Shown here piece after piece: positions 1 through 64,000 of a stretch of DNA of 64,000 bases. Made by a program: the position numbers and the translations under genes. The stretch's first letter is position 1. Each line of letters starts with the position of its first letter. The DNA is from Aliiroseovarius sp. F20344 (GTDB lineage: Bacteria; Pseudomonadota; Alphaproteobacteria; Rhodobacterales; Rhodobacteraceae). The stretch is taken from positions 1,366,501 through 1,430,500 of the forward strand of contig NZ_JALKBG010000008.1 in assembly GCF_023016155.1 (NCBI RefSeq). The letters are read 5' to 3'. The notes beneath the pieces were generated by a model, which was given only the letters and a program-made list of their open reading frames with translations, did no database searches and was not told the DNA's origin.

Positions 1-885
1 CGCATCGCCGTCGGCCAGCACGAAATCCTCGGGTCGGATACCCAGATTAACCTCGCGGCCCAAATCGGCATCCGTTGTGGCAATCTCGGTGGTTGCCACG
101 CCACCTGCATCCAAGGTGACTTGTGTTTGCGCCCCCGTCGCGGTGATCTTGCCAGGCAGAAGGTTCATCGCCGGGGAGCCGATGAATTGCGCCACAAATT
201 CGGTGCGTGGACGTTCATAGAGCTCAAGCGGGCTTCCGACCTGTGCGATGCCCTTGTTGGCCAGAACGACAATACGATCTGCTAGCGTCATCGCTTCGAC
301 CTGATCGTGGGTGACATAGACCATGGTGCTTTCCGGCATCGCCTCTTTCAGCTGCGCGATTTCAATCCGGGTGGCGACCCGAAGCGCAGCATCAAGGTTC
401 GAAAGCGGTTCATCAAACAAATAGACCTTGGGGTCGCGCACAATCGCACGCCCGATGGCGACCCGCTGCCTCTGCCCGCCGGACAAAGCTTTCGGCAAAC
501 GATCAAGATAAGGTCCAAGCTGAAGCGCATTGGCCGCCTTTTCGACGGCAGCATCAATCTCGGCCTTCGATTTCTTCGCGATGTTCAGCGCAAAGGCCAT
601 GTTATCGCGCACCGTCATATGCGGATAAAGCGCATAGGATTGGAACACCATCGCGATGCCACGCTGACTTGGGGGCACGTCATTAACGACCTCACCATCA
701 ATTTCCAACGTCCCAGCCGTGATCCGTTCAAGCCCAGCAATCATGCGAAGAAGCGTGGATTTTCCGCAGCCCGAGGGGCCGACAAAGACAATCAACTCGC
801 CCGTTTCGATGTCCAGATCGATGTCATTCAGGACATTGACCGCACCGTAGCTTTTGACAACATCTGTAAGTTTCAAGCTGGCCAT
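1..885 (-). CDS. aglK: Alpha-glucoside ABC transporter ATP-binding protein (3' end cut by window)
   Basis: This is the ATPase subunit (MalK/UgpC family) that powers sugar import from the cytoplasmic face. The 295 visible codons start at ATG 885. They show Walker [10 protein letters not shown], the Q-loop in [10 protein letters not shown], the signature LSGGQRQR, Walker [14 protein letters not shown] and the switch His in [11 protein letters not shown], then the start of the C-terminal TOBE/regulatory region (GIRPED). The C-terminus lies beyond base 1; family members are about 360 residues. It is the last visible gene of the aglE-F-G-A-K order and starts 2 bp after aglA. The sugar specificity is inferred from that context, since ATPases of this family are often exchangeable. 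Confidence 0.93.
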
Positions 886-887
886 GA

Positions 888-2522
888 CTACACCTCTTCC
901 ATCTTCACGATTGAAACGCCCCAAGCAGGGAGTTGTTCGCCATCATGGCCAAACAAAACACTCCAGTTCCCATCAGGGCGACGTGCCATTGACGGTGCAT
1001 CCCCGAGATTGAACTGGCACAGGATGCGTTCTGATCCGTGGCACCGTTCAAACCGCAAAACCTGTCCGTCAGCCTCAAGGTTAACCATCTCGCCTTTCGC
1101 CAAGGAAGGGTGCGCGCGACGCAGAGCAATCACCTGACGATAGTGATGGATCAAGGCTGCGGGTTGGGCTTCGGCTTGGTCAACGGCCATGGGTAGGTGT
1201 TCTGACGCAACCGGCAACCATGTGCGATTGGACGAAGAAAACCCGCCCTGTGGCGCATCTGCCGACCACACCATAGGCGTGCGACATCCGTCGCGTCCTT
1301 TGAATTCCGGCCAGAACTCAATGCCATAAGGATCTTGCAAATCTTCAAAAGCGACCTTTGCTTCGCTCAACCCCAGCTCTTCGCCCTGATAGATACAAGC
1401 CGATCCGCGCAGGCTCAACAAAAGCGTGGCAAACAAGCGTTGCGCATCCTTCGTCAAAGCCCAGCGGGTCGCGTGGCGGGCAACATCATGATTGGAATAG
1501 GCCCAACAGGCCCATCCATCAGAGGCGACTCTCGCCACTGTGTTCATAACTTCCGCCACCCGAGCCGCATCCGGCTGATCGCCTGAGAGCAGTTCGAACG
1601 CATAACACATCTGCACCAGATCATCGCCACGGGTGTATTCACCCATGATCTCAAGCCCGCGTTGTGCATCACCCACCTCGCCCACGGCGGCAGCGCCGTA
1701 AGGCTCCATCACGGCACGTAATTTCCGAAGAAACTCAAGTGTTTCTGGCCGGTTCTTATCGTAAAGGTGTTCCTGATGATTATAGGGGTTCACCGCCGGC
1801 GCGATTGAGCTGTTGCGGTCCTCGGGCGCCAGCGGCGGGTTGTCCCGCAACTGTGCGTCATGAGTGTAGAAGTTGATTGTATCCAGACGAAACCCGTCCA
1901 CGCCACGCTCTAACCAGAACCGCACGACGTCCAGCAAAGCGTCCTGAACCTGAGGTTCGTGGAAATTCAGATCAGGCTGCGACGTTAGGAAGTTGTGCAG
2001 GTAATACTGTTCGCGCTTTCCGTCCCACTGCCACGCCGAACCGCCAAAGATCGACAGCCAGTTGTTTGGTGGAGTGCCATCCGGTTTCGGATCGGACCAA
2101 ACAAACCAGTTGGCGCGATCATTCGCGCGATCCTGACGGCTTTCAATGAACCATGCATGCTGGTCCGACGTATGGCTGAGCACCAAATCGATCATCACTT
2201 TCAGCCCCAACCCATGGGCCGCACTGATCAGTTGGTCGAATTCGGACAGCGACCCAAACATTGGGTCCACGTCGCAATAGTCCGACACGTCATATCCAAA
2301 ATCTTTCATCGGAGACTTGAAGAATGGCGAGATCCAAACCGCATCCACGCCCAATGACGCTATATGCGGCAAACGTCGCGTGATCCCGGCCAGATCCCCA
2401 ACTCCGTCGCCGTTGTCGTCCTGATAGCTGCGCGGATAGACCTGATAGATCACAGCACCACGCCACCAATCGGGGTCTTTGGCCAGATGTCTCATGTCTT
2501 TCTGGGAAACAGTTGCGTTCAT
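888..2522 (-). CDS. aglA: Alpha-glucosidase, GH13 family
   Basis: A cytoplasmic alpha-glucosidase of 544 residues that would split the imported alpha-glucoside. The GH13 regions are clear: [12 protein letters not shown] near residue 111, GFRLD with the nucleophile Asp214, VGEVG with the acid/base Glu282, and SNHD with the transition-state Asp346. The [18 protein letters not shown] segment near residue 27 is typical of the oligo-1,6-glucosidase/alpha-glucosidase subfamily. There is no signal peptide. It sits between the aglG permease gene (3 bp gap) and aglK (2 bp gap), the order known from rhizobial agl operons. Trehalose, maltose or sucrose are all possible substrates and cannot be told apart here. 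Confidence 0.94.
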
Positions 2523-2525
2523 GTT

Positions 2526-3659
2526 TCAGCCCCCTTTGACCGAACCGGCCAATAGGCCGCGCACAAGATAGCGTTGAAGTGAGAAGAAGACGAAAATCGG
2601 CACAGCAATCGAGATGAAGGCCGAAGCCGCCAAGATTTCCCAATCGCCACCGCGTGATCCCAATAGGTCCACGATGCGGCCGGTCATGACCACCTGATCT
2701 TCGCCGGTGCCAAGGAAGACCTTGGCGACCAGAAGGTCATTCCAGACCCAAAGGAACTGGAAGATCGCGAAGGACGCCAGCGCCGGGAAGGACAGCGGCA
2801 GAATAATGCGCCGGAAGATCTGGAAATCGGTGGCGCCGTCCACACGGGCGCTTTCGATGATCTCTCCGGGCAGACCGACCATGTAATTTCGCAACAGGAA
2901 GACCGCCAAGGGCAATCCAAACCCTGTATGCGCAAGCCATATGCCCAAATACCCTTTGCCAAGCCCGATCCCAATGTGAAGTTTCAGAAGGGGGATGAAG
3001 GCGACCTGCAATGGCACGACGAGAAGGCCTACCACGGCGGCGACCAAAAGCGCCCTGCCCGGCATTTCCATCCATGCCAGCGCATAGGCCGCAAAGGCTG
3101 CCACAAGCACCGGAATGATGGTCGCCGGGATGGTCACGGTCAGCGTGTTCAGAAGCGATCGCCCCATGCCCTCGGCAAACAGAACCTCACGGTAATTATC
3201 CAATGTGAAGCCCGGAGGCGTTTCGGCCCGCACGAACAGGCGTTGCCCGCGTTTTCCGCTGGGCTCTTCTGCATATTCAATGCGATAGTTGCCATCACTT
3301 TGAACCGTGATCTTGTGTCCACGCGCATGAGTTGCAGTGTCGCCGGGGGCAAAGGCCTCGGGTTCTTTCGAAGTGATACCAAAGGCCGTGACGGTAATGC
3401 CTTGCCCTTCAAGCACACGCCCTTCGATCACCCAGATGTCGCCCTCTTGTATCGCCTCGCCGGGGGCCAGCGCACGTTCGATCACGTTCTTTTCCGATGC
3501 CGACAAAGCCGTCCACCAGCCCGAGGTTGAGATGGCATCCCGATCCCGGAAAGAGCTGATCAAAAGCCCCACCGTCGGGATGATCCACAGCAGCACCAAC
3601 ACGGCCGCCGACAGGTTGACCGCCCATGTCAGGCGGGATTTGCCTCCTGCCATATCCAT
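2526..3659 (-). CDS. aglG: Alpha-glucoside ABC transporter permease AglG
   Basis: An inner-membrane permease of the MalG type, 377 residues. One N-terminal membrane helix (about 14-33) is followed by a large hydrophilic periplasmic insert of roughly 110 residues before the main membrane segments begin near residue 165. The EAA loop that contacts the ATPase reads EIIESARVDGATDFQIFRRI, about 110 residues before the end. The insert makes the protein longer than ordinary MalG proteins (about 280-300) but is usual for AglG. The start overlaps the aglF stop by one base, so translation is probably coupled. Confidence 0.92.
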   Translation of the reverse strand: MDMAGGKSRLTWAVNLSAAVLVLLWIIPTVGLLISSFRDRDAISTSGWWTALSASEKNVIERALAPGEAIQEGDIWVIEGRVLEGQGITVTAFGITSKEPEAFAPGDTATHARGHKITVQSDGNYRIEYAEEPSGKRGQRLFVRAETPPGFTLDNYREVLFAEGMGRSLLNTLTVTIPATIIPVLVAAFAAYALAWMEMPGRALLVAAVVGLLVVPLQVAFIPLLKLHIGIGLGKGYLGIWLAHTGFGLPLAVFLLRNYMVGLPGEIIESARVDGATDFQIFRRIILPLSFPALASFAIFQFLWVWNDLLVAKVFLGTGEDQVVMTGRIVDLLGSRGGDWEILAASAFISIAVPIFVFFSLQRYLVRGLLAGSVKGG

Positions 3660-4654
3660 CAGCGTGACTCCTTATGTGCGTTGTAGATGTTCCAGACCAT
3701 GACGGGCGTAACCAACAGCATGATCACAACCACAATGGCTGATCCGCGCCCGAAGTCAGGGGATCCGCGGAACATCCAGTCATACATCAGATTGGCCAAA
3801 ACCTGCGTGCCCCATTGGCCGTTGGTCATCGCAAAAACAATGTCGAAAACCTTCAAGACGGTCACGGTGATGGTCGTCCAGACCACTGCAATCGTACCCC
3901 AGATTTGCGGGATCTTGATTTTAAAGAAGACTTGAAGCGGGCTTGCACCGTCCAGGTAAGCGGCCTCGATCGTTTCTTCACTGATGCCTTTTAGGGCAGC
4001 CGACAGGATCACCATGGCAAAGCCTGTCTGGATCCAGACAAGGATCGCCATCAGAAAGAAGTTGTTCCAGAAAGGAAGCGTGATCCACGCCTGCGGGTCG
4101 CCGCCGAACATCTGGACAATTGCGTTCAAAAGGCCGATCTGTTCGCCCTGATTGTCCCCGCGATAGTCATAGATGAACTTCCAGATCACCGCCGCGCCAA
4201 CAAAGCTGATCGCCATGGGCATAAAGACAAGGCTTTGCGCTGCTTGCCCCCATTTGATCCGGTCGGTCAGTCCCGCCGCAACAAGTCCGAAGAATGTCGA
4301 AGCTGCGGGCACGACCAGCAACCAAAGCAGATTGTTTACAAGGCTTTCACGAAACTTCTCGTCCCCGGCGAGCCACGTGTAGTTGCCAACGCCGATGAAC
4401 TCTCCGCTTGAGTTGCGCAGTGACAAGAAGAAGGTCGAAAACACAGGATAGAGTAGATAGATCGACAGGATCGCAAGCGCCGGAAAGACAAACAGCCAGG
4501 GGCGGATAGCATTCGCCCGGTTGATGTTGCGCCCGGCATTTGGCCCTTTGGCGGGCAGTAGTCGATCCAAGATAACGTTCGAGAAATAGAAATAGGCGAC
4601 GCAGCCAAACACACCGATGATGATCGTCGACACCGCGAAGATTGCTTGTTGCAT
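3659..4654 (-). CDS. aglF: Alpha-glucoside ABC transporter permease AglF
   Basis: The MalF-type partner permease, 331 residues, with membrane helices starting at residue 5 and again near residue 50 (PWLFVFPALAILSIYLLYPV). The EAA loop ETIEAAYLDGASPLQVFFKI is about 105 residues from the C-terminus. It lies between aglE (92 bp gap containing a hairpin) and aglG (1 bp overlap). The minus-strand sequence just upstream of the ATG contains AAAGGGGGA, a strong ribosome binding site. Together with AglG it should form the membrane channel. Confidence 0.92.
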   Translation of the reverse strand: MQQAIFAVSTIIIGVFGCVAYFYFSNVILDRLLPAKGPNAGRNINRANAIRPWLFVFPALAILSIYLLYPVFSTFFLSLRNSSGEFIGVGNYTWLAGDEKFRESLVNNLLWLLVVPAASTFFGLVAAGLTDRIKWGQAAQSLVFMPMAISFVGAAVIWKFIYDYRGDNQGEQIGLLNAIVQMFGGDPQAWITLPFWNNFFLMAILVWIQTGFAMVILSAALKGISEETIEAAYLDGASPLQVFFKIKIPQIWGTIAVVWTTITVTVLKVFDIVFAMTNGQWGTQVLANLMYDWMFRGSPDFGRGSAIVVVIMLLVTPVMVWNIYNAHKESR

Positions 4655-4703
4655 GTCTCCCCCTTTCCAACCGAAGCGCAGGGCATTCAGCTTGGATTAA
4701 ACG

Positions 4704-4726
4704 CCCCGGCGACGCCGCCGCCGGGG
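4704..4726 (-). other. Stem-loop between aglE and aglF
   Basis: CCCCGGCG (4704-4711) and CGCCGGGG (4719-4726) form a perfect 8-bp stem with a 7-base loop. No run of T follows on the minus strand, so it is not a classic terminator. Hairpins after the binding-protein gene of ABC operons often protect the upstream mRNA and lower expression of the permease genes; that role is inferred. Confidence 0.55.
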
Positions 4727-4746
4727 GTTAATTGCTTGGGTTCAGA

Positions 4747-6099
4747 TTACTTGATCGAATCCCACGTGGATTGGATCGAGGCGGCAACTTCAGCGGCATC
4801 CTTGCCACCTGCATAGTCCACCATGCCTGTCCAGAAGACACCAGCACCAACAGCACCCGGCATCAGGTCCGACCCATCAAACCGGAACGTGTCTGCGTTC
4901 AGCAGGATGTCGTTCATCTTAGCCACAGTTGGATCTGTGTAGACGCCGGTGTTTACACCCTTATGCGGGGTCAGGAAGCCGGTTTGAGCCATCCAGATTT
5001 CATGTGCGATCGGCGACTTCAGGAAGTCCATGAACGCCTGTGCGCCTTTGCTGTCGGCAGTGATCGCCCAAAGCGTCCCTGCACCCAGAACTGGTTTGCC
5101 CAGATCCTTGCCTTCGTAAGCCGGGAAGTAGAAGAAATCCGCATCCACGCCCACTTCGGTGCCTTCCGGGAAGAAGCTGGGAATGAAGCTGGCCTGACGG
5201 TGCATGTAGCACTGCGGCGGCGAGGCAAACATGCCTTGCGGGCTGTCGCGGAAGTCGGTGGTTGCAACAGCACCTGCCCCGCCCGAGACATAGGCGTCAT
5301 TGCGGGCGAACGCGCCAAACTCTTCAATTGCGGCCACAACTTTCGGGTCGTCGAACTTCAGGTCGTTTGCAACCCAGGCGTCATAGTCGGCAGGTGTTTG
5401 GGTGCGTAGCATCATGTCTTCGACCCAGTCGGTTGCTGGCCAGCCAGTCGCACCACCTGAACCCAGACCAATACACCAAGGCACACCACCATCAGCGACA
5501 ATCTGATCGGTCAGCGCTTTCAGTTCTTCCATCGATTGCGGCACGTCATAGCCTGCATCCTCGAAGTTTTCAGGCACGTACCAAACCAGCGATTTCAGAT
5601 CGACTTTATAGAAGAAACCATAGTGTGCGGCATTGCCGTCTTTACCGGCATAGGTGCCCAGATCCACCCAGCTTTGCCCGGCAGCATAGTTGTCGCGCAC
5701 CCAATCATCGGTGCCTGCTGGCAAGGGTGAAAGGAACCCTTTAGAGGCCAGATCAGCGGCAAGACCCGGTTGCGGGAACACCGCAATATTGGGTGCGCTT
5801 CCGGCTTCTGAGTCGATGACAATCTGCTGCTCGAAGCTGTCGGAACCGGAATATTGAACATCGGCACCCGTGGCTTCTTCGAAATAGTGGATCACACTTT
5901 CAACCAGCTCTTTATCCGGTCCAAGCCACGGCCCAAGGATCGAGATGGATTCCCCAGACAGGTCCATCGATTTCAGCTCGTCAAAGCTTGCCCATGTGAA
6001 ATCCCCCTCGCCCGGAGCGAATTTGAGGTGACCATCAGCAAACCCAGCACCGGCCGATACGGCCAACGCGGCAGCGCTTGCGTAAAACACGTTTTTCAT
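4747..6099 (-). CDS. aglE: Alpha-glucoside ABC transporter substrate-binding protein AglE
   Basis: A periplasmic family-1 solute-binding protein, about 450 residues. An in-frame ATG exists at 6117, but the ATG at 6099 is preferred: GGGAGG lies about 7 bases upstream of it, and translation then begins directly with a Sec signal peptide (MKNVFYASAAALAVSAGAGFA). The mature part starts near DGHLKFAPGE. As first gene of the agl operon it is preceded by a likely promoter and LacI-type operators (6179-6247) and followed by a stem-loop. It captures the sugar for AglFG-K. Confidence 0.94.
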   Translation of the reverse strand: MKNVFYASAAALAVSAGAGFADGHLKFAPGEGDFTWASFDELKSMDLSGESISILGPWLGPDKELVESVIHYFEEATGADVQYSGSDSFEQQIVIDSEAGSAPNIAVFPQPGLAADLASKGFLSPLPAGTDDWVRDNYAAGQSWVDLGTYAGKDGNAAHYGFFYKVDLKSLVWYVPENFEDAGYDVPQSMEELKALTDQIVADGGVPWCIGLGSGGATGWPATDWVEDMMLRTQTPADYDAWVANDLKFDDPKVVAAIEEFGAFARNDAYVSGGAGAVATTDFRDSPQGMFASPPQCYMHRQASFIPSFFPEGTEVGVDADFFYFPAYEGKDLGKPVLGAGTLWAITADSKGAQAFMDFLKSPIAHEIWMAQTGFLTPHKGVNTGVYTDPTVAKMNDILLNADTFRFDGSDLMPGAVGAGVFWTGMVDYAGGKDAAEVAASIQSTWDSIK

Positions 6100-6178
6100 A
6101 ATGTCCTCCCACGACATCTCATCAAAGTGATGATGTTTCGGCCAGAAACCCTGACCCGCGCCGGAAAACGTGATCTCC

Positions 6179-6247
6179 CAAAGCGCTTTGAATATCTCAA
6201 AGTTACTTTTTAACCGATTCCTGTCAACAGCATTGTTAGCGCAATCA
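6179..6247 (-). promoter_or_regulatory. aglE promoter flanked by two LacI-family operator-like palindromes
   Basis: On the minus strand TTGACA (6222-6227) and TAACTT (6200-6205) are 16 bp apart and would place the transcription start near 6193. CAAAGCGCTTTG (6179-6190) is a perfect 12-bp palindrome just after that start. TGTTAGCGCAATCA (6234-6247) is a near-perfect palindrome (TGnTnGCGCnAnCA) just upstream of the -35. Central CG palindromes are typical LacI-family sites, and the divergent gene encodes such a regulator. The layout suggests repression by looping or by blocking on both sides; this is inferred. Confidence 0.6.
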
Positions 6248-6358
6248 TTAATTCGGCATTTTTCCTTTACATATTATGCATCTCAGGATTAGCCTGTTAA
6301 GAATTACGCCCGTTCGGTGGCTTTGCATGACTCTCAAACCGCTTTGGAATTCGCACAG

Positions 6359-7384
6359 ATGACGCTGAAAGAACTGTCGAACCTTCTTGGACTTTCGCCC
6401 ACCACGGTGAGCCGCGCGCTGAACGGCTACCCAGAGGTTTCCGAGGCGACGCGCAAGAAAGTCACGGCCGCAGCACGTGCGCATGGCTATGCCCCCAATA
6501 CCCGCGCCCGAGCGCTGGCCACAGGGCGCGCGATGGCAATCGGGCACGTCATTCCCATCAGCGCCAAGCATGAAATGGTAAACCCGGTGTTTGCCGATTT
6601 CACCGCCGGTGCGGGCGAAGTGTATTCGAAAAATGGGTATGACATGCTGCTGTCCGTTGTCTCTGATGATGACGAGGAACAGGCCTACCGGAGCTTCGCG
6701 ACCAAGCGGAATGTCGACGGGATGATCATCCACGCGCCGAGCCTGAACGATCAACGTATTCCTTTCCTGAACAAGCTTGGAATTCCCTATGTGGTGCACG
6801 GTCGCAGTTCGAATGCGACCGCCCCTTATGCGTGGGTTGATGTAAACAACACCCGCGCCTTCCAACGGGCGACCGAGCTGCTTTTGGATTTGGGCCACAA
6901 GCGCATCGCGCTTCTGAACGGTCTCGAGCATATGGACTTTGCCGCCAGACGCCGTGCGGGATACGAAGCAGCGTTGGCCGCACGGGGCGTCGCATCGGAT
7001 CCGGCCTTGATGTTCTCGGGCGAAATGACCGAAGCGCAGGGGCATGACCTCACCCGTTCGCTTTTGGCGCAACCCAATCCGCCAAGCGCGATCCTTGTCA
7101 GCTCAATGATCATGGCCATTGGCGTGCGGCGGGGCATTGAAGAGCTTGGCCTGACCATGGGTCGCGATGTGTCCCTGATCACCTATGACGATGATCTTAG
7201 CTATTTCCGAAATGGCAAGGACATCCCCGTCTACACCGCCACACGATCGTCGGTCCGCGAGGCCGGACGGCGCGCTTCGCAAATGCTAATCGACATCATC
7301 AACGGTAAAGACAGCCCGACCGAGGTCTTGCTGGAGGCTGAACTGATGCTCGGCATGTCCACCGGTCCGATGAGCCGAGACTGA
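6359..7384 (+). CDS. aglR: LacI-family transcriptional regulator of the agl genes
   Basis: The N-terminal helix-turn-helix TLKELSNLLGLSPTTVSRAL and hinge region YPEVSEATRKKV are classic LacI/GalR features, followed by a periplasmic-binding-protein-like sugar sensor ending near residue 341. The ATG at 6359 is chosen because family members usually begin two or three residues before this helix; a GTG at 6317 would add 14 residues. No strong ribosome binding site marks either start. The gene is divergent from aglE and upstream of bglA/glk, so it probably represses both directions until an alpha-glucoside is present. Confidence 0.88.
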   Translation: MTLKELSNLLGLSPTTVSRALNGYPEVSEATRKKVTAAARAHGYAPNTRARALATGRAMAIGHVIPISAKHEMVNPVFADFTAGAGEVYSKNGYDMLLSVVSDDDEEQAYRSFATKRNVDGMIIHAPSLNDQRIPFLNKLGIPYVVHGRSSNATAPYAWVDVNNTRAFQRATELLLDLGHKRIALLNGLEHMDFAARRRAGYEAALAARGVASDPALMFSGEMTEAQGHDLTRSLLAQPNPPSAILVSSMIMAIGVRRGIEELGLTMGRDVSLITYDDDLSYFRNGKDIPVYTATRSSVREAGRRASQMLIDIINGKDSPTEVLLEAELMLGMSTGPMSRD

Positions 7385-7422
7385 CCAAACATTCGACACT
7401 CTAACTTGAAGGATCACCGCTG

Positions 7423-8763
7423 ATGCTGCCACATCGATCGGATTTTCCGACTGGCTTCCTGTTCGGGGCCGCGACCTCGGCCTATCAAATTGAAGGACAC
7501 GCCGCTGGCGGCGCTGGTCGCACCCATTGGGATGACTTCGCCGCGACGCCGGGAAATGTTGCGGGCGCTGAAAACGGTGCGATTGCATGCGATCACCTTC
7601 ACCGACTTGATGAGGATCTGGACCTGCTGAAAGCTGCGGGATTTGATGTCTATCGGTTCTCGACAAGTTGGGCGCGCGTACTTCCCGAAGGGCGCGGGAC
7701 AGTTAACACGCAAGGTCTTGATTTTTATGAACGTTTGGTGGATGGGCTGTTGGAGAGAGGCATTAAACCAGCCGCAACGCTTTACCATTGGGAGCTGCCT
7801 TCGACCCTGTCCGATCTGGGCGGCTGGCGAAATCGCGACATTGCAAACTGGTTTGCGGATTATACCGACGTGATCATGTCCCGTATTGGGGATCGCATCT
7901 GGTCCGCAGCCCCGATCAACGAACCGTGGTGCGTGTCGTGGCTGTCTCATTTCGAAGGGGCGCACGCCCCCGGACTGCGCGACATCCGCGCAACCGCACG
8001 GGCCATGCATCACGTTTTGCTGGCCCACGGGCGCGCAACGCAGGTCATGCGCGGGCTGGGGATGAAAAACTTGGGCGCTGTGTGCAACATGGAGTTCGCC
8101 GCCCCTGCGAATACATCGGATGGCGCGCGCGAAGCAGCACGTGTTCAGGACGCCATCTACAATCACTTCTTCCTGTCTGGCATCACCAAGGGTTGCTATC
8201 CGGAGGAAGTACTAAATGGGATGGAAGCGCATCTGCCGGAGGGGTGGCAAAACGATTTCGACATCATCACGCAGCCAATCGATTGGATTGGGCTGAATTA
8301 CTATACGCGCAAGCTTTATGACGCGGCTCCCACAGTGGAAAACCACCCCGCACCCTGGCCCGCTACGGTCGAAGTCGAAGGCCCCTTGCCCAAAACCGCC
8401 ATGAACTGGGAGGTCTATCCGCAGGGTCTGTCACATTTCCTGACAATGATGCAGCGGGACTATACCGGCGATCTTCCGATATATGTGACTGAGAACGGTA
8501 TGGCCGGCATGTCCGAGCTTTCGGGTGATCCGTTGTCTGACCCCGACCGCATTGCCTATCTGTCGGATCACCTTGCCGAAGTCCAAGGTGCATTGGACCA
8601 AGGTGTGCCGGTCAAAGGCTATTTTGTTTGGTCACTTTTGGACAATTACGAATGGGCAATGGGATATGCCCCACGATTTGGCCTAATTCATGTGGACTGG
8701 GCGACTTTAAATCGTTATCCGAAGGCATCGTTTAGCGCTATCAGAGAGGCTTTGAATAGCTGA
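7423..8763 (+). CDS. bglA: Beta-glucosidase, GH1 family
   Basis: A cytoplasmic GH1 beta-glucosidase of 446 residues, the usual length. The family signatures are present: FLFGAATSAYQIEG near residue 12, the acid/base in INEPW and the nucleophile in YVTENGM. AAGGA lies about 10 bases before the ATG. The gene follows aglR and overlaps glk by one base. Hydrolysis of beta-glucosides would give glucose for the next enzyme. Finding a beta-specific enzyme inside an alpha-glucoside locus widens the substrates served, although GH1 enzymes may also act on galactosides. Confidence 0.93.
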   Translation: MLPHRSDFPTGFLFGAATSAYQIEGHAAGGAGRTHWDDFAATPGNVAGAENGAIACDHLHRLDEDLDLLKAAGFDVYRFSTSWARVLPEGRGTVNTQGLDFYERLVDGLLERGIKPAATLYHWELPSTLSDLGGWRNRDIANWFADYTDVIMSRIGDRIWSAAPINEPWCVSWLSHFEGAHAPGLRDIRATARAMHHVLLAHGRATQVMRGLGMKNLGAVCNMEFAAPANTSDGAREAARVQDAIYNHFFLSGITKGCYPEEVLNGMEAHLPEGWQNDFDIITQPIDWIGLNYYTRKLYDAAPTVENHPAPWPATVEVEGPLPKTAMNWEVYPQGLSHFLTMMQRDYTGDLPIYVTENGMAGMSELSGDPLSDPDRIAYLSDHLAEVQGALDQGVPVKGYFVWSLLDNYEWAMGYAPRFGLIHVDWATLNRYPKASFSAIREALNS

Positions 8764-9725
8764 TGCACCATCTAGCCATTGTTGCCGATGTTGGCGGCAC
8801 GAACACGCGTGTTGCCGTTTCTCGGAATGGGGAAGTTCTACCAGACAGCATTCAGAAATATCCAAATGCTGAACATAAAAGCCTCGAAGACATTCTGATC
8901 ACGTATCAGAAATCCCATTCAGCTGGGCCTTTTGATCAGGCCGCAGTAGCCATTGCGGGCCCGGTGCGTGATGGGGCCGGTCGGTTGACCAATCTAGATT
9001 GGACCATTGATTGTAAGGCATTGTCCGGCGCGACGGGCGCCCAAGACGCCCATGTTTTGAACGACCTTCAGGCGCAAGCGCATGCGATTGGGAGCATTGC
9101 CCCTTCCAACATGGAGACTTTGAAAGAGGGCCCGGACGCTGGACCCGTCGCGGCACATCTTGTGGTGGGCATCGGGACTGGTTTCAATTCGGCCGTGGCC
9201 TACCACACGCCAAGCGGTCGTATTGTTCCACCTGCGGAAAGTGGCCACGCAACACTTCCGGTCAGCACGGGTGATCAGTTTGCCTTTTCGGAATACGCCC
9301 GCGAGCGCTTTGGGCACGCTGCCATCGAAGACGCATTGTCGGGGCGCGGACTTGGTCATTGCCATGATTGGCATTGCCACCGTGCAGGCCAGCCTATCGG
9401 GGCCTCCTCGGCCACGATTTTTCAAGCAGCGTCAGAGGGGGATGCGACCGCGAAAGCAGCGATCAACCTCTTTTGCGGCTTCCTTGGCACCGTTCTGGGC
9501 GATCTGGCGCTGACCACCCTGCCCTTCGGCGGCATCTATCTGGTCGGCGGCATGTCCCGCGCGATCACGCCATGGCTGGATCAGACCGGCTTTGCCGAGG
9601 CTTGGCAGGACAAAGGGCGCTTTGGCCCGTTTCTGGATCAGTTTCCGATCCGTCTTGTCACCGACGATTATGCCGCATTGACGGGATGTGCCAGTTTCTT
9701 GGAAGAGTTCCGCCAAACGCACTGA
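8763..9725 (+). CDS. glk: Glucokinase
   Basis: An ATP-dependent glucokinase of the E. coli Glk type, 320 residues. The phosphate-binding motif VADVGGTNTRVAV is at the N-terminus, followed by AIAGPV, LTNLDW and LNDLQAQAHAI (sugar and catalytic Asp region) and GIGTGFNSA (adenosine site region). The ATG overlaps the bglA stop (TGATG), so translation is coupled. It would phosphorylate the glucose released by AglA and BglA. Confidence 0.92.
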   Translation: MHHLAIVADVGGTNTRVAVSRNGEVLPDSIQKYPNAEHKSLEDILITYQKSHSAGPFDQAAVAIAGPVRDGAGRLTNLDWTIDCKALSGATGAQDAHVLNDLQAQAHAIGSIAPSNMETLKEGPDAGPVAAHLVVGIGTGFNSAVAYHTPSGRIVPPAESGHATLPVSTGDQFAFSEYARERFGHAAIEDALSGRGLGHCHDWHCHRAGQPIGASSATIFQAASEGDATAKAAINLFCGFLGTVLGDLALTTLPFGGIYLVGGMSRAITPWLDQTGFAEAWQDKGRFGPFLDQFPIRLVTDDYAALTGCASFLEEFRQTH

Positions 9726-9777
9726 TCGGGTTAAAGATCCGGGCAAAGCGGAACCACACAGGCAAAAAAGGCAGGTC

Positions 9778-10434
9778 ATGCTGGATTGGCTCATATACGC
9801 GGTTGCGATACTTCTGTTTTTTCTGACCCATTCGATCCCGGTGCGCCCAGCTATTAAGTCACGCATCGTGGCGCATTTGGGTGGACCGAGCTTTACACTT
9901 GCTTATTCAGCTCTGTCCATCGCGGCCCTGACTATGGTGATCATCGCCGCCAACCGCGCCCCCTTTGTCGAGCTGTGGCCTTGGGCGCCTTGGCAAAACC
10001 ATGTGACGCTGATCGCAATGGCAGCTGCGGTGTTGATCGCATCGCTTGCCATTGGGCGACCGAACGCCTTGTCGTTTGGGGGCCGCAACAATGACCTGTT
10101 TGATCCGCGTGCGGCGGGCATTGTCGGCTGGGTGCGCCATCCCCTATTGGCTGCGTTGCTTCTGTGGTCGCTGGGTCATCTGGTTCCCAACGGCAATCTG
10201 GCCCATTTGATCCTGTTTGGCATATTCGCCAGCTTCTCAGCCCTTGGAAAGCGGATCATCGACAAGCGCAATCAAAGGCTTCTGGGCATCGACATATGGC
10301 AACAACTGGCAAACACCAAGCGTGAAATTACAGTCACCAAATCAGGTGTGATACGTGTCTTCTTCGGCGTTGTTGTCTATCTGCTGCTCATTCGCTACCA
10401 CAGCGCAATCATCGGCGTGACACCCCTGCCCTAA
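9778..10434 (+). CDS. nnrU: NnrU family membrane protein
   Basis: An integral membrane protein of about 218 residues with around five or six hydrophobic helices. The segments LLFFLTHSIPVRP, RPNALSFGG and VRHPLLAALLLWSLGHLVPNG match the NnrU family, whose genes accompany denitrification genes in Rhodobacter and relatives; the molecular role is unsettled. The ATG at 9778 (AGGCAGG upstream) is preferred over an upstream in-frame start at 9688 that overlaps glk. It lies 52 bp after glk with no FNR-type box seen, about 23 kb from the nir genes. Its 3' end overlaps the opposite gene by 26 bp. Confidence 0.85.
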   Translation: MLDWLIYAVAILLFFLTHSIPVRPAIKSRIVAHLGGPSFTLAYSALSIAALTMVIIAANRAPFVELWPWAPWQNHVTLIAMAAAVLIASLAIGRPNALSFGGRNNDLFDPRAAGIVGWVRHPLLAALLLWSLGHLVPNGNLAHLILFGIFASFSALGKRIIDKRNQRLLGIDIWQQLANTKREITVTKSGVIRVFFGVVVYLLLIRYHSAIIGVTPLP

Positions 10435-11383
10435 CCAGCTCACCACGTGCAACGGCCAGCGGCGTCAAACCGAACTCCTGCCGGAAGGCGCGCGCAAAGG
10501 CGCTGGCATCTGCATAGCCGGACCGAAGCGAGACTTCGGCAACCGACAACCCGCCCGCCTCCAACATCCGACGCGCTGCATTCAGGCGCAGACGTCGATA
10601 GACCTTGCGTGGCGATGCCCCGAAATGGCGCTCGAACCGCGCCTCAAGATCGCGCTGTCGACAACCCGCCAGTTGTGCCAACTCGGGGATCGTTAAAGGG
10701 GTTTCAATATTGGCTTCCATCGCGCGCAGGCAGGTGTCCACGCGGCGATCCGAACGCGCGCGCGCCACGATCTGCGGCGCTGTGGCGTTTTCGGACATGA
10801 ACATCTGGTTGATCTCTAACAGAATAGCGGCCCCGTGGTCCTGCCCGATCAGCTCGCAGGTCAGCTCATACGCCGCCATTCCGCCGCTGCATGTGATCCT
10901 GTCGCGATCCTGCAACCAGCGCGCGCGTTCAACGTCGATGTCCGTGAATTGCTCGGCAAAGGCATCCTGCAAATCAAAGTGAATGGTCGCGCGATACCCA
11001 TCCAGCAACCCTGCGGCCCCCAACAACCAACACCCGGCATCCACCCCTGCGACAGAAGTGAACCGCCCCGCCAAACCGCGTAAAACCTTGTTGGTATCCG
11101 CATTTGAGTGGCGGATGTGGTCATAGCTTGCAACAGCATAAACCACGTCACCCTTGTCAATTTCGGCCAGACGCGCCGTGGGCATAATCGGCAACCCGCT
11201 TGAGGTGTGCGCCACATCATCATCCGGTGTCACAATGCGCCAGCGATATGCTTCGCGCCCCAACAACGTGTTGGTCGCCCGCAGAGGCTCCAACAGGTTT
11301 GCAAGCGCAAGGTTCGAGAACCTGTCGAATAAGAGAAACGCAATTTCCCGCGTTCCGGAGTCGGATTTTGACCAAATCTGCAT
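10409..11383 (-). CDS. GlxA-type AraC-family regulator, probable carnitine catabolism activator
   Basis: 324 residues: an N-terminal DJ-1/PfpI-like (class I amidotransferase-like) sensor domain (about 12-190, with GVDAGCWLLGAAGLL at the nucleophile elbow) and a C-terminal AraC helix-turn-helix pair (about 215-315, with SLRSGYADASAFARAFRQEFG). This architecture is shared by CdhR, GbdR and ArgR, activators of carnitine, glycine betaine and arginine use in Pseudomonas. It is divergent from the carnitine operon by 82 bp, which supports a CdhR-like role. The inducer is not known from sequence. Confidence 0.85.
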   Translation of the reverse strand: MQIWSKSDSGTREIAFLLFDRFSNLALANLLEPLRATNTLLGREAYRWRIVTPDDDVAHTSSGLPIMPTARLAEIDKGDVVYAVASYDHIRHSNADTNKVLRGLAGRFTSVAGVDAGCWLLGAAGLLDGYRATIHFDLQDAFAEQFTDIDVERARWLQDRDRITCSGGMAAYELTCELIGQDHGAAILLEINQMFMSENATAPQIVARARSDRRVDTCLRAMEANIETPLTIPELAQLAGCRQRDLEARFERHFGASPRKVYRRLRLNAARRMLEAGGLSVAEVSLRSGYADASAFARAFRQEFGLTPLAVARGELVRAGVSRR

Positions 11384-11401
11384 AATGCAAACTAATTCCG
11401 C

Positions 11402-11415
11402 ACGGATCCATCCGT
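11402..11415. promoter_or_regulatory. Inverted repeat in the regulator-carnitine operon divergent region
   Basis: ACGGAT-CC-ATCCGT is a perfect 6-bp inverted repeat with a 2-base spacer, in the short gap between the AraC-type regulator and the first gene of the carnitine operon. Position and symmetry suggest an operator, but AraC-type proteins more often bind direct repeats, so this is tentative. Confidence 0.3.
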
Positions 11416-11465
11416 CAATTCCTCATGTGATGAACAGGTGAAACACCGCATCAGGAGGGACCAAG

Positions 11466-12377
11466 ATGCCGCTCGCCATGAACCAAGACGTATTCATCAC
11501 ATGTGCCGTGACCGGATCGGGGTCGACGCAGGACCGGTCGCCCCATGTGCCACGCAGCCCGAAAGAGATCGCCGACAGCGCCATCGCAGCGGCCAAAGCT
11601 GGCGCGGCCGTGGTCCACTGCCACGTGCGCGATCCTGAAACCGGTGTCCCATCGCGTGATTTGAAGCTTTATCGTGAGGTAACCGACCGTGTCCGCGACG
11701 CTGATGTCGACATGGTTTTGAACCTTACGGCGGGCATGGGGGGGGACATCACTTTTGGTTCCACAGATGCGCCCCTCCCCGTGAACGCAGCGGGCACTGA
11801 TATGGTTGGTGCGGAAGAACGCGTAGCCCATGTCGCCGAATGCCTGCCCGAAATCTGCACGCTGGATTGCGGCACGATGAACTTCGCCGAAGCCGATTAC
11901 GTCATGACCAACACGCCCGGCATGCTGCGTGCTATGGGCCAGATGATGACCGATCTGGGCGTGAAACCGGAAATCGAGGCCTTTGACACCGGCCACCTTT
12001 GGTTCGCCAAAGAGCTGGTTAAGGAAGGCGTGTTGGACGGTCCCGCCCTTGTGCAGCTGTGCATGGGCGTGCCGTGGGGCGCCCCGGATGATCTGAACAC
12101 CTTCATGGCGATGGTGAACAACGTGCCGGACGACTGGACTTTCTCGGCCTTTGGGCTTGGACGCAATCAGATGGCCTATGTCGCCGCTGCGGTCTTGGCG
12201 GGTGGCAATGTGCGTGTGGGCTTGGAAGACAACCTGTGGCTTGCCAAGGGCGAGCTTGCCACCAACGCACAGCTTGTGACCCGTGCCCGCGGCATTATCG
12301 AAGGCATGGGCGCGCGGGTCATTGGCCCGGAAGAGGTGCGTAAGAAACTTGGTCTCACTAAGCGGGCCCCTGTATGA
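11466..12377 (+). CDS. cdhC: Beta-keto acid cleavage enzyme, probable 3-dehydrocarnitine cleavage (CdhC-like)
   Basis: 303 residues of the BKACE (DUF849) family, Zn-dependent enzymes that cleave a beta-keto acid with acetyl-CoA. The metal ligands HCH (His51, His53) follow AKAGAAVV, and GVPWGAPDDL and the C-terminal GLEDN motif are typical. In Pseudomonas CdhC converts 3-dehydrocarnitine and acetyl-CoA to glycine betaine-CoA and acetoacetate. AGGAGGGA stands 6 bases before the ATG. First gene of the operon; the next ORF overlaps by 4 bases. The substrate assignment rests on the fused carnitine dehydrogenase two genes on. Confidence 0.85.
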   Translation: MPLAMNQDVFITCAVTGSGSTQDRSPHVPRSPKEIADSAIAAAKAGAAVVHCHVRDPETGVPSRDLKLYREVTDRVRDADVDMVLNLTAGMGGDITFGSTDAPLPVNAAGTDMVGAEERVAHVAECLPEICTLDCGTMNFAEADYVMTNTPGMLRAMGQMMTDLGVKPEIEAFDTGHLWFAKELVKEGVLDGPALVQLCMGVPWGAPDDLNTFMAMVNNVPDDWTFSAFGLGRNQMAYVAAAVLAGGNVRVGLEDNLWLAKGELATNAQLVTRARGIIEGMGARVIGPEEVRKKLGLTKRAPV

Positions 12378-13150
12378 GCGGGCTTTCAGACAAACGCGTT
12401 TTGATCACCGCTGGCGGCAGCGGCATCGGCGCTTGTTTCGCCCGCCGCTTCCACGCCGAAGGCGCCAAGGTCGCGATCTGTGACATGGACGCGGATGCGT
12501 TGGCAGAAACGGCAAGCACCCTGCCCGGTGTTATCTCGGTTGCGGCCAATGTGACCCAGACAGACCAGATGCAGGTTCTGTTTGACCAGTTGGACAATGA
12601 CTGGGGCGGAGTCGACATGCTCTGCGCCAATGCCGGCACCGGCGGTCCGGCGGGTGCGATCGAAGACTTGTCGCTGGACGACTGGCGCGCCTGCCTTTCC
12701 GCCAATCTGGACGGAGCCTTTCTGGCCTGCGGCTGGGCCGCGCGCCATATGAAGGAACAGGGCAGCGGCAGTATGCTTCTGACCTCGTCTACGGCGGGAC
12801 TTTGGGGCTATCCTATGCGGTCGCCTTACGCGACTGCCAAATGGGGTGTTATTGGGCTCATGAAAACGCTGGCCTCCGAACTCGGCCCTTATGGCATCCG
12901 CGTGAACGCGCTCTGCCCCGGAGCCGTCGAAGGCCCGCGCATGGAACGGGTGATCACGCGCGAGGCAGAGGCCCATGGGCTGGACCCGGATGAACTGCGC
13001 GAGCGTTACGTGACGGGCGTGGCAATGAAAACTTGGGTCACAGCGGATGATTTGGCAGACACGGCGCTTTTCCTAGCGTCGGACGCCAGTTGCAAGATCT
13101 CGGGTCAGGCCTTGGCCGTCGATGGACATACAGAAAGTTTGGTTGGGTAG
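12374..13150 (+). CDS. SDR-family oxidoreductase, substrate unknown
   Basis: A classical short-chain dehydrogenase of 258 residues: coenzyme motif TAGGSGIGACFA near residue 12, NAG motif ANAGTGG, catalytic SxnYxxxK with Ser141 region SSTAG and YATAK, and the PG motif ALCPGAVEGPR. Asp37 region CDMDAD at the end of beta-2 favours NAD. It is embedded between the cleavage enzyme and carnitine dehydrogenase with overlapping or abutting ends. A D-carnitine dehydrogenase or another hydroxyacyl oxidation is possible, because known carnitine dehydrogenases act on the L-form; this is only inference. Confidence 0.8.
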   Translation: MSGLSDKRVLITAGGSGIGACFARRFHAEGAKVAICDMDADALAETASTLPGVISVAANVTQTDQMQVLFDQLDNDWGGVDMLCANAGTGGPAGAIEDLSLDDWRACLSANLDGAFLACGWAARHMKEQGSGSMLLTSSTAGLWGYPMRSPYATAKWGVIGLMKTLASELGPYGIRVNALCPGAVEGPRMERVITREAEAHGLDPDELRERYVTGVAMKTWVTADDLADTALFLASDASCKISGQALAVDGHTESLVG

Positions 13151-14551
13151 ATGACTATGAAAGCAGCGATTATTGGCGGTGGCGTGATAGGCGGCGGATG
13201 GGCCGCACGCTTCCTCTTGAACGGATGGGACGTGGCGGTGTTCGACCCCGACCCCGAAGCTGAACGCAAGATCGGCGAAGTCCTGACCAACGCGCGCCGT
13301 GCGCTTCCGGGGCTTTATGAAACAGCGTTGCCGACAGAAGGAAAGCTGACCTATCACACTGATCTGGCCGAAGCTGTCGCGGATGCGAATTGGGTGCAGG
13401 AAAGCGTGCCAGAGCGGTTGGATCTGAAACACAAAGTGTTTGCAGATCTCATGGCGCTGGCACCGAAAACCGCCATCATCGGCTCATCAACTTCAGGCTT
13501 CAAACCTTCGGAACTAAACGAGAAAGGTGCGAACGCGATCGTCGCGCACCCGTTCAATCCGGTCTACTTGTTGCCGCTGATCGAACTGGTTGGGGACGCA
13601 GACACCTGCACCCGCGCAGCCGACATCCTAAGCAGCGTCGGAGTGTACCCCTTGAAGGTCCGTAAGGAAATCGACGCCCATATCGCGGATCGCTTTCTTG
13701 AGGCTGTTTGGCGCGAGGCGCTGTGGCTGGTCAAAGACGGCATCGCCACGACCGAGGAAATCGACGAAGCGATCCGCATGGGCTTCGGCCTGCGTTGGGC
13801 GCAAATGGGCTTGTTTGAAACCTACCGCGTGGCCGGTGGCGAGGCTGGCATGAAGCACTTCATGGCCCAGTTTGGCCCCTGCCTGTCATGGCCGTGGACC
13901 AAGCTGATGGATGTGCCTGAGTTCACAGACGAGCTTGTGGACCTAATCGCAGGCCAGTCCGACGCGCAATCAGGCCACCTGTCGATCCGTGAGCTTGAGC
14001 GTCTGCGCGACGACAACCTCGTTTCGATGCTGCGCGCCCTGAAGGCACGTGGTGACGGGTCTGGCGCAGGCCGGGTGATCCGCGACCATGAAACGGGTCT
14101 GTGGCCATTTATGGCGGACGAGACGCCTATGCGCACCGTCACCCGCGACGTCCCCATCGATTGGACTGACTACAACGGCCACATGAACGAAGGGCGCTAT
14201 GGGCAGGTCTTCTCAGACGCCGCTGACCGTATCATGATCCATGTGGGGGCGGATGCGGAGTATATCGATTCGGGCCTCAGCTATTTCACTGCCGAGACCA
14301 ACATCAAATACATTGATGAGTGTCACGCAGGCGAAGCGGTATATGTGGATACCACAGTGACACTGGGCGAAGGCAAGAAATTGCGTCTGTGGCATGAAAT
14401 GAAGCGCACATCGGATGATGGACTGCTTGCCACCTGCGATCAATTCCTGCTGCACGTGGACCTGAACACACGGAAATCCTGCCCGCCGCGCGCCGATGTC
14501 GAAGCCCGCGTCGAAGCGCTCGCCGCCCTGCACGCCAAAGGAGATGCGTGA
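13151..14551 (+). CDS. Fused L-carnitine dehydrogenase / thioesterase (CdhAB-type)
   Basis: 466 residues with two domains. Residues 1-320 form a 3-hydroxyacyl-CoA-dehydrogenase-like NAD enzyme: GGGVIGGGWAAR at 9-20, catalytic His133 in AHPFNPVYLLPLIE. Residues 328-466 are a hot-dog thioesterase with the DWTDYNGHMN motif at 337-346. Pseudomonas encodes these as separate cdhA and cdhB; fused enzymes are known from Rhizobium. The dehydrogenase oxidises L-carnitine to 3-dehydrocarnitine; the thioesterase could release carnitine from carnitinyl-CoA or glycine betaine from its CoA ester. Start abuts the SDR stop; ATG at 13157 is an alternative. Confidence 0.9.
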   Translation: MTMKAAIIGGGVIGGGWAARFLLNGWDVAVFDPDPEAERKIGEVLTNARRALPGLYETALPTEGKLTYHTDLAEAVADANWVQESVPERLDLKHKVFADLMALAPKTAIIGSSTSGFKPSELNEKGANAIVAHPFNPVYLLPLIELVGDADTCTRAADILSSVGVYPLKVRKEIDAHIADRFLEAVWREALWLVKDGIATTEEIDEAIRMGFGLRWAQMGLFETYRVAGGEAGMKHFMAQFGPCLSWPWTKLMDVPEFTDELVDLIAGQSDAQSGHLSIRELERLRDDNLVSMLRALKARGDGSGAGRVIRDHETGLWPFMADETPMRTVTRDVPIDWTDYNGHMNEGRYGQVFSDAADRIMIHVGADAEYIDSGLSYFTAETNIKYIDECHAGEAVYVDTTVTLGEGKKLRLWHEMKRTSDDGLLATCDQFLLHVDLNTRKSCPPRADVEARVEALAALHAKGDA

Positions 14552-15711
14552 TGCATTTCGGATTATCAGAAGAACAGGAAATGATCGTCTCAACCGTGCG
14601 CAGTTTCGTGGAAAACGAGATCTATCCGCATGAAGACATGGTTGAGCGCACCGGACAAGTACCCCATGAGCTTGGTCAGGAGATCAAACAGAAATGCGTG
14701 GATCTGGGGTTTTACGCCTGTAATTTCCCCGAGGAGGTCGGCGGGGCTGGCCTGTCACACCTCGATTTCACGCTTGTGGAACGCGAACTTGGGCGTGGTT
14801 CGATGGCGCTCACTCATTTCTTCGGACGCCCTCAGAACATCCTGATGGCCTGCGAAGGCGACCAGCGTGAACGCTATCTTCTGCCAGCAATACGCGGCGA
14901 GAAAATGGACGCTCTCGCCATGACCGAACCCGATGCCGGTTCGGATGTTCGGGGTATGAAATGCTCGGCCGTGCGTGATGAAGGCGACTGGGTAGTGAAC
15001 GGCTCCAAGCACTTTATCTCTGGCGCGGAACATGCTGACTTCTTTATTGTTTTTGTCGCTACGGGTGTGGACGAAACCTCCAAAGGACCCAAGAAACGGA
15101 TCACATGTTTTCTCGTTGATCGCGGCACACCGGGCTTTGAAGTTCGCGAGGGTTACGCCTCGGTCAGTCACAAAGGCTACAAAAACTACGTACTGGATTT
15201 CGACAACTGCCGCCTGCCCGACGCACAGGTTCTGGGCGAAGTCGATGGCGGTTTCGCGGTGATGAACGAATGGCTTTATGCCACGCGCCTAACCGTCGCC
15301 GCCTTCTGCGTTGGCCGCGCACGTCGTTGTTTTGACATGGCGTTAGAATACGCGGCTGAGCGCAAACAATTCGGCCAACCCATCGCCAAATTCCAAGGCG
15401 TCAGCTTCCAAGTCGCAGACATGATCACCGAGATTGATGCCGCCGACTGGTTGACCCTCTCTGGCGCATGGCGTTTGGACCAGGAGCTTTCGGCCAACCG
15501 AGAGATCGCATCGGCCAAACTCTATGCCTCTGAAATGCTGGCGCGTGTCACCGACACCACGCTGCAAATCTTTGGCGGCATGGGGCTTATGAACGACTTC
15601 CCGATTGAGCGCTTCTGGCGCGACGCCCGGGTCGAGCGCATCTGGGACGGCACATCAGAAATCCAACGTCACATCATCAGCCGCGACTTGTTCCGGCCGC
15701 TTGGTGCTTAA
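14551..15711 (+). CDS. Acyl-CoA dehydrogenase, probable gamma-butyrobetainyl-CoA dehydrogenase
   Basis: A 386-residue FAD acyl-CoA dehydrogenase with MTEPDAGSDV (signature 1), GSKHFISGA, RKQFGQPIAKFQ and the C-terminal QIFGGMGLMNDFPIERFWRDARV signature region (catalytic-base region). ATG 14551 is chosen: AAGGAG is 7 bases upstream and the ATG overlaps the preceding stop. Length matches CaiA of E. coli (about 380), which interconverts gamma-butyrobetainyl-CoA and crotonobetainyl-CoA. In this operon the oxidising direction (gamma-butyrobetainyl-CoA to crotonobetainyl-CoA) makes sense. The substrate is inferred from neighbours. Confidence 0.85.
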   Translation: MHFGLSEEQEMIVSTVRSFVENEIYPHEDMVERTGQVPHELGQEIKQKCVDLGFYACNFPEEVGGAGLSHLDFTLVERELGRGSMALTHFFGRPQNILMACEGDQRERYLLPAIRGEKMDALAMTEPDAGSDVRGMKCSAVRDEGDWVVNGSKHFISGAEHADFFIVFVATGVDETSKGPKKRITCFLVDRGTPGFEVREGYASVSHKGYKNYVLDFDNCRLPDAQVLGEVDGGFAVMNEWLYATRLTVAAFCVGRARRCFDMALEYAAERKQFGQPIAKFQGVSFQVADMITEIDAADWLTLSGAWRLDQELSANREIASAKLYASEMLARVTDTTLQIFGGMGLMNDFPIERFWRDARVERIWDGTSEIQRHIISRDLFRPLGA

Positions 15712-15713
15712 GA

Positions 15714-17741
15714 ATGAGCCGCCTAGATCGGCTTCTACGCCCACGTTCCATCGCGGTGATTGGTGGCGGAGTGTGGTGCGCCAACGTGATAGAACAGTGT
15801 CGTAAGATTGGGTTTTCTGGCGACATTTGGCCGGTGCACCCGACGAAATCCGAAGTTTCCGGCGTCGCCACTTACCCGTCGATCGAGGCTTTGCCCTCCG
15901 CCCCCGATGCCAGCTTCATCGGTGTAAATCGTAACGTTACCATCGAAGCCGTTGCGGTCCTGTCCACGGCTGGTGCAGGCGGAGCGATCTGCTTTGCTTC
16001 TGGCTTTCGCGAAGCAAAATCTGAGCTTGAAGACGGTGAACATCTGGAAAAGGCTTTGTTGTCCGCTGCGGGCGACATGCCGATCATCGGCCCCAACTGC
16101 TATGGGCTGTTGAACATGCTTGATGGCGCCGCCCTTTGGCCTGACCAACATGGCGCAGTTCGGTGTGACCGCGGCGTGGCGATCATCACCCAAAGCTCCA
16201 ACATTGCGATCAACCTGACCATGCAAAAGCGTGGTTTGCCCGTGGCTTACGTGGTCACAGCTGGCAATCAGGCACAGACTGGATTGGCCGAGATCGGCCA
16301 AGCATTGTTAGAAGATCCTCGCGTCACGGTGCTTGGGCTGCATGTCGAAGGGGTCGGAGACCTGCGCGCATTCGAGGCATTGGCCCGGCGCGCCCACGAG
16401 CTTGGCAAGCCTATCATTGCTCTTAAGATCGGTCGCTCTGATCAGGCACAGGCAGCCACCATATCTCACACGGCCTCGCTTGCTGGTAGCGACGCAGGGG
16501 CTAGCGCTTTGCTAGCCCGTCTTGGCATAGGACAAGCGCACGACCTATCTGGTTTTCTTGAAACGATTAAACTTCTTCATGTTGCTGGCCCGCTGCCCTC
16601 AAACCGAATTGCATCTGCCTCGTGCTCAGGTGGCGAAGCAAGCCTGATCGCTGATGCGGCCCACAATCGTCTGATTTCATTCCCTGATCTTACTCCAGAG
16701 CAATCGATCGGTCTGCGTGACGCGCTTGGCCCTAGGGTCGCGCTGGCCAATCCCTTGGACTACCACACGTATATCTGGGGGGACGAGGTCGCCATGACGG
16801 CAACCTTCACTGCGCTTATGCACTCGGATTTGTCGCTGGGCTTGGTGGTTCTGGACTTTCCTCGCGCCGATCGCTGTGAAAGTGCTGAGTGGAACACGGT
16901 GATCGAAGCGGTCGCCGCAACCAAAGAGGCAAGCGGCCTACCGATGGGCATTCTCGCCTCATTGCCAGATACCATGCCCGAAAGCGTCGCGGCGCAATTG
17001 GTTGAACGCGGGATTGTACCGTTCTCGGGGATGGGAGCTGCAATGACTGCGATCGAAATCGCGGCCAACTTGCCCGAGCCTATTTTGGAACCGCTTTTCC
17101 TGGCACCACCTCAAGCCCATGGCAGCATCCTGTCAGAGGCCGAGGCAAAGGCCTCTCTGGCGCAACATGGGCTGCGTGTTCCCAAATCGATGCGCGTCAC
17201 CTCGCCTGCTGCGGCGGCTAAAGCCGCCGAAGAAATTGGCTTCCCAGTGGCGTTGAAAGGCGAAGGCATCGCCCATAAGACCGAGGCTGGCGCAGTGGAT
17301 CTAAACCTCTTGGACAGCAGAGCTGTTACAAGCGCGGCTGAGGGCATGCCGACAGACCATTTTCTGGTGGAGGAGATGCTGACGGACGTGTTGGCAGAAT
17401 TGCTGATTGGCGTGACCTATGACCCGGCGCATGGGTACGTTCTGACCGTCGCCGCAGGCGGCACCTTGACCGAAATCCTGAACGACAGCCAATCCCTGCT
17501 TGTTCCTGCCAGTCGGGTCGACATTCGCACTGCCTTGGGGAAACTCAAAATCGCCCCCTTGCTGACAGGCTACCGCGGTGCGCCGCCCGCAGATATGGAC
17601 GCCGTGCTGGACGCGGTGGATGTAATCCAGTCCTATGTACTGGCCAATCCCGTGGCCGAAGTTGAAGTGAACCCGCTTATGGTCATGGCCGATGGCGCCG
17701 TGGCCGCAGACGCCCTGATCCGCACAGGAGATAAGACATGA
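15714..17741 (+). CDS. Acyl-CoA synthetase (NDP-forming type), probable betaine-acyl ligase
   Basis: 675 residues arranged as in ADP-forming acetyl-CoA synthetases: CoA-binding domain (1-125), succinyl-CoA-ligase-like domains (about 145-440, with phospho-His in SHTASLAGSDAG) and an ATP-grasp domain (about 460-675, with GFPVALKGEGIAHKTEAGAV). It starts 2 bp after the dehydrogenase stop and overlaps caiD by 4 bases. It probably activates gamma-butyrobetaine or crotonobetaine to the CoA ester, doing the job that AMP-forming CaiC or transferase CaiB does in E. coli. The family is certain; the substrate is inferred. Confidence 0.82.
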   Translation: MSRLDRLLRPRSIAVIGGGVWCANVIEQCRKIGFSGDIWPVHPTKSEVSGVATYPSIEALPSAPDASFIGVNRNVTIEAVAVLSTAGAGGAICFASGFREAKSELEDGEHLEKALLSAAGDMPIIGPNCYGLLNMLDGAALWPDQHGAVRCDRGVAIITQSSNIAINLTMQKRGLPVAYVVTAGNQAQTGLAEIGQALLEDPRVTVLGLHVEGVGDLRAFEALARRAHELGKPIIALKIGRSDQAQAATISHTASLAGSDAGASALLARLGIGQAHDLSGFLETIKLLHVAGPLPSNRIASASCSGGEASLIADAAHNRLISFPDLTPEQSIGLRDALGPRVALANPLDYHTYIWGDEVAMTATFTALMHSDLSLGLVVLDFPRADRCESAEWNTVIEAVAATKEASGLPMGILASLPDTMPESVAAQLVERGIVPFSGMGAAMTAIEIAANLPEPILEPLFLAPPQAHGSILSEAEAKASLAQHGLRVPKSMRVTSPAAAAKAAEEIGFPVALKGEGIAHKTEAGAVDLNLLDSRAVTSAAEGMPTDHFLVEEMLTDVLAELLIGVTYDPAHGYVLTVAAGGTLTEILNDSQSLLVPASRVDIRTALGKLKIAPLLTGYRGAPPADMDAVLDAVDVIQSYVLANPVAEVEVNPLMVMADGAVAADALIRTGDKT

Positions 17742-18541
17742 CTGATCTAACCGCCCTGACCGAAGGCCCCATTCGCACCGCCAAACGCGGTCATGTTCTT
17801 GAGGTCACCTTGGATCGCCCTAAGGCCAACGCCATTGATCTGGCCACCAGCCGGATCATGGGCGAGGTGTTCACTGTGTTTCGCGATGATCCCGACTTGC
17901 GCGTGGCCGTGGTGACCGGCGCGGGCGAGAAATTCTTCTGCCCAGGCTGGGATCTAAAAGCCGCATCCGAGGGGGATGCGGTAGATGGCGACTATGGCGT
18001 GGGTGGGTTTGGCGGACTGCAGGAACTGCGCGGGTTGAACAAGCCCGTCATTGCCGCCGTGAATGGCATTTGTTGCGGCGGCGGGCTGGAACTTGCCCTG
18101 TCTGCAGACATCATTCTAGCCGCCGATCACGCAAGCTTTGCCCTGCCCGAAATCCGGTCGGGCACGGTGGCGGATGCGGCCTCAATCAAACTGCCTAAGA
18201 GGATCCCCTATCACATTGCGATGGAGATGCTTCTGACCGGTCGTTGGATCGACGTGGAGGAAGCCGCACGTTGGGGGCTGATCAATCACATCTACCCGGC
18301 AGCTAACCTGATGGATGAGGCACACAAACTGGCCGACCTTTTGGCCTCTGGCCCACCGTTGGTTTATGCCGCAATCAAGGAAGTCGTGCGCGAGGCAGAG
18401 GATATGAAATTCCAAGATGCCTTGAACAAAATCACCAAAAGCCAATTCGAAACGGTCGAAACGCTCTATCGCTCGGAAGACCAACTGGAAGGCGCGCGTG
18501 CCTTTGCCGAAAAGCGTGATCCGGTCTGGAAGGGCAAGTAA
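17738..18541 (+). CDS. caiD: Carnitinyl-CoA dehydratase (crotonobetainyl-CoA hydratase)
   Basis: A crotonase-family enzyme of 267 residues that strongly resembles E. coli CaiD from memory: TLDRPKANAID near residue 25, VVTGAGEKFFCPGWDLKAA, KPVIAAVNG, the oxyanion-hole GGGLELAL region and the distinctive C-terminus AEKRDPVWKG. It adds water to crotonobetainyl-CoA to form carnitinyl-CoA. Last gene of the operon, overlapping the ligase gene by 4 bases. Together with the upstream genes it links crotonobetaine/gamma-butyrobetaine to carnitine oxidation. Confidence 0.9.
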   Translation: MTDLTALTEGPIRTAKRGHVLEVTLDRPKANAIDLATSRIMGEVFTVFRDDPDLRVAVVTGAGEKFFCPGWDLKAASEGDAVDGDYGVGGFGGLQELRGLNKPVIAAVNGICCGGGLELALSADIILAADHASFALPEIRSGTVADAASIKLPKRIPYHIAMEMLLTGRWIDVEEAARWGLINHIYPAANLMDEAHKLADLLASGPPLVYAAIKEVVREAEDMKFQDALNKITKSQFETVETLYRSEDQLEGARAFAEKRDPVWKGK

Positions 18542-18560
18542 TCAGCCCATACGGCTGATT
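18540..18560 (+). terminator. Possible hairpin terminator after caiD
   Basis: AATCAGCC-cata c-GGCTGATT forms an 8-bp stem beginning at the caiD stop codon. No U-run follows, so termination would be weak or Rho-assisted. The next gene is convergent (ends at 18640). Confidence 0.4.
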
Positions 18561-18639
18561 GCCTGATCAAGTCTAAAAGGTGAAAGGCAGCGCCCTTACC
18601 TGTTTTATCCGCGAAGGTGATCTACGCTGCCGCTTTCGA

Positions 18640-19635
18640 TCAGAGGACGCGTGCGCCATCCTTATCAAAGTAATAGGCGTTGTCTGGATCAAACCCAAAT
18701 CTGATGGGCTGCCCATCGGCCACGTCATGCTGTCCAAACAAACGGGCCGTGATCTGCCGGTCCCCTACGCGGGCAATTACGTTGGTATCTCCACCCAGCT
18801 TTTCGACATGGCTCACATGGGCTTCAAGCACGCCATCTTCTGTTACAAATAGATCCTCTGGGCGAACGCCCATTGTCCGCGCGTCCCCGTCCTGCAAAAG
18901 GCTTGCAGGCAGGAAGTTCATGGCAGGGGAGCCAAGGAAACCCGCGACAAACTGGTTGGCTGGGTTGTTATAAAGCTCCATAGGGCTGCCAACCTGTTCC
19001 ACCCGGCCATCGCGCAACACCACGATTTTGTCGGCCAAGGTCATCGCTTCGGTCTGATCATGGGTCACATAGATCATTGTGGCGCCCAATTGCGAATGTA
19101 GCTCTGCAATTTCGATGCGCGTGTTCATACGCAAAGCGGCGTCGAGGTTCGACAAAGGTTCATCAAACAGGAACAGCCGAGGCTGTCGCACAATCGCACG
19201 TCCAATGGCGACACGCTGGCGCTGACCACCCGACAGTTCCGACGGGAAACGATCCAGATAGTCGTCAAGGTTCAGCATCCGACTGGCTTCGGCCACGCGG
19301 GCGTCGATCACGTCCTTCGGTTGCTTCTCCTGTTTCAGCGCCAGCGACATATTTTTGCGCACATTCAGGTGCGGATAAAGCGCGTAGCTTTGAAACACCA
19401 TCGCAAGACCGCGCTTGGACGGTGGGATCATGTTGACGACGTCATCACCGATGCAAATTTCACCCGAGCTTGCATCCTCAAGCCCCGCGATCACCCGTAA
19501 AAGAGTGGATTTGCCGCAGCCAGATGGCCCGACGAAAACGACGAACTCGCCATCTTCAATCTCGATATTGATGTCTTTCAACACATGAACATTGCCGAAG
19601 GACTTGTTCACATTGGTCAGGGTCAGCGCCGTCAT
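18640..19635 (-). CDS. Sugar ABC transporter ATP-binding protein (UgpC/MalK family)
   Basis: 331 residues with Walker [10 protein letters not shown], signature [10 protein letters not shown], Walker [15 protein letters not shown], switch His in YVTHDQTEAMT and a C-terminal TOBE domain (GVRPEDLFV). It closely parallels the AglK sequence at the window start. It is the last gene of the transporter operon that begins with the binding protein at 23747; its ATG overlaps the oxidoreductase stop by 4 bases. It energises uptake of an amino sugar or related sugar, judging from MurQ and NagA nearby. Confidence 0.92.
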   Translation of the reverse strand: MTALTLTNVNKSFGNVHVLKDINIEIEDGEFVVFVGPSGCGKSTLLRVIAGLEDASSGEICIGDDVVNMIPPSKRGLAMVFQSYALYPHLNVRKNMSLALKQEKQPKDVIDARVAEASRMLNLDDYLDRFPSELSGGQRQRVAIGRAIVRQPRLFLFDEPLSNLDAALRMNTRIEIAELHSQLGATMIYVTHDQTEAMTLADKIVVLRDGRVEQVGSPMELYNNPANQFVAGFLGSPAMNFLPASLLQDGDARTMGVRPEDLFVTEDGVLEAHVSHVEKLGGDTNVIARVGDRQITARLFGQHDVADGQPIRFGFDPDNAYYFDKDGARVL

Positions 19636-20666
19636 GGCGTCACCTCCGTTAGGGTTACGGGTTGTCCGGAACGGACGCTTTCGTCAGCGGCCAAACAAAT
19701 GGCCAGCGACTGAACGGCGTCCTGCATGTGGCGGGTGAGGTCGATGTCATCACGGATCGCGCGCAGCATATAGGCTTGCTCGGCATCACAAAGCTCTTGG
19801 TGGCCGGGTTCATCGGGCAGATTGATCAGGGTGTCACCATCAGGGCGATGGACCAGCAACCCACCGACCTTTGTGTGGCCATCCACATCAGAAGACCCAG
19901 CCTTATCAGCTTCGGTGATGGACACGGACCCTGCGGGCGAGATCACGTCTTTCACAAAGAACGCGGTCTCGGACATCATGGGGCCCCAGCCGGCTTCGTA
20001 CCAGCCAACCGATCCGTCGTCGAAAGTGACCTGAAACTGGCCATAATTGTACATGTCCGGCGCGATTTCGTCTGACAGGCGCAGCCCCATCCCGTTCACG
20101 CGCACGGGTTTGGCATCTGTGATCTGACACCAGACATCGACATAGTGCACCCCGCAATCGACAATCGGGGCGGTAGTTTGCATCAGGGCTTTATGGGTCT
20201 CCCACTCGGCGCCTTTGCTTTGCTGGTTCAGGTTCATGCGGAAAACATAAGGCCCACCCAAGGCGCGCGCCTCTTCGATCAGGCGTACCCAGCTGGGATG
20301 GTGGCGCAGGATATATCCCACGACCAGTTTCCGGCCCAGCCGGGTCGCCGTTTCCACCACCCGGCGCGCGTCATCCACAGTCGTTGCCAAGGGCTTTTCG
20401 ACGAAGACATGCGCGCCTGCTTCCATCGCAGCCACGGCATAGTCTGCGTGGCTGTCGGAATAGGTGGCAATGACCACGAGGTCGGGGTGAGTGGTGGCGA
20501 GTGCCTCGTGGAAATCTGTGTAGATCGGATAGGTGGCCAGTTCAGGTTGATCAGTTTCACCCGAGCGATTGACCACTCCGACAATCTCGGCGTCTGGGTG
20601 GTGGTGATGCGCCAGCGCGTGGCTCATCCCCATATTCCCCAGCCCTGCAATCAGAACACGTGTCAT
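19632..20666 (-). CDS. Gfo/Idh/MocA-family NAD(P)-dependent oxidoreductase
   Basis: About 344 residues: Rossmann motif VLIAGLGNMGMSHA at the start, VVIATYSDSHADYA and the EKPLATT motif (catalytic Lys region) near residue 95, then the C-terminal alpha/beta substrate domain. ATG 20666 is chosen because it overlaps the permease stop (ATGA); an upstream in-frame start at 20774 would lie inside the permease gene. Such enzymes oxidise sugars or sugar derivatives. Placement inside the ABC operon suggests that the imported sugar, or its side-chain, is processed by it. The exact substrate is unknown. Confidence 0.85.
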   Translation of the reverse strand: MTRVLIAGLGNMGMSHALAHHHHPDAEIVGVVNRSGETDQPELATYPIYTDFHEALATTHPDLVVIATYSDSHADYAVAAMEAGAHVFVEKPLATTVDDARRVVETATRLGRKLVVGYILRHHPSWVRLIEEARALGGPYVFRMNLNQQSKGAEWETHKALMQTTAPIVDCGVHYVDVWCQITDAKPVRVNGMGLRLSDEIAPDMYNYGQFQVTFDDGSVGWYEAGWGPMMSETAFFVKDVISPAGSVSITEADKAGSSDVDGHTKVGGLLVHRPDGDTLINLPDEPGHQELCDAEQAYMLRAIRDDIDLTRHMQDAVQSLAICLAADESVRSGQPVTLTEVTP

Positions 20667-21502
20667 TTCACGGCTCCTGACGTGATGCCGCGGATCAGCT
20701 GGCGCGAGAAGATCACATAAAGCACTAAGACCGGCAGGATCGCCATCGACAGCGCGGACAGAACCGCGTTCCAATCAGTCACAAACTGGCCAATGAAGAC
20801 CTGGCTACCCAGGGTCAGGGTTTTCGTTTCCTCAGCCGGGGCCAGGATCAGCGGGAACCACAGGTCATTCCAGATTGGGATCATGTTGAAAACCGCAACC
20901 GTTGCCATTGCCGGGCGTACCAAAGGCAGCACCAGTTTGAAGAAAATCGTGTATTCTGACAGCCCGTCGATCCGGCCTGCGTTCTTTAGGTCATCTGACA
21001 CTTGCCGCATAAACTCGGACAAGATGAAGACGGCCAGTGGCAGGCCTTGCGCAGTGTAGACAAGGATCAGCGCCCAGAGCGAGTTAACCAGCCCGGTCGC
21101 CACCATCATCTCAAGGATCGCAACGGTGCCGATGCGGATTGGAATCATGATGCCGAGGGCAAGATAAAGCCCCATCAGCGTGTTGCCTTTAAAGCGGTAC
21201 TCGGCCAGTGCGAAGGCGGCCATCGCGCCGAACAAAAGCACGAAGAACAGCGACGCAACCGTCACAATCATCGAGTTCTGGAAGTAGAGGAAGAAGTCCC
21301 CCTGCTTCATCACCGTCTGATAGCCGATCATTGAAAAGCTGTCCGCATCCGGCATCGCCAAAGGCTCGCGGAAGATCGCTTTCCGGGTCTTGAAGCTGTT
21401 GATCAGGATCACGAAGACCGGGAACAGCGCGATCAGCGTGTAAAGGATCAGCGCGCCATGCATTGCGGCTGTATTAAGCGGGTTTGTGCGGGCCTGATTC
21501 AT
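20663..21502 (-). CDS. Sugar ABC transporter permease (MalG type)
   Basis: 279 residues with about six membrane helices and an EAA loop DDLKNAGRIDGLSEYTIFFK before the last helices. It follows the other permease by 12 bp and overlaps the oxidoreductase gene by 4 bases. It is one half of the inner-membrane channel of the amino-sugar transporter. Confidence 0.92.
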   Translation of the reverse strand: MNQARTNPLNTAAMHGALILYTLIALFPVFVILINSFKTRKAIFREPLAMPDADSFSMIGYQTVMKQGDFFLYFQNSMIVTVASLFFVLLFGAMAAFALAEYRFKGNTLMGLYLALGIMIPIRIGTVAILEMMVATGLVNSLWALILVYTAQGLPLAVFILSEFMRQVSDDLKNAGRIDGLSEYTIFFKLVLPLVRPAMATVAVFNMIPIWNDLWFPLILAPAEETKTLTLGSQVFIGQFVTDWNAVLSALSMAILPVLVLYVIFSRQLIRGITSGAVK

Positions 21503-21514
21503 GGTCCTAACTCC

Positions 21515-22429
21515 TTACAGCTGATACCGGCGCATCCGGGTTTGGATGCCGAATAGATAGATACAGACACCGACCAGAATGATCGCGAACATGGCGCCTG
21601 CGATGGCCGATCCCATATGCGGGTCGCCGAGTTGCAGCTGGAAGCCAAAGAAAGTCCTGTACATGAACGTGCCCAGAATATCAGTCGAGAAATCCGGCCC
21701 GGCCAACGCGCCTTGGGCGGCATAGATCAGGTCGAACGCGTTGAAGTTGCCCACGAAAGTCAGGATCGAGATGATGCCAATCGACGGCAGGATCAGCGGA
21801 AGCTTGATTTTCCAGAAGGCCGACATGCCGGTGATGCCATCAATCTCGCCCGCTTCTAAAACCTCTTCTGGGATCGACAGAAGGGCTGCGTAGATCAGCA
21901 TCATCGGGATACCGACGAACTGCCAGACCGAGATCAGCGCAAGTGTGGTCAGTGCGTATTCTTCTTTGCCAAGCCACGGCGCAAACAGGGATTTCAGACC
22001 TACTGCGTCCAACATCCCGGGCGCGATGCCCCAGATGGGCGACAGGATCAGTTTCCAAGCAAAGCCAACAATCACAAAGCTAAGGATTGTCGGGATGAAG
22101 ATGGCCGACCGATAGAGTGCGGCGAACCTTAGCCTCGGATGACTAAGGACCGCGGCCAGTGCGATGCCGATCGGGTTCTGAACCAACATGTGGATCAGGA
22201 AAAACCAAAAGTTGTTGCCCAATGCGTTCCAGAACTGTTCCGACCAGATCGGGTCGCCAAACAGGGTCTGGAAGTTCTGAAGCCCGACATAGACGCGCTC
22301 TTGATCAATCTTGCTGAACAGGGACAGGCGCAACGTGTTGAACAGTGGGAAGATCATCACCGCCGTATAGACAAGCACCGCAGGCGCAAGAAAAACGGCT
22401 ATGTGCCAGCGAATTCGAGGCTTTTGCAT
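21515..22429 (-). CDS. Sugar ABC transporter permease (MalF type)
   Basis: 304 residues, first helix near residue 10 (IAVFLAPAVLVYTAVMIFPLF), EAA loop EEVLEAGEIDGITGMSAFWK near residue 210. It is separated from the binding-protein gene by 64 bp carrying a perfect stem-loop. It pairs with the MalG-type permease immediately downstream. Confidence 0.92.
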   Translation of the reverse strand: MQKPRIRWHIAVFLAPAVLVYTAVMIFPLFNTLRLSLFSKIDQERVYVGLQNFQTLFGDPIWSEQFWNALGNNFWFFLIHMLVQNPIGIALAAVLSHPRLRFAALYRSAIFIPTILSFVIVGFAWKLILSPIWGIAPGMLDAVGLKSLFAPWLGKEEYALTTLALISVWQFVGIPMMLIYAALLSIPEEVLEAGEIDGITGMSAFWKIKLPLILPSIGIISILTFVGNFNAFDLIYAAQGALAGPDFSTDILGTFMYRTFFGFQLQLGDPHMGSAIAGAMFAIILVGVCIYLFGIQTRMRRYQL

Positions 22430-22448
22430 AGGAATCTCCGGGTGTGTG

Positions 22449-22473
22449 CCCGGACGCCATCAAAGCGTCCGGG
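22449..22473 (-). other. Stem-loop after the sugar-binding protein gene
   Basis: CCCGGACGC (22449-22457) and GCGTCCGGG (22465-22473) form a perfect 9-bp stem with loop catcaaa. It lies between the binding-protein and permease genes, exactly as the hairpin in the agl operon, and has no T-run. A role in differential mRNA stability or partial termination is inferred. Confidence 0.55.
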
Positions 22474-22493
22474 TCGTTTGCAACAGAGGGAGG

Positions 22494-23747
22494 TTACTGT
22501 TGCGGTGCGTACCAGCTGGCCAGACCGTCTTGCAGTTTCTGACCAAGCTCTTCAGGCGACGTAGTGCCCTTGATGGCGGCAACCGAAGCACCCCAGGTGT
22601 CGTTTTCCAGGTTCGGCGTGCCACGCGACAGGATCTGATAGGTCGAACGGATTGTGCTCTCGCACTCGCCGCGCCAGCCTACGATCTCTTTCGCCAGTGG
22701 GTCTTCCAGCTCAACAGGTGTACTGGACAGCGGGAAGAAGCCCGGCAGAGCGTTGCCGAAGATTGACGCAAACTCGGGGCTGGCCACCCAAGACAGGAAG
22801 GTCTTAGCCGCGTCCGGGTTTGCGGTCTTGGTGTTCATGCCAATGCCGATATCAGTGTGGTCCGAGATATAGCAGGTGTCGCCCGCATTCTGGACGGGCG
22901 GCTTGAAGGCCCCCATTTCGAAGTCAACCAAAGCGTTGAAGCCTGAGATTTCCCATGAACCGGCCGGATAAACTGCAGCACGTCCCAACGTGAACAGGTT
23001 TTGGCTGTCCGGATAGGTCTGAGCTTCATAGCCGTCGCCCAAATAGCCGCCCCATTTGGCCAATGTCGCATACGGTGCAACCCACTGCGGATCGGTAAGT
23101 TTCTGTTCGCCTTTTATCAGCGCCAGACGACCTTCTTCACCCTTCCAGTAGTTCGGACCGATGTTGTTATAGCCCATCGTCGCGGCTTCCCACTGGTCGT
23201 TGGTGCCCATCGCCATCGGGATATAGCTGCCATCTTCCTTGATCTTGTCGAGGGCTGCAAAGAACTCGGCCTCGGTGTTCGGAACCTGAATGCCCAGCTC
23301 GGCAAACGCGTCTTTGTTGTAGATGAAACCGTGGATCACGGATGCCATTGGCACACAGAAGCTGGCCGAGCCATCATCCGTTTGCCATGCGGATTTCGCC
23401 ACGTCCGAGAAGTTGCCCATGGCTTCCATGCCGCCGAGATCAGCAAGGTGACCCGCATCATAAAGGGCCAGCGAGGCGTCAAACGGGCGACAAGTGATCA
23501 GGTCACCGGCAGAGCCTGCGTCCAGTTTCGAGTTTAGCACTGCGTTGTATTCCGCAGGGGCCGACGGGGTGAACTTCACCTTGATGCCGGGATGTTCGGC
23601 CTCAAAAGCCGGAATGATCTTGTCCTGCCATAGGGTCAGGTCATCGTTGCGCCAGCTTTCGATGGTCAGCGTGACGTCCTCGGCATAGGCAGTGGTTGCG
23701 ACAAGCGCCGTACCAGCAAGTGCCAGTGAGATAATGTTGCGTTTCAT
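22494..23747 (-). CDS. Sugar ABC transporter substrate-binding protein (family 1)
   Basis: 417 residues with a Sec signal peptide cleaved after TTAYA (about residue 22). The mature protein begins EDVTLTIESWRNDD, as in bacterial extracellular solute-binding family 1. AGGAAAA precedes the ATG. It lies between murQ (22 bp upstream) and the permeases. It would capture the sugar in the periplasm; the neighbours murQ, nagA and a SIS deaminase point to GlcNAc, MurNAc or an oligomer of them. Confidence 0.9.
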   Translation of the reverse strand: MKRNIISLALAGTALVATTAYAEDVTLTIESWRNDDLTLWQDKIIPAFEAEHPGIKVKFTPSAPAEYNAVLNSKLDAGSAGDLITCRPFDASLALYDAGHLADLGGMEAMGNFSDVAKSAWQTDDGSASFCVPMASVIHGFIYNKDAFAELGIQVPNTEAEFFAALDKIKEDGSYIPMAMGTNDQWEAATMGYNNIGPNYWKGEEGRLALIKGEQKLTDPQWVAPYATLAKWGGYLGDGYEAQTYPDSQNLFTLGRAAVYPAGSWEISGFNALVDFEMGAFKPPVQNAGDTCYISDHTDIGIGMNTKTANPDAAKTFLSWVASPEFASIFGNALPGFFPLSSTPVELEDPLAKEIVGWRGECESTIRSTYQILSRGTPNLENDTWGASVAAIKGTTSPEELGQKLQDGLASWYAPQQ

Positions 23748-23769
23748 GTTTTCCTCCCAAAGGTTTGAT

Positions 23770-24663
23770 TTATTGGTTCTTTAGTTTCTCCAGCACAGGA
23801 CGCAAATGCCCCTTGCTGGCAGTCAGTTGGGCCTGGGCTTCACTTAAATTGCCCATGCCGGATGCGATCAGAATGGCGGGTTTCACGGACCCCTTCGCCA
23901 GCTTCAAAGCGGTTGCTGCGGCAGCTTCATCAACAGCAGCAATCTGCGCCACGATACTACGCGCACGCTGTTCAAGCTTTGCGTTGTCCGCGGTCAGATT
24001 GACCATCATGCCATCATGCACGTGGCCAAGTTCTACCGCCATCAGTGTCGACAGCATGTTCAGCGCAATTTTCTGCGCGGTCCCTGCCCCCATTCGCGTC
24101 GAACCGGACAGGATTTCGGGCGGCGAGGTCAAAAGAATGGGGTGATCACTCAGCGTCAGCAATTCTGTGCCAGCGTTGTTGGCAATGCCAATCACCGACG
24201 CCCCAACCGACTTCGCGATTTGCGCAGCCTCGATCGTGTAAGGCGTTGAACCGCTTGCCGAAACGGCGATCACTGTATCGTCTTCACCCACACCCGCAAG
24301 GCTTTCGCGAATCTGGTCGGTTTCGTCTTCCGTGCCACCGGGCATTTCGGCGCCAGTGGGAAGCCCACCTGCCATGTGAATGCGGATCTGAGTAGGAGGG
24401 ATTGAGAATGTGCCGCCAAGCTCCATCGCATCAGCGGCGGCCATCAGGCCGGATGATCCTGCAGCCACATAGTGCAGCTTTGCGCCGCAGGAAATGCTGC
24501 GCGCCATCGACTGGCTTGCTTGGGCGATCTGAACAGCTACCGCATCAACACAGGCGGCGGCGGCCCCCTGTCCTTGTGACAAGAGCAGTGCAATCTCGGC
24601 CAGCGGGCGGCGATCAAGCCCCAAAGCCATGTCATGCAATTGTTCTGTGACCCTTATCGACAC
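23770..24663 (-). CDS. murQ: N-acetylmuramic acid 6-phosphate etherase
   Basis: A SIS-domain lyase of 297 residues that removes D-lactate from MurNAc-6-phosphate, giving GlcNAc-6-phosphate. The motifs PPEILSGSTRMGAGTAQKIALNMLST and SASGSTPYTIEAA are those of MurQ. The phosphosugar loop reads AAGSSGLMAAADA, slightly different from the usual GAGTSGRLG, so a related etherase substrate is conceivable. Start is GTG 24663 with AAGGGGGGA about 7 bases upstream. It is the first gene of the minus-strand transporter operon. Confidence 0.85.
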   Translation of the reverse strand: MSIRVTEQLHDMALGLDRRPLAEIALLLSQGQGAAAACVDAVAVQIAQASQSMARSISCGAKLHYVAAGSSGLMAAADAMELGGTFSIPPTQIRIHMAGGLPTGAEMPGGTEDETDQIRESLAGVGEDDTVIAVSASGSTPYTIEAAQIAKSVGASVIGIANNAGTELLTLSDHPILLTSPPEILSGSTRMGAGTAQKIALNMLSTLMAVELGHVHDGMMVNLTADNAKLEQRARSIVAQIAAVDEAAAATALKLAKGSVKPAILIASGMGNLSEAQAQLTASKGHLRPVLEKLKNQ

Positions 24664-24693
24664 GTGATTCCCCCCTTAGGCTTGCCAAATAAC

Positions 24694-24720
24694 ATACCTA
24701 TTAGATACCATTTGTCTACC
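24694..24720 (-). promoter_or_regulatory. Three GGTAT-type direct repeats, 11 bp apart, upstream of murQ
   Basis: On the minus strand GGTAG (24716-24720), GGTAT (24705-24709) and GGTAT (24694-24698) recur exactly every 11 bp, one helical turn. The last two form GGTAT-CTAATA-GGTAT. The same 16-bp arrangement occurs on the other strand before the divergent kinase gene. A GntR/UTRA regulator is encoded in that operon and is the obvious candidate binder; binding is inferred. Confidence 0.5.
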
Positions 24721-24782
24721 ATTTAGTTTTTGACGACCAGAAACACGGGATTAACCCCAATATCACTGCAAGTTATCTCAAT

Positions 24783-24820
24783 TTGGTCTTTTAAAGCATG
24801 CAAAGGTATTATATAGGTAT
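24783..24820 (+). promoter_or_regulatory. Promoter with embedded GGTAT direct repeat upstream of the amino-sugar kinase gene
   Basis: TTGGTC (24783-24788) and TATTAT (24807-24812) are 18 bp apart and make a plausible promoter with a start near 24819. GGTAT (24805-24809) and GGTAT (24816-24820) with spacer TATATA overlap the -10, mirroring the repeat upstream of murQ. A regulator bound there would block transcription. The overlap also argues that translation begins at 24825 or 24834 and not at the ATG at 24798. Confidence 0.5.
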
Positions 24821-24824
24821 TCTC

Positions 24825-25721
24825 ATGAATCGCATGGCCACCCATACCACTTCACCTATTCTCGCCATCGACGGCGGCGGAACCCGTTGCCGTCTTGCCG
24901 TGCGGAATAATGATGGTGACACCGTGGTTGAGCTTGGGTCAGCCAATGTCACCACGAATTTCGATACCGCAATCGCTGAGATTATACGCGGTTTGGATCA
25001 GCTTGGAGCCATTGCCGGTTTGTCGCTGGATGAGCTAAGCAAACTGCCCACTTATGCCGGTTTGGCAGGTGTCGCGGGGTCCGCGATTGCTGAGAAGGTC
25101 GCAAAGGCCCTACCCTTTACTCGTATCCGCGTCGAAGATGACCGTCCCTCTGCACTGCAAGGCGCGTTGGGCGCTAGCGACGGCGTGGTGGCGCATTGCG
25201 GCACAGGGTCATTTGTAGCTGCACAGGTAAATGGCGCGCGCAAGTTTGCTGGTGGCTGGGGGCCCGTGCTTGGAGACCCTGCATCCGCCCAATGGGTTGG
25301 ACGTCGCGGCTTGTCCGTCACGCTTGATGCCGTTGATGGCATTGCGCCTCATAGTGACTTGTCAAAGCACTTTCTGGATTTGCATTCAGATGCAGCGGGC
25401 ATTGTCGCCTTCGCGGCGACCGCCCGCCCTGTCGATTTCGGCGCGCTGGCGCCTGCCATCACAGAATATGCCGCAGCGGGCGATGCGCTTGCCCAACAGG
25501 TCATGCAAGAAGCGGGTCAAAGCATCGCAGATATCCTGCCCGTCCTAGGTTGGACCCCGGGCATGGCCATTTGCCTGACCGGCGGAATTGCCCCGCATTT
25601 TGCACCATATCTGCCAGATCAAATGCAAAGCTGCATCACAGAGCCACTAGGGCAACCTTTGTCCGGGGCTTTGGCATTGGCACAGGAATTTAGCGAGGAG
25701 ATCACCAATGAATGTCTCTGA
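24825..25721 (+). CDS. BadF/BadG/BcrA/BcrD-type ATPase, probable amino-sugar kinase (MurK/NagK-like)
   Basis: About 298 residues of the ASKHA kinase fold: phosphate-1 motif ILAIDGGGTRCRLAV, phosphate-2 region AHCGTGSFVA, then GGWGPVLGDPASAQWVGRRGL and the adenosine motif CLTGGIAPHF. MurK of Clostridium, which phosphorylates MurNAc and GlcNAc, belongs to this family. Here the kinase heads the operon with nagA and lies opposite murQ, so it would supply MurNAc-6-P or GlcNAc-6-P. ATG 24834 is an equally possible start. Confidence 0.82.
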   Translation: MNRMATHTTSPILAIDGGGTRCRLAVRNNDGDTVVELGSANVTTNFDTAIAEIIRGLDQLGAIAGLSLDELSKLPTYAGLAGVAGSAIAEKVAKALPFTRIRVEDDRPSALQGALGASDGVVAHCGTGSFVAAQVNGARKFAGGWGPVLGDPASAQWVGRRGLSVTLDAVDGIAPHSDLSKHFLDLHSDAAGIVAFAATARPVDFGALAPAITEYAAAGDALAQQVMQEAGQSIADILPVLGWTPGMAICLTGGIAPHFAPYLPDQMQSCITEPLGQPLSGALALAQEFSEEITNECL

Positions 25722-26463
25722 TTTCCTCGACCCTCAGGGCTGGCTTGGACAACGCTCCGGACCGCGCTATGTACAGCTTCGTCGTCGATTGGAAGATGCA
25801 ATCGACAAAGGCATCCTGCCCCCCGACAGCTCACTTCCGCCCGAGCGCGAGATCGCCGAGATCACCGATCTTTCGCGCGTAACCGTGCGCAAAGCCATTC
25901 AGGAGCTGGTGAAGCTGGGCGTCGTCGAACAACGCCAGGGCTCCGGGTCCTTTGTGCGTGCGCCCGTCGCGCGCGTCGAACAATCCCTGTCGCATCTGAC
26001 GTCTTTCACCGAAGACATGAAGCGGCGCGGATTGGAAACCACCTCGCGCTGGCTGGAACGCGGGGTCTTTATTCCGTCGCCAGAAGAGGTGCTTACGCTG
26101 GGGCTGGCGGCCGGAGACTCGGTCGCGCGTATTTATCGCTTGCGTGAGGCTGGCGGACAGCCCATGGCGCTGGAACGGGCTTCGCTGCCCCTGGACATCT
26201 TGCCCAACCCGATTGAAGTGTCGCGTTCGCTTTACGAAGTGCTGGAGCAAAACGGCAATCGCCCCGTGCGCGCGGTGCAAAAGATCTCGGCCATCAATCT
26301 GGACCCTGACGACGCGGACCTTTTGGGCGTTGCCGAGGGAACCGCTGGGTTGAGCATTCAACGCATCTCGTACCTTGAAAGCGGACGCGTGGCCGAGCTG
26401 ACCCGATCTGTATATCGCGGCGACGCCTATGACTTTGTGGCCGAGCTGCGCCTTTCGAACTGA
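25708..26463 (+). CDS. GntR-family regulator with UTRA domain (NagR-like)
   Basis: 251 residues: winged helix-turn-helix (about 18-85, LPPEREIAEITDLSRVTVRKAI) and a UTRA effector domain (about 100-245, including YRLREAGGQPMALERASLP) of the HutC subfamily. NagR/DasR proteins of this type sense GlcNAc-6-P or GlcN-6-P. It overlaps the kinase gene by 14 bases and is 26 bp before the SIS gene, so it probably regulates its own operon and the divergent transporter operon through the GGTAT repeats. Confidence 0.88.
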   Translation: MNVSDFLDPQGWLGQRSGPRYVQLRRRLEDAIDKGILPPDSSLPPEREIAEITDLSRVTVRKAIQELVKLGVVEQRQGSGSFVRAPVARVEQSLSHLTSFTEDMKRRGLETTSRWLERGVFIPSPEEVLTLGLAAGDSVARIYRLREAGGQPMALERASLPLDILPNPIEVSRSLYEVLEQNGNRPVRAVQKISAINLDPDDADLLGVAEGTAGLSIQRISYLESGRVAELTRSVYRGDAYDFVAELRLSN

Positions 26464-26489
26464 CCTGACAAACATGAAAGCTGCCTGAC

Positions 26490-27521
26490 ATGTCCTCTGA
26501 TACAACCACGCGCATGCGGCGCGAAATAAACGAGATCCCAGATGCTGTTGAACGCCTTTTGACCGAAGGTCGTACAGGTGTTCTGGCCACTGCCGAAGAA
26601 ATTCGCGCCCGCGACCCTCGGTTCCTATTGTCGGTCGCACGTGGGTCATCCGATCACGCGGCGACTTACCTGAAATATGTTAGCGAGCTGCTGCTTGGAC
26701 TGCCCATGGCATCCGTCGGACCATCAATCAAATCGATCTATGGCGTCGATGTTGCGGGCGAAGGATCGCTGTGCATCTCGGTGTCACAGTCGGGCCAAAG
26801 CCCGGACATCGTGCGGCTCACGGAAGCGTTCGCCAAAACCGGCGCTTACACAGTGGCCATCACCAATGATGAGACTTCCCCTTTGTCGCGAGCCACCACG
26901 GCGACCCTGCCGATCCACGCGGGTCCAGAGCTTAGCGTTGCGGCGACAAAAACTTTTGTCACGTCCCTTGTGGCTGGAGTGTGGTTGCTCGCGCAAATCA
27001 AAGAAGACGCCGCTTTGCTCAAAGCAATTCACGCCCTGCCCGGCCATTTGCAAAAGGCAACAGAATGCGACTGGTCGTCTGTGGTCGAGGCCGTGGATGG
27101 GCGTTCCCTGTTCACCCTTGGACGCGGTCCCAGCTGGGCGATTTCGAATGAAGCCGCATTAAAATTCAAAGAGACCTGCCAGATCCACGCCGAAAGTTAT
27201 TCCTCAGCCGAAGTTCTGCACGGCCCCGTTTCCATCGTAGAACCGGGCTTTCCGGTGATCGCCTTTGCAGCCCGCGATGCGGCCGAGGACAGCGTGGCCG
27301 AAGTTGCTGATGCGTTGGCGGACAAGGGCGCGCTGGCGTTCGCAACATCGGATCGCGTCAAAAGCGCGACCTGCCTTCCGCATGTTCGAACCGATCATTG
27401 GATTACCGATCCCGTGGCCTCGATCGTGTCGTTCTATGGCATGGTTGAAACTGTGGCGGCCCGACGTGGGATCAACCCAGACACGCCGCGCCATCTGAAG
27501 AAAGTGACAGAAACGGTATGA
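26490..27521 (+). CDS. SIS-domain aminotransferase/deaminase, probable glucosamine-6-phosphate deaminase (NagB-II type)
   Basis: 343 residues with two SIS domains like the isomerase half of GlmS, without the glutaminase domain. Visible motifs are ARGSSDHAA, VSQSGQSPDIV and SVAATKTF in the first domain and GRGPSWAISNEAALKFKET with SAEVLHGP in the second. Such NagB-II enzymes convert glucosamine-6-P to fructose-6-P and ammonia. Its last bases overlap nagA by 4, fitting successive steps. An AgaS-like deaminase for galactosamine is an alternative. Confidence 0.85.
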   Translation: MSSDTTTRMRREINEIPDAVERLLTEGRTGVLATAEEIRARDPRFLLSVARGSSDHAATYLKYVSELLLGLPMASVGPSIKSIYGVDVAGEGSLCISVSQSGQSPDIVRLTEAFAKTGAYTVAITNDETSPLSRATTATLPIHAGPELSVAATKTFVTSLVAGVWLLAQIKEDAALLKAIHALPGHLQKATECDWSSVVEAVDGRSLFTLGRGPSWAISNEAALKFKETCQIHAESYSSAEVLHGPVSIVEPGFPVIAFAARDAAEDSVAEVADALADKGALAFATSDRVKSATCLPHVRTDHWITDPVASIVSFYGMVETVAARRGINPDTPRHLKKVTETV

Positions 27522-28660
27522 CCTTAGATGTGGTGACATTTCGTGGTGGACGCATCTTTGATGGTGTTCGCTTCCATGACGATCACGCGATCTGTTTTGA
27601 GGGCGGGAAGCTTGCGGGCTTTGGCCCCGAAGACACCCTGCCAGACCGCGGCGAAGTGATCGATTTGTCCAGTGACATCCTCAGCCCCGGCTTCTTAGAT
27701 CTTCAGGTAAACGGTGGCGATGGGATCATGTTGAACGACGACCCATCGGTCGAAACTCTACGGCGCATGTCCCGCGCACATCGCGCGCTTGGGGTCACGC
27801 AGTTCCTGCCCACGCTGATCACTGACACGCCTGAAAACACCCGCGCCACAATCAACGCAACGATTGATGCAATTCGCGAAGGTGTACCCGGCATTGCAGG
27901 GCTTCACCTTGAAGGGCCGCATTTGTCGGTTATACGCAAAGGGGCCCATGACGCCGATCTCATCCGACCAATGGAGCCCGAAGACCTTGCCGTTTTGATC
28001 GAGGTTGCCGACTCCCTGCCCTGCCTGAAAGTCACCATCGCCCCTGAAAACGTGACCGAGGCGCAGGTTACCGCCCTCGCCGATGCAGGCGTGCTTGTAT
28101 CGCTTGGACATACCGATGCTGATTATCAAACCTGTCGGCGGTATTTCGACGCCGGTGCGCGCTGTGTCACGCATCTGTTCAACGCCATGAGCCAGCTTGG
28201 AAATCGCGAGCCCGGCCTTGTTGGGGCGGCACTTTCCCGTGGGGCCGTGTCAACGGGACTGATTGCTGACGCCATCCATGTACACCCTGAAAGCATCCGC
28301 GCCGCGTGGGCTGCAAAAACCGGACCCGGGCGTATCTTTCTGGTAAGCGACGCGATGGCGGTCGCTGGGTCAGATGCCAAGTCGTTTCAGCTCAACAACC
28401 GGACCATCTGCCGTCAAGATGGACGCCTGACGCTTGAGGATGGCACATTGGCAGGCGCTGATCTGGATTTGATCACAGCAGTCCGCGTGATGGTCAAACA
28501 GGTGGGCGTCCCGTTGGAAGACGCGCTGAATGCTGCGACACATACGCCTGCGGCGCTGATCGGAGCACCTTTGATCGCCCCAAGCAGCGTTGCCTGCGAG
28601 CTAGCCGACCTGATCCGCATCTCTGAGGATCTAAGCCGTGTTTCTCTGCTGGCGCCCTAG
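27518..28660 (+). CDS. nagA: N-acetylglucosamine-6-phosphate deacetylase
   Basis: 380 residues of the amidohydrolase superfamily. Metal and catalytic motifs: LDLQVNGGDGIM near residue 61, HLEGPHLS (Glu ligand), LGHTDADY (His), THLFNAMSQL (His), IADAIHVHP and the catalytic Asp in LVSDAMA. It removes the acetyl group from GlcNAc-6-P. Last gene of the kinase-regulator-SIS-nagA operon, translationally coupled to the SIS gene. Confidence 0.93.
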   Translation: MTLDVVTFRGGRIFDGVRFHDDHAICFEGGKLAGFGPEDTLPDRGEVIDLSSDILSPGFLDLQVNGGDGIMLNDDPSVETLRRMSRAHRALGVTQFLPTLITDTPENTRATINATIDAIREGVPGIAGLHLEGPHLSVIRKGAHDADLIRPMEPEDLAVLIEVADSLPCLKVTIAPENVTEAQVTALADAGVLVSLGHTDADYQTCRRYFDAGARCVTHLFNAMSQLGNREPGLVGAALSRGAVSTGLIADAIHVHPESIRAAWAAKTGPGRIFLVSDAMAVAGSDAKSFQLNNRTICRQDGRLTLEDGTLAGADLDLITAVRVMVKQVGVPLEDALNAATHTPAALIGAPLIAPSSVACELADLIRISEDLSRVSLLAP

Positions 28661-28788
28661 TCAGCTCCATTTTCCATGGATGAAACTTAAACACCCGACT
28701 TTATGGTCTGAGACTAACTGATCAGGATCAAGGTACGCCCGGTAATATCACTGTAGATTTCGATAAGGCTGTATTGGCAGGATTATCG

Positions 28789-30033
28789 ATGAATGAAGTT
28801 CGCGAAGATATCTCGCAGACATTGCAACTTGGGAAACCAAAGTGGCGCGGGCGGCTTTGGCTGTGGTCGTCTCTTGCTGCACTCATTGCTGTAGCGGCTC
28901 TTTGGTTTGCTGTCCTTCGACCCGGAGGGGCCGAGAGAGTTGAATACGAAACTGCCACTGCCAGTCGCGGCGATCTTGTTGTGACGGTCACAGCGACGGG
29001 GACAATCGAACCAACGAACTTGGTTGAGATTTCAAGCGAGCTATCAGGCACGCTCGCATCGGTTGAAGTCGATTTTAACGACACCGTGACCGTTGGCACA
29101 GTGCTGGCGCGGCTCGACACGCGCAAACTTGAGGCCCAGTTGCTGATTGCAAAGGCGTCGCTTGACGCGGCAATCGCTCGTGTTGCTGTCGCACAGGCAT
29201 TGCTAGACGATGCGCGCGAGAAATATGAAGCCGCGCTTGATCTGGAAGCACGCGGCGTGACCTCTCAGCAGGTGTTTTCCACAAAGCAAGCGGCCTTCAA
29301 ACGGGCACAGGCGGAGCTTCAATCAGCGGTGGCTGACAGAGCCCTGGCCGAGGCGAACCTTGATCTGCACCAGACCGATCTTGATCGCGCGTGTATCTGT
29401 TCCCCCATTGATGGCGTGGTGCTGGATCGCACGGTAGATCCGGGACAGATCGTTGCCGCGTCCTTGTCCGCACCGATACTTTTCACCGTCGCCCAAGACT
29501 TGGAGCAGATGGAGTTGCAGGTGAATGTCGACGAAGCTGATATCGGCAGTGTTGCGGTTGGGAAAAAGGCCTCTTTCACCGTAGATGCCTATGATGAAAA
29601 ACAATTCCTCGCCGAAATCACGCAAGTCCGCGTCTCGCCCGAGATTGTGGACGGGGTGGTTACCTATAAGACAATCCTGACCGTTGATAATTCGGATCTT
29701 CTGCTGCGCCCTGGAATGACCGCAACGGCCGACATCGTCGTTGCCGAGATCTCCGATGCTCTCGTGGTTCCGAATGCGGCACTTCGATATACGCCTCCGC
29801 AAGAAATGGATACGGGTGATGACGAAGACCGCAGCGGACTTCTTGGTATGCTGATCCCTGATATGCAGGATGCGGGTGCTGAAATTGACAATAAGACGCT
29901 CTGGATTCTGAAGGATGGAGTACCGCAAGAAATCGCCGTCACTGCGGGTCAAACCGATGGGCGTATGACGGTCATTCAGCATGGGTCACTTGTGGAAGGC
30001 GACGTGCTGATTACGGATCAGATCGATGGCTGA
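28789..30033 (+). CDS. HlyD/MacA-type periplasmic adaptor subunit of an efflux system
   Basis: About 414 residues: N-terminal membrane anchor (about 24-46, LWLWSSLAALIAVAALWFAV), barrel-sandwich lipoyl half ATGTIEPTNLVEISSELSG, a coiled-coil hairpin (about 110-190, Ala- and Leu-rich) and the second half with SPIDGVVLDRTVDPGQIVA. This is the RND/MacA adaptor plan. ATG 28789 is chosen over TTG 28774, which lies in the GGCAGGA ribosome binding site. It overlaps the ATPase gene by 8 bases. With the next two genes it forms a MacAB-like tripartite pump lacking its outer-membrane channel here. Confidence 0.88.
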   Translation: MNEVREDISQTLQLGKPKWRGRLWLWSSLAALIAVAALWFAVLRPGGAERVEYETATASRGDLVVTVTATGTIEPTNLVEISSELSGTLASVEVDFNDTVTVGTVLARLDTRKLEAQLLIAKASLDAAIARVAVAQALLDDAREKYEAALDLEARGVTSQQVFSTKQAAFKRAQAELQSAVADRALAEANLDLHQTDLDRACICSPIDGVVLDRTVDPGQIVAASLSAPILFTVAQDLEQMELQVNVDEADIGSVAVGKKASFTVDAYDEKQFLAEITQVRVSPEIVDGVVTYKTILTVDNSDLLLRPGMTATADIVVAEISDALVVPNAALRYTPPQEMDTGDDEDRSGLLGMLIPDMQDAGAEIDNKTLWILKDGVPQEIAVTAGQTDGRMTVIQHGSLVEGDVLITDQIDG

Positions 30034-30730
30034 GACCGCTGTTGTCGAACTTGAAGATATCAGCCGCGTTTATGGCGAAGGCGAGATTGCCGTGCGGGCG
30101 CTGGATCATGTTGACCTGACCATCGAATCCGGAGAGTTCACCGCCATCATGGGCCCCAGCGGGTCCGGCAAATCAACTGCGATGAATGTGATCGGATGCC
30201 TCGATTCCCCGACAAGTGGCAACTACAGGTTCTGCGGGGTTGAAGTCGGCACGTTAACGCGCGACCAGCGCGCATTGCTTAGGCGGCAATATCTGGGGTT
30301 TGTATTTCAAGGTTACAATCTTTTGCCGCGCACAAGTGCTTTGGCAAATGTTGAGCTTCCGTTGATCTACAAGAGCGTCCCACGCGCTGAGCGCCAACTG
30401 GCGGCGCTTGAAGCGCTGCGAAAAGTTGGCCTTGAGGAACGTGCCCATCACGACCCAAGCGAGCTGTCAGGAGGCCAACAGCAGCGGGTCGCAATCGCCA
30501 GAGCACTTGTCAGCAATCCGAAAGTGGTTCTTGCAGACGAGCCGACGGGAAACCTTGATACCAAAACGTCTGTCGAAATCATCGAGATGTTACAGCACCT
30601 TAACCGTGACGAAGGCTTGACCATCATCATGGTGACACACGAACAAGACATGGCGGACTATGCGGAACGGCTGATTTGGATGGTGGACGGACGCATCGAA
30701 CGCGACGACCGTAAACCGAGGGCTGCCTGA
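30026..30730 (+). CDS. MacB/LolD-type ABC ATPase
   Basis: 234 residues: Walker A GPSGSGKST, Q-loop FVFQGYNLLPR (characteristic of the MacB/LolD/FtsE group), signature LSGGQQQRVAIARAL, Walker B VVLADEPTGNLD and switch His in VTHEQDM. It drives the FtsX-like permease encoded immediately downstream (1 bp gap). The substrate may be a lipopeptide, peptide or antibiotic; not decidable here. Confidence 0.9.
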   Translation: MAETAVVELEDISRVYGEGEIAVRALDHVDLTIESGEFTAIMGPSGSGKSTAMNVIGCLDSPTSGNYRFCGVEVGTLTRDQRALLRRQYLGFVFQGYNLLPRTSALANVELPLIYKSVPRAERQLAALEALRKVGLEERAHHDPSELSGGQQQRVAIARALVSNPKVVLADEPTGNLDTKTSVEIIEMLQHLNRDEGLTIIMVTHEQDMADYAERLIWMVDGRIERDDRKPRAA

Positions 30731-30731
30731 G

Positions 30732-31943
30732 ATGTTGTGGGAAACCGTTCGCTTGGCCATTCAGGCCATTTTCCGGAACACGATGCGCTCGCTTTTGACG
30801 GTCTTGGGCATCGTCATCGGCGTGGCCGCTGTGATCGCGATGGTCACCGTCGGACAAGGATCAACCGCACAAGTCACCGCTGATGTCGAGAAACTGGGCA
30901 CCAACGTCGTCATGGTGATGCCGGGACAAGACGTCATGCAAGGCGGCCCCGGTGGAACCGCGGCAAAGATGTTCTCAATACGTATGAACGACGAGGTGCA
31001 GGACCAGATCCCCGATGTCGCTATTTCTGCGCCGATCAGTCAAACTCGCGCCCGCGTGATATTTGGAAACGAAAACCGCCGCACGGACGTGGTTGGAACT
31101 GACAACCGCTACTTCGAAGCCGCACGCTGGGAGCTGCTCCGTGGCCGCTTCTTCGAAACCGGCGAAATACAGTCTGGGCGAACTGTCTGCATCATCGGTG
31201 AAACCGTACGCCAAAGCCTGTTTGGAAACTCGGACCCTATTGGAGAAACAGTCCGCGTAAAGACGCTATCCTGCGAAATCGTCGGCCTTTTGAAATCGAA
31301 AGGCGCATCCACCTTTGGCAGTGATCAGGATGATTTCGTAATCCTACCTCTGAAGACCTATCATCGCCGAATTGCAGGCAATACCGAAGTTCTGGCCTTC
31401 TACATTTCTGTACGCGACGGTGCATCGGTTGAAGACACGATGGAGGAAATCACCCTTTTGATGCGTGATCTGCGGCGCATAGGCCGGGGGGAAGAGGACG
31501 ATTTCGAAGTGCTCGACATGAAGCAATTCGCGACGATGCTATCCGGGATCACCGGCATCCTGACTGGCCTTCTTTCGGCGGTTGCAGCGGTCAGTCTTCT
31601 GGTTGGCGGCATTGGGATCATGAACATCATGCTGGTCTCGGTCACAGAACGCACGCGTGAGATTGGCATCCGTCTAGCGATTGGCGCGCAGGCGCGTCAG
31701 GTTCTTTTACAGTTTCTTGTAGAAGCCGTAATCCTGTCTTTGATCGGTGGGTTGATCGGTATTGGTCTGGGCCTCGGCTTCGCGATCTTAGGTGCGAAAT
31801 GGCTCTCGATCCCCTTCACGCCGGACTTCAGTGTGATCCTGCTTGCATTCGGGTTCTCGGCGCTGGTTGGCGTTATCTTCGGCTACTTCCCCGCACGTCG
31901 CGCCGCACGTCTTGATCCAATCGAGGCATTGCGTCACGAATGA
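30732..31943 (+). CDS. MacB-like ABC permease (FtsX domain)
   Basis: 403 residues with the MacB layout: first helix (about 20-42, MRSLLTVLGIVIGVAAVIAM), a large periplasmic MacB_PCD domain (about 45-270), then three helices of the FtsX domain (about 280-395, with GGIGIMNIMLVSVTERTREIGIR). In E. coli MacB the ATPase is fused; here ATPase and permease are separate genes. Completes the efflux operon. Confidence 0.9.
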   Translation: MLWETVRLAIQAIFRNTMRSLLTVLGIVIGVAAVIAMVTVGQGSTAQVTADVEKLGTNVVMVMPGQDVMQGGPGGTAAKMFSIRMNDEVQDQIPDVAISAPISQTRARVIFGNENRRTDVVGTDNRYFEAARWELLRGRFFETGEIQSGRTVCIIGETVRQSLFGNSDPIGETVRVKTLSCEIVGLLKSKGASTFGSDQDDFVILPLKTYHRRIAGNTEVLAFYISVRDGASVEDTMEEITLLMRDLRRIGRGEEDDFEVLDMKQFATMLSGITGILTGLLSAVAAVSLLVGGIGIMNIMLVSVTERTREIGIRLAIGAQARQVLLQFLVEAVILSLIGGLIGIGLGLGFAILGAKWLSIPFTPDFSVILLAFGFSALVGVIFGYFPARRAARLDPIEALRHE

Positions 31944-32138
31944 CAAACGCATCCGTGCAGATCAGGCAAGGTCAACCAGCCAAGGTTTATGAGATTTCCT
32001 TCGCCCGTTGTGGACATTGGCGTTCCATCCGACCATGATCGAAACGACGACAATCACATGACAATTTTGGGTATGGGTGCAAAGGCGCAATACCCATGGA
32101 AGACGGGCGCTTTCTTTGCCGGAACAATGGGATATGAC

Positions 32139-33542
32139 ATGAGCAAGACTTCACATCCCTCACGTCTAACCTGCTTTAAAGCTTACGACATCCGGGGGCA
32201 AATCGGTGTTGATCTTGATGCCTCTGTGGTGCGCGACATTGCCTTGGCATTTGTGCAGGTCATGACACCCAAGACTGTAGTTCTAGGGCATGATTGCCGA
32301 CACACCAGCCCCGAGTTTCACAAGGCACTTTCCGATGGTTTGGTGTCGCTGGGGGTAGATGTGATCGACATTGGGCTTGCCGGCACTGAAGAGGTCTATT
32401 TTGCCACCGATCACTACCGTGCCTGCGGCGGGATTAAGGTGACGGCATCGCATAACCCGGCCGATTACAACGGGATGAAATTGGTTGGGCCCGGCAGCCG
32501 CCCTTTGACACCGCAAGAGTTTGATGAAGTGGCCATGCTGGCCTCCACAAGGCCTTCGGCAAAGGCTAAGGTCAGCACCCCCGGCACCGTGTCCAAGCAA
32601 GATCCCCGGCCCGCTTATGCCGCGCATGTCATTAACCTTGTTAACAAGGCGGAGATCGGCAACCTGAAGCTGGTGGTGAATGCAGGCAATGGGGTGGCTG
32701 GACCCGCTTTCGACGCCATTCTTGACGCGCTGGGTGACGCGGCAAATTCCTTAGACGTTGTCCGCATCAACCACACGCCTGACAGTCGCTTTCCCAAAGG
32801 CATTCCAAACCCTCTGCTTGTCGAAAACCGCCAAGAAACAGCCGACGCCGTGCGTCGTTTAAAAGCTGATCTTGGGATCGCGTGGGATGGAGATTTCGAT
32901 CGTTGTTTTTTCTTTGACCACACAGGCGCGTTTGTCGAAGGGGAATACGTTGTGGGACTGCTGGCCTCCGCATTTCTTACGGACACTCCCGGCGAAACGA
33001 TCGTTCATGATCCGCGTGTCATCTGGAGCACCACACATCAGATCAAACGCCACGGCGGCACTGCCGCGACTTCAAAGACCGGCCATGCTCATGTAAAGCA
33101 GGCCATGCGTGACACTGGCGCCATCTATGGCGGAGAGATGTCCGCCCACCACTATTTTCGCGACTTCATGTCCTGCGACAGCGGGATGATCCCTTGGCTA
33201 AAACTGATTGAGTATTTGGGGCGCACAGAACAGACCCTTGCAGGGCTGGTGGCCGAGATGAAAGCTGACTTCCCATCATCCGGTGAACGGAATTTTGTTG
33301 TGAGCGACGCAAAAGCCTGCATGAAGAAGGTTTTCACTGCCTATGAAGCAACAGCAAATAACATCAACCGGCTGGATGGCCTGAGCATGAGTTTTGACAC
33401 GTGGCGCATGAATCTGCGCATGTCTTCCACAGAACCCCTTTTAAGACTGAACGTCGAAACGAACAAAGATGGCCCAGCTATCGAAACGCTGGTTTCTGAG
33501 ATTGTGCAGCTCATAGAAAAGAACGCTGACACGACGACCTGA
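32139..33542 (+). CDS. manB: Phosphomannomutase/phosphoglucomutase
   Basis: About 467 residues of the alpha-D-phosphohexomutase family. The phosphoserine loop KVTASHNPADYNGMKLVG, the metal loop DGDFDRCFF, the sugar-binding loop GGEMSAHHYFRDF and the phosphate loop RMSSTEPLLRLNVET are all present. The ATG at 32139 begins just before the conserved SRLTCFKAYDIRGQIG; an in-frame ATG at 31989 would add 50 residues without family resemblance, and 32127 is also possible. It interconverts mannose-6-P and mannose-1-P (or the glucose pair) for polysaccharide synthesis. Confidence 0.88.
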   Translation: MSKTSHPSRLTCFKAYDIRGQIGVDLDASVVRDIALAFVQVMTPKTVVLGHDCRHTSPEFHKALSDGLVSLGVDVIDIGLAGTEEVYFATDHYRACGGIKVTASHNPADYNGMKLVGPGSRPLTPQEFDEVAMLASTRPSAKAKVSTPGTVSKQDPRPAYAAHVINLVNKAEIGNLKLVVNAGNGVAGPAFDAILDALGDAANSLDVVRINHTPDSRFPKGIPNPLLVENRQETADAVRRLKADLGIAWDGDFDRCFFFDHTGAFVEGEYVVGLLASAFLTDTPGETIVHDPRVIWSTTHQIKRHGGTAATSKTGHAHVKQAMRDTGAIYGGEMSAHHYFRDFMSCDSGMIPWLKLIEYLGRTEQTLAGLVAEMKADFPSSGERNFVVSDAKACMKKVFTAYEATANNINRLDGLSMSFDTWRMNLRMSSTEPLLRLNVETNKDGPAIETLVSEIVQLIEKNADTTT

Positions 33543-33741
33543 TCGGCATCGTTAGATGTTCCGGCAAAACGGTTCGAGATTGCCACAACGCTCGCGGCGC
33601 TTGCAATAAGTACGATGTAGGCCCTCAGATGCAGTCAACGATCGGCGCTCAATCGGTTACCGGATGACGCAGCCAATCCATGCGATGTAATGGTCCGCGA
33701 CCAAGGCTGAAAGAAGAGAACTCACATTTTCGAGAGCTTCG

Positions 33742-33755
33742 TTGACTATTGTCAA
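33742..33755 (+). promoter_or_regulatory. FNR/NnrR-type box upstream of nirS
   Basis: TTGAC-TATT-GTCAA is a perfect inverted repeat of the FNR/Dnr/NnrR type. Its centre is 68.5 bp before the nirS ATG; a class-II site at -41.5 gives a start near 33790 and a 27-base leader. Denitrification genes are commonly switched on this way under low oxygen plus NO. Confidence 0.8.
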
Positions 33756-33816
33756 GTTCCCCCGCCGCTTTTGGGCGCACTGTCCCGTTGCCTCACCAAG
33801 CAAACGGAGAGTGATC

Positions 33817-35493
33817 ATGTCACTTGGAACCACCCAAAAGAAAATCCGCAGTTCGCTAGGGATTGGCTTTGCCATGATGCTAGGCAGCGTCGCTCTGCCA
33901 GCTATGGCCGAAGGTCCCACATTAAGCGATGAGGCTTTCGAAGCCTCTAAACAACTCTACTTTGAACGCTGCGCCGGTTGTCACGGCGTGTTGCGCAAAG
34001 GTGCAACCGGTAAAAGTCTTGAGCCGGTTGTTAAAACCAAGAACGCTGACGGCACAGAAACCGTCAGTGGCACACTGAAGCTTGGTCAGGAACGCCTGGA
34101 GAAAATCATCTCCTGGGGTACCGAAGGCGGTATGAACAACTTCTCGGACATCATGACCGAGCAGGAAATCAAGGATATGGCGACCTATATCCAAATGGAT
34201 CCGCCCAAGCCGCCAGAAATGTCACTGGCCATGATGAAAGAGACCCGCAAGGTCTATGTCGAAGAAGCCGATTACCCAACCGAGCCGCTGCACGGCCGCA
34301 ACTGGGAAAACTTCTTCGTCGTCATCGAGCGTGACGTAGGTAAAGTGGCCGTAATCGACGGTGACACCAAAGAAGTTCTGGCACACATCCCAACGGGTTA
34401 TGCTGTGCACGTTCTGAAAGCGTCCGAACACCACAAGCTGGAAGAACCGGAAAATCCGGGCCGCTTCTGGTACACAATGGGCCGCGACGGCAAGATGACT
34501 AAAATCGACCTCTGGCAGACGCCAGACAAGATGTTGGTCTCAGAGGTTACCATTGGGTATGACGCGCGTGACGTGGCTGTGTCCGGTGATGGTAAGTACG
34601 TCATTGGTGGCGCTTACTGGCCTCCGCACTTCGCGATCGTGGACGCACAAACCATGGAGCCGCTGAAAGTGGTTTCGACCCGCGGCACCAACGTGGACGG
34701 CGACTATGTAGAAGAAAGCCGTGTGGCTGCCATCTACACCACGCCGAACGAACCCACATGGATCGTTGCCGTGAAAGAACTGGGCCAGTTGTGGCAGGTT
34801 GATTACTCTGACTTGGACAACCTGCGGATCGACAAGATCAACTCAGCCAAGTTCCTGCACGATGGTTTCTTCGACCCAACAGGTCGTTACTTCCAGATCG
34901 CGGCGAACGCCTCGAACAAGATGGTTGTTGTCGACACCAAAGAGCGCAAGCTTGAGGCGATGATCGACACTGCTCCGCTGCCGCACCCCGGCCCAGGCGC
35001 CAACTGGAACGATCCGAACTGTGGTCCTGTTGCTGGCACAACCCACTTGGGTGAAGGCACTGTAACAGTTTGGGGCAACGACCCTGAAGGCAACGCCGAC
35101 AACGCGTGGAAGACTTGCTACGAGGTTGAAACCGATGGTGCAGGTCTGTTCATCCGGACGCACCCGAACTCTAACTACGTTTGGGCTGACCAGACGAAGC
35201 ACCCAGAGCTTGAAGTGCAGCAGTCGGTTCAGGTCATCTCGAAAGAAACCGGTGAGATCGTGAAAACCATCCAGATCACCGAAGAGGAAGGCAACGTCGC
35301 CGTTCACTTCGAGTTCAATAAGGATGGTACCGAGGTCTGGGTTTCAAAATGGAACCGTGCTTCTTCGAAAGAGCCGAACGGCGAAATGGTTATCTATGAC
35401 GCCCAGACGCTTGAAGAAAAAGCCCGTGTGAAAGGCCTTTACGCCCCGACCGGCAAGTTCAACGTCTACAACCGTTCGAACCACGTCACCTAA
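33817..35493 (+). CDS. nirS: Cytochrome cd1 nitrite reductase
   Basis: The periplasmic NO-forming nitrite reductase, 558 residues. A Sec signal peptide ends in ALPAMA (residue 31). The haem c motif is Cys52-Ala-Gly-Cys55-His56; the eight-bladed d1 propeller follows. By alignment from memory, His198 (GYAVH) is the proximal d1 ligand and His348 (FLHDG) and His390 (LPHPGPG) are the distal active-site pair. ATG 33817 is supported by GGAGAG upstream and by the signal peptide directly after it; a longer in-frame start falls inside the regulatory box. A terminator follows. Confidence 0.97.
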   Translation: MSLGTTQKKIRSSLGIGFAMMLGSVALPAMAEGPTLSDEAFEASKQLYFERCAGCHGVLRKGATGKSLEPVVKTKNADGTETVSGTLKLGQERLEKIISWGTEGGMNNFSDIMTEQEIKDMATYIQMDPPKPPEMSLAMMKETRKVYVEEADYPTEPLHGRNWENFFVVIERDVGKVAVIDGDTKEVLAHIPTGYAVHVLKASEHHKLEEPENPGRFWYTMGRDGKMTKIDLWQTPDKMLVSEVTIGYDARDVAVSGDGKYVIGGAYWPPHFAIVDAQTMEPLKVVSTRGTNVDGDYVEESRVAAIYTTPNEPTWIVAVKELGQLWQVDYSDLDNLRIDKINSAKFLHDGFFDPTGRYFQIAANASNKMVVVDTKERKLEAMIDTAPLPHPGPGANWNDPNCGPVAGTTHLGEGTVTVWGNDPEGNADNAWKTCYEVETDGAGLFIRTHPNSNYVWADQTKHPELEVQQSVQVISKETGEIVKTIQITEEEGNVAVHFEFNKDGTEVWVSKWNRASSKEPNGEMVIYDAQTLEEKARVKGLYAPTGKFNVYNRSNHVT

Positions 35494-35516
35494 TGGCGAC
35501 CTAAAGACACCCAAGG

Positions 35517-35543
35517 GGGCGGGCCAAGCGCCCGCCCTTTTTT
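35517..35543 (+). terminator. Rho-independent terminator after nirS
   Basis: GGGCGGGC (35517-35524), loop caagc, GCCCGCCC (35530-35537) and six T residues. It may be partial, because the next gene starts 51 bp on in the same direction with no separate FNR-type box seen. Confidence 0.85.
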
Positions 35544-35594
35544 GCTGTCCCTCACGGGGCCGACCATCAACCCAGCTAATACGGAGCCTGGACA

Positions 35595-37421
35595 ATGACC
35601 AACGGTCCAAAACCCAAAAAGCCACTTTGGCGACGCACGCTATTTTGGGGCATGCCGCTTGCAGGCGTTGCCGGCGTCTTCGTCGCCGGGATTATCTTCT
35701 GGGGTGGATTTAACACCGCCATGGAAGCCACGAACACCAAGGATTTCTGCATTTCGTGCCACGAGATGGAAGACTATGTTTATGAAGAATACAAAGGGAC
35801 AATCCACGACGTGAACCGTTCGGGCGTTGGCGCTGTCTGTTCCGACTGCCACGTGCCCAAGGATTGGACCCACAAAATCATCCGCAAGATCAAAGCCTCG
35901 CGAGAGCTTTGGGGCAAAGCGGTCGGCACGATCAACACGCCCGAGAAATTCGATGCCAAACGACTGCATTTGGCGATGAACGAATGGGAACGGATGAAGG
36001 CCACAGACAGCCGCGAATGCCGCAACTGTCACCACTTCGACAGCATGATGCCCGAGTATCAGGCCCCCCGTGCGCGCCAACAGCACCTTAATGCGATGAA
36101 AAGCGGTCAGACATGTATCGACTGTCACAAAGGTATCGCGCACCTTGATGTACGTGATCGCGCCGAAGAGGAGTATTTGGAGGTCCTTGAGGCACCAAAC
36201 CCGAAATTCATCCGCGAAATTCCTCAGGCGTATTTGGACAGCCTTGCCCGCGTAGAAGCGAAAGAAGCGGAAGAAGCCGCAGCACGCAAAGCCGATGAAG
36301 AAGCCCAGAAAGCACGTATCATGGCGGCCGTTGAAGCCGCACGCACGGATGAACGTGCCAAGGTAGAAGCAGAACTGGCCAATACATCCACCCCAACACA
36401 GGAGGCGACCACAGGCAATCCAGCCGCTGCACCATCAGGTGATGCGGTTGCCGGGAATGTGGCATGGGATAGTGTGCCCACCACCGATTTAACCCTCTTC
36501 TACCCGGGCCAGGCCTCGTTCGAGTGGGTGCAGAACGGAAAGCAACACGGGGGCGCGCGTCCGCTGACCAAAGGTGGCGATCAATGTACCACCTGTCACG
36601 CACAAGAGCTTGAGACGATTGGCAACAAAATTGTGGCTGGCGGTGGCGGCAAAGGAGATGAGCTTGAACCCACTCCGATCTCTGGCAAACGCGGCTTCAT
36701 CAATGCCTCGCTACAGGCCACATACGACGACCAGAACATCTACTTCCGTCTGCAATGGACGGATGGTGGCCACAATCCCGTCCCGTTTGTTGAAGGCGGC
36801 AAAATGGACCCTGACAACCAGATCAAGGTTGGCATGATGATCACCGGAACTGGGATTGAATTGGGCTCACAAGTCGGGTGTTGGGCAAGCTGTCACGCAG
36901 ATAACAGCTACATGTCATTTGACCCGGGCACTGAAGCAATCGCAGCCAACAGCGCTGTAGCTTCTCAGCTTCAAGCCGATAAAACGATCACCAAATATCT
37001 GGCCGAAAGCCGGACGAAGATCGAGATCAAAGGTCGTCGTGGTAAAGCCCAAGGCGGTTGGGATCAACTGAAAGACCCCGCAGAAATCGATCAGCTTCTG
37101 GCTGATGGTACGTTCTTGGATCTGATGCGCGTGTACGCTGATGGATCGTCTTCGAACGGGTATCTGTTGGATCGACGGGTCGAGAATGATGGTGAAATGG
37201 CTGCCGAAGCCAACCTCGCTCCGGACGGCACCTGGACGGTGACATTCTCACGACCTCTGGCCGGAGGGACCGGAGACGTCAGCTTGGAAGCAGGCCAAAC
37301 TTATACTGTTGGCTTTGCAATCCACGATGACTATGCAGCTGCTCGTTTCCACCATGTAACGCTAAATACCACGCTCGCGTTGGATAATGCAGAAGCCGCG
37401 ATTAACGTGGTCGCACAGTAA
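35595..37421 (+). CDS. NapC/NirT-type tetrahaem quinol dehydrogenase fused to an ethylbenzene-dehydrogenase-type haem domain
   Basis: 608 residues, about three times the length of NirT. Residues 19-40 are a membrane anchor; haem motifs CISCH (52-56), CSDCH (82-86), CRNCH (142-146) and CIDCH (174-178) form the NapC/NirT tetrahaem domain. An Ala/Glu/Lys-rich linker (215-262) leads to a C-terminal half with CTTCH (331-335), then Cys429-Trp-Ala-Ser-Cys433-His434, a C-X3-C-H spacing. The C-terminal fold resembles the EB_dh/cytochrome c-552 haem-binding family. It probably passes electrons from quinol to periplasmic NirS or to the cupredoxin encoded next. A nirT-like symbol would hide the fusion. 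Confidence 0.87.
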   Translation: MTNGPKPKKPLWRRTLFWGMPLAGVAGVFVAGIIFWGGFNTAMEATNTKDFCISCHEMEDYVYEEYKGTIHDVNRSGVGAVCSDCHVPKDWTHKIIRKIKASRELWGKAVGTINTPEKFDAKRLHLAMNEWERMKATDSRECRNCHHFDSMMPEYQAPRARQQHLNAMKSGQTCIDCHKGIAHLDVRDRAEEEYLEVLEAPNPKFIREIPQAYLDSLARVEAKEAEEAAARKADEEAQKARIMAAVEAARTDERAKVEAELANTSTPTQEATTGNPAAAPSGDAVAGNVAWDSVPTTDLTLFYPGQASFEWVQNGKQHGGARPLTKGGDQCTTCHAQELETIGNKIVAGGGGKGDELEPTPISGKRGFINASLQATYDDQNIYFRLQWTDGGHNPVPFVEGGKMDPDNQIKVGMMITGTGIELGSQVGCWASCHADNSYMSFDPGTEAIAANSAVASQLQADKTITKYLAESRTKIEIKGRRGKAQGGWDQLKDPAEIDQLLADGTFLDLMRVYADGSSSNGYLLDRRVENDGEMAAEANLAPDGTWTVTFSRPLAGGTGDVSLEAGQTYTVGFAIHDDYAAARFHHVTLNTTLALDNAEAAINVVAQ

Positions 37422-37426
37422 AACTG

Positions 37427-37463
37427 ACGCGGCGGTCACCTCAACCGACCGCCGCGTTTTTTT
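37427..37463 (+). terminator. Rho-independent terminator after the NirT-like fusion gene
   Basis: ACGCGGCGGTC (37427-37437), 9-base loop, GACCGCCGCGT (37447-37457), followed by a run of seven T that begins in the stem (37457-37463). Perfect 11-bp stem. Only 22 bp separate it from the cupredoxin ATG, so the cupredoxin may depend on read-through. Confidence 0.88.
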
Positions 37464-37485
37464 CCAAAGTAGGAAAGGTTCACCC

Positions 37486-37905
37486 ATGTTTCATATCTTG
37501 CAAAAACTGACCCTGCCCTTCTCTGTCGCACTATGTGCAGCACTTCCTGTGTTTGCTGACGACGACAAAACCGCGACCATCTGCGCTGAAGCAGAAGAAC
37601 GCTATGTCGAGCTCACCGGCACACCCTCGGCTGAAGCAGAGGGCGTCATTGTGGTGAAGATGTACAAGTACAATTTCTGCCCCGCCGAACTGGTCGTTCC
37701 CGTCGGAACCACCGTCCGTTGGGTGAATGTCGATAAACGCACCAGCCACAGCGTCATTGTCCCGAACGAGCCCGAAAGTGATCGCGCCTTCCCCGAGGAG
37801 GCCATCGAGTTCACATTCTTGACCGAGGGTGACCAGGAATATCTTTGTGGTCCGCATTGGGAAACGCAGAAGATGATCGGGATGATTACAGTCGCCGGGA
37901 AATAA
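37486..37905 (+). CDS. Periplasmic cupredoxin (plastocyanin/azurin-type), probable electron carrier for nitrite reduction
   Basis: 139 residues with a signal peptide ending in PVFA (residue 24). The single cupredoxin domain has ligand candidates His88 (in TSHSV), Cys121, His124 (CGPH) and Met130 or Met133, a type-1 copper set. AGGAAAGG lies before ATG 37486; the longer in-frame start at 37387 overlaps the previous gene and is rejected. Cupredoxins (pseudoazurin, azurin) donate electrons to NirS and NosZ, so a position between nirT-like and nos genes suits this job. Cys-to-Met spacing is 9, unlike pseudoazurin (8). Confidence 0.82.
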   Translation: MFHILQKLTLPFSVALCAALPVFADDDKTATICAEAEERYVELTGTPSAEAEGVIVVKMYKYNFCPAELVVPVGTTVRWVNVDKRTSHSVIVPNEPESDRAFPEEAIEFTFLTEGDQEYLCGPHWETQKMIGMITVAGK

Positions 37906-37917
37906 ACTGGCTAACTC

Positions 37918-38616
37918 TTACCGCAACCACGCTTGTGCGGGATCTTCTTCACAATAGATACGCAAGTGATCGATATCTCTGATTTTGGCGCGATTCTGTT
38001 TGACCTGAACCCCCTCATCCTTCAGCCGGGCAAAAGCTCGGCTTAAGCTTTCGGGCTTCATACCAAGACGGCCTGCAATCAGGATCTTGTCATAGGGAAG
38101 CACAACTTCACACTCGCCTGTCTGACACTCGGCAAGCTCGCACAGGAACTCGGCCACCCTCTGGGCTCCAGTGCGCGCTTTTAGGGCTTCGATCTGGGAA
38201 ACGAGGTTGTGCAAATGCACAAAAGTTGCTGACAACAATGAAATTGCAGCTTCCGGTGCCTCTCGGATACGGCGCAGATAATCCTCGGCATCAATGCGCA
38301 AAAGGGTACATTGCGTCACAGCTTCCGATGAAACCGGGTAGACATCCCCCCTAAAAGCCAGTGCCTCGCCGAAGCTGCGTCCTTTGGTGAACACACCCAC
38401 AACGGCTTCGGCTCCACTTGGTGCAATACGATAAAGCTTTGCCCAGCCAGCAACCACAATGAAGATGGCGGTTGCCCGTTCACCTTGCAGAAAAACTGTT
38501 TGTCCACGGTCATAGTTGCTCACGCTGGCGCGCGAAAGCAATGCTTCGGCATCATCCGATGGCATACTGCTTAACAGCAACGACTGATGCGCCACCGCCT
38601 TATGCTCTGGCTGCAT
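37918..38616 (-). CDS. Crp/Fnr-family regulator, Dnr/NnrR type
   Basis: About 232 residues: cyclic-nucleotide-binding-like sensor fold (about 15-130), dimerisation helix, and a winged helix-turn-helix with LIAGRLGMKPESLSRAFARL (recognition helix SLSRAF). The N-terminal cysteines of oxygen-sensing FNR are missing, so this is the Dnr/NnrR group that responds to NO through haem. ATG 38616 has GGGAG 8 bases upstream; an upstream in-frame ATG (38745) lacks such a site. It lies 139 bp after nosX in the same direction and convergent with the cupredoxin gene (12 bp). It is the obvious candidate to bind the boxes in this island. Confidence 0.86.
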   Translation of the reverse strand: MQPEHKAVAHQSLLLSSMPSDDAEALLSRASVSNYDRGQTVFLQGERATAIFIVVAGWAKLYRIAPSGAEAVVGVFTKGRSFGEALAFRGDVYPVSSEAVTQCTLLRIDAEDYLRRIREAPEAAISLLSATFVHLHNLVSQIEALKARTGAQRVAEFLCELAECQTGECEVVLPYDKILIAGRLGMKPESLSRAFARLKDEGVQVKQNRAKIRDIDHLRIYCEEDPAQAWLR

Positions 38617-38755
38617 ATCTGGCTCCCTTAGCTTGATATGTAAATGAATACGCCGTTCCTTAGGCGCATTGCAACTTGCCGGATTGTATAGAGGGCAAAT
38701 CAGATCGGGTTTGGCCAATCTGTTTAATGTCCCCAAAAGACCCAACTAGAATGAT

Positions 38756-39655
38756 CTAAGCTCGTTCGAAATACTCCAAACGCGCGCCGTTAAATGCCTT
38801 TAAGACGTCTAATGATTGCTCTTTGGGTACGAGGCATAGCGTTGTGGAAAGCCCATCCGCAAGCACCGCACGAGGGGCAGAAACCGATGCTATTTTCACG
38901 CGCGCGCGCGTCCCTGACGGGGTCAGAATATGGCCACTGCCAGCGCCAATGGTCATCGCATCGGGGACAGACGTGGCTATGGCTCGATCATGAGCGGTCA
39001 ACCGGTGTACCAGCGTGCCATCGGGGAACACCACGCCAATACCCCAAGGACCGTTTGGTCCGTTCCCAACAGCTGCAATTTCACCCATATCGACCAACAC
39101 GTTTTGAAGCCCATGGCGTTTCAAAAGATCAACCACGGCATCCGTGATCGCCCCTTGCGCAATGCCGTTCAGGGTCAAAGCACCCGCCTTTGGAAGATGG
39201 ACATTCTTTGTGTCAAAGCGAACACGAGCCCAACCAACCGACTGTTTCGCTGCGGAAATATCGTCATCCCCTTTGGTCATCGCGATCGCGCGCCACAAGG
39301 GTTGGATGCTGGGATCAAATGCTCCGTCACTTGCAGAATGCAGTGCGTTGCACAGGCTGAGCACGGACAAAAGCTCAGCCGATGGCGCTGATAACTGCCC
39401 ATCCCGGTTTAGGCGGACCAACTCAGAATTGTCCTGATACAAGCTGAAAATTGCCTCTAGTCGCACAAGCTCGGCTTCGACTGCAGCAAAAATAGGCTGC
39501 GCCTCGGCGTCGCTCAGACCGGTGAGTTGCATGGAAACAGGCCCGCCCAAGGCCCGCCCGGTCCAGCGCGCAACAGTAGAGGCCGCAGCAGCGGATGGCA
39601 AAGCCATGGCAGCCGCTGTGATTGTCAAGAAGCGACGGCGATCAAAGCGTGTCAT
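38756..39655 (-). CDS. nosX: FAD:protein FMN transferase of the ApbE family, NosX
   Basis: 299 residues with a Tat-type signal (RRRFLTIT then a hydrophobic stretch ending SAAAAS). ApbE features: YQDNSELVRLNR, DGAFDPSIQPLW, GIAQGAITDAVVDLL and VDMGEIAAVG. NosX covalently attaches FMN to the periplasmic domain of NosR, needed for electron flow to NosZ. Its ATG overlaps the nosL stop by 4 bases, making it the last gene of nosRZDFYLX. Confidence 0.92.
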   Translation of the reverse strand: MTRFDRRRFLTITAAAMALPSAAAASTVARWTGRALGGPVSMQLTGLSDAEAQPIFAAVEAELVRLEAIFSLYQDNSELVRLNRDGQLSAPSAELLSVLSLCNALHSASDGAFDPSIQPLWRAIAMTKGDDDISAAKQSVGWARVRFDTKNVHLPKAGALTLNGIAQGAITDAVVDLLKRHGLQNVLVDMGEIAAVGNGPNGPWGIGVVFPDGTLVHRLTAHDRAIATSVPDAMTIGAGSGHILTPSGTRARVKIASVSAPRAVLADGLSTTLCLVPKEQSLDVLKAFNGARLEYFERA

Positions 39656-40170
39656 GATGGGGTCTCCAGAGTGAGAGTCAGGTCGACTGGGGCCAAAACG
39701 GCATCATCGGGGATTGCATCAAGCGGCAACACCTCTCCGCCATAGGTTTCAACAAATGCGGTGGCATTTTCTGGTTCAGCGAAGGGCACAATTTCAGGGG
39801 CTCCCATGCCACCCGCAACGCGGGCACCGACCACGAAGCTCGCTTCGCCAACGGGGATCCAGTTCGAAATGCCCGGTTCCGACCAACTGGGGGCAACGCC
39901 CATATCGCTGACGTAAACGGCCGTAATCGCAGCCTCGCGTTCGGGGCTTTTCAGATACGCCATAAGATCACGCACCTGCGCAAAGAAAAGCGGGGCTGGG
40001 TGGCCCTCCAAATGGATTTGCCCCTTCGGGCCGCCATGTTCGGCGATGTTCATCTGGCAGAAATAACTCAGCGCTTGTTCCGTCAGATCGGCAGGCGGTG
40101 GGGGCGTTTTCGCTTCGTCTTCGTTGCAAGCGGCGAGCGTTAGTACCGCGAGAAAGAATATGCGTTTCAT
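39652..40170 (-). CDS. nosL: Copper-binding lipoprotein NosL
   Basis: 172 residues. The lipobox LAAC (Cys at residue 15 region of VLTLAACNEDE) marks an outer-membrane-type lipoprotein. The copper motif FCQMNIAEHGGPKGQI contains the C-x-M and His residues known to bind Cu(I) in NosL. It delivers copper for NosZ CuZ assembly together with NosDFY. ATG 40170 overlaps the nosY stop by 4 bases; longer in-frame starts lie inside nosY. Confidence 0.92.
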   Translation of the reverse strand: MKRIFFLAVLTLAACNEDEAKTPPPPADLTEQALSYFCQMNIAEHGGPKGQIHLEGHPAPLFFAQVRDLMAYLKSPEREAAITAVYVSDMGVAPSWSEPGISNWIPVGEASFVVGARVAGGMGAPEIVPFAEPENATAFVETYGGEVLPLDAIPDDAVLAPVDLTLTLETPS

Positions 40171-40988
40171 GGTTCGACCCTCTTGAAAGCGGCGCGGGCC
40201 AGAAGGAATGCCAGAACCGGCCAGATGGCCAACGAAGCAGGCGCTGCCCATGCAGGCAAGGTTTGCGCCGCGCCCGCCATGCCAGATGCCAAAGCAACAC
40301 CGTCCGAGGCAGCGATGTTCCAGACCCGGAATGCATCCGCCGGGTTGGCCACCATCAGCCACGGGAAGATTGAGCGTGTGAAGCTGCCGCCGCCATCCAT
40401 TACCACTGCGCCCAGAAGGCCGAGGTCATAGAGCACAACAAAGACCAGCCACAGCCCGGCGGATAGGCCTGCCGCGGCGGTCGCGCTGCGCGACAGGGCA
40501 GACACCAGATAACCAAGCCCAAGGAAAACCGCGCCCAGCAGGATCGAGGTCGCGATCAGACGCGCCAGAGCAATCAGACTGTCTGCCCCTGCCCCGCCTG
40601 ACCACGCCGCAATGGCGCCCGCCGAACCGAAGCCGACGGTCATGGCAAATCCAAGCGCCGCGAGGTGGGCTGCGAATTTGCCGAGCAAGATTTCTCCGCG
40701 CCCGGCAGGATAGGACAGTAGCAGCGACAAGCTGCCCCGTTCAGCCTCGCCTGCGATAGCATCGAAGCTGATCATCAACGCCAGCAATGGCGCGAGGTAG
40801 ACGGATAGCGTCGTCATCGACGTGACCGAAATGGTCAGCATATCAACGCCCAACGTGCCCGTAGGCGCACTGCCAGCAAAGGTCAACGCAAGCGCGAATA
40901 ACACCATGATGATGGTCGCCATTAGCAGCCAACGGTTGCGACGCAGGATCAGCATTTCTGTAGCAGCGATGGACAGGAAACGGGTCAT
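40167..40988 (-). CDS. nosY: NosY, ABC-2 type permease for nitrous oxide reductase maturation
   Basis: 273 residues with six hydrophobic helices. The first cytoplasmic part MTRFLSIAATEMLILRRNRW and the segment SFDAIAGEAERGSLSLLLSYP are typical of NosY/ABC-2 permeases. It forms the NosDFY complex with NosF (ATPase) and NosD, which hands a copper or sulfur species to NosZ. Overlaps nosF by 4 bases. Confidence 0.93.
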   Translation of the reverse strand: MTRFLSIAATEMLILRRNRWLLMATIIMVLFALALTFAGSAPTGTLGVDMLTISVTSMTTLSVYLAPLLALMISFDAIAGEAERGSLSLLLSYPAGRGEILLGKFAAHLAALGFAMTVGFGSAGAIAAWSGGAGADSLIALARLIATSILLGAVFLGLGYLVSALSRSATAAAGLSAGLWLVFVVLYDLGLLGAVVMDGGGSFTRSIFPWLMVANPADAFRVWNIAASDGVALASGMAGAAQTLPAWAAPASLAIWPVLAFLLARAAFKRVEP

Positions 40989-41881
40989 TGCATCCCCTCC
41001 TTGGCATAATGGCGATAGAGGTCTTCCAGCCGCGGCGGTGTCATTTCAATGTCCGCAACAGCCTCGCCCATGGCGGCCACATCGCGCAGCCGGGCCATCT
41101 TCTGGTCAGGTGTACAAAGGACCTCGACCGAGGCGCCGTTTATGCGTGTGCCGCCCATCGTTTCGGCAATCTGATCGGCATGGGTGCCCGTTGCGCGAAT
41201 GCGCAGTTTGGTCGGCAGGCCAGCTTGGGCCGACAAGCTTTCAAGCGCATCATCAGCCACCTTCACGCCTTGGCGCAAAATGGCGATCCGATCTGTCTGG
41301 GCTTCCACCTCGGTCAAGGCATGGCTGGCGATCAAAACTGCTGTCCCCTGCCCGGCCAGCTCATCTATGATGGCGTACAGATCCTGCCGCGAGATCGGGT
41401 CAAGACCGCTGGTGGGTTCGTCCAACAACGCCACTTTGGGATTACCAAGCAGTACCTGTGCCAACCCAAGCCGTTGCCGCATGCCTTTGGAATAGGCACC
41501 GATCCGGCGGTCCATCGCGTCGGACAGCCCCACACGGTCCAACAGACCAGGCACATCCGCGGCCTGCCCATCAAGGCGCGCAAACAAGGTTAGCTGTTCG
41601 CGGCCCGTCAGAGCAGGGTGGAAGCTGACCGCTTCGGGGAGGTAAGCGGTCAGCCGTCGGGCCTGAGCAGAGCCGGGATTCGCGCCATCGACGCTTATCC
41701 GGCCAGCCGTGAGTGGTGTCAGGCCCAGAATAGTTTTGATCAGGGTCGATTTTCCGGCCCCGTTGTGACCCAGAAGCGCCACGCGCTCGCCGGGTTGTAC
41801 GATCAGGGACACGTCATCAAGAACAGTCGCGCTGCCGCGATCCTTCCGGACGTTTTCAATAGTCAGTGCGTTATCCGTCAT
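40985..41881 (-). CDS. nosF: NosF, ABC ATPase for nitrous oxide reductase maturation
   Basis: 298 residues starting at ATG 41881, 11 bases inside the nosD end; a longer in-frame reading to 42106 would run through nosD and is rejected. Walker A GHNGAGKST, signature YSKGMRQRLGLAQVL (the Y-S-K-G variant usual in ABC-2 ATPases), Walker B VALLDEPTSGLDP and switch His in IASHALTEVE. It powers NosY. Confidence 0.94.
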   Translation of the reverse strand: MTDNALTIENVRKDRGSATVLDDVSLIVQPGERVALLGHNGAGKSTLIKTILGLTPLTAGRISVDGANPGSAQARRLTAYLPEAVSFHPALTGREQLTLFARLDGQAADVPGLLDRVGLSDAMDRRIGAYSKGMRQRLGLAQVLLGNPKVALLDEPTSGLDPISRQDLYAIIDELAGQGTAVLIASHALTEVEAQTDRIAILRQGVKVADDALESLSAQAGLPTKLRIRATGTHADQIAETMGGTRINGASVEVLCTPDQKMARLRDVAAMGEAVADIEMTPPRLEDLYRHYAKEGMQ

Positions 41882-43130
41882 GGGGCACCTTTGCGATTGC
41901 AGGCGGTCTCGGTGCTTGCATAAGTGGGTGAGAGTCCACCACCCCGCCCGGTAAAAGCGCGGGGAAAGCGGATTGAGACCAGCGCACCAGCTGAACAGCC
42001 GGAGAGCCAAGAAGCATTTTTGCAGCGGGTTGGGTCCACAGTACGTGATCCATGCTGTCATTGGGACGATAGGGCGCGTCGGCCACGCCGTCTCCGTCCA
42101 CGTCAAACGCGGCGAAGTCGGACCAGTGGTTACCCTGCCCGTCCTCAGACCATTCGACCCATTTGGTCGACACGTATTTCACTTGTGTTCGATTGCCGAT
42201 GAAGCTGTTGCCAACAATGCGATTGTTGTCGGACCCGGCAGTAAAATGAATGCCAATCCCGCAGCCCTGAAACCAGTTGCCCGAGAAATCGTTTTTGTTC
42301 GAATTGTATAAGAACGTGCATTTCTCAGCCGCGTTCTTAACATAGTTTCCGGTGATCACGCTGCGATTGGCATAGTTCAGCATAACCCCATGGTCGCGGT
42401 CATCGATCGACACATTGTCGGTCACTTTCACGCGGGTTGAGAACATGACCGCATAACCAAGGTGATTACCGATCGATACATTACCCGTGACCTCGGAATT
42501 ATCGGCATACATGTAATGCACGGCAAATCGCAGATCTCGGAAAGTGTTGTTTCTAAATATGTTTTTCTTAGACGAGTTGACGAAGATGCCATCGCGGCCC
42601 CAACGAACCTCGTTTCCTTCGACAATCGCGCCGGGGGCGTTCCAGACATAGATGCCGTTGCCACGCGCATTCATGCGGCGGTCTTGGCGGCCTTCGATCT
42701 GGTTGTTTGACACCAGCGCATCATCCGCACCGTGGATATCGATGCCGTAAAGATTGCCCAGAACCACATTGTTCCGAATAATCGGGGCATGTGCGGTTTT
42801 TGTAAGCTGGATGCCGCTGTCGATGCCTTCATGTTCAGACCCTGAGCCGATCACGGTCAGCCCTTGAACGGTGACGTCATCACCCGTCACGGTAATCACA
42901 CTGCCCTTGCCCTGCCCGTCGATGGTGGCATGGCCAGCCCCGTCAAGCGTGATGGGCTTGTCCAGCACAACAGTTTCCAGATAGGTCCCGGGCCGCAGGC
43001 GAAGCGTGTCGCCCTCTGCGGCCCGAGCCAGTGTTTCGCGAATAGCCCCTGGCGTATTGGGCACGTCCCAATCGGCCGCCTGCATGCAGGTGGCAGAAAG
43101 GACAAATCCAAGGGTCAGGAGCCAGCGCAT
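41871..43130 (-). CDS. nosD: NosD, periplasmic copper-site maturation protein
   Basis: 419 residues with a signal peptide (MRWLLTLGFVLSATCMQA). The rest is a right-handed beta-helix of the carbohydrate-binding/sugar-hydrolase type, seen as repeated N-x-x-x-G/N-N turns (for example NNVVLGNLYGIDIHGAD and GNVSIGNHLGYAVMFS). NosD docks on the NosFY transporter and delivers the maturation factor to NosZ. Starts 4 bp after the nosZ stop. Confidence 0.94.
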   Translation of the reverse strand: MRWLLTLGFVLSATCMQAADWDVPNTPGAIRETLARAAEGDTLRLRPGTYLETVVLDKPITLDGAGHATIDGQGKGSVITVTGDDVTVQGLTVIGSGSEHEGIDSGIQLTKTAHAPIIRNNVVLGNLYGIDIHGADDALVSNNQIEGRQDRRMNARGNGIYVWNAPGAIVEGNEVRWGRDGIFVNSSKKNIFRNNTFRDLRFAVHYMYADNSEVTGNVSIGNHLGYAVMFSTRVKVTDNVSIDDRDHGVMLNYANRSVITGNYVKNAAEKCTFLYNSNKNDFSGNWFQGCGIGIHFTAGSDNNRIVGNSFIGNRTQVKYVSTKWVEWSEDGQGNHWSDFAAFDVDGDGVADAPYRPNDSMDHVLWTQPAAKMLLGSPAVQLVRWSQSAFPALLPGGVVDSHPLMQAPRPPAIAKVPHDG

Positions 43131-43134
43131 CGTC

Positions 43135-45048
43135 TTAAGCGTCCCGTGGCTCGACCATCATCCGGCCGCGCATTTCCATGTGGAGTGCGTGGCAGAACCA
43201 CTGGCAATAGAACCAGTGAACACCCGGACGGTCAGCGACGAAGGTCACCGATGCAGTTGCCTGCGGACCGACTTCCATGGCGACACCGAAGTTGGCCATA
43301 CAGAACCCGTGGGTCACGTCATCCACGTCATCAAGGTTGGTCACGTAAACCGTAACTTCGTCACCCTGCTTCACAGTGAACTTCTCAAGCGAGAATGTCG
43401 GCGCGATCGAGTACATGTAGACACGTACCTTGGTGGGATCGTCCTTATCGCGGATGATCTCGTCCGAGCCTTCATCCAGATCGACGCCATCGGCTTCGGC
43501 CTGTTTGCGGGCATCTTCCCACATCGGGTCGTTGCGATCCCATACGTTGACCGGGTTCACGATGTCGCGGCGAACGATGATTGAATCGTGCGGCTCGGCA
43601 AAGGTCGGGCCATCATGGACCACCTTCATCTTGTCGCCGGTGATATCAATCAGCTGCTCGTTTTCAGGCTTCAAAGGGCCCACGTTCAGGAAGCGGTCTT
43701 TCGAGAACTTGTTCATCGAAATCAGCCACTGACCATCAGCATCCGCAGTTTCACCCATCGAAGTCGAGTTGTGACCGGGCTGATAATGCACGTCCACTTT
43801 GTCAACGATCGGATCAACTTCTTCGCCAGCATAAGCTTTGATCGCCTTGGCGATGTCCCACTTCACAACCTGGCTGTCCAAGAACAGCGTGGTATAGGCA
43901 TTGCCGCGGTTATCAAATGCAGTGTGTAGCGGTCCAAGACCCAGTTCGGGCTCGGCCACGATGCACGAACGCTCGTCCGCGCCAGCAAAGACATCATCCA
44001 GCTTGGTCACGTCGATCACCGAAACGGTGGGCGACAGTTTACCATTGATCATGATGTGCTGTTTGTCAGGGGCCGCGTTTACGCCGTGGGGCGAGTTCGG
44101 GATCGGAATGTAGCGGGTGTAGTTCTTGTTCTGACCTTTACGGCCATCCACGACTTTCACGCCTTTCATTTCCTGATAATCGCCGTTCTCAATCGCTTTT
44201 TCGATTTCTGCGATGTTGAACACAACAACGTGGTCCAGCTCGTTCTCGGTCATCTCGGGCAAGGTCATCCCCATTTCCGAGTTATACGAGGTCGAGAAGG
44301 CGTATTTGCCCTGATAATCACAGTCAGTGTTATCAAGGTTGCCCGAGACAATCACCTGCCAAGCCACTTCCATCTCGTCGCCATCAATGGCGGTGAAGAT
44401 GTTCACATACTGCTCTGGCTCGTCCAGGATTTTGCCATCATTGACCAGTGGTGCTTCATGTTCGCCGTTGGCGAAGACATAGCCAGTGCGCGGGAATTTC
44501 TGCGGACGCAGGCCGTGGATGTCATGCGCGTTCGGGATCTCGATGATCTTGTCGCATTTCATCACGTCGCAACGCACACGCGCCACACGGGTGTTGGCTT
44601 TGTCGTTCATGAACAGGAAGCGACCGTCATAGGTACCGTCTGTGAAAGACATGTGTGGGTGGTGCAAATCGCCGTTGTCATAGGTGACTTTGTTGTTCGA
44701 CGCGAGGAACTGCTTGGTTTCAGGCAGAAGACCTTCGGTCAGAACCTTCAGCGATTCATTCGTTTGTCCCCAACCAGTTGCCGAGCAACGGTTGAACACG
44801 GGGATACGCATGAATTCACGCATGGACGGCACACCCAAGATGCGCAGTTCTCCAGTTTGGCCTGAAGACCAGAAACCGTAATAATCGTCCAGTTCACCAG
44901 GCTCGAGATGCGCGTTGGCAGCTGCACTTGCTTCTTTGGCTGACATCAGTGTCGAACCGATACCGGTACCTGCGAAGACCGCGCCCGTAGCGGTGGCCCC
45001 CAGCATACCCCGGCGGGTCATTGAGAGTTTTTCGTTCTTATCAGTCAT
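43135..45048 (-). CDS. nosZ: Nitrous oxide reductase (clade I, Tat-exported)
   Basis: 637 residues. The N-terminus [19 protein letters not shown] is a Tat signal, marking clade I NosZ. A seven-bladed propeller with CuZ ligands (for example HPHMS near residue 130 and the DIHG region) is followed by the cupredoxin CuA domain with [16 protein letters not shown] (C-x3-C-x3-H-x2-M). It reduces N2O to N2 in the periplasm. The start overlaps the nosR stop by 4 bases. Four bases separate it from nosD, so it is in one long operon. Confidence 0.97.
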
Positions 45049-47249
45049 TGTGTTTCCTCCTTAGGAGCTGACGTTCTTTTGGCGTTTGGATGGTTCGCCG
45101 GTGGTTTCTTTGACGGGATATTCAGGTCCGCCACGCCGGTCTTGGCCCGCCGCTTAAGCGTGCGGATGACCACCGGACATTTGTCGGCCGACTGATACAG
45201 AACCTGGCAATGCAGGCAGTCGACACACTCGTTTGGATTAATTTCGCCTGTCGGATGGATGGCCTGAACAGGGCATTCGTTGCGGCAGGTCTGACAGGGA
45301 TGGCCGCAATCGTGATAGCGCTTGAGCCACTCAAACATGCGAATGCGGGCGGGGATCGCCAGTGCTCCGCCCAGTGGGCACAGGTAGCGGCAATAGAAGC
45401 GTTCGACGAACAGCCCGGCAATCAGAAGGACCACCGCAAAGACCACGAAGGGCCATTCGCGTACGAACTTCAAGATGATCGCAGTCTTGAACGGCTCGAC
45501 CTCAGCATAGGTTTCGGCCAACGGGATCGAGACCATGGACAGTCCAAACAGCCCAAAGAAGATCATGTATTTGATTGGCCACAGGCGTTCATGCAGGCCC
45601 CACGGCAAGGTCCATTGCGGGACTTTCAACGCACGGGCGGCTTTGTTCAAAAGCTCTTGCAACGCACCGAAGGGGCACAGCCAACCGCAGTAAGCCCCCC
45701 TGCCCCAGAAGATCAGGGCAGCGGCCACCGCGAACCACTGGATGAAGACCAGCGGATCCATCAGAAAAGCGTCCCAAGTGAAGCCCGACCGCAGGCTGCC
45801 AGCCAGCGCCATCAGGTTCACGATGGACAGCTGTGCGTTTGCATACCAACCAAGGAACACCAACGTGAAGGTCAGGTAGCCAATGCGGAACCAATAGAAT
45901 GCGCGCGCGTTGCGTGTCGCGTGGAACTGGAAGAAGAACGCACCAGTCAGCACCAAAAGCATCGCACCTAGGATGCCGATCTCGACCGTTTTGTCCTTCC
46001 AGATGCGTTTCCAAAGGGCCGACTTTGCGGCGGCTTCGGCATCTGCGTCATCAACAATCGGCGCGGCTGCGGCAACCGGCATCAGGAAACGGTCGGGCAG
46101 CTTGTAACCCAGATCAAAGGTTAAGAACGTCTTTTCGACCGCGCCAATTGCGCGCTGCGCAAGCAATTGCAGGCGGAAGGGTTCAGCGGGATTAAACTCG
46201 GCTTCGGCAGGGATTTTGAACAGATCAAGTTCAGCAAAACTTGGGCTGTCCGTAGTGGCCAGATCGCCCAAGCGGCGCTGCTGCTTGTCAAAGAAGCGCA
46301 CCGAATTGTCGCCTTGGATCAACTGAATACGGTCAAAGATGCCACCGCGTACATATCCGGATCCTTTGAAGCTGTAAGCCCCGCGGCCCAGCAAAAGGAT
46401 GGCGTGCTCACCCTCTTCCAGCCAGCCGGTCAGGTTGGCAAACTCGGCCTCGCCCAACAGGGATTTGCCGATCGAAGGCACGGACACGACCGCCATGTGC
46501 ATGTCGATGAACGTATCCTCAGGCGCACCACGTTCGGGGCGTGCGATGGCTTTGGGGTCACCAGTCGCCTCAAACGCCGCGTTGATCTGTCCGATATCCA
46601 GCGTCAATCGGCGCACCGACCCGTCGCCAGACAGGGTCGTCCAGTCCGACACCTCTTCATTTGTCAGGTCAATCTCGCGCTTCGGCCCATCGGCCTGGCG
46701 CGGAGACAATCCGCCCAGTCCCAGCGCACGCGCCACTTTAATGCCGCCCCGCACAAGGCTGTCATCAATCACCATGATGGTGACCGTCGCACCCGAGATA
46801 ATATCAAGGTCATGTGCATCACCGCCCGAAGCAGCCTCGGCTTTCAGGTCGAGCCCGGCATAGCCCTCGGTTAGCTTGACCATTTTCGAGTTGGGAATGC
46901 CAATCAAAACAATGGGTTCTGAGTGTTCTACAAGCTTAACACCGGTCAGTACGGCATCAGGGTCAATCGCAGCGACAACGTGAATGGGTTTGCCCGAGTA
47001 TCCCGTCGTGCCCACGAAGTCCGAGGTCAGGAACGCATAGGCGATTGCCTCGCCACCCTTCAGGATCGGAGCGACAGGCACATCGTCGCGGATCGGACCA
47101 AACGCATCAGCGCCGGGGGCAAGATCCGCAGGTGTCAGGTCTGGCAGGAATTTGGCAAGGCTGTCGGCCTTTGCCGTATCGGTCATAACCCCGGACAGGA
47201 TCAAGACAAGGGCACAGAGCCAAGAATAGATTGCGCGCTTTAAGATCAC
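45045..47249 (-). CDS. nosR: NosR, membrane flavo-iron-sulfur electron donor/regulator for NosZ
   Basis: About 734 residues. GTG 47249 is chosen because AAGGAGGT stands 6 bases upstream and translation begins with a signal peptide ([20 protein letters not shown]). A periplasmic FMN-binding domain (about 75-180, with the attachment Thr in SGATVT) is followed by five or six helices carrying two CxxxCP motifs ([16 protein letters not shown]) and a C-terminal ferredoxin-like part (CRNECP, CVDCLHC). NosR feeds electrons from quinol to NosZ; NosX flavinates it. The GTG overlaps the stop of the upstream cysteine-rich gene. Confidence 0.95.
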
Positions 47250-47737
47250 AGCGCACCTCCTTTTAGATGAGGGATTGCTGTGAATGCGCCACGCGCGGCG
47301 CAATTCGATTTTTCAGTGTTCGCGGCTGGAGGTCCACGGGTTTCAGGCCAAGCGCGATCTTGGTCTAAGCCAAATGTCTGGGTCTGCAAACTTGTGGCTT
47401 GGGTCAAACCGGATCCGGCAAAATGCCTTTCAACCGGATCATAAGACAGGCCTGTCATTGAAGACGAGCAGATTCCGCAATCTGAGCAGTCCTCACAGCA
47501 AGTTTGATTGTCCTCGGAATCGGATTCGCCGCTGCCCAGATCAATCTGAACAAAGGTGCCTTCACCGTCAGAACAGATCTCAATCCAAGTCATGTTGCTG
47601 GCATGTCCGATTGAAGCCGTTAGTGGCTGTAAAACCAGTGCAACAACACCCAACAGTGAAAGAAGCGCACGGAAAGACAGGCGGCCACTCCGGCCTCCTG
47701 ACGCATTCGTTTCTGTCTTTTGCCGGTGAAATAGCAT
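47246..47737 (-). CDS. Small cysteine-rich exported protein (DUF2946-like) upstream of nosR
   Basis: About 163 residues. A hydrophobic segment (about 23-42, RALLSLLGVVALVLQPLTA) acts as signal or anchor; after it comes MTWIEICSDGEGTFVQIDLG and a cluster CCEDCSDCGIC, a pattern seen in DUF2946-type proteins. The cysteines suggest copper binding. Its stop overlaps the nosR GTG, and the regulatory box is 63.5 bp before ATG 47737, so it is the promoter-proximal gene of the nos operon. Start is uncertain: a longer frame begins inside the box and is unlikely. A role in copper supply to NosZ is inferred. Confidence 0.75.
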   Translation of the reverse strand: MLFHRQKTETNASGGRSGRLSFRALLSLLGVVALVLQPLTASIGHASNMTWIEICSDGEGTFVQIDLGSGESDSEDNQTCCEDCSDCGICSSSMTGLSYDPVERHFAGSGLTQATSLQTQTFGLDQDRAWPETRGPPAANTEKSNCAARGAFTAIPHLKGGAL

Positions 47738-47793
47738 CCATGGCCCCAATCGATGATTCCATGAGACAATGGGGCGCGGGCCAGCGCCTCGCC

Positions 47794-47807
47794 TTGACAA
47801 CTGTCAA
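47794..47807 (-). promoter_or_regulatory. FNR/NnrR-type box of the nos operon
   Basis: TTGAC-AACT-GTCAA on the plus strand, a perfect palindromic core. Its centre is 63.5 bp before the ATG at 47737, consistent with a -41.5 activator site and a leader of about 22 bases. Confidence 0.8.
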
Positions 47808-47886
47808 TTGCATCTGATGCGCGACACGTAAGTGGAACGGTGTTTGGAGGTCGCAGTTCCAATCTGAACTTGGTTCTTCCATTTAC

Positions 47887-47900
47887 TTAACATTCGTCAA
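47887..47900 (+). promoter_or_regulatory. FNR/NnrR-type box of the nirE operon
   Basis: TTAAC-ATTC-GTCAA, one base from the perfect TTGAC-N4-GTCAA repeat. Its centre is 154.5 bp upstream of the nirE ATG, more distant than the other boxes, leaving a long leader. Confidence 0.6.
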
Positions 47901-48047
47901 GGCGCGGAGGCATTTGCCAGCCCATCTTACCGCCACGAACCGGCCCAAGCCTCACCCGCTGGCGATGTTTTGTACGCGCTCAGCAGCGCTTTCGTCTCCT
48001 AAGTGGTGTGTGGCGTCCAGCCAGCCATTTGACGAGCGAGAGAGAAA

Positions 48048-48812
48048 ATGACCGGTAAAGTATATCTAATCGGCGCAGGCCCCGGAGACATGGAATTGAT
48101 GACCATGAAGGCCGCCCGCATGCTGAGTGAGGCCGATGCCGTGGTTTATGACCGCCTTGTCTCGGACGAGATTGTGGGAATGGCGCGTGCAGACGCGAAA
48201 ATGATATTCGTGGGCAAGTCTTCAGACCGCCACACAGTTCCCCAAGACGGCATAAACGAGATTTTGGCCCAAGAGGCACGCGCAGGACGCATTGTTGCCC
48301 GGCTAAAAGGCGGAGACCCTCTGATTTTTGGGCGTGGCTCGGAAGAAGCCGCCTATTTGCACTCCCAAGGGATTGAGGTCGAATACGCACCGGGCATCAC
48401 CGCCGCCCAAGGTGTGGCCAGTGTCACAGGGGTCCCATTGACCCATCGTGGGTTGGCTACTGGGGTGCAGTATGTGACGGGGCATCGCCAAGCCAATGGC
48501 GTGCTGGATCTTGACTGGAAACGGCTGGCAAATCCCGACACGACGCTGGTTATCTATATGGGTGTGGCCAATATCGGCCAGATCGCGGTCGGCCTTATGA
48601 CCGAAGGGTTGCCGGGCAGCACACCTGTGCTGGCGATTTCGCAGGCAACCACAAAAGACGAACGGCGATTGGTATCGACGCTTGATCACGTGGCTCAGGA
48701 TGCGCGTGAGGCGGGTTTAAAACCGCCAACACTGTTTGTCATCGGCAAGGTCGTCACGCTTTACGCAGACGCCATGCCCGATCCTGCCCAAGAGGTCGCC
48801 GCCCATGCGTAA
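48048..48812 (+). CDS. nirE: Uroporphyrinogen-III C-methyltransferase NirE
   Basis: 254 residues of the SUMT/CobA family: SAM-binding VYLIGAGPGDMELMTMKA at the start, VVYDRLVS, RLKGGDPLIFGRG, PGITAAQGVASVTGVPLTHRG and YMGVANIGQIA. It methylates uroporphyrinogen III twice to precorrin-2, the first committed step to haem d1. It lacks the CysG dehydrogenase/chelatase domain, so oxidation and iron insertion need another protein. First gene of nirECF(DL)GHJN. Confidence 0.94.
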   Translation: MTGKVYLIGAGPGDMELMTMKAARMLSEADAVVYDRLVSDEIVGMARADAKMIFVGKSSDRHTVPQDGINEILAQEARAGRIVARLKGGDPLIFGRGSEEAAYLHSQGIEVEYAPGITAAQGVASVTGVPLTHRGLATGVQYVTGHRQANGVLDLDWKRLANPDTTLVIYMGVANIGQIAVGLMTEGLPGSTPVLAISQATTKDERRLVSTLDHVAQDAREAGLKPPTLFVIGKVVTLYADAMPDPAQEVAAHA

Positions 48813-49110
48813 CCTCCTGGCACTGCTGCTTCTGACTGGGGCCGCCCATTCTGGTGAGCCTGCTTTGGACCCGACGGCCTTGACACGTCTGGTGCATCAG
48901 GATTGCGGCTCGTGCCATGGACTGACGCTGAAAGGTGGGCTTGGCCCGGACATTCGCCCCGAGACCATCGAGCATTACGACGCCGAGGTTCTGACGACTG
49001 TCATCCTCGACGGCATCCCGGACACCGCAATGCCCCCGTGGCGCCCTTTGATCACCGAAAAAGAGGCCGCTTGGATCGCTGACTATCTTCTGAAAGGGGA
49101 CACCCAATGA
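48805..49110 (+). CDS. nirC: NirC, small periplasmic cytochrome c
   Basis: 101 residues: signal peptide (MRNLLALLLLTGAAHS), one haem motif Cys34-Gly-Ser-Cys37-His38 and the Met ligand region DTAMPPW. NirC can pass electrons to NirS or in haem d1 maturation. ATG 48805 overlaps nirE by 8 bases; a longer in-frame start lies inside nirE and lacks the signal. Confidence 0.9.
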   Translation: MRNLLALLLLTGAAHSGEPALDPTALTRLVHQDCGSCHGLTLKGGLGPDIRPETIEHYDAEVLTTVILDGIPDTAMPPWRPLITEKEAAWIADYLLKGDTQ

Positions 49111-50258
49111 AAACGTTGATTTCCACCTTTGCGCTGGCCGCAACGCTAGGCACCACAGCCATTGCCGAGACCATCGCGACAGGGGACTTAGGATTGATCA
49201 TCGAACGTGCCAAAGGCTCGGTTTTGTTGATTGATCAGTCCGAGCGCGCGTCGCTCGCGCGGATCGAAGGCTTGGGCGATCTATCTCATGCCTCGATGGT
49301 GTATTCCCCCGACGAACGCTTTGCCTATGTGTTTGGCCGCGACGGAGGCCTGACCAAAGTCGACATCGTGGAACGCAAGATCGCGAACCGTGTTGTGCAA
49401 GGTGGCAACTCGATCGGAGGGGCTATATCAGACGATGGCAAACTGGTTGCCGTATCGAACTACAAACCGGGCGGCGTGCGCGTCTTTGATGCCGACACGC
49501 TGGAGATGGTGGCCGACATCCCGACCGGATCAAAAACCATCGGGCTGGTCGACGCGCCGGGCCGCCGCTTTGTGTTCACCATGTGGGACACGGGCGAGAC
49601 CTGGATTGCCGACATGTCTGGTGAAGGCGCCCCTGCGATCACCAAGATCCCTGAGATGGGTGAAAACCCCTATGACGCATTGGTGACTGGCAATGGACGC
49701 ACCTATATCACGGGGCTTTTTGGCGAGGATGGCCTGACCGCGCTCGACCTTTGGCAGGACAACCCGAAACCCATCCGTGTTTTGCCCAATTATGGGCGCG
49801 GACAAAAAGATATGCCGGTCTACAAGATGCCTCACCTTGAAGGTTGGGCGCTGACCGGCGCTGAGTTTGTGTTGCCTGCCGTTGGTCACCACGAGGTGCT
49901 CTGGATCGACGCCAACACGCTGGAAGAAACCGGCCGCACCAAAACCTATAGCCAGCCGGTATTTGCCATGGCCCGCCCTGACGGGCGTCAGGTCTGGGTC
50001 AACTTCGCCCACCCAAAAAACGACACCATTCAGGTGATCGATACCGTGTCCAAGGAAATCATCCACGAATTCAAACCCGGCCCAGCCGTGCTGCACATGG
50101 AGTTCACCTCGCGCGGCCACGAAATCTGGGTCAGTGTGCGGGATGAGAACAAGGTGAAAGTCTATGACACCCACACGTTCGACCTGCTGCGCGAGATTGA
50201 GGCTGACAGCCCCTCAGGCATCTTTTTCACCGCTCGCGCGCACAGGACGGGGCTATAA
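49107..50258 (+). CDS. nirF: NirF, haem d1 biosynthesis protein
   Basis: 383 residues with a Sec signal (ALAATLGTTAIAE) and an eight-bladed propeller related to the d1 domain of NirS, without haem c motif. NirF binds late d1 intermediates and is proposed to form a propionate-derived keto group. The signal end has no lipobox cysteine, so this copy should be soluble, as reported for Paracoccus, not a lipoprotein as in Pseudomonas aeruginosa. It overlaps nirC by 4 bases and is 3 bp from nirDL. Confidence 0.94.
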   Translation: MKTLISTFALAATLGTTAIAETIATGDLGLIIERAKGSVLLIDQSERASLARIEGLGDLSHASMVYSPDERFAYVFGRDGGLTKVDIVERKIANRVVQGGNSIGGAISDDGKLVAVSNYKPGGVRVFDADTLEMVADIPTGSKTIGLVDAPGRRFVFTMWDTGETWIADMSGEGAPAITKIPEMGENPYDALVTGNGRTYITGLFGEDGLTALDLWQDNPKPIRVLPNYGRGQKDMPVYKMPHLEGWALTGAEFVLPAVGHHEVLWIDANTLEETGRTKTYSQPVFAMARPDGRQVWVNFAHPKNDTIQVIDTVSKEIIHEFKPGPAVLHMEFTSRGHEIWVSVRDENKVKVYDTHTFDLLREIEADSPSGIFFTARAHRTGL

Positions 50259-50261
50259 GCG

Positions 50262-51260
50262 ATGAAAGATATCGCCCACCCCATCGACCGTGCCCTTTTG
50301 GACGATTGGCAGCGTGGCTTCCCTGTGGTGCCACGCCCTTTCGCAGCGCTTGCGACTGCAATCGGCACCAGCGAGACAGACGTGCTGACCCGCCTTGCTG
50401 ACCTGCAGGAGTCGGGTCACGTCACACGGGTAGGTGCAACCTGCGCCCCGAACACCCTATCGGCCTCGACCTTGGCGGCGGTTGCCGTCCCTGAAAATCA
50501 GGTCGAAAAGGTCGCGGCGATCATCAACGAAGACCCCGGCGTCAATCATTCCTATGAGCGTGAAGACCAGTGGAACATCTGGTTTGTTGCGACGGGTCCG
50601 GATCGCGATGCGGTGAATGCCTCACTTGAACGTATCGCGGGTCGCACAGGGCTGCGCGTGTTGGATCTGCGATTGAAGCAGCCGTTCAACATCGACCTTG
50701 GCTTTAAGATGAACGGGAAGGCAGCCCCTGTCACTCATTCCAGCCCGCGCAGTTTGGACCAATCCGCAATCCGCGAAGGTGACAAAGAGTTGATGAGCAT
50801 TCTGACCACTGGCATGCCATTGGTCCCTGCCCCTTATGCCGTGGTTGCCGACCAGTTATTGCGGACTGAACAAGAGGTCATCACCCGCATTCGCGCCTTG
50901 TCAGACGCGGGTATCCTGTCGCGCTTTGGTGTGATTGTACGTCATCGCAAATTGGGTTGGAAATCTAATGCGATGGTTGTGTGGAACGTGCCGGAAGGCC
51001 GCATCTATGAAGCCGGCACACAGTTGGCTGCCTTGCCCGGCGTGACGCTTTGCTATGAACGTCGCCCCGTCGCGGGCGTCTGGCCTTATCGGCTTTATTG
51101 CATGATTCATGCTCAGTCCCGCGAAGATGCACTGGCAGTTCTGGATAACGCAAAGGCCCTGCCCGCGCTGTCGAATGTGGATCACAAAGTTCTCTTCTCA
51201 ACCCGCTGTTTCCGCCAAACCGGCGCAATGATCGCAAGATCAAAGGAGGCCGCAATATGA
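50262..51260 (+). CDS. nirDL: NirDL, fused sirohaem decarboxylase subunit
   Basis: 332 residues containing two Lrp/AsnC-like units: NirD-like (about 5-165; PVVPRPFAALATAIG, VNHSYER) and NirL-like (about 170-332; [23 protein letters not shown]). Each has a winged-helix part plus ferredoxin-like domain. NirDL with NirG and NirH decarboxylates sirohaem to didecarboxysirohaem. The D-L fusion is known in Paracoccus; separate genes occur in Pseudomonas. Overlaps nirG by 4 bases. Confidence 0.93.
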   Translation: MKDIAHPIDRALLDDWQRGFPVVPRPFAALATAIGTSETDVLTRLADLQESGHVTRVGATCAPNTLSASTLAAVAVPENQVEKVAAIINEDPGVNHSYEREDQWNIWFVATGPDRDAVNASLERIAGRTGLRVLDLRLKQPFNIDLGFKMNGKAAPVTHSSPRSLDQSAIREGDKELMSILTTGMPLVPAPYAVVADQLLRTEQEVITRIRALSDAGILSRFGVIVRHRKLGWKSNAMVVWNVPEGRIYEAGTQLAALPGVTLCYERRPVAGVWPYRLYCMIHAQSREDALAVLDNAKALPALSNVDHKVLFSTRCFRQTGAMIARSKEAAI

Positions 51261-51709
51261 GTACAATCGACGAAGTTGACCGAGCATTGGTGAACGCGTT
51301 GCAGGATGACTTGCCGCTTGACCATCGCCCCTTTGCCCCATTGGCCGAAAAAATGGGCTTGACCGAAGACGAACTTTTAACCCGCGTCGCAAACCTGCGC
51401 GCGTCGGGAGTGTTGACCCGCTTTGGCCCGTTTTTTGACGCGGCAGCTATGGGTGGAGCTTTTTGCCTCTGCGCCATGGAGGTGCCCGCCGATCGCTTTG
51501 ACGAGGTGTGCGAGCAAGTGAATGCTCACCCCGAAGTCGCCCACAATTATGAACGTTCGCACAAGCTGAACATGTGGTTCGTGCTTGCCTGTGAAACGCC
51601 CGATTGCATCGACCAGATTGCAACGCGGATCGAGCAAGAGACAGGTCTTGAGGTCATGCAATTTCCCAAACTTCGGGAATTCTTTATTGGGTTCAGGGTG
51701 GCAGCATGA
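51257..51709 (+). CDS. nirG: NirG, sirohaem decarboxylase subunit
   Basis: 150 residues of the AsnC-like NirD/G/H/L family: N-terminal helix-turn-helix (DLPLDHRPFAPLAEKMGL) and C-terminal part with VAHNYERSHKLNMWFV. It works with NirDL and NirH. Start and stop overlap its neighbours by 4 bases each, so expression is tightly coupled. Confidence 0.92.
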   Translation: MSTIDEVDRALVNALQDDLPLDHRPFAPLAEKMGLTEDELLTRVANLRASGVLTRFGPFFDAAAMGGAFCLCAMEVPADRFDEVCEQVNAHPEVAHNYERSHKLNMWFVLACETPDCIDQIATRIEQETGLEVMQFPKLREFFIGFRVAA

Positions 51710-52194
51710 GCATTGACGCAACAGACCGCGCCATCATCGAAGCGCTGCAATCTGGCCTGCCGTTGGTCCCGGCCCCATATGCCGAAGTGGCTGGCTGGTT
51801 GAGACTTGACGAAAACGACCTGATAACCCGTTTGGCTGCAATGAAAGAAAGCGGTGTCATCCGCCGGATCGCTGCTGCCCCCAATCACTATAAGCTGGGT
51901 ATGACCGCCAATGGCATGACTGTTTGGGATGTTGATGACGACGCTCTCGGCAAGATTGGCCCCAAAATCGGTGCCCTGCCTTTCGTGACCCATTGTTACG
52001 AACGTCCGCGCGCGCTGCCAGACTGGCCTTACAATTTGTTTGCCATGGTTCACGGATCGTCACGCGACGAAGTCGAGGAAAAGCGGCAAGAGATTGTGGC
52101 GTTGTTGGGCGATGCACTGCGTGCTTCAGACACACTCTATTCCACACGTATTTTGAAAAAGACGGGGCTGCGGCTTCGTAAGAAAGGGGACTAA
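51706..52194 (+). CDS. nirH: NirH, sirohaem decarboxylase subunit
   Basis: 162 residues of the same family: [17 protein letters not shown] at the start and [20 protein letters not shown] in the second domain. The basic C-terminus (LRLRKKGD) ends 1 bp before nirJ. It completes the decarboxylase with NirDL and NirG. Confidence 0.92.
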
Positions 52195-52195
52195 T

Positions 52196-53410
52196 ATGTT
52201 CCGCCTGACTGAATACATGCACCAACTTGCCAACCCAACACCGGTGCGTCAGCGCCGAGGCTCGGGCATGGTGAAACCTGTGGTGATCTGGAACCTGACA
52301 CGTCGCTGCAACCTGCGCTGTCGCCACTGTTATACCGTGTCCGCAGACGTGAATTTTCCCGGCGAATTGTCTGAGGAACAAGCATTTGAGACGCTTGAAG
52401 ACCTGGGACAATTCAAAGTTCCTGCGATCATCTTGTCGGGTGGTGAACCCCTAGACAGCCCCTATCTGTTCCCACTGGCCAAACGCGCCCGCAAACTAAC
52501 CCGCGTGCTGGCATTGTCCACCAACGGCACCAAGATATTCGGGAAGACCGCCGATCAGGTCGCTGAGATCGGGTTCAACTATGTCGGCATCTCGATCGAT
52601 GGGATTGGCGAGACGAACGACTGGTTTCGAGGTGTGAATGGAGCGTTTGATGCGGCCGTGCGCGGCGTGCGAGAGCTGAAAAAACGCGATGTACGCGTCG
52701 GATTGCGGTTCTGCCTGACAGAAGGCACCCAGCATCATCTGCCCGACCTGATCAAGCTCTGCGAAGATGAAGGGGTGGACAAGTTCTATCTGTCCCACTT
52801 GGTCTACGCCGGACGCGGCGACAAAAACCGCGGCGAAGACGCTCATCACCTGATGACCCGCAAGGGCCTGGACCTGCTGCTTGAGCGCGCTTGGGAAAGC
52901 GCGAATGGCGGCCGTCAGCTGGACATCGTAACCGGCAACAATGACGCTGATGCGGGTTACTTCCTGCGATGGGCGGCGGAAAAGTTCGACGCCGATAAGG
53001 TTGCCCATTTGCGTGAACACCTTGTGGCTTGGGGTGGCAACTCCTCCGGTCTGGGGGTCGCAAACATCGACTTTCTGGGCAAAGTTCACCCAGACACCTA
53101 TTGGTCCGATTACACGGTCGGAAATGTAAAAGACGAAAAGTTTTCAGACCTTTGGACCGGCGACGACCAAATGCTGGCCACACTGCGTACCCGTCCCCGC
53201 CCCTTGAAAGGGCGCTGTGGAGCCTGCGCAATCCAAGATGTCTGCGGTGGCAACACACGCATCCGCGCCTTGCAAGTCACGGGCGATCCATGGGCCGAAG
53301 ATCCGGCCTGTTATCTGACGAATGACGAAATCGGTGTGGCTGATGCCGACCGATTGGAAGTCACCCCTTTCCGAGGAAAAAGCAATGACCCGAAACATCA
53401 GTTCTTTTAA
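52196..53410 (+). CDS. nirJ: NirJ, radical SAM haem d1 biosynthesis enzyme
   Basis: 404 residues. The radical SAM cluster motif is Cys38-x3-Cys42-x2-Cys45 ([12 protein letters not shown]); ILSGGEPLD follows. A C-terminal SPASM-type cysteine set appears in [15 protein letters not shown] and DPACYL. NirJ removes the two propionate side chains from didecarboxysirohaem, leaving keto groups. It overlaps nirN by 26 bases. Confidence 0.95.
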
Positions 53411-54947
53411 AGCCGCTGTCCTAGCTTTGGCCTTTGCCGCGCTTCCTTTCGGTGCAAGTGCAGATCCTCAAGCGGACTACATGGAATTCTGCGCCGATTG
53501 TCACGAAGCCAACCGTTTGGGCGCGCAAGGGCCGGCACTTATTCCGGAAAGCCTGAAACGAATGCGTGGGCCAAAAATCGAAGCGGTGATCCGCGATGGC
53601 CGTGTAGCCACGCAAATGCCTGGCTATGCCGAGGATCTGTCAGACGAACGCATCGCCGAACTGGCCGCCTATCTGAAAACCCCGCTTGAGGTTGTCCCGC
53701 CTTGGGGTGAGGAACAGATCATGGCCAGCCGCGTGCTGGACGAAGACTATGCGCCTGTTGATAGACCGGTCTGGTCTTCAGACCCGATGAACATCACGCT
53801 TGTGGTGGAGACTGGTGACCATCATGTATCCGTTCTGGATGGCGACACGTTTGAGGTTCTCGACCGGTTTGCAACGCCCTTTGCTGTGCATGGCGGGCCA
53901 AAATTCACCCCAGATGGCAAGTTCGTCTTCATCATGTCACGGGACGGTTGGGTTCAGAAATATGATATCTATGCGCTGAAACAGGTTGGTCGCATCCGCG
54001 CGGGCCTGAACAGCCGCAACATCGCCATGTCCGGAGACGGCAAATGGCTGGCCGTGGCGAATTATCTGCCCAACACGCTGACCATTTTGTCTACCGACGA
54101 CCTGTCTGTTGTGGAAGTCCATGACGTCATCGGTAAAGATGGCACCCCCAGTCGCGTATCCGCCGTGTACCAAGCACCTCCACGCGAAAGCTTTGTGTTG
54201 GCGCTGAAAGATGTGCCCGAGATTTGGGAGGTCTCGTACAGCAAAACCCCCGATTTGAATATCTTTGCAGGTGGCTTTACTCACGACTGGCGCATCGAAG
54301 GCCCAACGCCGCAAGAAACCGATTTCCCGATCCGCAGGATCACTACGCCCGACTTTCTGGACGATTTCTTCTTTGACCAAAGCTATGAACACGTGATGGG
54401 CGCGTCGCGCAAAGGCGAAGATGGATTGGTCATCGATCTTGTCATCGGCCAAAAAGCAGCAGATCTTGATTTGCCCGGCATGCCGCATCTTGGATCAGGT
54501 ATCACATGGGCGTATGGCGACACGACCGTGATGGCCACGCCGCATTTGAAAGAGGGCGTCGTCTCGGTGATCGACATGCAAAGCTGGGAAACCATCAAAC
54601 GGGTTAAAACCGAAGGCCCCGGCTTCTTCATGCGCAGCCACAAAAACTCGCCCTATGTCTGGGCTGATGTATTCTTCGGACCAAACAAAGACGCGATGCA
54701 TATCATCGATAAGCAAAGCCTTGAGATCGTGAAAACCCTGCGGCCCGTACCTGACGCGACCGTTGCACATGTTGAGTTTACCAAAGATGGCAGCCACGCA
54801 TTGGTCTCGGTCTGGGAGGATGATGGCGAGGTTTTGGTTTACGACGCCAAGACACTTGAGATTGTGAAACGTCTGCCCATGCGCAAGCCGTCTGGAAAAT
54901 ACAACGTTTGGAACAAAATCACCTTCGAAGAAGGTACCAGCCACTAA
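53385..54947 (+). CDS. nirN: NirN, cytochrome cd1-like dihydro-haem d1 dehydrogenase
   Basis: 520 residues, related to NirS. Signal peptide ends PFGASA (residue 26); haem c motif Cys36-Ala-Asp-Cys39-His40, then a d1-type propeller ([19 protein letters not shown] region). NirN completes haem d1 by introducing the acrylate double bond. ATG 53385 is chosen because it opens the signal peptide; an in-frame start at 53322 lies deep in nirJ. A GC-rich hairpin follows the stop. Confidence 0.94.
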
Positions 54948-54953
54948 GCTTCT

Positions 54954-54975
54954 GGGGCGGGCTCAATCCCGCCCC
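54954..54975 (+). terminator. GC-rich stem-loop after nirN
   Basis: GGGGCGGG (54954-54961), loop ctcaat, CCCGCCCC (54968-54975). Perfect 8-bp stem without T-run. It may terminate weakly or protect the nir transcript; the CbiX-like gene begins 39 bp on. Confidence 0.5.
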
Positions 54976-55014
54976 GGTCACCACCTTCGTCGCCAGCCCT
55001 AGAAGGAGCCAGCC

Positions 55015-55731
55015 ATGGAACAATTCGACGCGCTGATCATCTCGCACGGCCAACCGTCCTCGCCTGAACCTGCAGAAGAGGCTCTGGCCGACTATGTCAC
55101 TCGCGTGCAATCCCACCTTCCGGGTGTAAAGCTGGGCTGTGCGACACTGGCTGCCCAAGGGCGTGTAAAAGATGCACTTGAGAATACGAAACCCGGAGCA
55201 CCTGTTTACCCGCTTTTCATGTCCGATGGTTGGTTTGTGCGCACGTGTTTGGCAGGGCGGCTCGGCGATGCTCCGGTCGAATTGATGTCGCCTTTCGGAA
55301 TGGACCCGAACTTACCCGGTTTAGCAGCGGCAGGACTGCGGGTCGAAGGACAGAATGGCAATCCATTGCTTCTTGTGGCACACGGGTCCGGTAGCGGCCG
55401 TCCTGCTCCAGAGCGTGCGACCCGGGAATTTGCCCAGAAGTTGGAAGGTGCATTAGGGGACACATCCATCGAAATCGGCTTTCTGGAACAGGCCCCTTCG
55501 ATCCCTGAAAAAGCAAACAAGTTCAACGCCGAAAGCCTTTGCCTGCCCTTTTTCGCGATGGAGGGCGACCACGTGCGCCGCGATGTGCATGAAGAATTGA
55601 AAGCTGCCGGATTCGACGGGCGGGTGTTGCCCGTGATCAGCCAATTGCCGGGCGTGGACGTAATGGTTGCCCGTGCGATCAAATCACATCTGGACGGACA
55701 AGGCACACCCCTGATCGCAGCAATGGGATGA
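55015..55731 (+). CDS. CbiX-like sirohydrochlorin chelatase at the end of the haem d1 cluster
   Basis: 238 residues made of two related halves (about 5-85 and 117-200). The second half keeps both chelatase histidines, His123 (VAHGSGSG) and His186 (PFFAMEGDHVRRD). In the first half His11 (ISHGQP) remains, but the second position reads PLFMSDGWFVRT, with Trp in place of His. CbiX family proteins insert Co or Fe into sirohydrochlorin; placed after nirECF(DL)GHJN, iron insertion for haem d1 is likely. AAGGAG lies 7 bases upstream of the ATG. It is convergent with the DUF2478 gene (3 bp gap). Confidence 0.82.
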   Translation: MEQFDALIISHGQPSSPEPAEEALADYVTRVQSHLPGVKLGCATLAAQGRVKDALENTKPGAPVYPLFMSDGWFVRTCLAGRLGDAPVELMSPFGMDPNLPGLAAAGLRVEGQNGNPLLLVAHGSGSGRPAPERATREFAQKLEGALGDTSIEIGFLEQAPSIPEKANKFNAESLCLPFFAMEGDHVRRDVHEELKAAGFDGRVLPVISQLPGVDVMVARAIKSHLDGQGTPLIAAMG

Positions 55732-55734
55732 ACG

Positions 55735-56238
55735 TCAGCCGCTGACCCAGGTCAGGACGGCACCTAGGTCTGCTGGCAACGTCTCGGCCATATCGCCCGT
55801 GAAGGCAGCAAAGCCCTTATGGGTGTTTGCCCCCGCCCCAAGCCCGACCAAAACTGGTACATCATTTTCGATTGCTTCGGCGATGGCCGCGCGAAACCCT
55901 CGGCCCTCAGCTTCTTCTGGTCCGAATTTGTTTAGGATAAATACATCCGCGTCTCGCACCCCGCGCTTCGTCACCAATATGACCGCTTCAGCAATTCCAG
56001 CGGGGTCTAGACGACAGGCATCAGATCCGGGTCCAAGCGCTTGGGTTATCGCAATCGCCGGGCCATCGGGCAAAACGCGCACCTTCATATCGCACCCGTT
56101 TTCAAATGCGCTTTGGTGGCCAAGGTCCTTAACAACTCCAACCGTCCGCTTCCCTTCACGTTCCAAGGTCGCCGCGAGGTCCGCCAAAAACCGATCCGTT
56201 TCCCCACGCCCGGACGCCGAAACAGACGCAATCCGCAT
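55735..56238 (-). CDS. DUF2478 family protein
   Basis: 167 residues with features recalled for DUF2478: ASGRGETDRFLADLA at the nucleotide-loop position, SDACRLDPAGIAEA, DVFILNKFGPEEAEGRGFRAAI. The fold may be a degenerate P-loop NTPase; its job is unknown. ATG 56238 lies one base after the hemA stop, so the two genes are co-transcribed; a longer in-frame start overlaps hemA by 86 bases. Other members are found near molybdate genes, which hints at cofactor-linked anaerobic metabolism. Confidence 0.75.
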   Translation of the reverse strand: MRIASVSASGRGETDRFLADLAATLEREGKRTVGVVKDLGHQSAFENGCDMKVRVLPDGPAIAITQALGPGSDACRLDPAGIAEAVILVTKRGVRDADVFILNKFGPEEAEGRGFRAAIAEAIENDVPVLVGLGAGANTHKGFAAFTGDMAETLPADLGAVLTWVSG

Positions 56239-56239
56239 C

Positions 56240-57463
56240 TTACTGCGCCGCCAAGGGAACGCGCGCGATCTCGCACTGGCACCACAATTCTTCCAGTGCG
56301 CCCAACAGATGCGCAACGTCAGCATCGGTGTGAACCGGTGACGGAGTGATCCGCAATCGCTCGGTCCCTTTGGGTACGGTTGGGTAGTTGATCGGTTGAA
56401 TGTAGACCCCGAAGTCGCGCATCAGCGTATCTGTGATGAATTTACACTTCACTGGATCGCCAACCATTACCGGGATGATGTGGGACGGGTTGTCGATATG
56501 GGGAATGCCCATTGCATCCAACCCGGCACGCACTTTTGCCACACGTTCTTTCTGGCTATCACGTTCTGTATTAGAGCGTTTCAGATGTTGAACCGAGGCG
56601 CGCGCGCCCGCAGCCACAGCCGGCGGCAAGGCCGTAGTAAAGATAAACCCACTGGCAAAGCTGCGGACGAAGTCGCACAGCTCGGCCGAGGCGGTGATAT
56701 AGCCCCCCATCACGCCGAACGCTTTACCCAAAGTACCTTCGATGACGGTCAGGCGATCCATCAGGCCTTCACGTTCAGCGATACCGCCACCACAGCTTCC
56801 GTAAAGCCCAACAGCGTGAACTTCGTCCAGATACGTCATAGCGCCGTATTTGTCGGCCAGATCGCAGATTTCTTTAATCGGGGCGATGTCGCCGTCCATC
56901 GAATAGACGCTTTCAAACGCGATCAGTTTGGGCGCATCGGGGTCTGCGGCGGCCAACTTGGCTTCCAAATCTTCCAGATCATTATGCTTCCAAATCACCC
57001 GTGCGGCTTTTGAATGGCGAATGCCTTCGATCATCGACGCATGGTTCAACGCGTCCGAAAAGACGATGCAGCCCGGAATTTGCGAAGCAAGCGTGCCAAG
57101 TGCGGCCCAGTTCGAGACATACCCGGAGGTAAACAACAGCGCGGCTTCCTTGCCATGCAGATCTGCAAGCTCTGCCTCGAGCAAAACATGTTCGTGTGTC
57201 GTGCCCGAGATGTTACGCGTGCCACCAGCCCCTGCTCCAACCGTATCGATTGCGGTGTGCATCGCACGCAAAACATCAGGATGTTGACCCATGCCCAAAT
57301 AGTCGTTTGAGCACCAGATCGTTACATCCGCTGGGCCATCTTCGCTTTGGTGTGTTGCGTTTGGAAACGCACCTCGTTTGCGCTGAAGATCAGCAAACAC
57401 ACGATAGTTGCCATCATCGCGCAACGCGTTCAGGCGGGTTTTGAAATAACCTTGATAATCCAA
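56240..57463 (-). CDS. hemA: 5-Aminolevulinate synthase
   Basis: 407 residues, a PLP enzyme condensing glycine and succinyl-CoA, the alphaproteobacterial (C4) route to tetrapyrroles. Motifs: [37 protein letters not shown] and PLP Lys247 in [13 protein letters not shown]. It is preceded by an FNR/NnrR-like box 69.5 bp upstream, so this copy is probably the one induced for haem demand in denitrification; Rhodobacter carries a second isozyme (hemT). Ends 1 bp before the DUF2478 gene. Confidence 0.96.
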
Positions 57464-57829
57464 TGGACGTCCCTCCGGTGCATCATCCGTTCATGCCATT
57501 GAACCTGATTGAAAGCCGGGCTGACATGATGTTTGTCAAGTCGCTTTCAGATTACTCAATACGGCTTTGGACCCATTGACTGAAGAAAAGTAAGACCAAC
57601 CACCCGTCACCCAGTGGGTGACATCCGGCCTCGTGGCGCAAATCAATGCACCTGAGTGGTTGGCCTAAGGGTTCGAAAACCCAAGCGTGATCGGTTTCGC
57701 CGCCGGCCTCACCCAAGAACAGAGGCGACATGATCACAGAGGCCGTATTCGCAGTATGAGGACGAGGCTGTGGGATAACCTCGCCGGGTGACCTTGCGCG
57801 GAATGTGGCACATGACCGATCGCACGCAC
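57464..57829. other. Intergenic region between hemA and nnrS
   Basis: 366 bases. It holds the FNR/NnrR-like box for hemA (57526-57539) and a perfect 7-bp hairpin GTCACCC-agt-GGGTGAC (57606-57622). A 61-codon frame on the minus strand (57552-57737) has no ribosome binding site and no recognisable features. GGGTTCGAAAACCC near 57668 resembles a tRNA T-arm but no tRNA fold could be drawn. Nothing else was recognised. Confidence 0.5.
57526..57539 (-). promoter_or_regulatory. FNR/NnrR-like box upstream of hemA
   Basis: On the minus strand TTGAC-AAAC-ATCAT, one base from TTGAC-N4-ATCAA. Its centre is 69.5 bp before the hemA ATG, the same distance as in nirS. Confidence 0.65.
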
Positions 57830-59056
57830 TTAACCAACGTCAAGCCGCTGCAGTTTCATGTGTCTTGTTTGTGTAGGGATCGGCCGAACATCGCGAGCCG
57901 GGCGAGGACCGATAAGCGCTGGAAGAAACCCAGCGACAAACAAAACAAAGGCCCCGATCCATGCCGCCCCTGAGGCCAGCAGCAATGCATCACGCCAAAT
58001 GCCTATGAGGTCCACCGCAAGCCAACGCAGCGCCGCAGACAATATCATTAGCCCATATCCCCAAGCAACTGGCGCAGGTGACACAAGTGCGCGCCCAGTG
58101 TGGCCAAGGATTGCGCGGCTCATAACCGCGAGGGTCATACCACCGATCCCGCCAAGCCCCAATATGTGCAATGCCCCGACTTCCTCACCTATACCCCATC
58201 GTGCAAGGGCCCACATGGCTAGGCCGACGACAACCAGTGACTGCGCCGCAATCAACGACCATAACAGAGGGTCCCGAAGCACCAACGTCACGCGCCAATG
58301 GGTCAACCGCAACGCATGAATAAGGGCAAGCGCCAAAGCGATAATTGGATGCAGGATCGGAACCAGCAAGCTCCACGGCAAAACTATTGCAAGGGCCACT
58401 GAGGCGCGATTAAGCCGAGGGGTTACGGGCGGCCAAGTCTGCTCAGCCTGTTCGGCGCGTTTCATCGCGTTGCGGATAAAGCCAGGTGTTACATGACCAC
58501 CCAGCACGATGATCAATCCGATCAATGCAAGCAAACCCAGTCGAATGCCTTCATCGGCGGCATCCGAGGTAAGGCCGGTCCAATCCAGATGAACTATGAG
58601 ATTTCCTGCAACGAGCGCAGTGAGGAATACCAAAAAAACTGCATGTTGCGGTTTGGGACGGCGCACCAGTTGAGCGCCAATCCGAGCGATCAAGACCAAT
58701 AGAAAGCTAAGATCAATCCCAGCAACAATCTCAGAGGGTAGCGCCGAGGATTGCCACATGACCAAACGCCCCGCTGACCAAAGGCAAAAACAACAGGCAA
58801 TCACCCATCCGCGTCCGCTTGCAACAGCGGTCAGGAAAAAGCCGCCGACCGCGGCCCCGGCGTAACCAAAGATCATCTCGTGGGCGTGCCATTCATAGGG
58901 CGACATCGCAAGGTTCGACATCTCAATCCCGTTGCCAACGGTTTGCGCGCCCAGCCAAAACTCCCAGATCAGACCAGATAAGATGGCCCAGATCGCTGCC
59001 CCCAGAAAAAACGCTCGAAACCCTTCACTAAGGATGCGTTCTAGATACTGGGTCAT
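57830..59056 (-). CDS. nnrS: NnrS family membrane protein
   Basis: 408 residues with about 12 hydrophobic helices. The family motif MSPYEWHAHEMIFGYAGAA near residue 51 and AGRLVMW and GGHVTPGFIRNAM segments are typical of NnrS, a haem- and copper-containing membrane protein that protects against NO-derived stress. It follows two small membrane-protein genes in the same direction (25 bp gap) and shares their promoter with an FNR/NnrR-type box. Confidence 0.92.
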   Translation of the reverse strand: MTQYLERILSEGFRAFFLGAAIWAILSGLIWEFWLGAQTVGNGIEMSNLAMSPYEWHAHEMIFGYAGAAVGGFFLTAVASGRGWVIACCFCLWSAGRLVMWQSSALPSEIVAGIDLSFLLVLIARIGAQLVRRPKPQHAVFLVFLTALVAGNLIVHLDWTGLTSDAADEGIRLGLLALIGLIIVLGGHVTPGFIRNAMKRAEQAEQTWPPVTPRLNRASVALAIVLPWSLLVPILHPIIALALALIHALRLTHWRVTLVLRDPLLWSLIAAQSLVVVGLAMWALARWGIGEEVGALHILGLGGIGGMTLAVMSRAILGHTGRALVSPAPVAWGYGLMILSAALRWLAVDLIGIWRDALLLASGAAWIGAFVLFVAGFLPALIGPRPARDVRPIPTQTRHMKLQRLDVG

Positions 59057-59081
59057 GATCTGCCCTTCATATCTGTGCCCG

Positions 59082-59330
59082 TTAGGCTTCGTCTTCCGCC
59101 TTGTCGATCAACCTGCGCATCCATTTTCCGGCAACCCATGCAAAGGGCACACCAAGAACGACGCCCCCGATGATGGATTGAACGGGAGTCAGCGCGATTA
59201 ACCCAATGGCTTGGGTCATGAGGGTAAAGAAAAACAAATTTACAGCGGCCGCGCCTGCGGCCAGCGGATAAAGCACTACGGCCAGCAGCCAGACTGGCCA
59301 GCGGCCCGATCTGTCTTGCGCATCAGTCAT
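59082..59330 (-). CDS. Small membrane protein in the nnrS operon
   Basis: 82 residues with two hydrophobic helices (about 13-37 and 43-65) and a basic/acidic tail (KWMRRLIDKAEDEA). The ATG at 59330 overlaps the stop of the previous small gene (TGATG). I do not recognise the family. Its conserved placement before nnrS suggests a role linked to NO metabolism; this is inferred from location only. Confidence 0.7.
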   Translation of the reverse strand: MTDAQDRSGRWPVWLLAVVLYPLAAGAAAVNLFFFTLMTQAIGLIALTPVQSIIGGVVLGVPFAWVAGKWMRRLIDKAEDEA

Positions 59331-59530
59331 CACTTACGAAACACCGATTTCTGCACCGCAATCAGCGCGACAATCATAGCGATCGCCGCGCCAGCAAGCC
59401 AAAAAGTCGCGCCTCCGACATCATGGGTATGTCCATCAACTACCGCTTCGCGAAGCGGGGTTTTATCGTGATGTGCCATAGCGGGTAAGGCCACAACCAT
59501 GAGCCAAACGGCCAATTTCAGAGCGTTCAT
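59330..59530 (-). CDS. Small exported or membrane-anchored His-containing protein in the nnrS operon
   Basis: 66 residues: signal peptide (LAVWLMVVALPAMA), a short periplasmic part with HHDK and DGHTHD, then one membrane helix (about 40-60) and a short basic tail. The His residues could bind metal. The family is not certain; small NnrT-like proteins in Rhodobacter denitrification loci are possible relatives. GACAGGAGTTTCACA precedes the ATG (AGGAG about 8 bases away). It is the first gene after the box at 59587-59600. Confidence 0.68.
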   Translation of the reverse strand: MNALKLAVWLMVVALPAMAHHDKTPLREAVVDGHTHDVGGATFWLAGAAIAMIVALIAVQKSVFRK

Positions 59531-59586
59531 TGTGAAACTCCTGTCAAGTTCAGATCCATGGGTAACAAGCCACGCCGAGCCGTGTC

Positions 59587-59600
59587 TTGATCATCGTCAA
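59587..59600 (-). promoter_or_regulatory. FNR/NnrR-type box of the nnrS operon
   Basis: TTGAT-CATC-GTCAA (reads TTGAC-GATG-ATCAA on the minus strand), a full FNR-type site. Its centre is 63.5 bp before the ATG at 59530, giving a leader of about 22 bases if it acts at -41.5. It sits in the 76-bp gap after norF, so nnrS and its small genes have a promoter of their own. Confidence 0.78.
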
Positions 59601-59606
59601 GCAGAC

Positions 59607-59870
59607 CTACATCGCCATCGGCAACGCATAGAGCAATGCCACCAGTCCAAGAAACCCAATCAAAAACGCGGTAAACCCGCCGCGAAAGCTGGGCGCGTTA
59701 CGCAACCCCAGATAATCCGAAAGGATCACACGTGATTTCAGCCCTGAAAGAACAAGGATCGTCAGAACGAAGACTGGACCGGCTTCGGGCAGGACGCCCG
59801 CGAAAACGGTTGTGACCAGGCTGAAGCCAATCAGCAGGACAAGCGCGCGAGTTAGGATCGTGGTTGTCAT
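59607..59870 (-). CDS. norF: NorF, small membrane subunit associated with nitric oxide reductase
   Basis: 87 residues with three hydrophobic helices, resembling the cytochrome oxidase subunit IV type family (VFVLTILVLSGLKSRVILSDYLGLR). ATG 59870 overlaps the norE stop by one base; a longer in-frame start at 59930 lies within norE. NorE and NorF are needed for full NO reductase activity in Paracoccus. Confidence 0.88.
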   Translation of the reverse strand: MTTTILTRALVLLIGFSLVTTVFAGVLPEAGPVFVLTILVLSGLKSRVILSDYLGLRNAPSFRGGFTAFLIGFLGLVALLYALPMAM

Positions 59871-60406
59871 CAGTGCACCAGATAGATGATGGGAAACAGC
59901 AGCACCCAGACCAGATCGACCATGTGCCAAAAGGCAGCGCCGGCCTCAAGATTGCGGGGCGTTCCCCAACGCATCAACAGCGCAAAGATCACCAATCCTG
60001 CCACGACATGCAGGGCATGAAAGCCCGTTAGAAGATAGTAGAAAGTGAAGAAATCGCTGGTCTCGATCCCGATTCCGTAGCGCGCCTTTTCACCGTATTC
60101 GATCCATTTGACGATCAGAAAAACGAGGCCAAGCACCATCGCGCCGGACAACCAAGCCCGCATGTGACGTGCAGACTGTACCGCACGCGCGGCGCAATAC
60201 CCGCTGGACACCAGAACGATTGTGTTCACCGCCCCGGCAACGCGATCAAGTTGCGCTTGATCGGCTGCAAATCCGACCGGGTCCATCGCCCGCATGCCAA
60301 GAAAAGCCAATAACCCCGCACCGAATACCAAAAGCTCTGACACGATCAGGATCCAGATCATCAGATCACCGGGCAGCTCGTCTAGAACAGAAGTCTGATC
60401 GCTCAT
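59870..60406 (-). CDS. norE: NorE, cytochrome c oxidase subunit III-like protein
   Basis: 178 residues, five membrane helices, of the haem-copper oxidase subunit III family ([14 protein letters not shown] and [16 protein letters not shown]). It contains no redox-cofactor motif, as expected. Overlaps norD by 4 bases. Supports assembly or stability of NorBC. Confidence 0.92.
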
Positions 60407-62346
60407 GCGCCACCCGTGATTTGGCGGTAGATCTCAGGCAGAGCGGCCGTCAGCTTTGTGGGGTCGGGCACAATCGAAAATCCATCCGTACCAAAGATAC
60501 GCTGAACCCAGCCCTGCCCTTTCTGATCAACCACAACGCCATGCACGGCAAGCCCTTTTCGGCGGGCTTCGCGCACGGCCATGCGGCTGTCTTCTATGCC
60601 GTGTCGTCCTTCATAATGGTCCAGATCATTGGGTTTGCCATCGGTAATCACTAACAGCAGGCGGCGGGTATTAGGACGCTCGTCCAGTTCGGCTGTCATG
60701 TGACGCATCGCAGCGCCAAGCCGCGTATAAAACGCGGGCGTCAGCCCACCAATCCGCGCTTCAACGCTTGGACCCATCTTTTCATCGAAGCCTTTGCATT
60801 CCTGCACATACACGCGGTCTCGCTTCAGGGACGAAAACGCGTGGATTGCGAAATCATCGCCACAGGCGTCCAGCCCCCAAGACAAAGCAGTCAGGGCCTC
60901 GCGCTCGACGTCAATCACATTGCGTTCACCGATCGAGGCTTCCGTGGATCGCGAGATGTCCATCAGGACCGAGATCGCCAAATCCCGCTCCATCACGCGC
61001 GCGGCGCGATAAACGCGGTCACTTGACCGACCTGTTGCTTTCAATTCGACCTGCGCAGCAATAGCGGCCTCAAGGTCCAGTTCGTCACCGTCCATTTGGC
61101 GCGGCAAGATCACACGTTTGGGGCGCAGGGCTTCAAACTGGCGTTTAACCGAGCGGATGCGGCGTTCGGTGGCGGGATCGTGCTCCAGCGCCTCAACCTC
61201 ATCTGCTACACTGGCCAGAACACGTGCATGGGCGGGGATATAGGCCCCTTTTCGGTGATCCCATTCGGGATAGAGATACTTGCCAGACAAGCGTTCCCGT
61301 TCCGCATCTTCCGGCGACAAATCCAGGTGGAACTTCAACCGAGTGGCGGTTTTCTTGGACACCTGTCCCAACGCCAGTTCGTCCTGATCTTCGGCGGCAC
61401 GGCGGGCGTTGTCTTCATCATCATCTTCAACACGGCGGTTCATGTTCAGGCTTTCAACCCAACTGAAGATCGCCTCGAACTTGTGCAGGATCAGGCTGTC
61501 GCGCCGTTCAGCAAGATCACTTTCAGACCGGCGGGCCACCTTGGTGCCCTCGGCCTCGTCGCCTGGTCCCTGCCCTTGTTCTTCGCTTTCCGGCAGCCGA
61601 TCAGCGGCGGCACGTTTGGCCATCGGGCGAATGTCGGGCCACATCGGGACCGGGCGAAACGGGCGATAGCCGTTTGGCGCGCGCAGATGATCCAAATCCG
61701 CGTCTGGCTGACGGATCAGCGCCACGAACTCGCGTTCAAGTTTGCCTTTGGGTTCTGGTCCACCCAACAGATGGTCAATCGCACCTTCCATCGCAGCTTC
61801 ACATTTCGGCAACTTTGCTTCGGGCCGGGTTGCCCGACATGCCCCAACCAGAGTTTCATAAAACCCGCGCAAACCGGGACAATCCTTCAGTGTCGCCTGC
61901 GTCATTGCAATCGACGCCTGCAACGCACGTAGATCTGCGCGCAACGGGTCTTGATCGGTGACGGGTTTCGGCGCATGGGCAACCGATGCAACCAGCCAGA
62001 AATAAAGCGCTGCATTTGCTTCGCGAGCAGGAAACTCAGCTAGTTTATCCGGCAGGCGCAACGCTTCGCCGTCAAAACTGGGCCGCGCTTCTTGCTCGCG
62101 CCATGTGCCAAGTGAACGACGAAAGGAAAGCCGATGATTTGAGACTTGCAGCGTCGCTGGTTTGATCTCGGCTGCATGAGACCCGCCAAGCCCTCGGAAA
62201 AACACGCCCAACCGGCCCGAGATTTCCTCGAGCGAGACGGCGGTGTCGTCATAGTTGCTGCGGGCGTCCAGACCACTGGCGTATTTATGCCAGATCTTAC
62301 CAACGGTTTCTTCAGGCTCGAAGGGGTCGAATACATGTTCGGACAT
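60403..62346 (-). CDS. norD: NorD, von Willebrand factor A domain protein for NO reductase activation
   Basis: 647 residues. A C-terminal vWA domain (about 455-640) shows the MIDAS motif DISRSTEAS and later [12 protein letters not shown]. The central part is charged and low in complexity. NorD acts with the AAA+ protein NorQ to insert the non-haem iron into NorB. It follows norQ by 79 bp and overlaps norE by 4 bases. Confidence 0.93.
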
Positions 62347-62425
62347 TGGGAACCTCGGGTGTCAGGTTTGCGTCCAGAGTTGAATAAGTGTTGCAACCGA
62401 CACATTGGCCGGTCGCAACAAGGCG

Positions 62426-63232
62426 TTAGCCATAGATCGCAGTGACAAGGTCCATCAGACCCCGTTTGACGTCTTCATCGTCAGACAGAGGTTCGATCAT
62501 CGCCGCGCGGATCGCACGGTCAACGGACATGCCGTCTTCGATCAGCGTGGCGCAATAGATCACAAGACGTGTGGACACGCCTTCTTCCAGATCCTGGCCT
62601 TTTAGACCACGCAATTTGTTTGCCAGCCGGACAAGGGACGTCGCCCGACTGACATCCAACCCGCTTTCTCGTGTCACAATTTCGATCTCGCGGTCGTGGG
62701 AAGGGAAATCGAAGTCAACCGAAAGGAAACGCTGGCGGGTTGAAGGTTTCAGGGTTTTCAGGATGTTCTGATACCCCGGGTTGTAGGATGCAACGAGCAT
62801 GAAGCCGGGTGCGGCCTCGATCTCTTCGCCAGTTTTGTCCAGCGGAAGGATACGGCGATCGTCGGTCAACGGGTGCAAAACAACGGTCACGTCTTTGCGC
62901 GCCTCAACCACCTCATCCAGATAACAAATCGCCCCTTCGCGCACAGCGCGCGTCAGCGGACCATCGACCCAGACGGTTTCGCCGCCCTTCAGAAGATAGC
63001 GACCTACAAGGTCAGCGGCAGACAAGTCATCGTGGCAGGCGACGGTATATAGCGGACGTCCCAATCGGGCAGCCATGTGAGAGACGAAGCGGGTCTTACC
63101 GCAACCGGTCGGACCTTTCAAAAGCAGCGGCAGCCCATGGCGTTCAGCGGCCTCAAAAATATCGCATTCGTCAGAAACGGGTGAGTAGAAGGGGGCGTGA
63201 GCCCCCTCCGTGGTTTTTTCAACGGCGGCCAT
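62426..63232 (-). CDS. norQ: NorQ, MoxR-type AAA+ ATPase for NO reductase activation
   Basis: 268 residues: Walker A GPTGCGKTRFV near residue 37, Walker B GAICYLDEVVEAR, sensor-1 MLVASYNPGYQ and STRQRFLSVDFDFP. ATG 63232 lies 1 bp after the norB stop; the ATG 33 bases upstream overlaps norB. NorQ works with NorD on the NorB active site. Confidence 0.94.
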   Translation of the reverse strand: MAAVEKTTEGAHAPFYSPVSDECDIFEAAERHGLPLLLKGPTGCGKTRFVSHMAARLGRPLYTVACHDDLSAADLVGRYLLKGGETVWVDGPLTRAVREGAICYLDEVVEARKDVTVVLHPLTDDRRILPLDKTGEEIEAAPGFMLVASYNPGYQNILKTLKPSTRQRFLSVDFDFPSHDREIEIVTRESGLDVSRATSLVRLANKLRGLKGQDLEEGVSTRLVIYCATLIEDGMSVDRAIRAAMIEPLSDDEDVKRGLMDLVTAIYG

Positions 63233-63233
63233 A

Positions 63234-64000
63234 TCAGGCACCTTCGCTTTCAGCACCGCGCGCAATCACTTCACGACGAGGGGCCAGTTGGGCGTAGATG
63301 AACAGGATGGCGCCAATGACGACACACAGTCCCGAGCCCCAGCGCATGATGTAGAATAGGCCCAGACCTTCTTGGATTTCCATGAAGTTCTCGCCCAGCA
63401 CACGTTGCATGTGGGTCTGAATGGTCCCAGCAAATGTCAGAACAAATGTCATGAACGACATACCACCTGTCATCAGCCAGAAGCTGACCATATTGAGAAC
63501 CTGATTATACGGGTCGCGGCCCGTCAGGATCGGCATGGCATAGGTGATGATCGCAAGGTTCACCGACACATAGGCACCAAAGAAGGCCAAGTGACCGTGG
63601 GCTGCGGTGATCTGCGTGCCGTGGGTGTAGTAGTTCACACCGTGTAGCGTGTGCAGGAAGCCCCAGACACCCGCGCCAAAGAAGGCAACAGTTGCGGCAC
63701 CCAATGCCCAAAGCAAAGCCGCTTTGTTGGGGTGATCACGTTTGCCTTTCCAGACCATGACGAAGCTGAAGCTCATCATTGCGAAGAACGGGATGACTTC
63801 CAAAGATGAGAAGATCGACCCGATCCACTGCCAGTAGCCCGGCAAGCCGATCCAGTAGTAGTGGTGGCCCGTACCCAGAATGCCCGAGAACAGCGCGGTC
63901 GCGACGATGATATAGAGCCATTTCTCAATGACCTCACGGTCGACACCTGTCAGTTTCAACAGCAGGTACGCAAGGATGGATGCCATAACCAGCTCCCACG
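63234..64000 (-). CDS. norB: Nitric oxide reductase large subunit NorB (5' part outside window)
   Basis: The last 255 codons of the catalytic membrane subunit; the frame runs through the window edge (WELVMAS at the edge), so the apparent ATG at 63986 is internal. GTGHHYYWIG holds two iron ligands (FeB His pair) and HGHLAFFGAY holds the haem b3 and haem b histidines, as known for cNOR. The protein reduces NO to N2O in the membrane with NorC, whose gene should be just beyond the right edge. Confidence 0.95.
   Translation of the reverse strand, partial: WELVMASILAYLLLKLTGVDREVIEKWLYIIVATALFSGILGTGHHYYWIGLPGYWQWIGSIFSSLEVIPFFAMMSFSFVMVWKGKRDHPNKAALLWALGAATVAFFGAGVWGFLHTLHGVNYYTHGTQITAAHGHLAFFGAYVSVNLAIITYAMPILTGRDPYNQVLNMVSFWLMTGGMSFMTFVLTFAGTIQTHMQRVLGENFMEIQEGLGLFYIMRWGSGLCVVIGAILFIYAQLAPRREVIARGAESEGA

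Follow-up and report, generated by a model that had tools for sequence, protein, structure and literature searches.

NirTB of Aliiroseovarius sp. F20344, a NirT-NirB fusion encoded beside nirS and most likely a tethered hexahaem quinol dehydrogenase

Introduction

Between a cytochrome cd1 nitrite reductase gene (nirS) and a cupredoxin gene, the genome of Aliiroseovarius sp. F20344 carries an open reading frame (ORF) whose product begins as a NapC/NirT-type cytochrome and continues well beyond the length of a normal NirT. What is the additional domain, how many haems does the chain hold, and how does it contribute to nitrite reduction? We addressed these questions in a 64,000-nucleotide stretch of DNA (hereafter, the window), whose coordinates are used throughout. 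The initial annotation of the window had proposed an ethylbenzene dehydrogenase-type (EB_dh) domain with a fifth (c) and a sixth (unusual c or b) haem, and a dedicated chain carrying electrons straight to NirS or the cupredoxin and thereby replacing a mobile carrier.

Results

The fusion protein, designated NirTB (P0001; 608 aa; 35595 to 37421, + strand; ATG start), consists of two domains joined by a linker, as delineated from its translation and Pfam matches. Residues 25 to 183 (35667 to 36143) match PF03264 (NapC/NirT; E value, 3.2e-70; 235.8 bits versus a cut-off of 24.1) and contain four CX2CH motifs (C52ISCH56, C82SDCH86, C142RNCH146, and C174IDCH178; 35748 to 35762, 35838 to 35852, 36018 to 36032, and 36114 to 36128, respectively). 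Residues 289 to 588 match PF09459 (EB_dh; E value, 1.1e-26; 94.8 bits versus a cut-off of 33.3), and the domain as a whole (residues 289 to 608; 36459 to 37418) carries one CX2CH motif (C331TTCH335; 36585 to 36599; haem 5) and one CX3CH motif (C429WASCH434; 36879 to 36896; proposed haem 6). The four-haem NapC/NirT part and the second domain with its two motifs were thus confirmed as first described. The linker (residues 184 to 288; 36144 to 36458) is charged, Ala/Glu-rich, and variable; in 78 proteins, an F/LYPG motif follows the end of the haem-4 motif at a distance of 107 to 122 residues. In the AF2 model, the linker has one helix (residues 211 to 262). The N terminus contains a hydrophobic stretch, recognized by eye, where AF2 places a helix (residues 20 to 46) at low pLDDT (approximately 42 to 57). 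The NCBIfam napC_nirT model TIGR02161 gives NirTB 264.2 bits, versus 310.6 required.

Scanning a single genome of each species, we obtained 82 relatives, 80 of which were kept. All but three of these (77/80) are full-length fusions of 594 to 612 aa, so NirTB was no longer taken for a unique or odd fusion; all 77 have nirS upstream. The other three are short NirT proteins (L079 to L081; 189 to 208 aa), and neither nirS nor a cupredoxin was matched at their loci in the same search. All six motifs are intact in the 78 full-length fusions (i.e., the 77 relatives, which are 63 to 81% identical, and the window's copy) and are therefore not due to chance; C429, W430, C433, and H434 are likewise invariant in 78/78.

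Within Aliiroseovarius, 13 of 21 genomes (the window's included) encode the full-length fusion, and one further match ends at a contig edge. In a family-level sample of 198 genera, nine have the full-length fusion and one has a fragment (G782). Among the matches listed for 398 genomes of the phylum, at least five are fusions (G000, G502, G580, G582, and G361), and most of the others comprise the NirT part only. At the class level, 13 of 289 genomes match the C-terminal half of NirTB, again including the window's; besides the window's, six of these 13 are fusions, and they are 48 to 52% identical in this half. Five more complete fusions (L145 to L149) were recovered, three of them from outside the class. 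None of these 11 further complete fusions exceeds 89% identity with a member of the close set of 77. Some fusions are plasmid borne: those of Aliiroseovarius sp. M344 (NZ_CP081154.1) and three Ruegeria strains cover 99 to 100% of the query, and that of Azospirillum brasilense shows 50% identity over 82% coverage (the remaining records are NZ_CP045385.1, NZ_CP031947.1, NZ_CP081107.1, and NZ_CP012918.1).

The EB_dh module also occurs as a separate gene. We fetched the surroundings of nine c-type EB_dh genes that are separate in this way; one of them lies in a nir operon (L183). A NirT-like gene adjoins the EB_dh gene in five of the nine (L108, L109, L110, L184, and L183) and lies approximately 7 kb away in L112; no NirT match was found in the fetched stretch at L111, L185, and L187. 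The module appears to be a general quinol-to-periplasm device, one adopted by NirS operons, with a NapC partner that is not always adjacent. By eye, neighbours of the separate genes include NapC-like and flavocytochrome-like genes (L184), a sulphite oxidase-like gene (L185), and a gene for a cytochrome with ten CX2CH motifs (L109).

The split form in L183 points to the identity of the second domain. Its gene order is nirS, nirT (202 aa), the EB_dh gene, a c551-like gene, a nirC-like gene, and nirF, the two small cytochromes being named by eye; the EB_dh protein (336 aa as called) has both the CX2CH and the CX3CH motif and, by eye, a signal peptide. The order nirSTBMCF has been published, with four haems given for the cytochrome NirT and two for the cytochrome NirB (PMC13086519; PMC8954225), and L183 follows it. 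It has further been stated that nitrite reduction requires NirT (PMC13086519), and an electron route from NirT through NirB to NirS has been proposed (PMC8954225). In Pseudomonas stutzeri RCH2, Psest_0815 is NirS, Psest_0817, two locus tags on, is annotated as "Ethylbenzene dehydrogenase," and Psest_0821 is NirF; each has a fitness value of -2.1 with chromate (-0.7, -0.5, and -0.6 in the control), and the portion of the paper at hand does not itself name Psest_0817 as NirB (PMC5554334). NirB is described as a dihaem cytochrome encoded after nirT in the nirS cluster; the domain is encoded in that place (separately in L183, and fused beside nirS here), and the C-terminal domain of NirTB has two invariant Cys-pair motifs. 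Judged by its place in the operon, the second domain is NirB (i.e., the dihaem cytochrome c-552). This assignment rests on synteny and annotation. The domain that the initial annotation saw beyond a normal-length NirT is, on this basis, the known partner cytochrome and not an odd acquisition, given the split form in L183 and the published descriptions (PMC8954225; PMC13086519).

The fusion itself is not new, since a 2026 paper mentions a fused NirTB in the nitrite-accumulating denitrifier Halomonas sp. 2A, citing Li et al. 2018 (PMC13086519); our literature search found a NirT-NirB fusion named in this paper only. NirTB is a well conserved but largely known kind of protein.

The position of the gene between nirS and the cupredoxin gene was confirmed. 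Upstream lies nirS (33817 to 35493, + strand; PF02239; E value, 6.8e-118), the proposed electron acceptor, and downstream lies the cupredoxin gene (37486 to 37905, + strand; ATG at 37486; PF00127; 24.5 bits versus a cut-off of 21.2), encoding a proposed mobile carrier. Both neighbours are present in 78/78 close fusions and in 6/6 of the class fusions; in L145 to L149, nirS is present in 5/5 and the cupredoxin gene in 4/5, the latter not being found in the 19 kb fetched for L145. Over all 89 complete fusions examined, nirS is directly upstream in 89 and the cupredoxin gene follows in 88. Just two of the 81 loci (L062 and L065) gave a c551-like match at an E value of 1e-3. The cupredoxin gene is conserved and occupies approximately the position of the c551 gene in the split operon, an arrangement that speaks for continued use of a mobile carrier. 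The suggestion that the fusion replaces such a carrier is not supported as worded, as the cupredoxin gene is kept in 78/78 close and 10/11 further fusions; the step at which the fusion removes diffusion is that from NirT to NirB.

Several other features of the region were recorded. A loop of the cupredoxin reads C-x2-H-x5-M in 78/78 copies, four of which have an extra His inside; the loop of pseudoazurin and plastocyanin is C-x2-H-x4-M. Terminator-like hairpins with T runs were noted by eye on the + strand in the nirS/nirTB gap (approximately 35517 to 35543) and in the nirTB/cupredoxin gap (approximately 37427 to 37464). A hairpin scan lists the former on the + strand and the latter on the - strand, among 13 sites versus 6.6 expected (standard deviation, 3.2). 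These intergenic hairpins may bring about unequal transcript levels. An FNR-box scan of the window gave six one-mismatch sites versus 2.0 expected, with none between 28.8 and 48.0 kb. A nirC-like stretch (48841 to 49098; 40% to nirC of L183) lies between nirE and nirF.

The EB_dh identity of the extra domain, first assigned from the translation, was borne out by the PF09459 match and, for the fold, by Foldseek. EbdC (2ivf_C) was the top match (E values, 7.5e-9 for the full-length model and 1.5e-8 for the domain-only model), and NXR-C of the anammox bacterium Kuenenia (7b04_C) was also matched (E values, 2.5e-6 and 1.3e-6, respectively). Confidence in the AF2 models is low (mean pLDDT, 63.1 and 62.5; haem loops, <50), so no haem pocket is seen in them, and the superpositions are loose (EbdC: rmsd, 7.2; TM score, 0.59 to 0.60 by target length and 0.23 to 0.42 by query length; NXR-C: rmsd, about 15); the structural matches therefore back the fold and nothing beyond it. 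A profile of 18 c-type domains matches EbdC and NXR-C by sequence too (E values, 7.9e-6 and 4.5e-7, respectively). Carbohydrate-binding modules of the CBM9 type, also matched by the full model (E values, 6.5e-5 to 3.9e-4), were set aside as another beta-rich fold. We rejected a molybdenum-enzyme subunit as the identity of the C-terminal half: the profile of the type II DMSO-reductase gamma subunit, TIGR03477, scores 25.1 bits with the whole protein and 27.5 bits with the C-terminal part, versus a cut-off of 169.85, and inspection by eye found no molybdenum-enzyme gene among the listed ORFs.

The 18 aligned c-type domains were chosen as carrying both motifs (the other 17 are 32 to 75% identical to that of NirTB), and the alignment consequently shows which residues co-occur and not how frequent the motifs are in EB_dh. 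They were taken from 23 prepared domains after removal of four near copies (L010, L043, L050, and L149) and one domain with CX3CH only (L159); the motif-free matches L093, L094, and L100 were never part of the set. The invariant residues are C331, C334, H335, C429, W430, C433, H434, H577, and H586. H577 and H586 are the sole invariant His residues outside the motifs and fall in the segment H577 to H587 (37323 to 37355; the two His residues are domain-alignment positions 292 and 301, to which 285 is added), which may supply the distal ligands. Motif occurrence was counted in 30 PF09459 loci (i.e., those with loci given, from matches in 48 of 299 genomes; the window's included): four have both motifs, two have CX3CH only (L158 and L159), and 22 have neither. 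The remaining two have CX2CH only, located by eye within extra cytochrome domains.

In EbdC, the ligands of the b haem are Met and Lys (PMC8840923). By eye, the GCWxxCH segment (i.e., the CX3CH motif) sits where b-type EB_dh relatives have a Met-Gly motif, and an RFHHV-type segment sits where they have a conserved Lys. An hhalign comparison of c-type and b-type profiles aligned the C-terminal strands only (67 columns), so the placement of CX3CH at the Met-ligand segment was made by eye; on this placement, near the Met ligand of the haem-b pocket, haem b may have given way to a covalently bound haem. CX3CH motifs have been reported at haem 1 in CymA and ImcH homologues (PMC6295460), and haem 1 of the NapC domain has such a motif in two relatives (CTTSCH in L108 and CSSTCH in L147). 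Since published accounts give NirB two haems (PMC8954225; PMC13086519) and CX3CH occurs at haem 1 of NapC/CymA relatives, covalent attachment of a c haem at this motif is a better reading than a site for b haem. Judging from the sequence, the CX2CH and CX3CH motifs of the EB_dh domain would both bind haem c, giving six haems in all. Bis-His ligation of the two haems would use all four invariant His residues, with H434 and H586 as the proposed ligands of one and H335 and H577 as those of the other. The proposal of two additional haems thus stands for the fifth and probably for the sixth, for which c is favoured over b. The profile stretch at CX2CH (window positions approximately 36570 to 36660) resembles cytochrome c'' (1e8e_A; E value, 0.0093), which hints weakly at where haem 5 came from.

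In the 198-genus sample, the linked and unlinked forms of NirS differ in identity to the window's NirS. A NirS match of the strength considered occurs in 37 genomes. In the nine genomes with the full-length fusion, NirS is 83 to 100% identical to the window's; in the other 28, it is 45 to 49% identical (one in two pieces), and there is no full-length fusion. One of the nine, G755, has both NirS kinds. No such NirS match was found in G782, the genome with the fusion fragment, where the contig begins inside the fusion. We fetched 20 unlinked nirS loci (one from each of 19 of the 28, plus the second G755 copy); nirE follows nirS in 18 of them, and no NirTB or cupredoxin match is present in the 10 to 11 kb fetched at any of the 20.

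A NirS tree was built from 41 rows, of which 19 are NirTB linked (from the window, from seven of the 77 close fusions, from 10 of the further ones, and from the split form) and 22 are unlinked. The two groups part on one branch (support, 100/99), and linkage requires a single change, versus a shuffled mean of 13.8 to 13.9 (0 of 500 shuffles were as low). Since the rows were chosen by neighbourhood, and 20 of the 22 unlinked ones come from one bacterial family, the tree shows association and not rate. With a midpoint root, the linked rows L102, L107, and L183 fall nearer the unlinked group, so that a single loss of NirTB would account for the pattern, as would a single gain if the root were placed elsewhere. 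The genomes of L102 and L106 each have one linked and one unlinked NirS, on opposite sides of the branch. The proposed dedicated link to nirS is supported by the adjacency of nirS to all 89 complete fusions.

Discussion

On the basis of these results, we read NirTB as a NirT-NirB fusion, in which a membrane-anchored tetrahaem NapC-type quinol dehydrogenase and a tethered NirB-type cytochrome form a route to NirS parallel to the bc1 complex (estimated probability, about 0.75). The protein is most likely a tethered hexahaem quinol dehydrogenase, its haem count, ligands, and partners being deduced from sequence and gene context. Ubiquinol would be oxidized at the NirT anchor, and electrons would pass through the four NirT haems, across the tether of approximately 105 residues, to the two NirB haems and from there to the cupredoxin and/or directly to NirS, and so to nitrite. 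Tethering would keep NirB next to NirT. Membrane anchoring, the direction of electron flow, and the partners are those suggested by the domain types and neighbouring genes. Apart from the fusion, no PF03264 match occurs in the genome, which also has NarG over its cut-off; no NapA over the cut-off was found there. One cytochrome b C-terminal match (PF00032) leaves a second route to NirS open, and the NirTB route would run beside the bc1 complex. NirTB may also reductively activate NirS.

Such activation, or assembly of NirS, could even be the main job of NirTB in place of bulk electron supply. Reductive activation of cytochrome cd1 is ascribed to the NapC of Paracoccus pantotrophus in the title of a reference in PMC13086519, and an activating role of NirT is raised in the same paper. 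We regard this as unlikely, as both the two-motif terminal arm and the conservation of the cupredoxin gene are consistent with a continuous electron route, though these data do not separate the two roles. A second alternative retains the electron route and changes the haem count: five covalent haems would be joined by a noncovalent b haem in the EB_dh pocket, with C429 and C433 merely nearby or forming a disulphide. The solved members of the fold, EbdC and NXR-C, do hold a b haem (PMC8840923; PMC8387239), and neither motif is present in 22 of the 30 PF09459 loci. However, the invariance of C429, W430, C433, and H434 in all 78 fusions, the replacement (by eye) of the Met-Gly and Lys segments by GCWxxCH and RFHHV-type segments, the two relatives with CX3CH alone (L158 and L159), and the description of NirB as dihaem (PMC8954225; PMC13086519) make it quite improbable.

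A TorC-like pentahaem protein, with a NapC domain and a one-haem C-terminal domain serving another reductase, would be suggested by the match of the torC model TIGR02162 to residues 9 to 246 (236.3 bits). This score is far under the cut-off of 478.2 bits, the match ends before a C-terminal domain that belongs to EB_dh, and the neighbours are nirS and a cupredoxin gene; we consider the chances of this reading very slim and rejected it. We thus retain the NirT-NirB fusion with a hexahaem route to NirS.

The real point of interest is the CX3CH haem in an EB_dh pocket. We tentatively suggest, at somewhat less than even odds, that NirB-type domains are EB_dh domains in which the Met/Lys-ligated b haem gave way to a covalent bis-His c haem via CX3CH, a stage at which some relatives stop (L158 and L159), and in which a second, CX2CH-bound haem was added in front; NirTB would then be a six-haem tethered arm confined to one side of the NirS tree, whose NirS proteins may have co-adapted to a bc1-independent donor. 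If true, a difference in electron supply between the two sides of the NirS tree bears on nitrite accumulation, in which a part for NirTB has been suggested (PMC13086519). In addition, proteins whose sole annotation is "NapC/NirT family cytochrome c" (as in the five near-full-length plasmid records) can be assigned to nitrite respiration. The marine denitrifiers concerned include Ruegeria, Aliiroseovarius, Shimia, and Roseibium, with NirS and the cupredoxin as the partner set.

Among known systems, the closest is nirSTBM of P./Stutzerimonas stutzeri, in which a tetrahaem NapC/NirT protein and then a dihaem cytochrome are likewise encoded directly downstream of nirS (PMC13086519; PMC8954225). 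Unlike that system, which has two genes and nirM next, the locus studied here has one chain and a cupredoxin gene (PMC13086519). NirTB of Halomonas sp. 2A, known by description, is also a NirT-NirB fusion in a denitrifier; the description, in the sections available, does not discuss the CX3CH motif or a cupredoxin neighbour (PMC13086519). EbdC (2ivf_C) and Kuenenia NXR-C (7b04_C) appear to share the fold of the C-terminal domain, as judged from low-confidence models, but, unlike NirTB, they are molybdenum-enzyme subunits with one b haem and without a NapC domain. Finally, TorC and other five-haem NapC relatives resemble NirTB in combining a NapC domain with a haem-bearing C-terminal extension, whereas the torC profile stops short of the NirTB C-terminal domain and scores below its cut-off.
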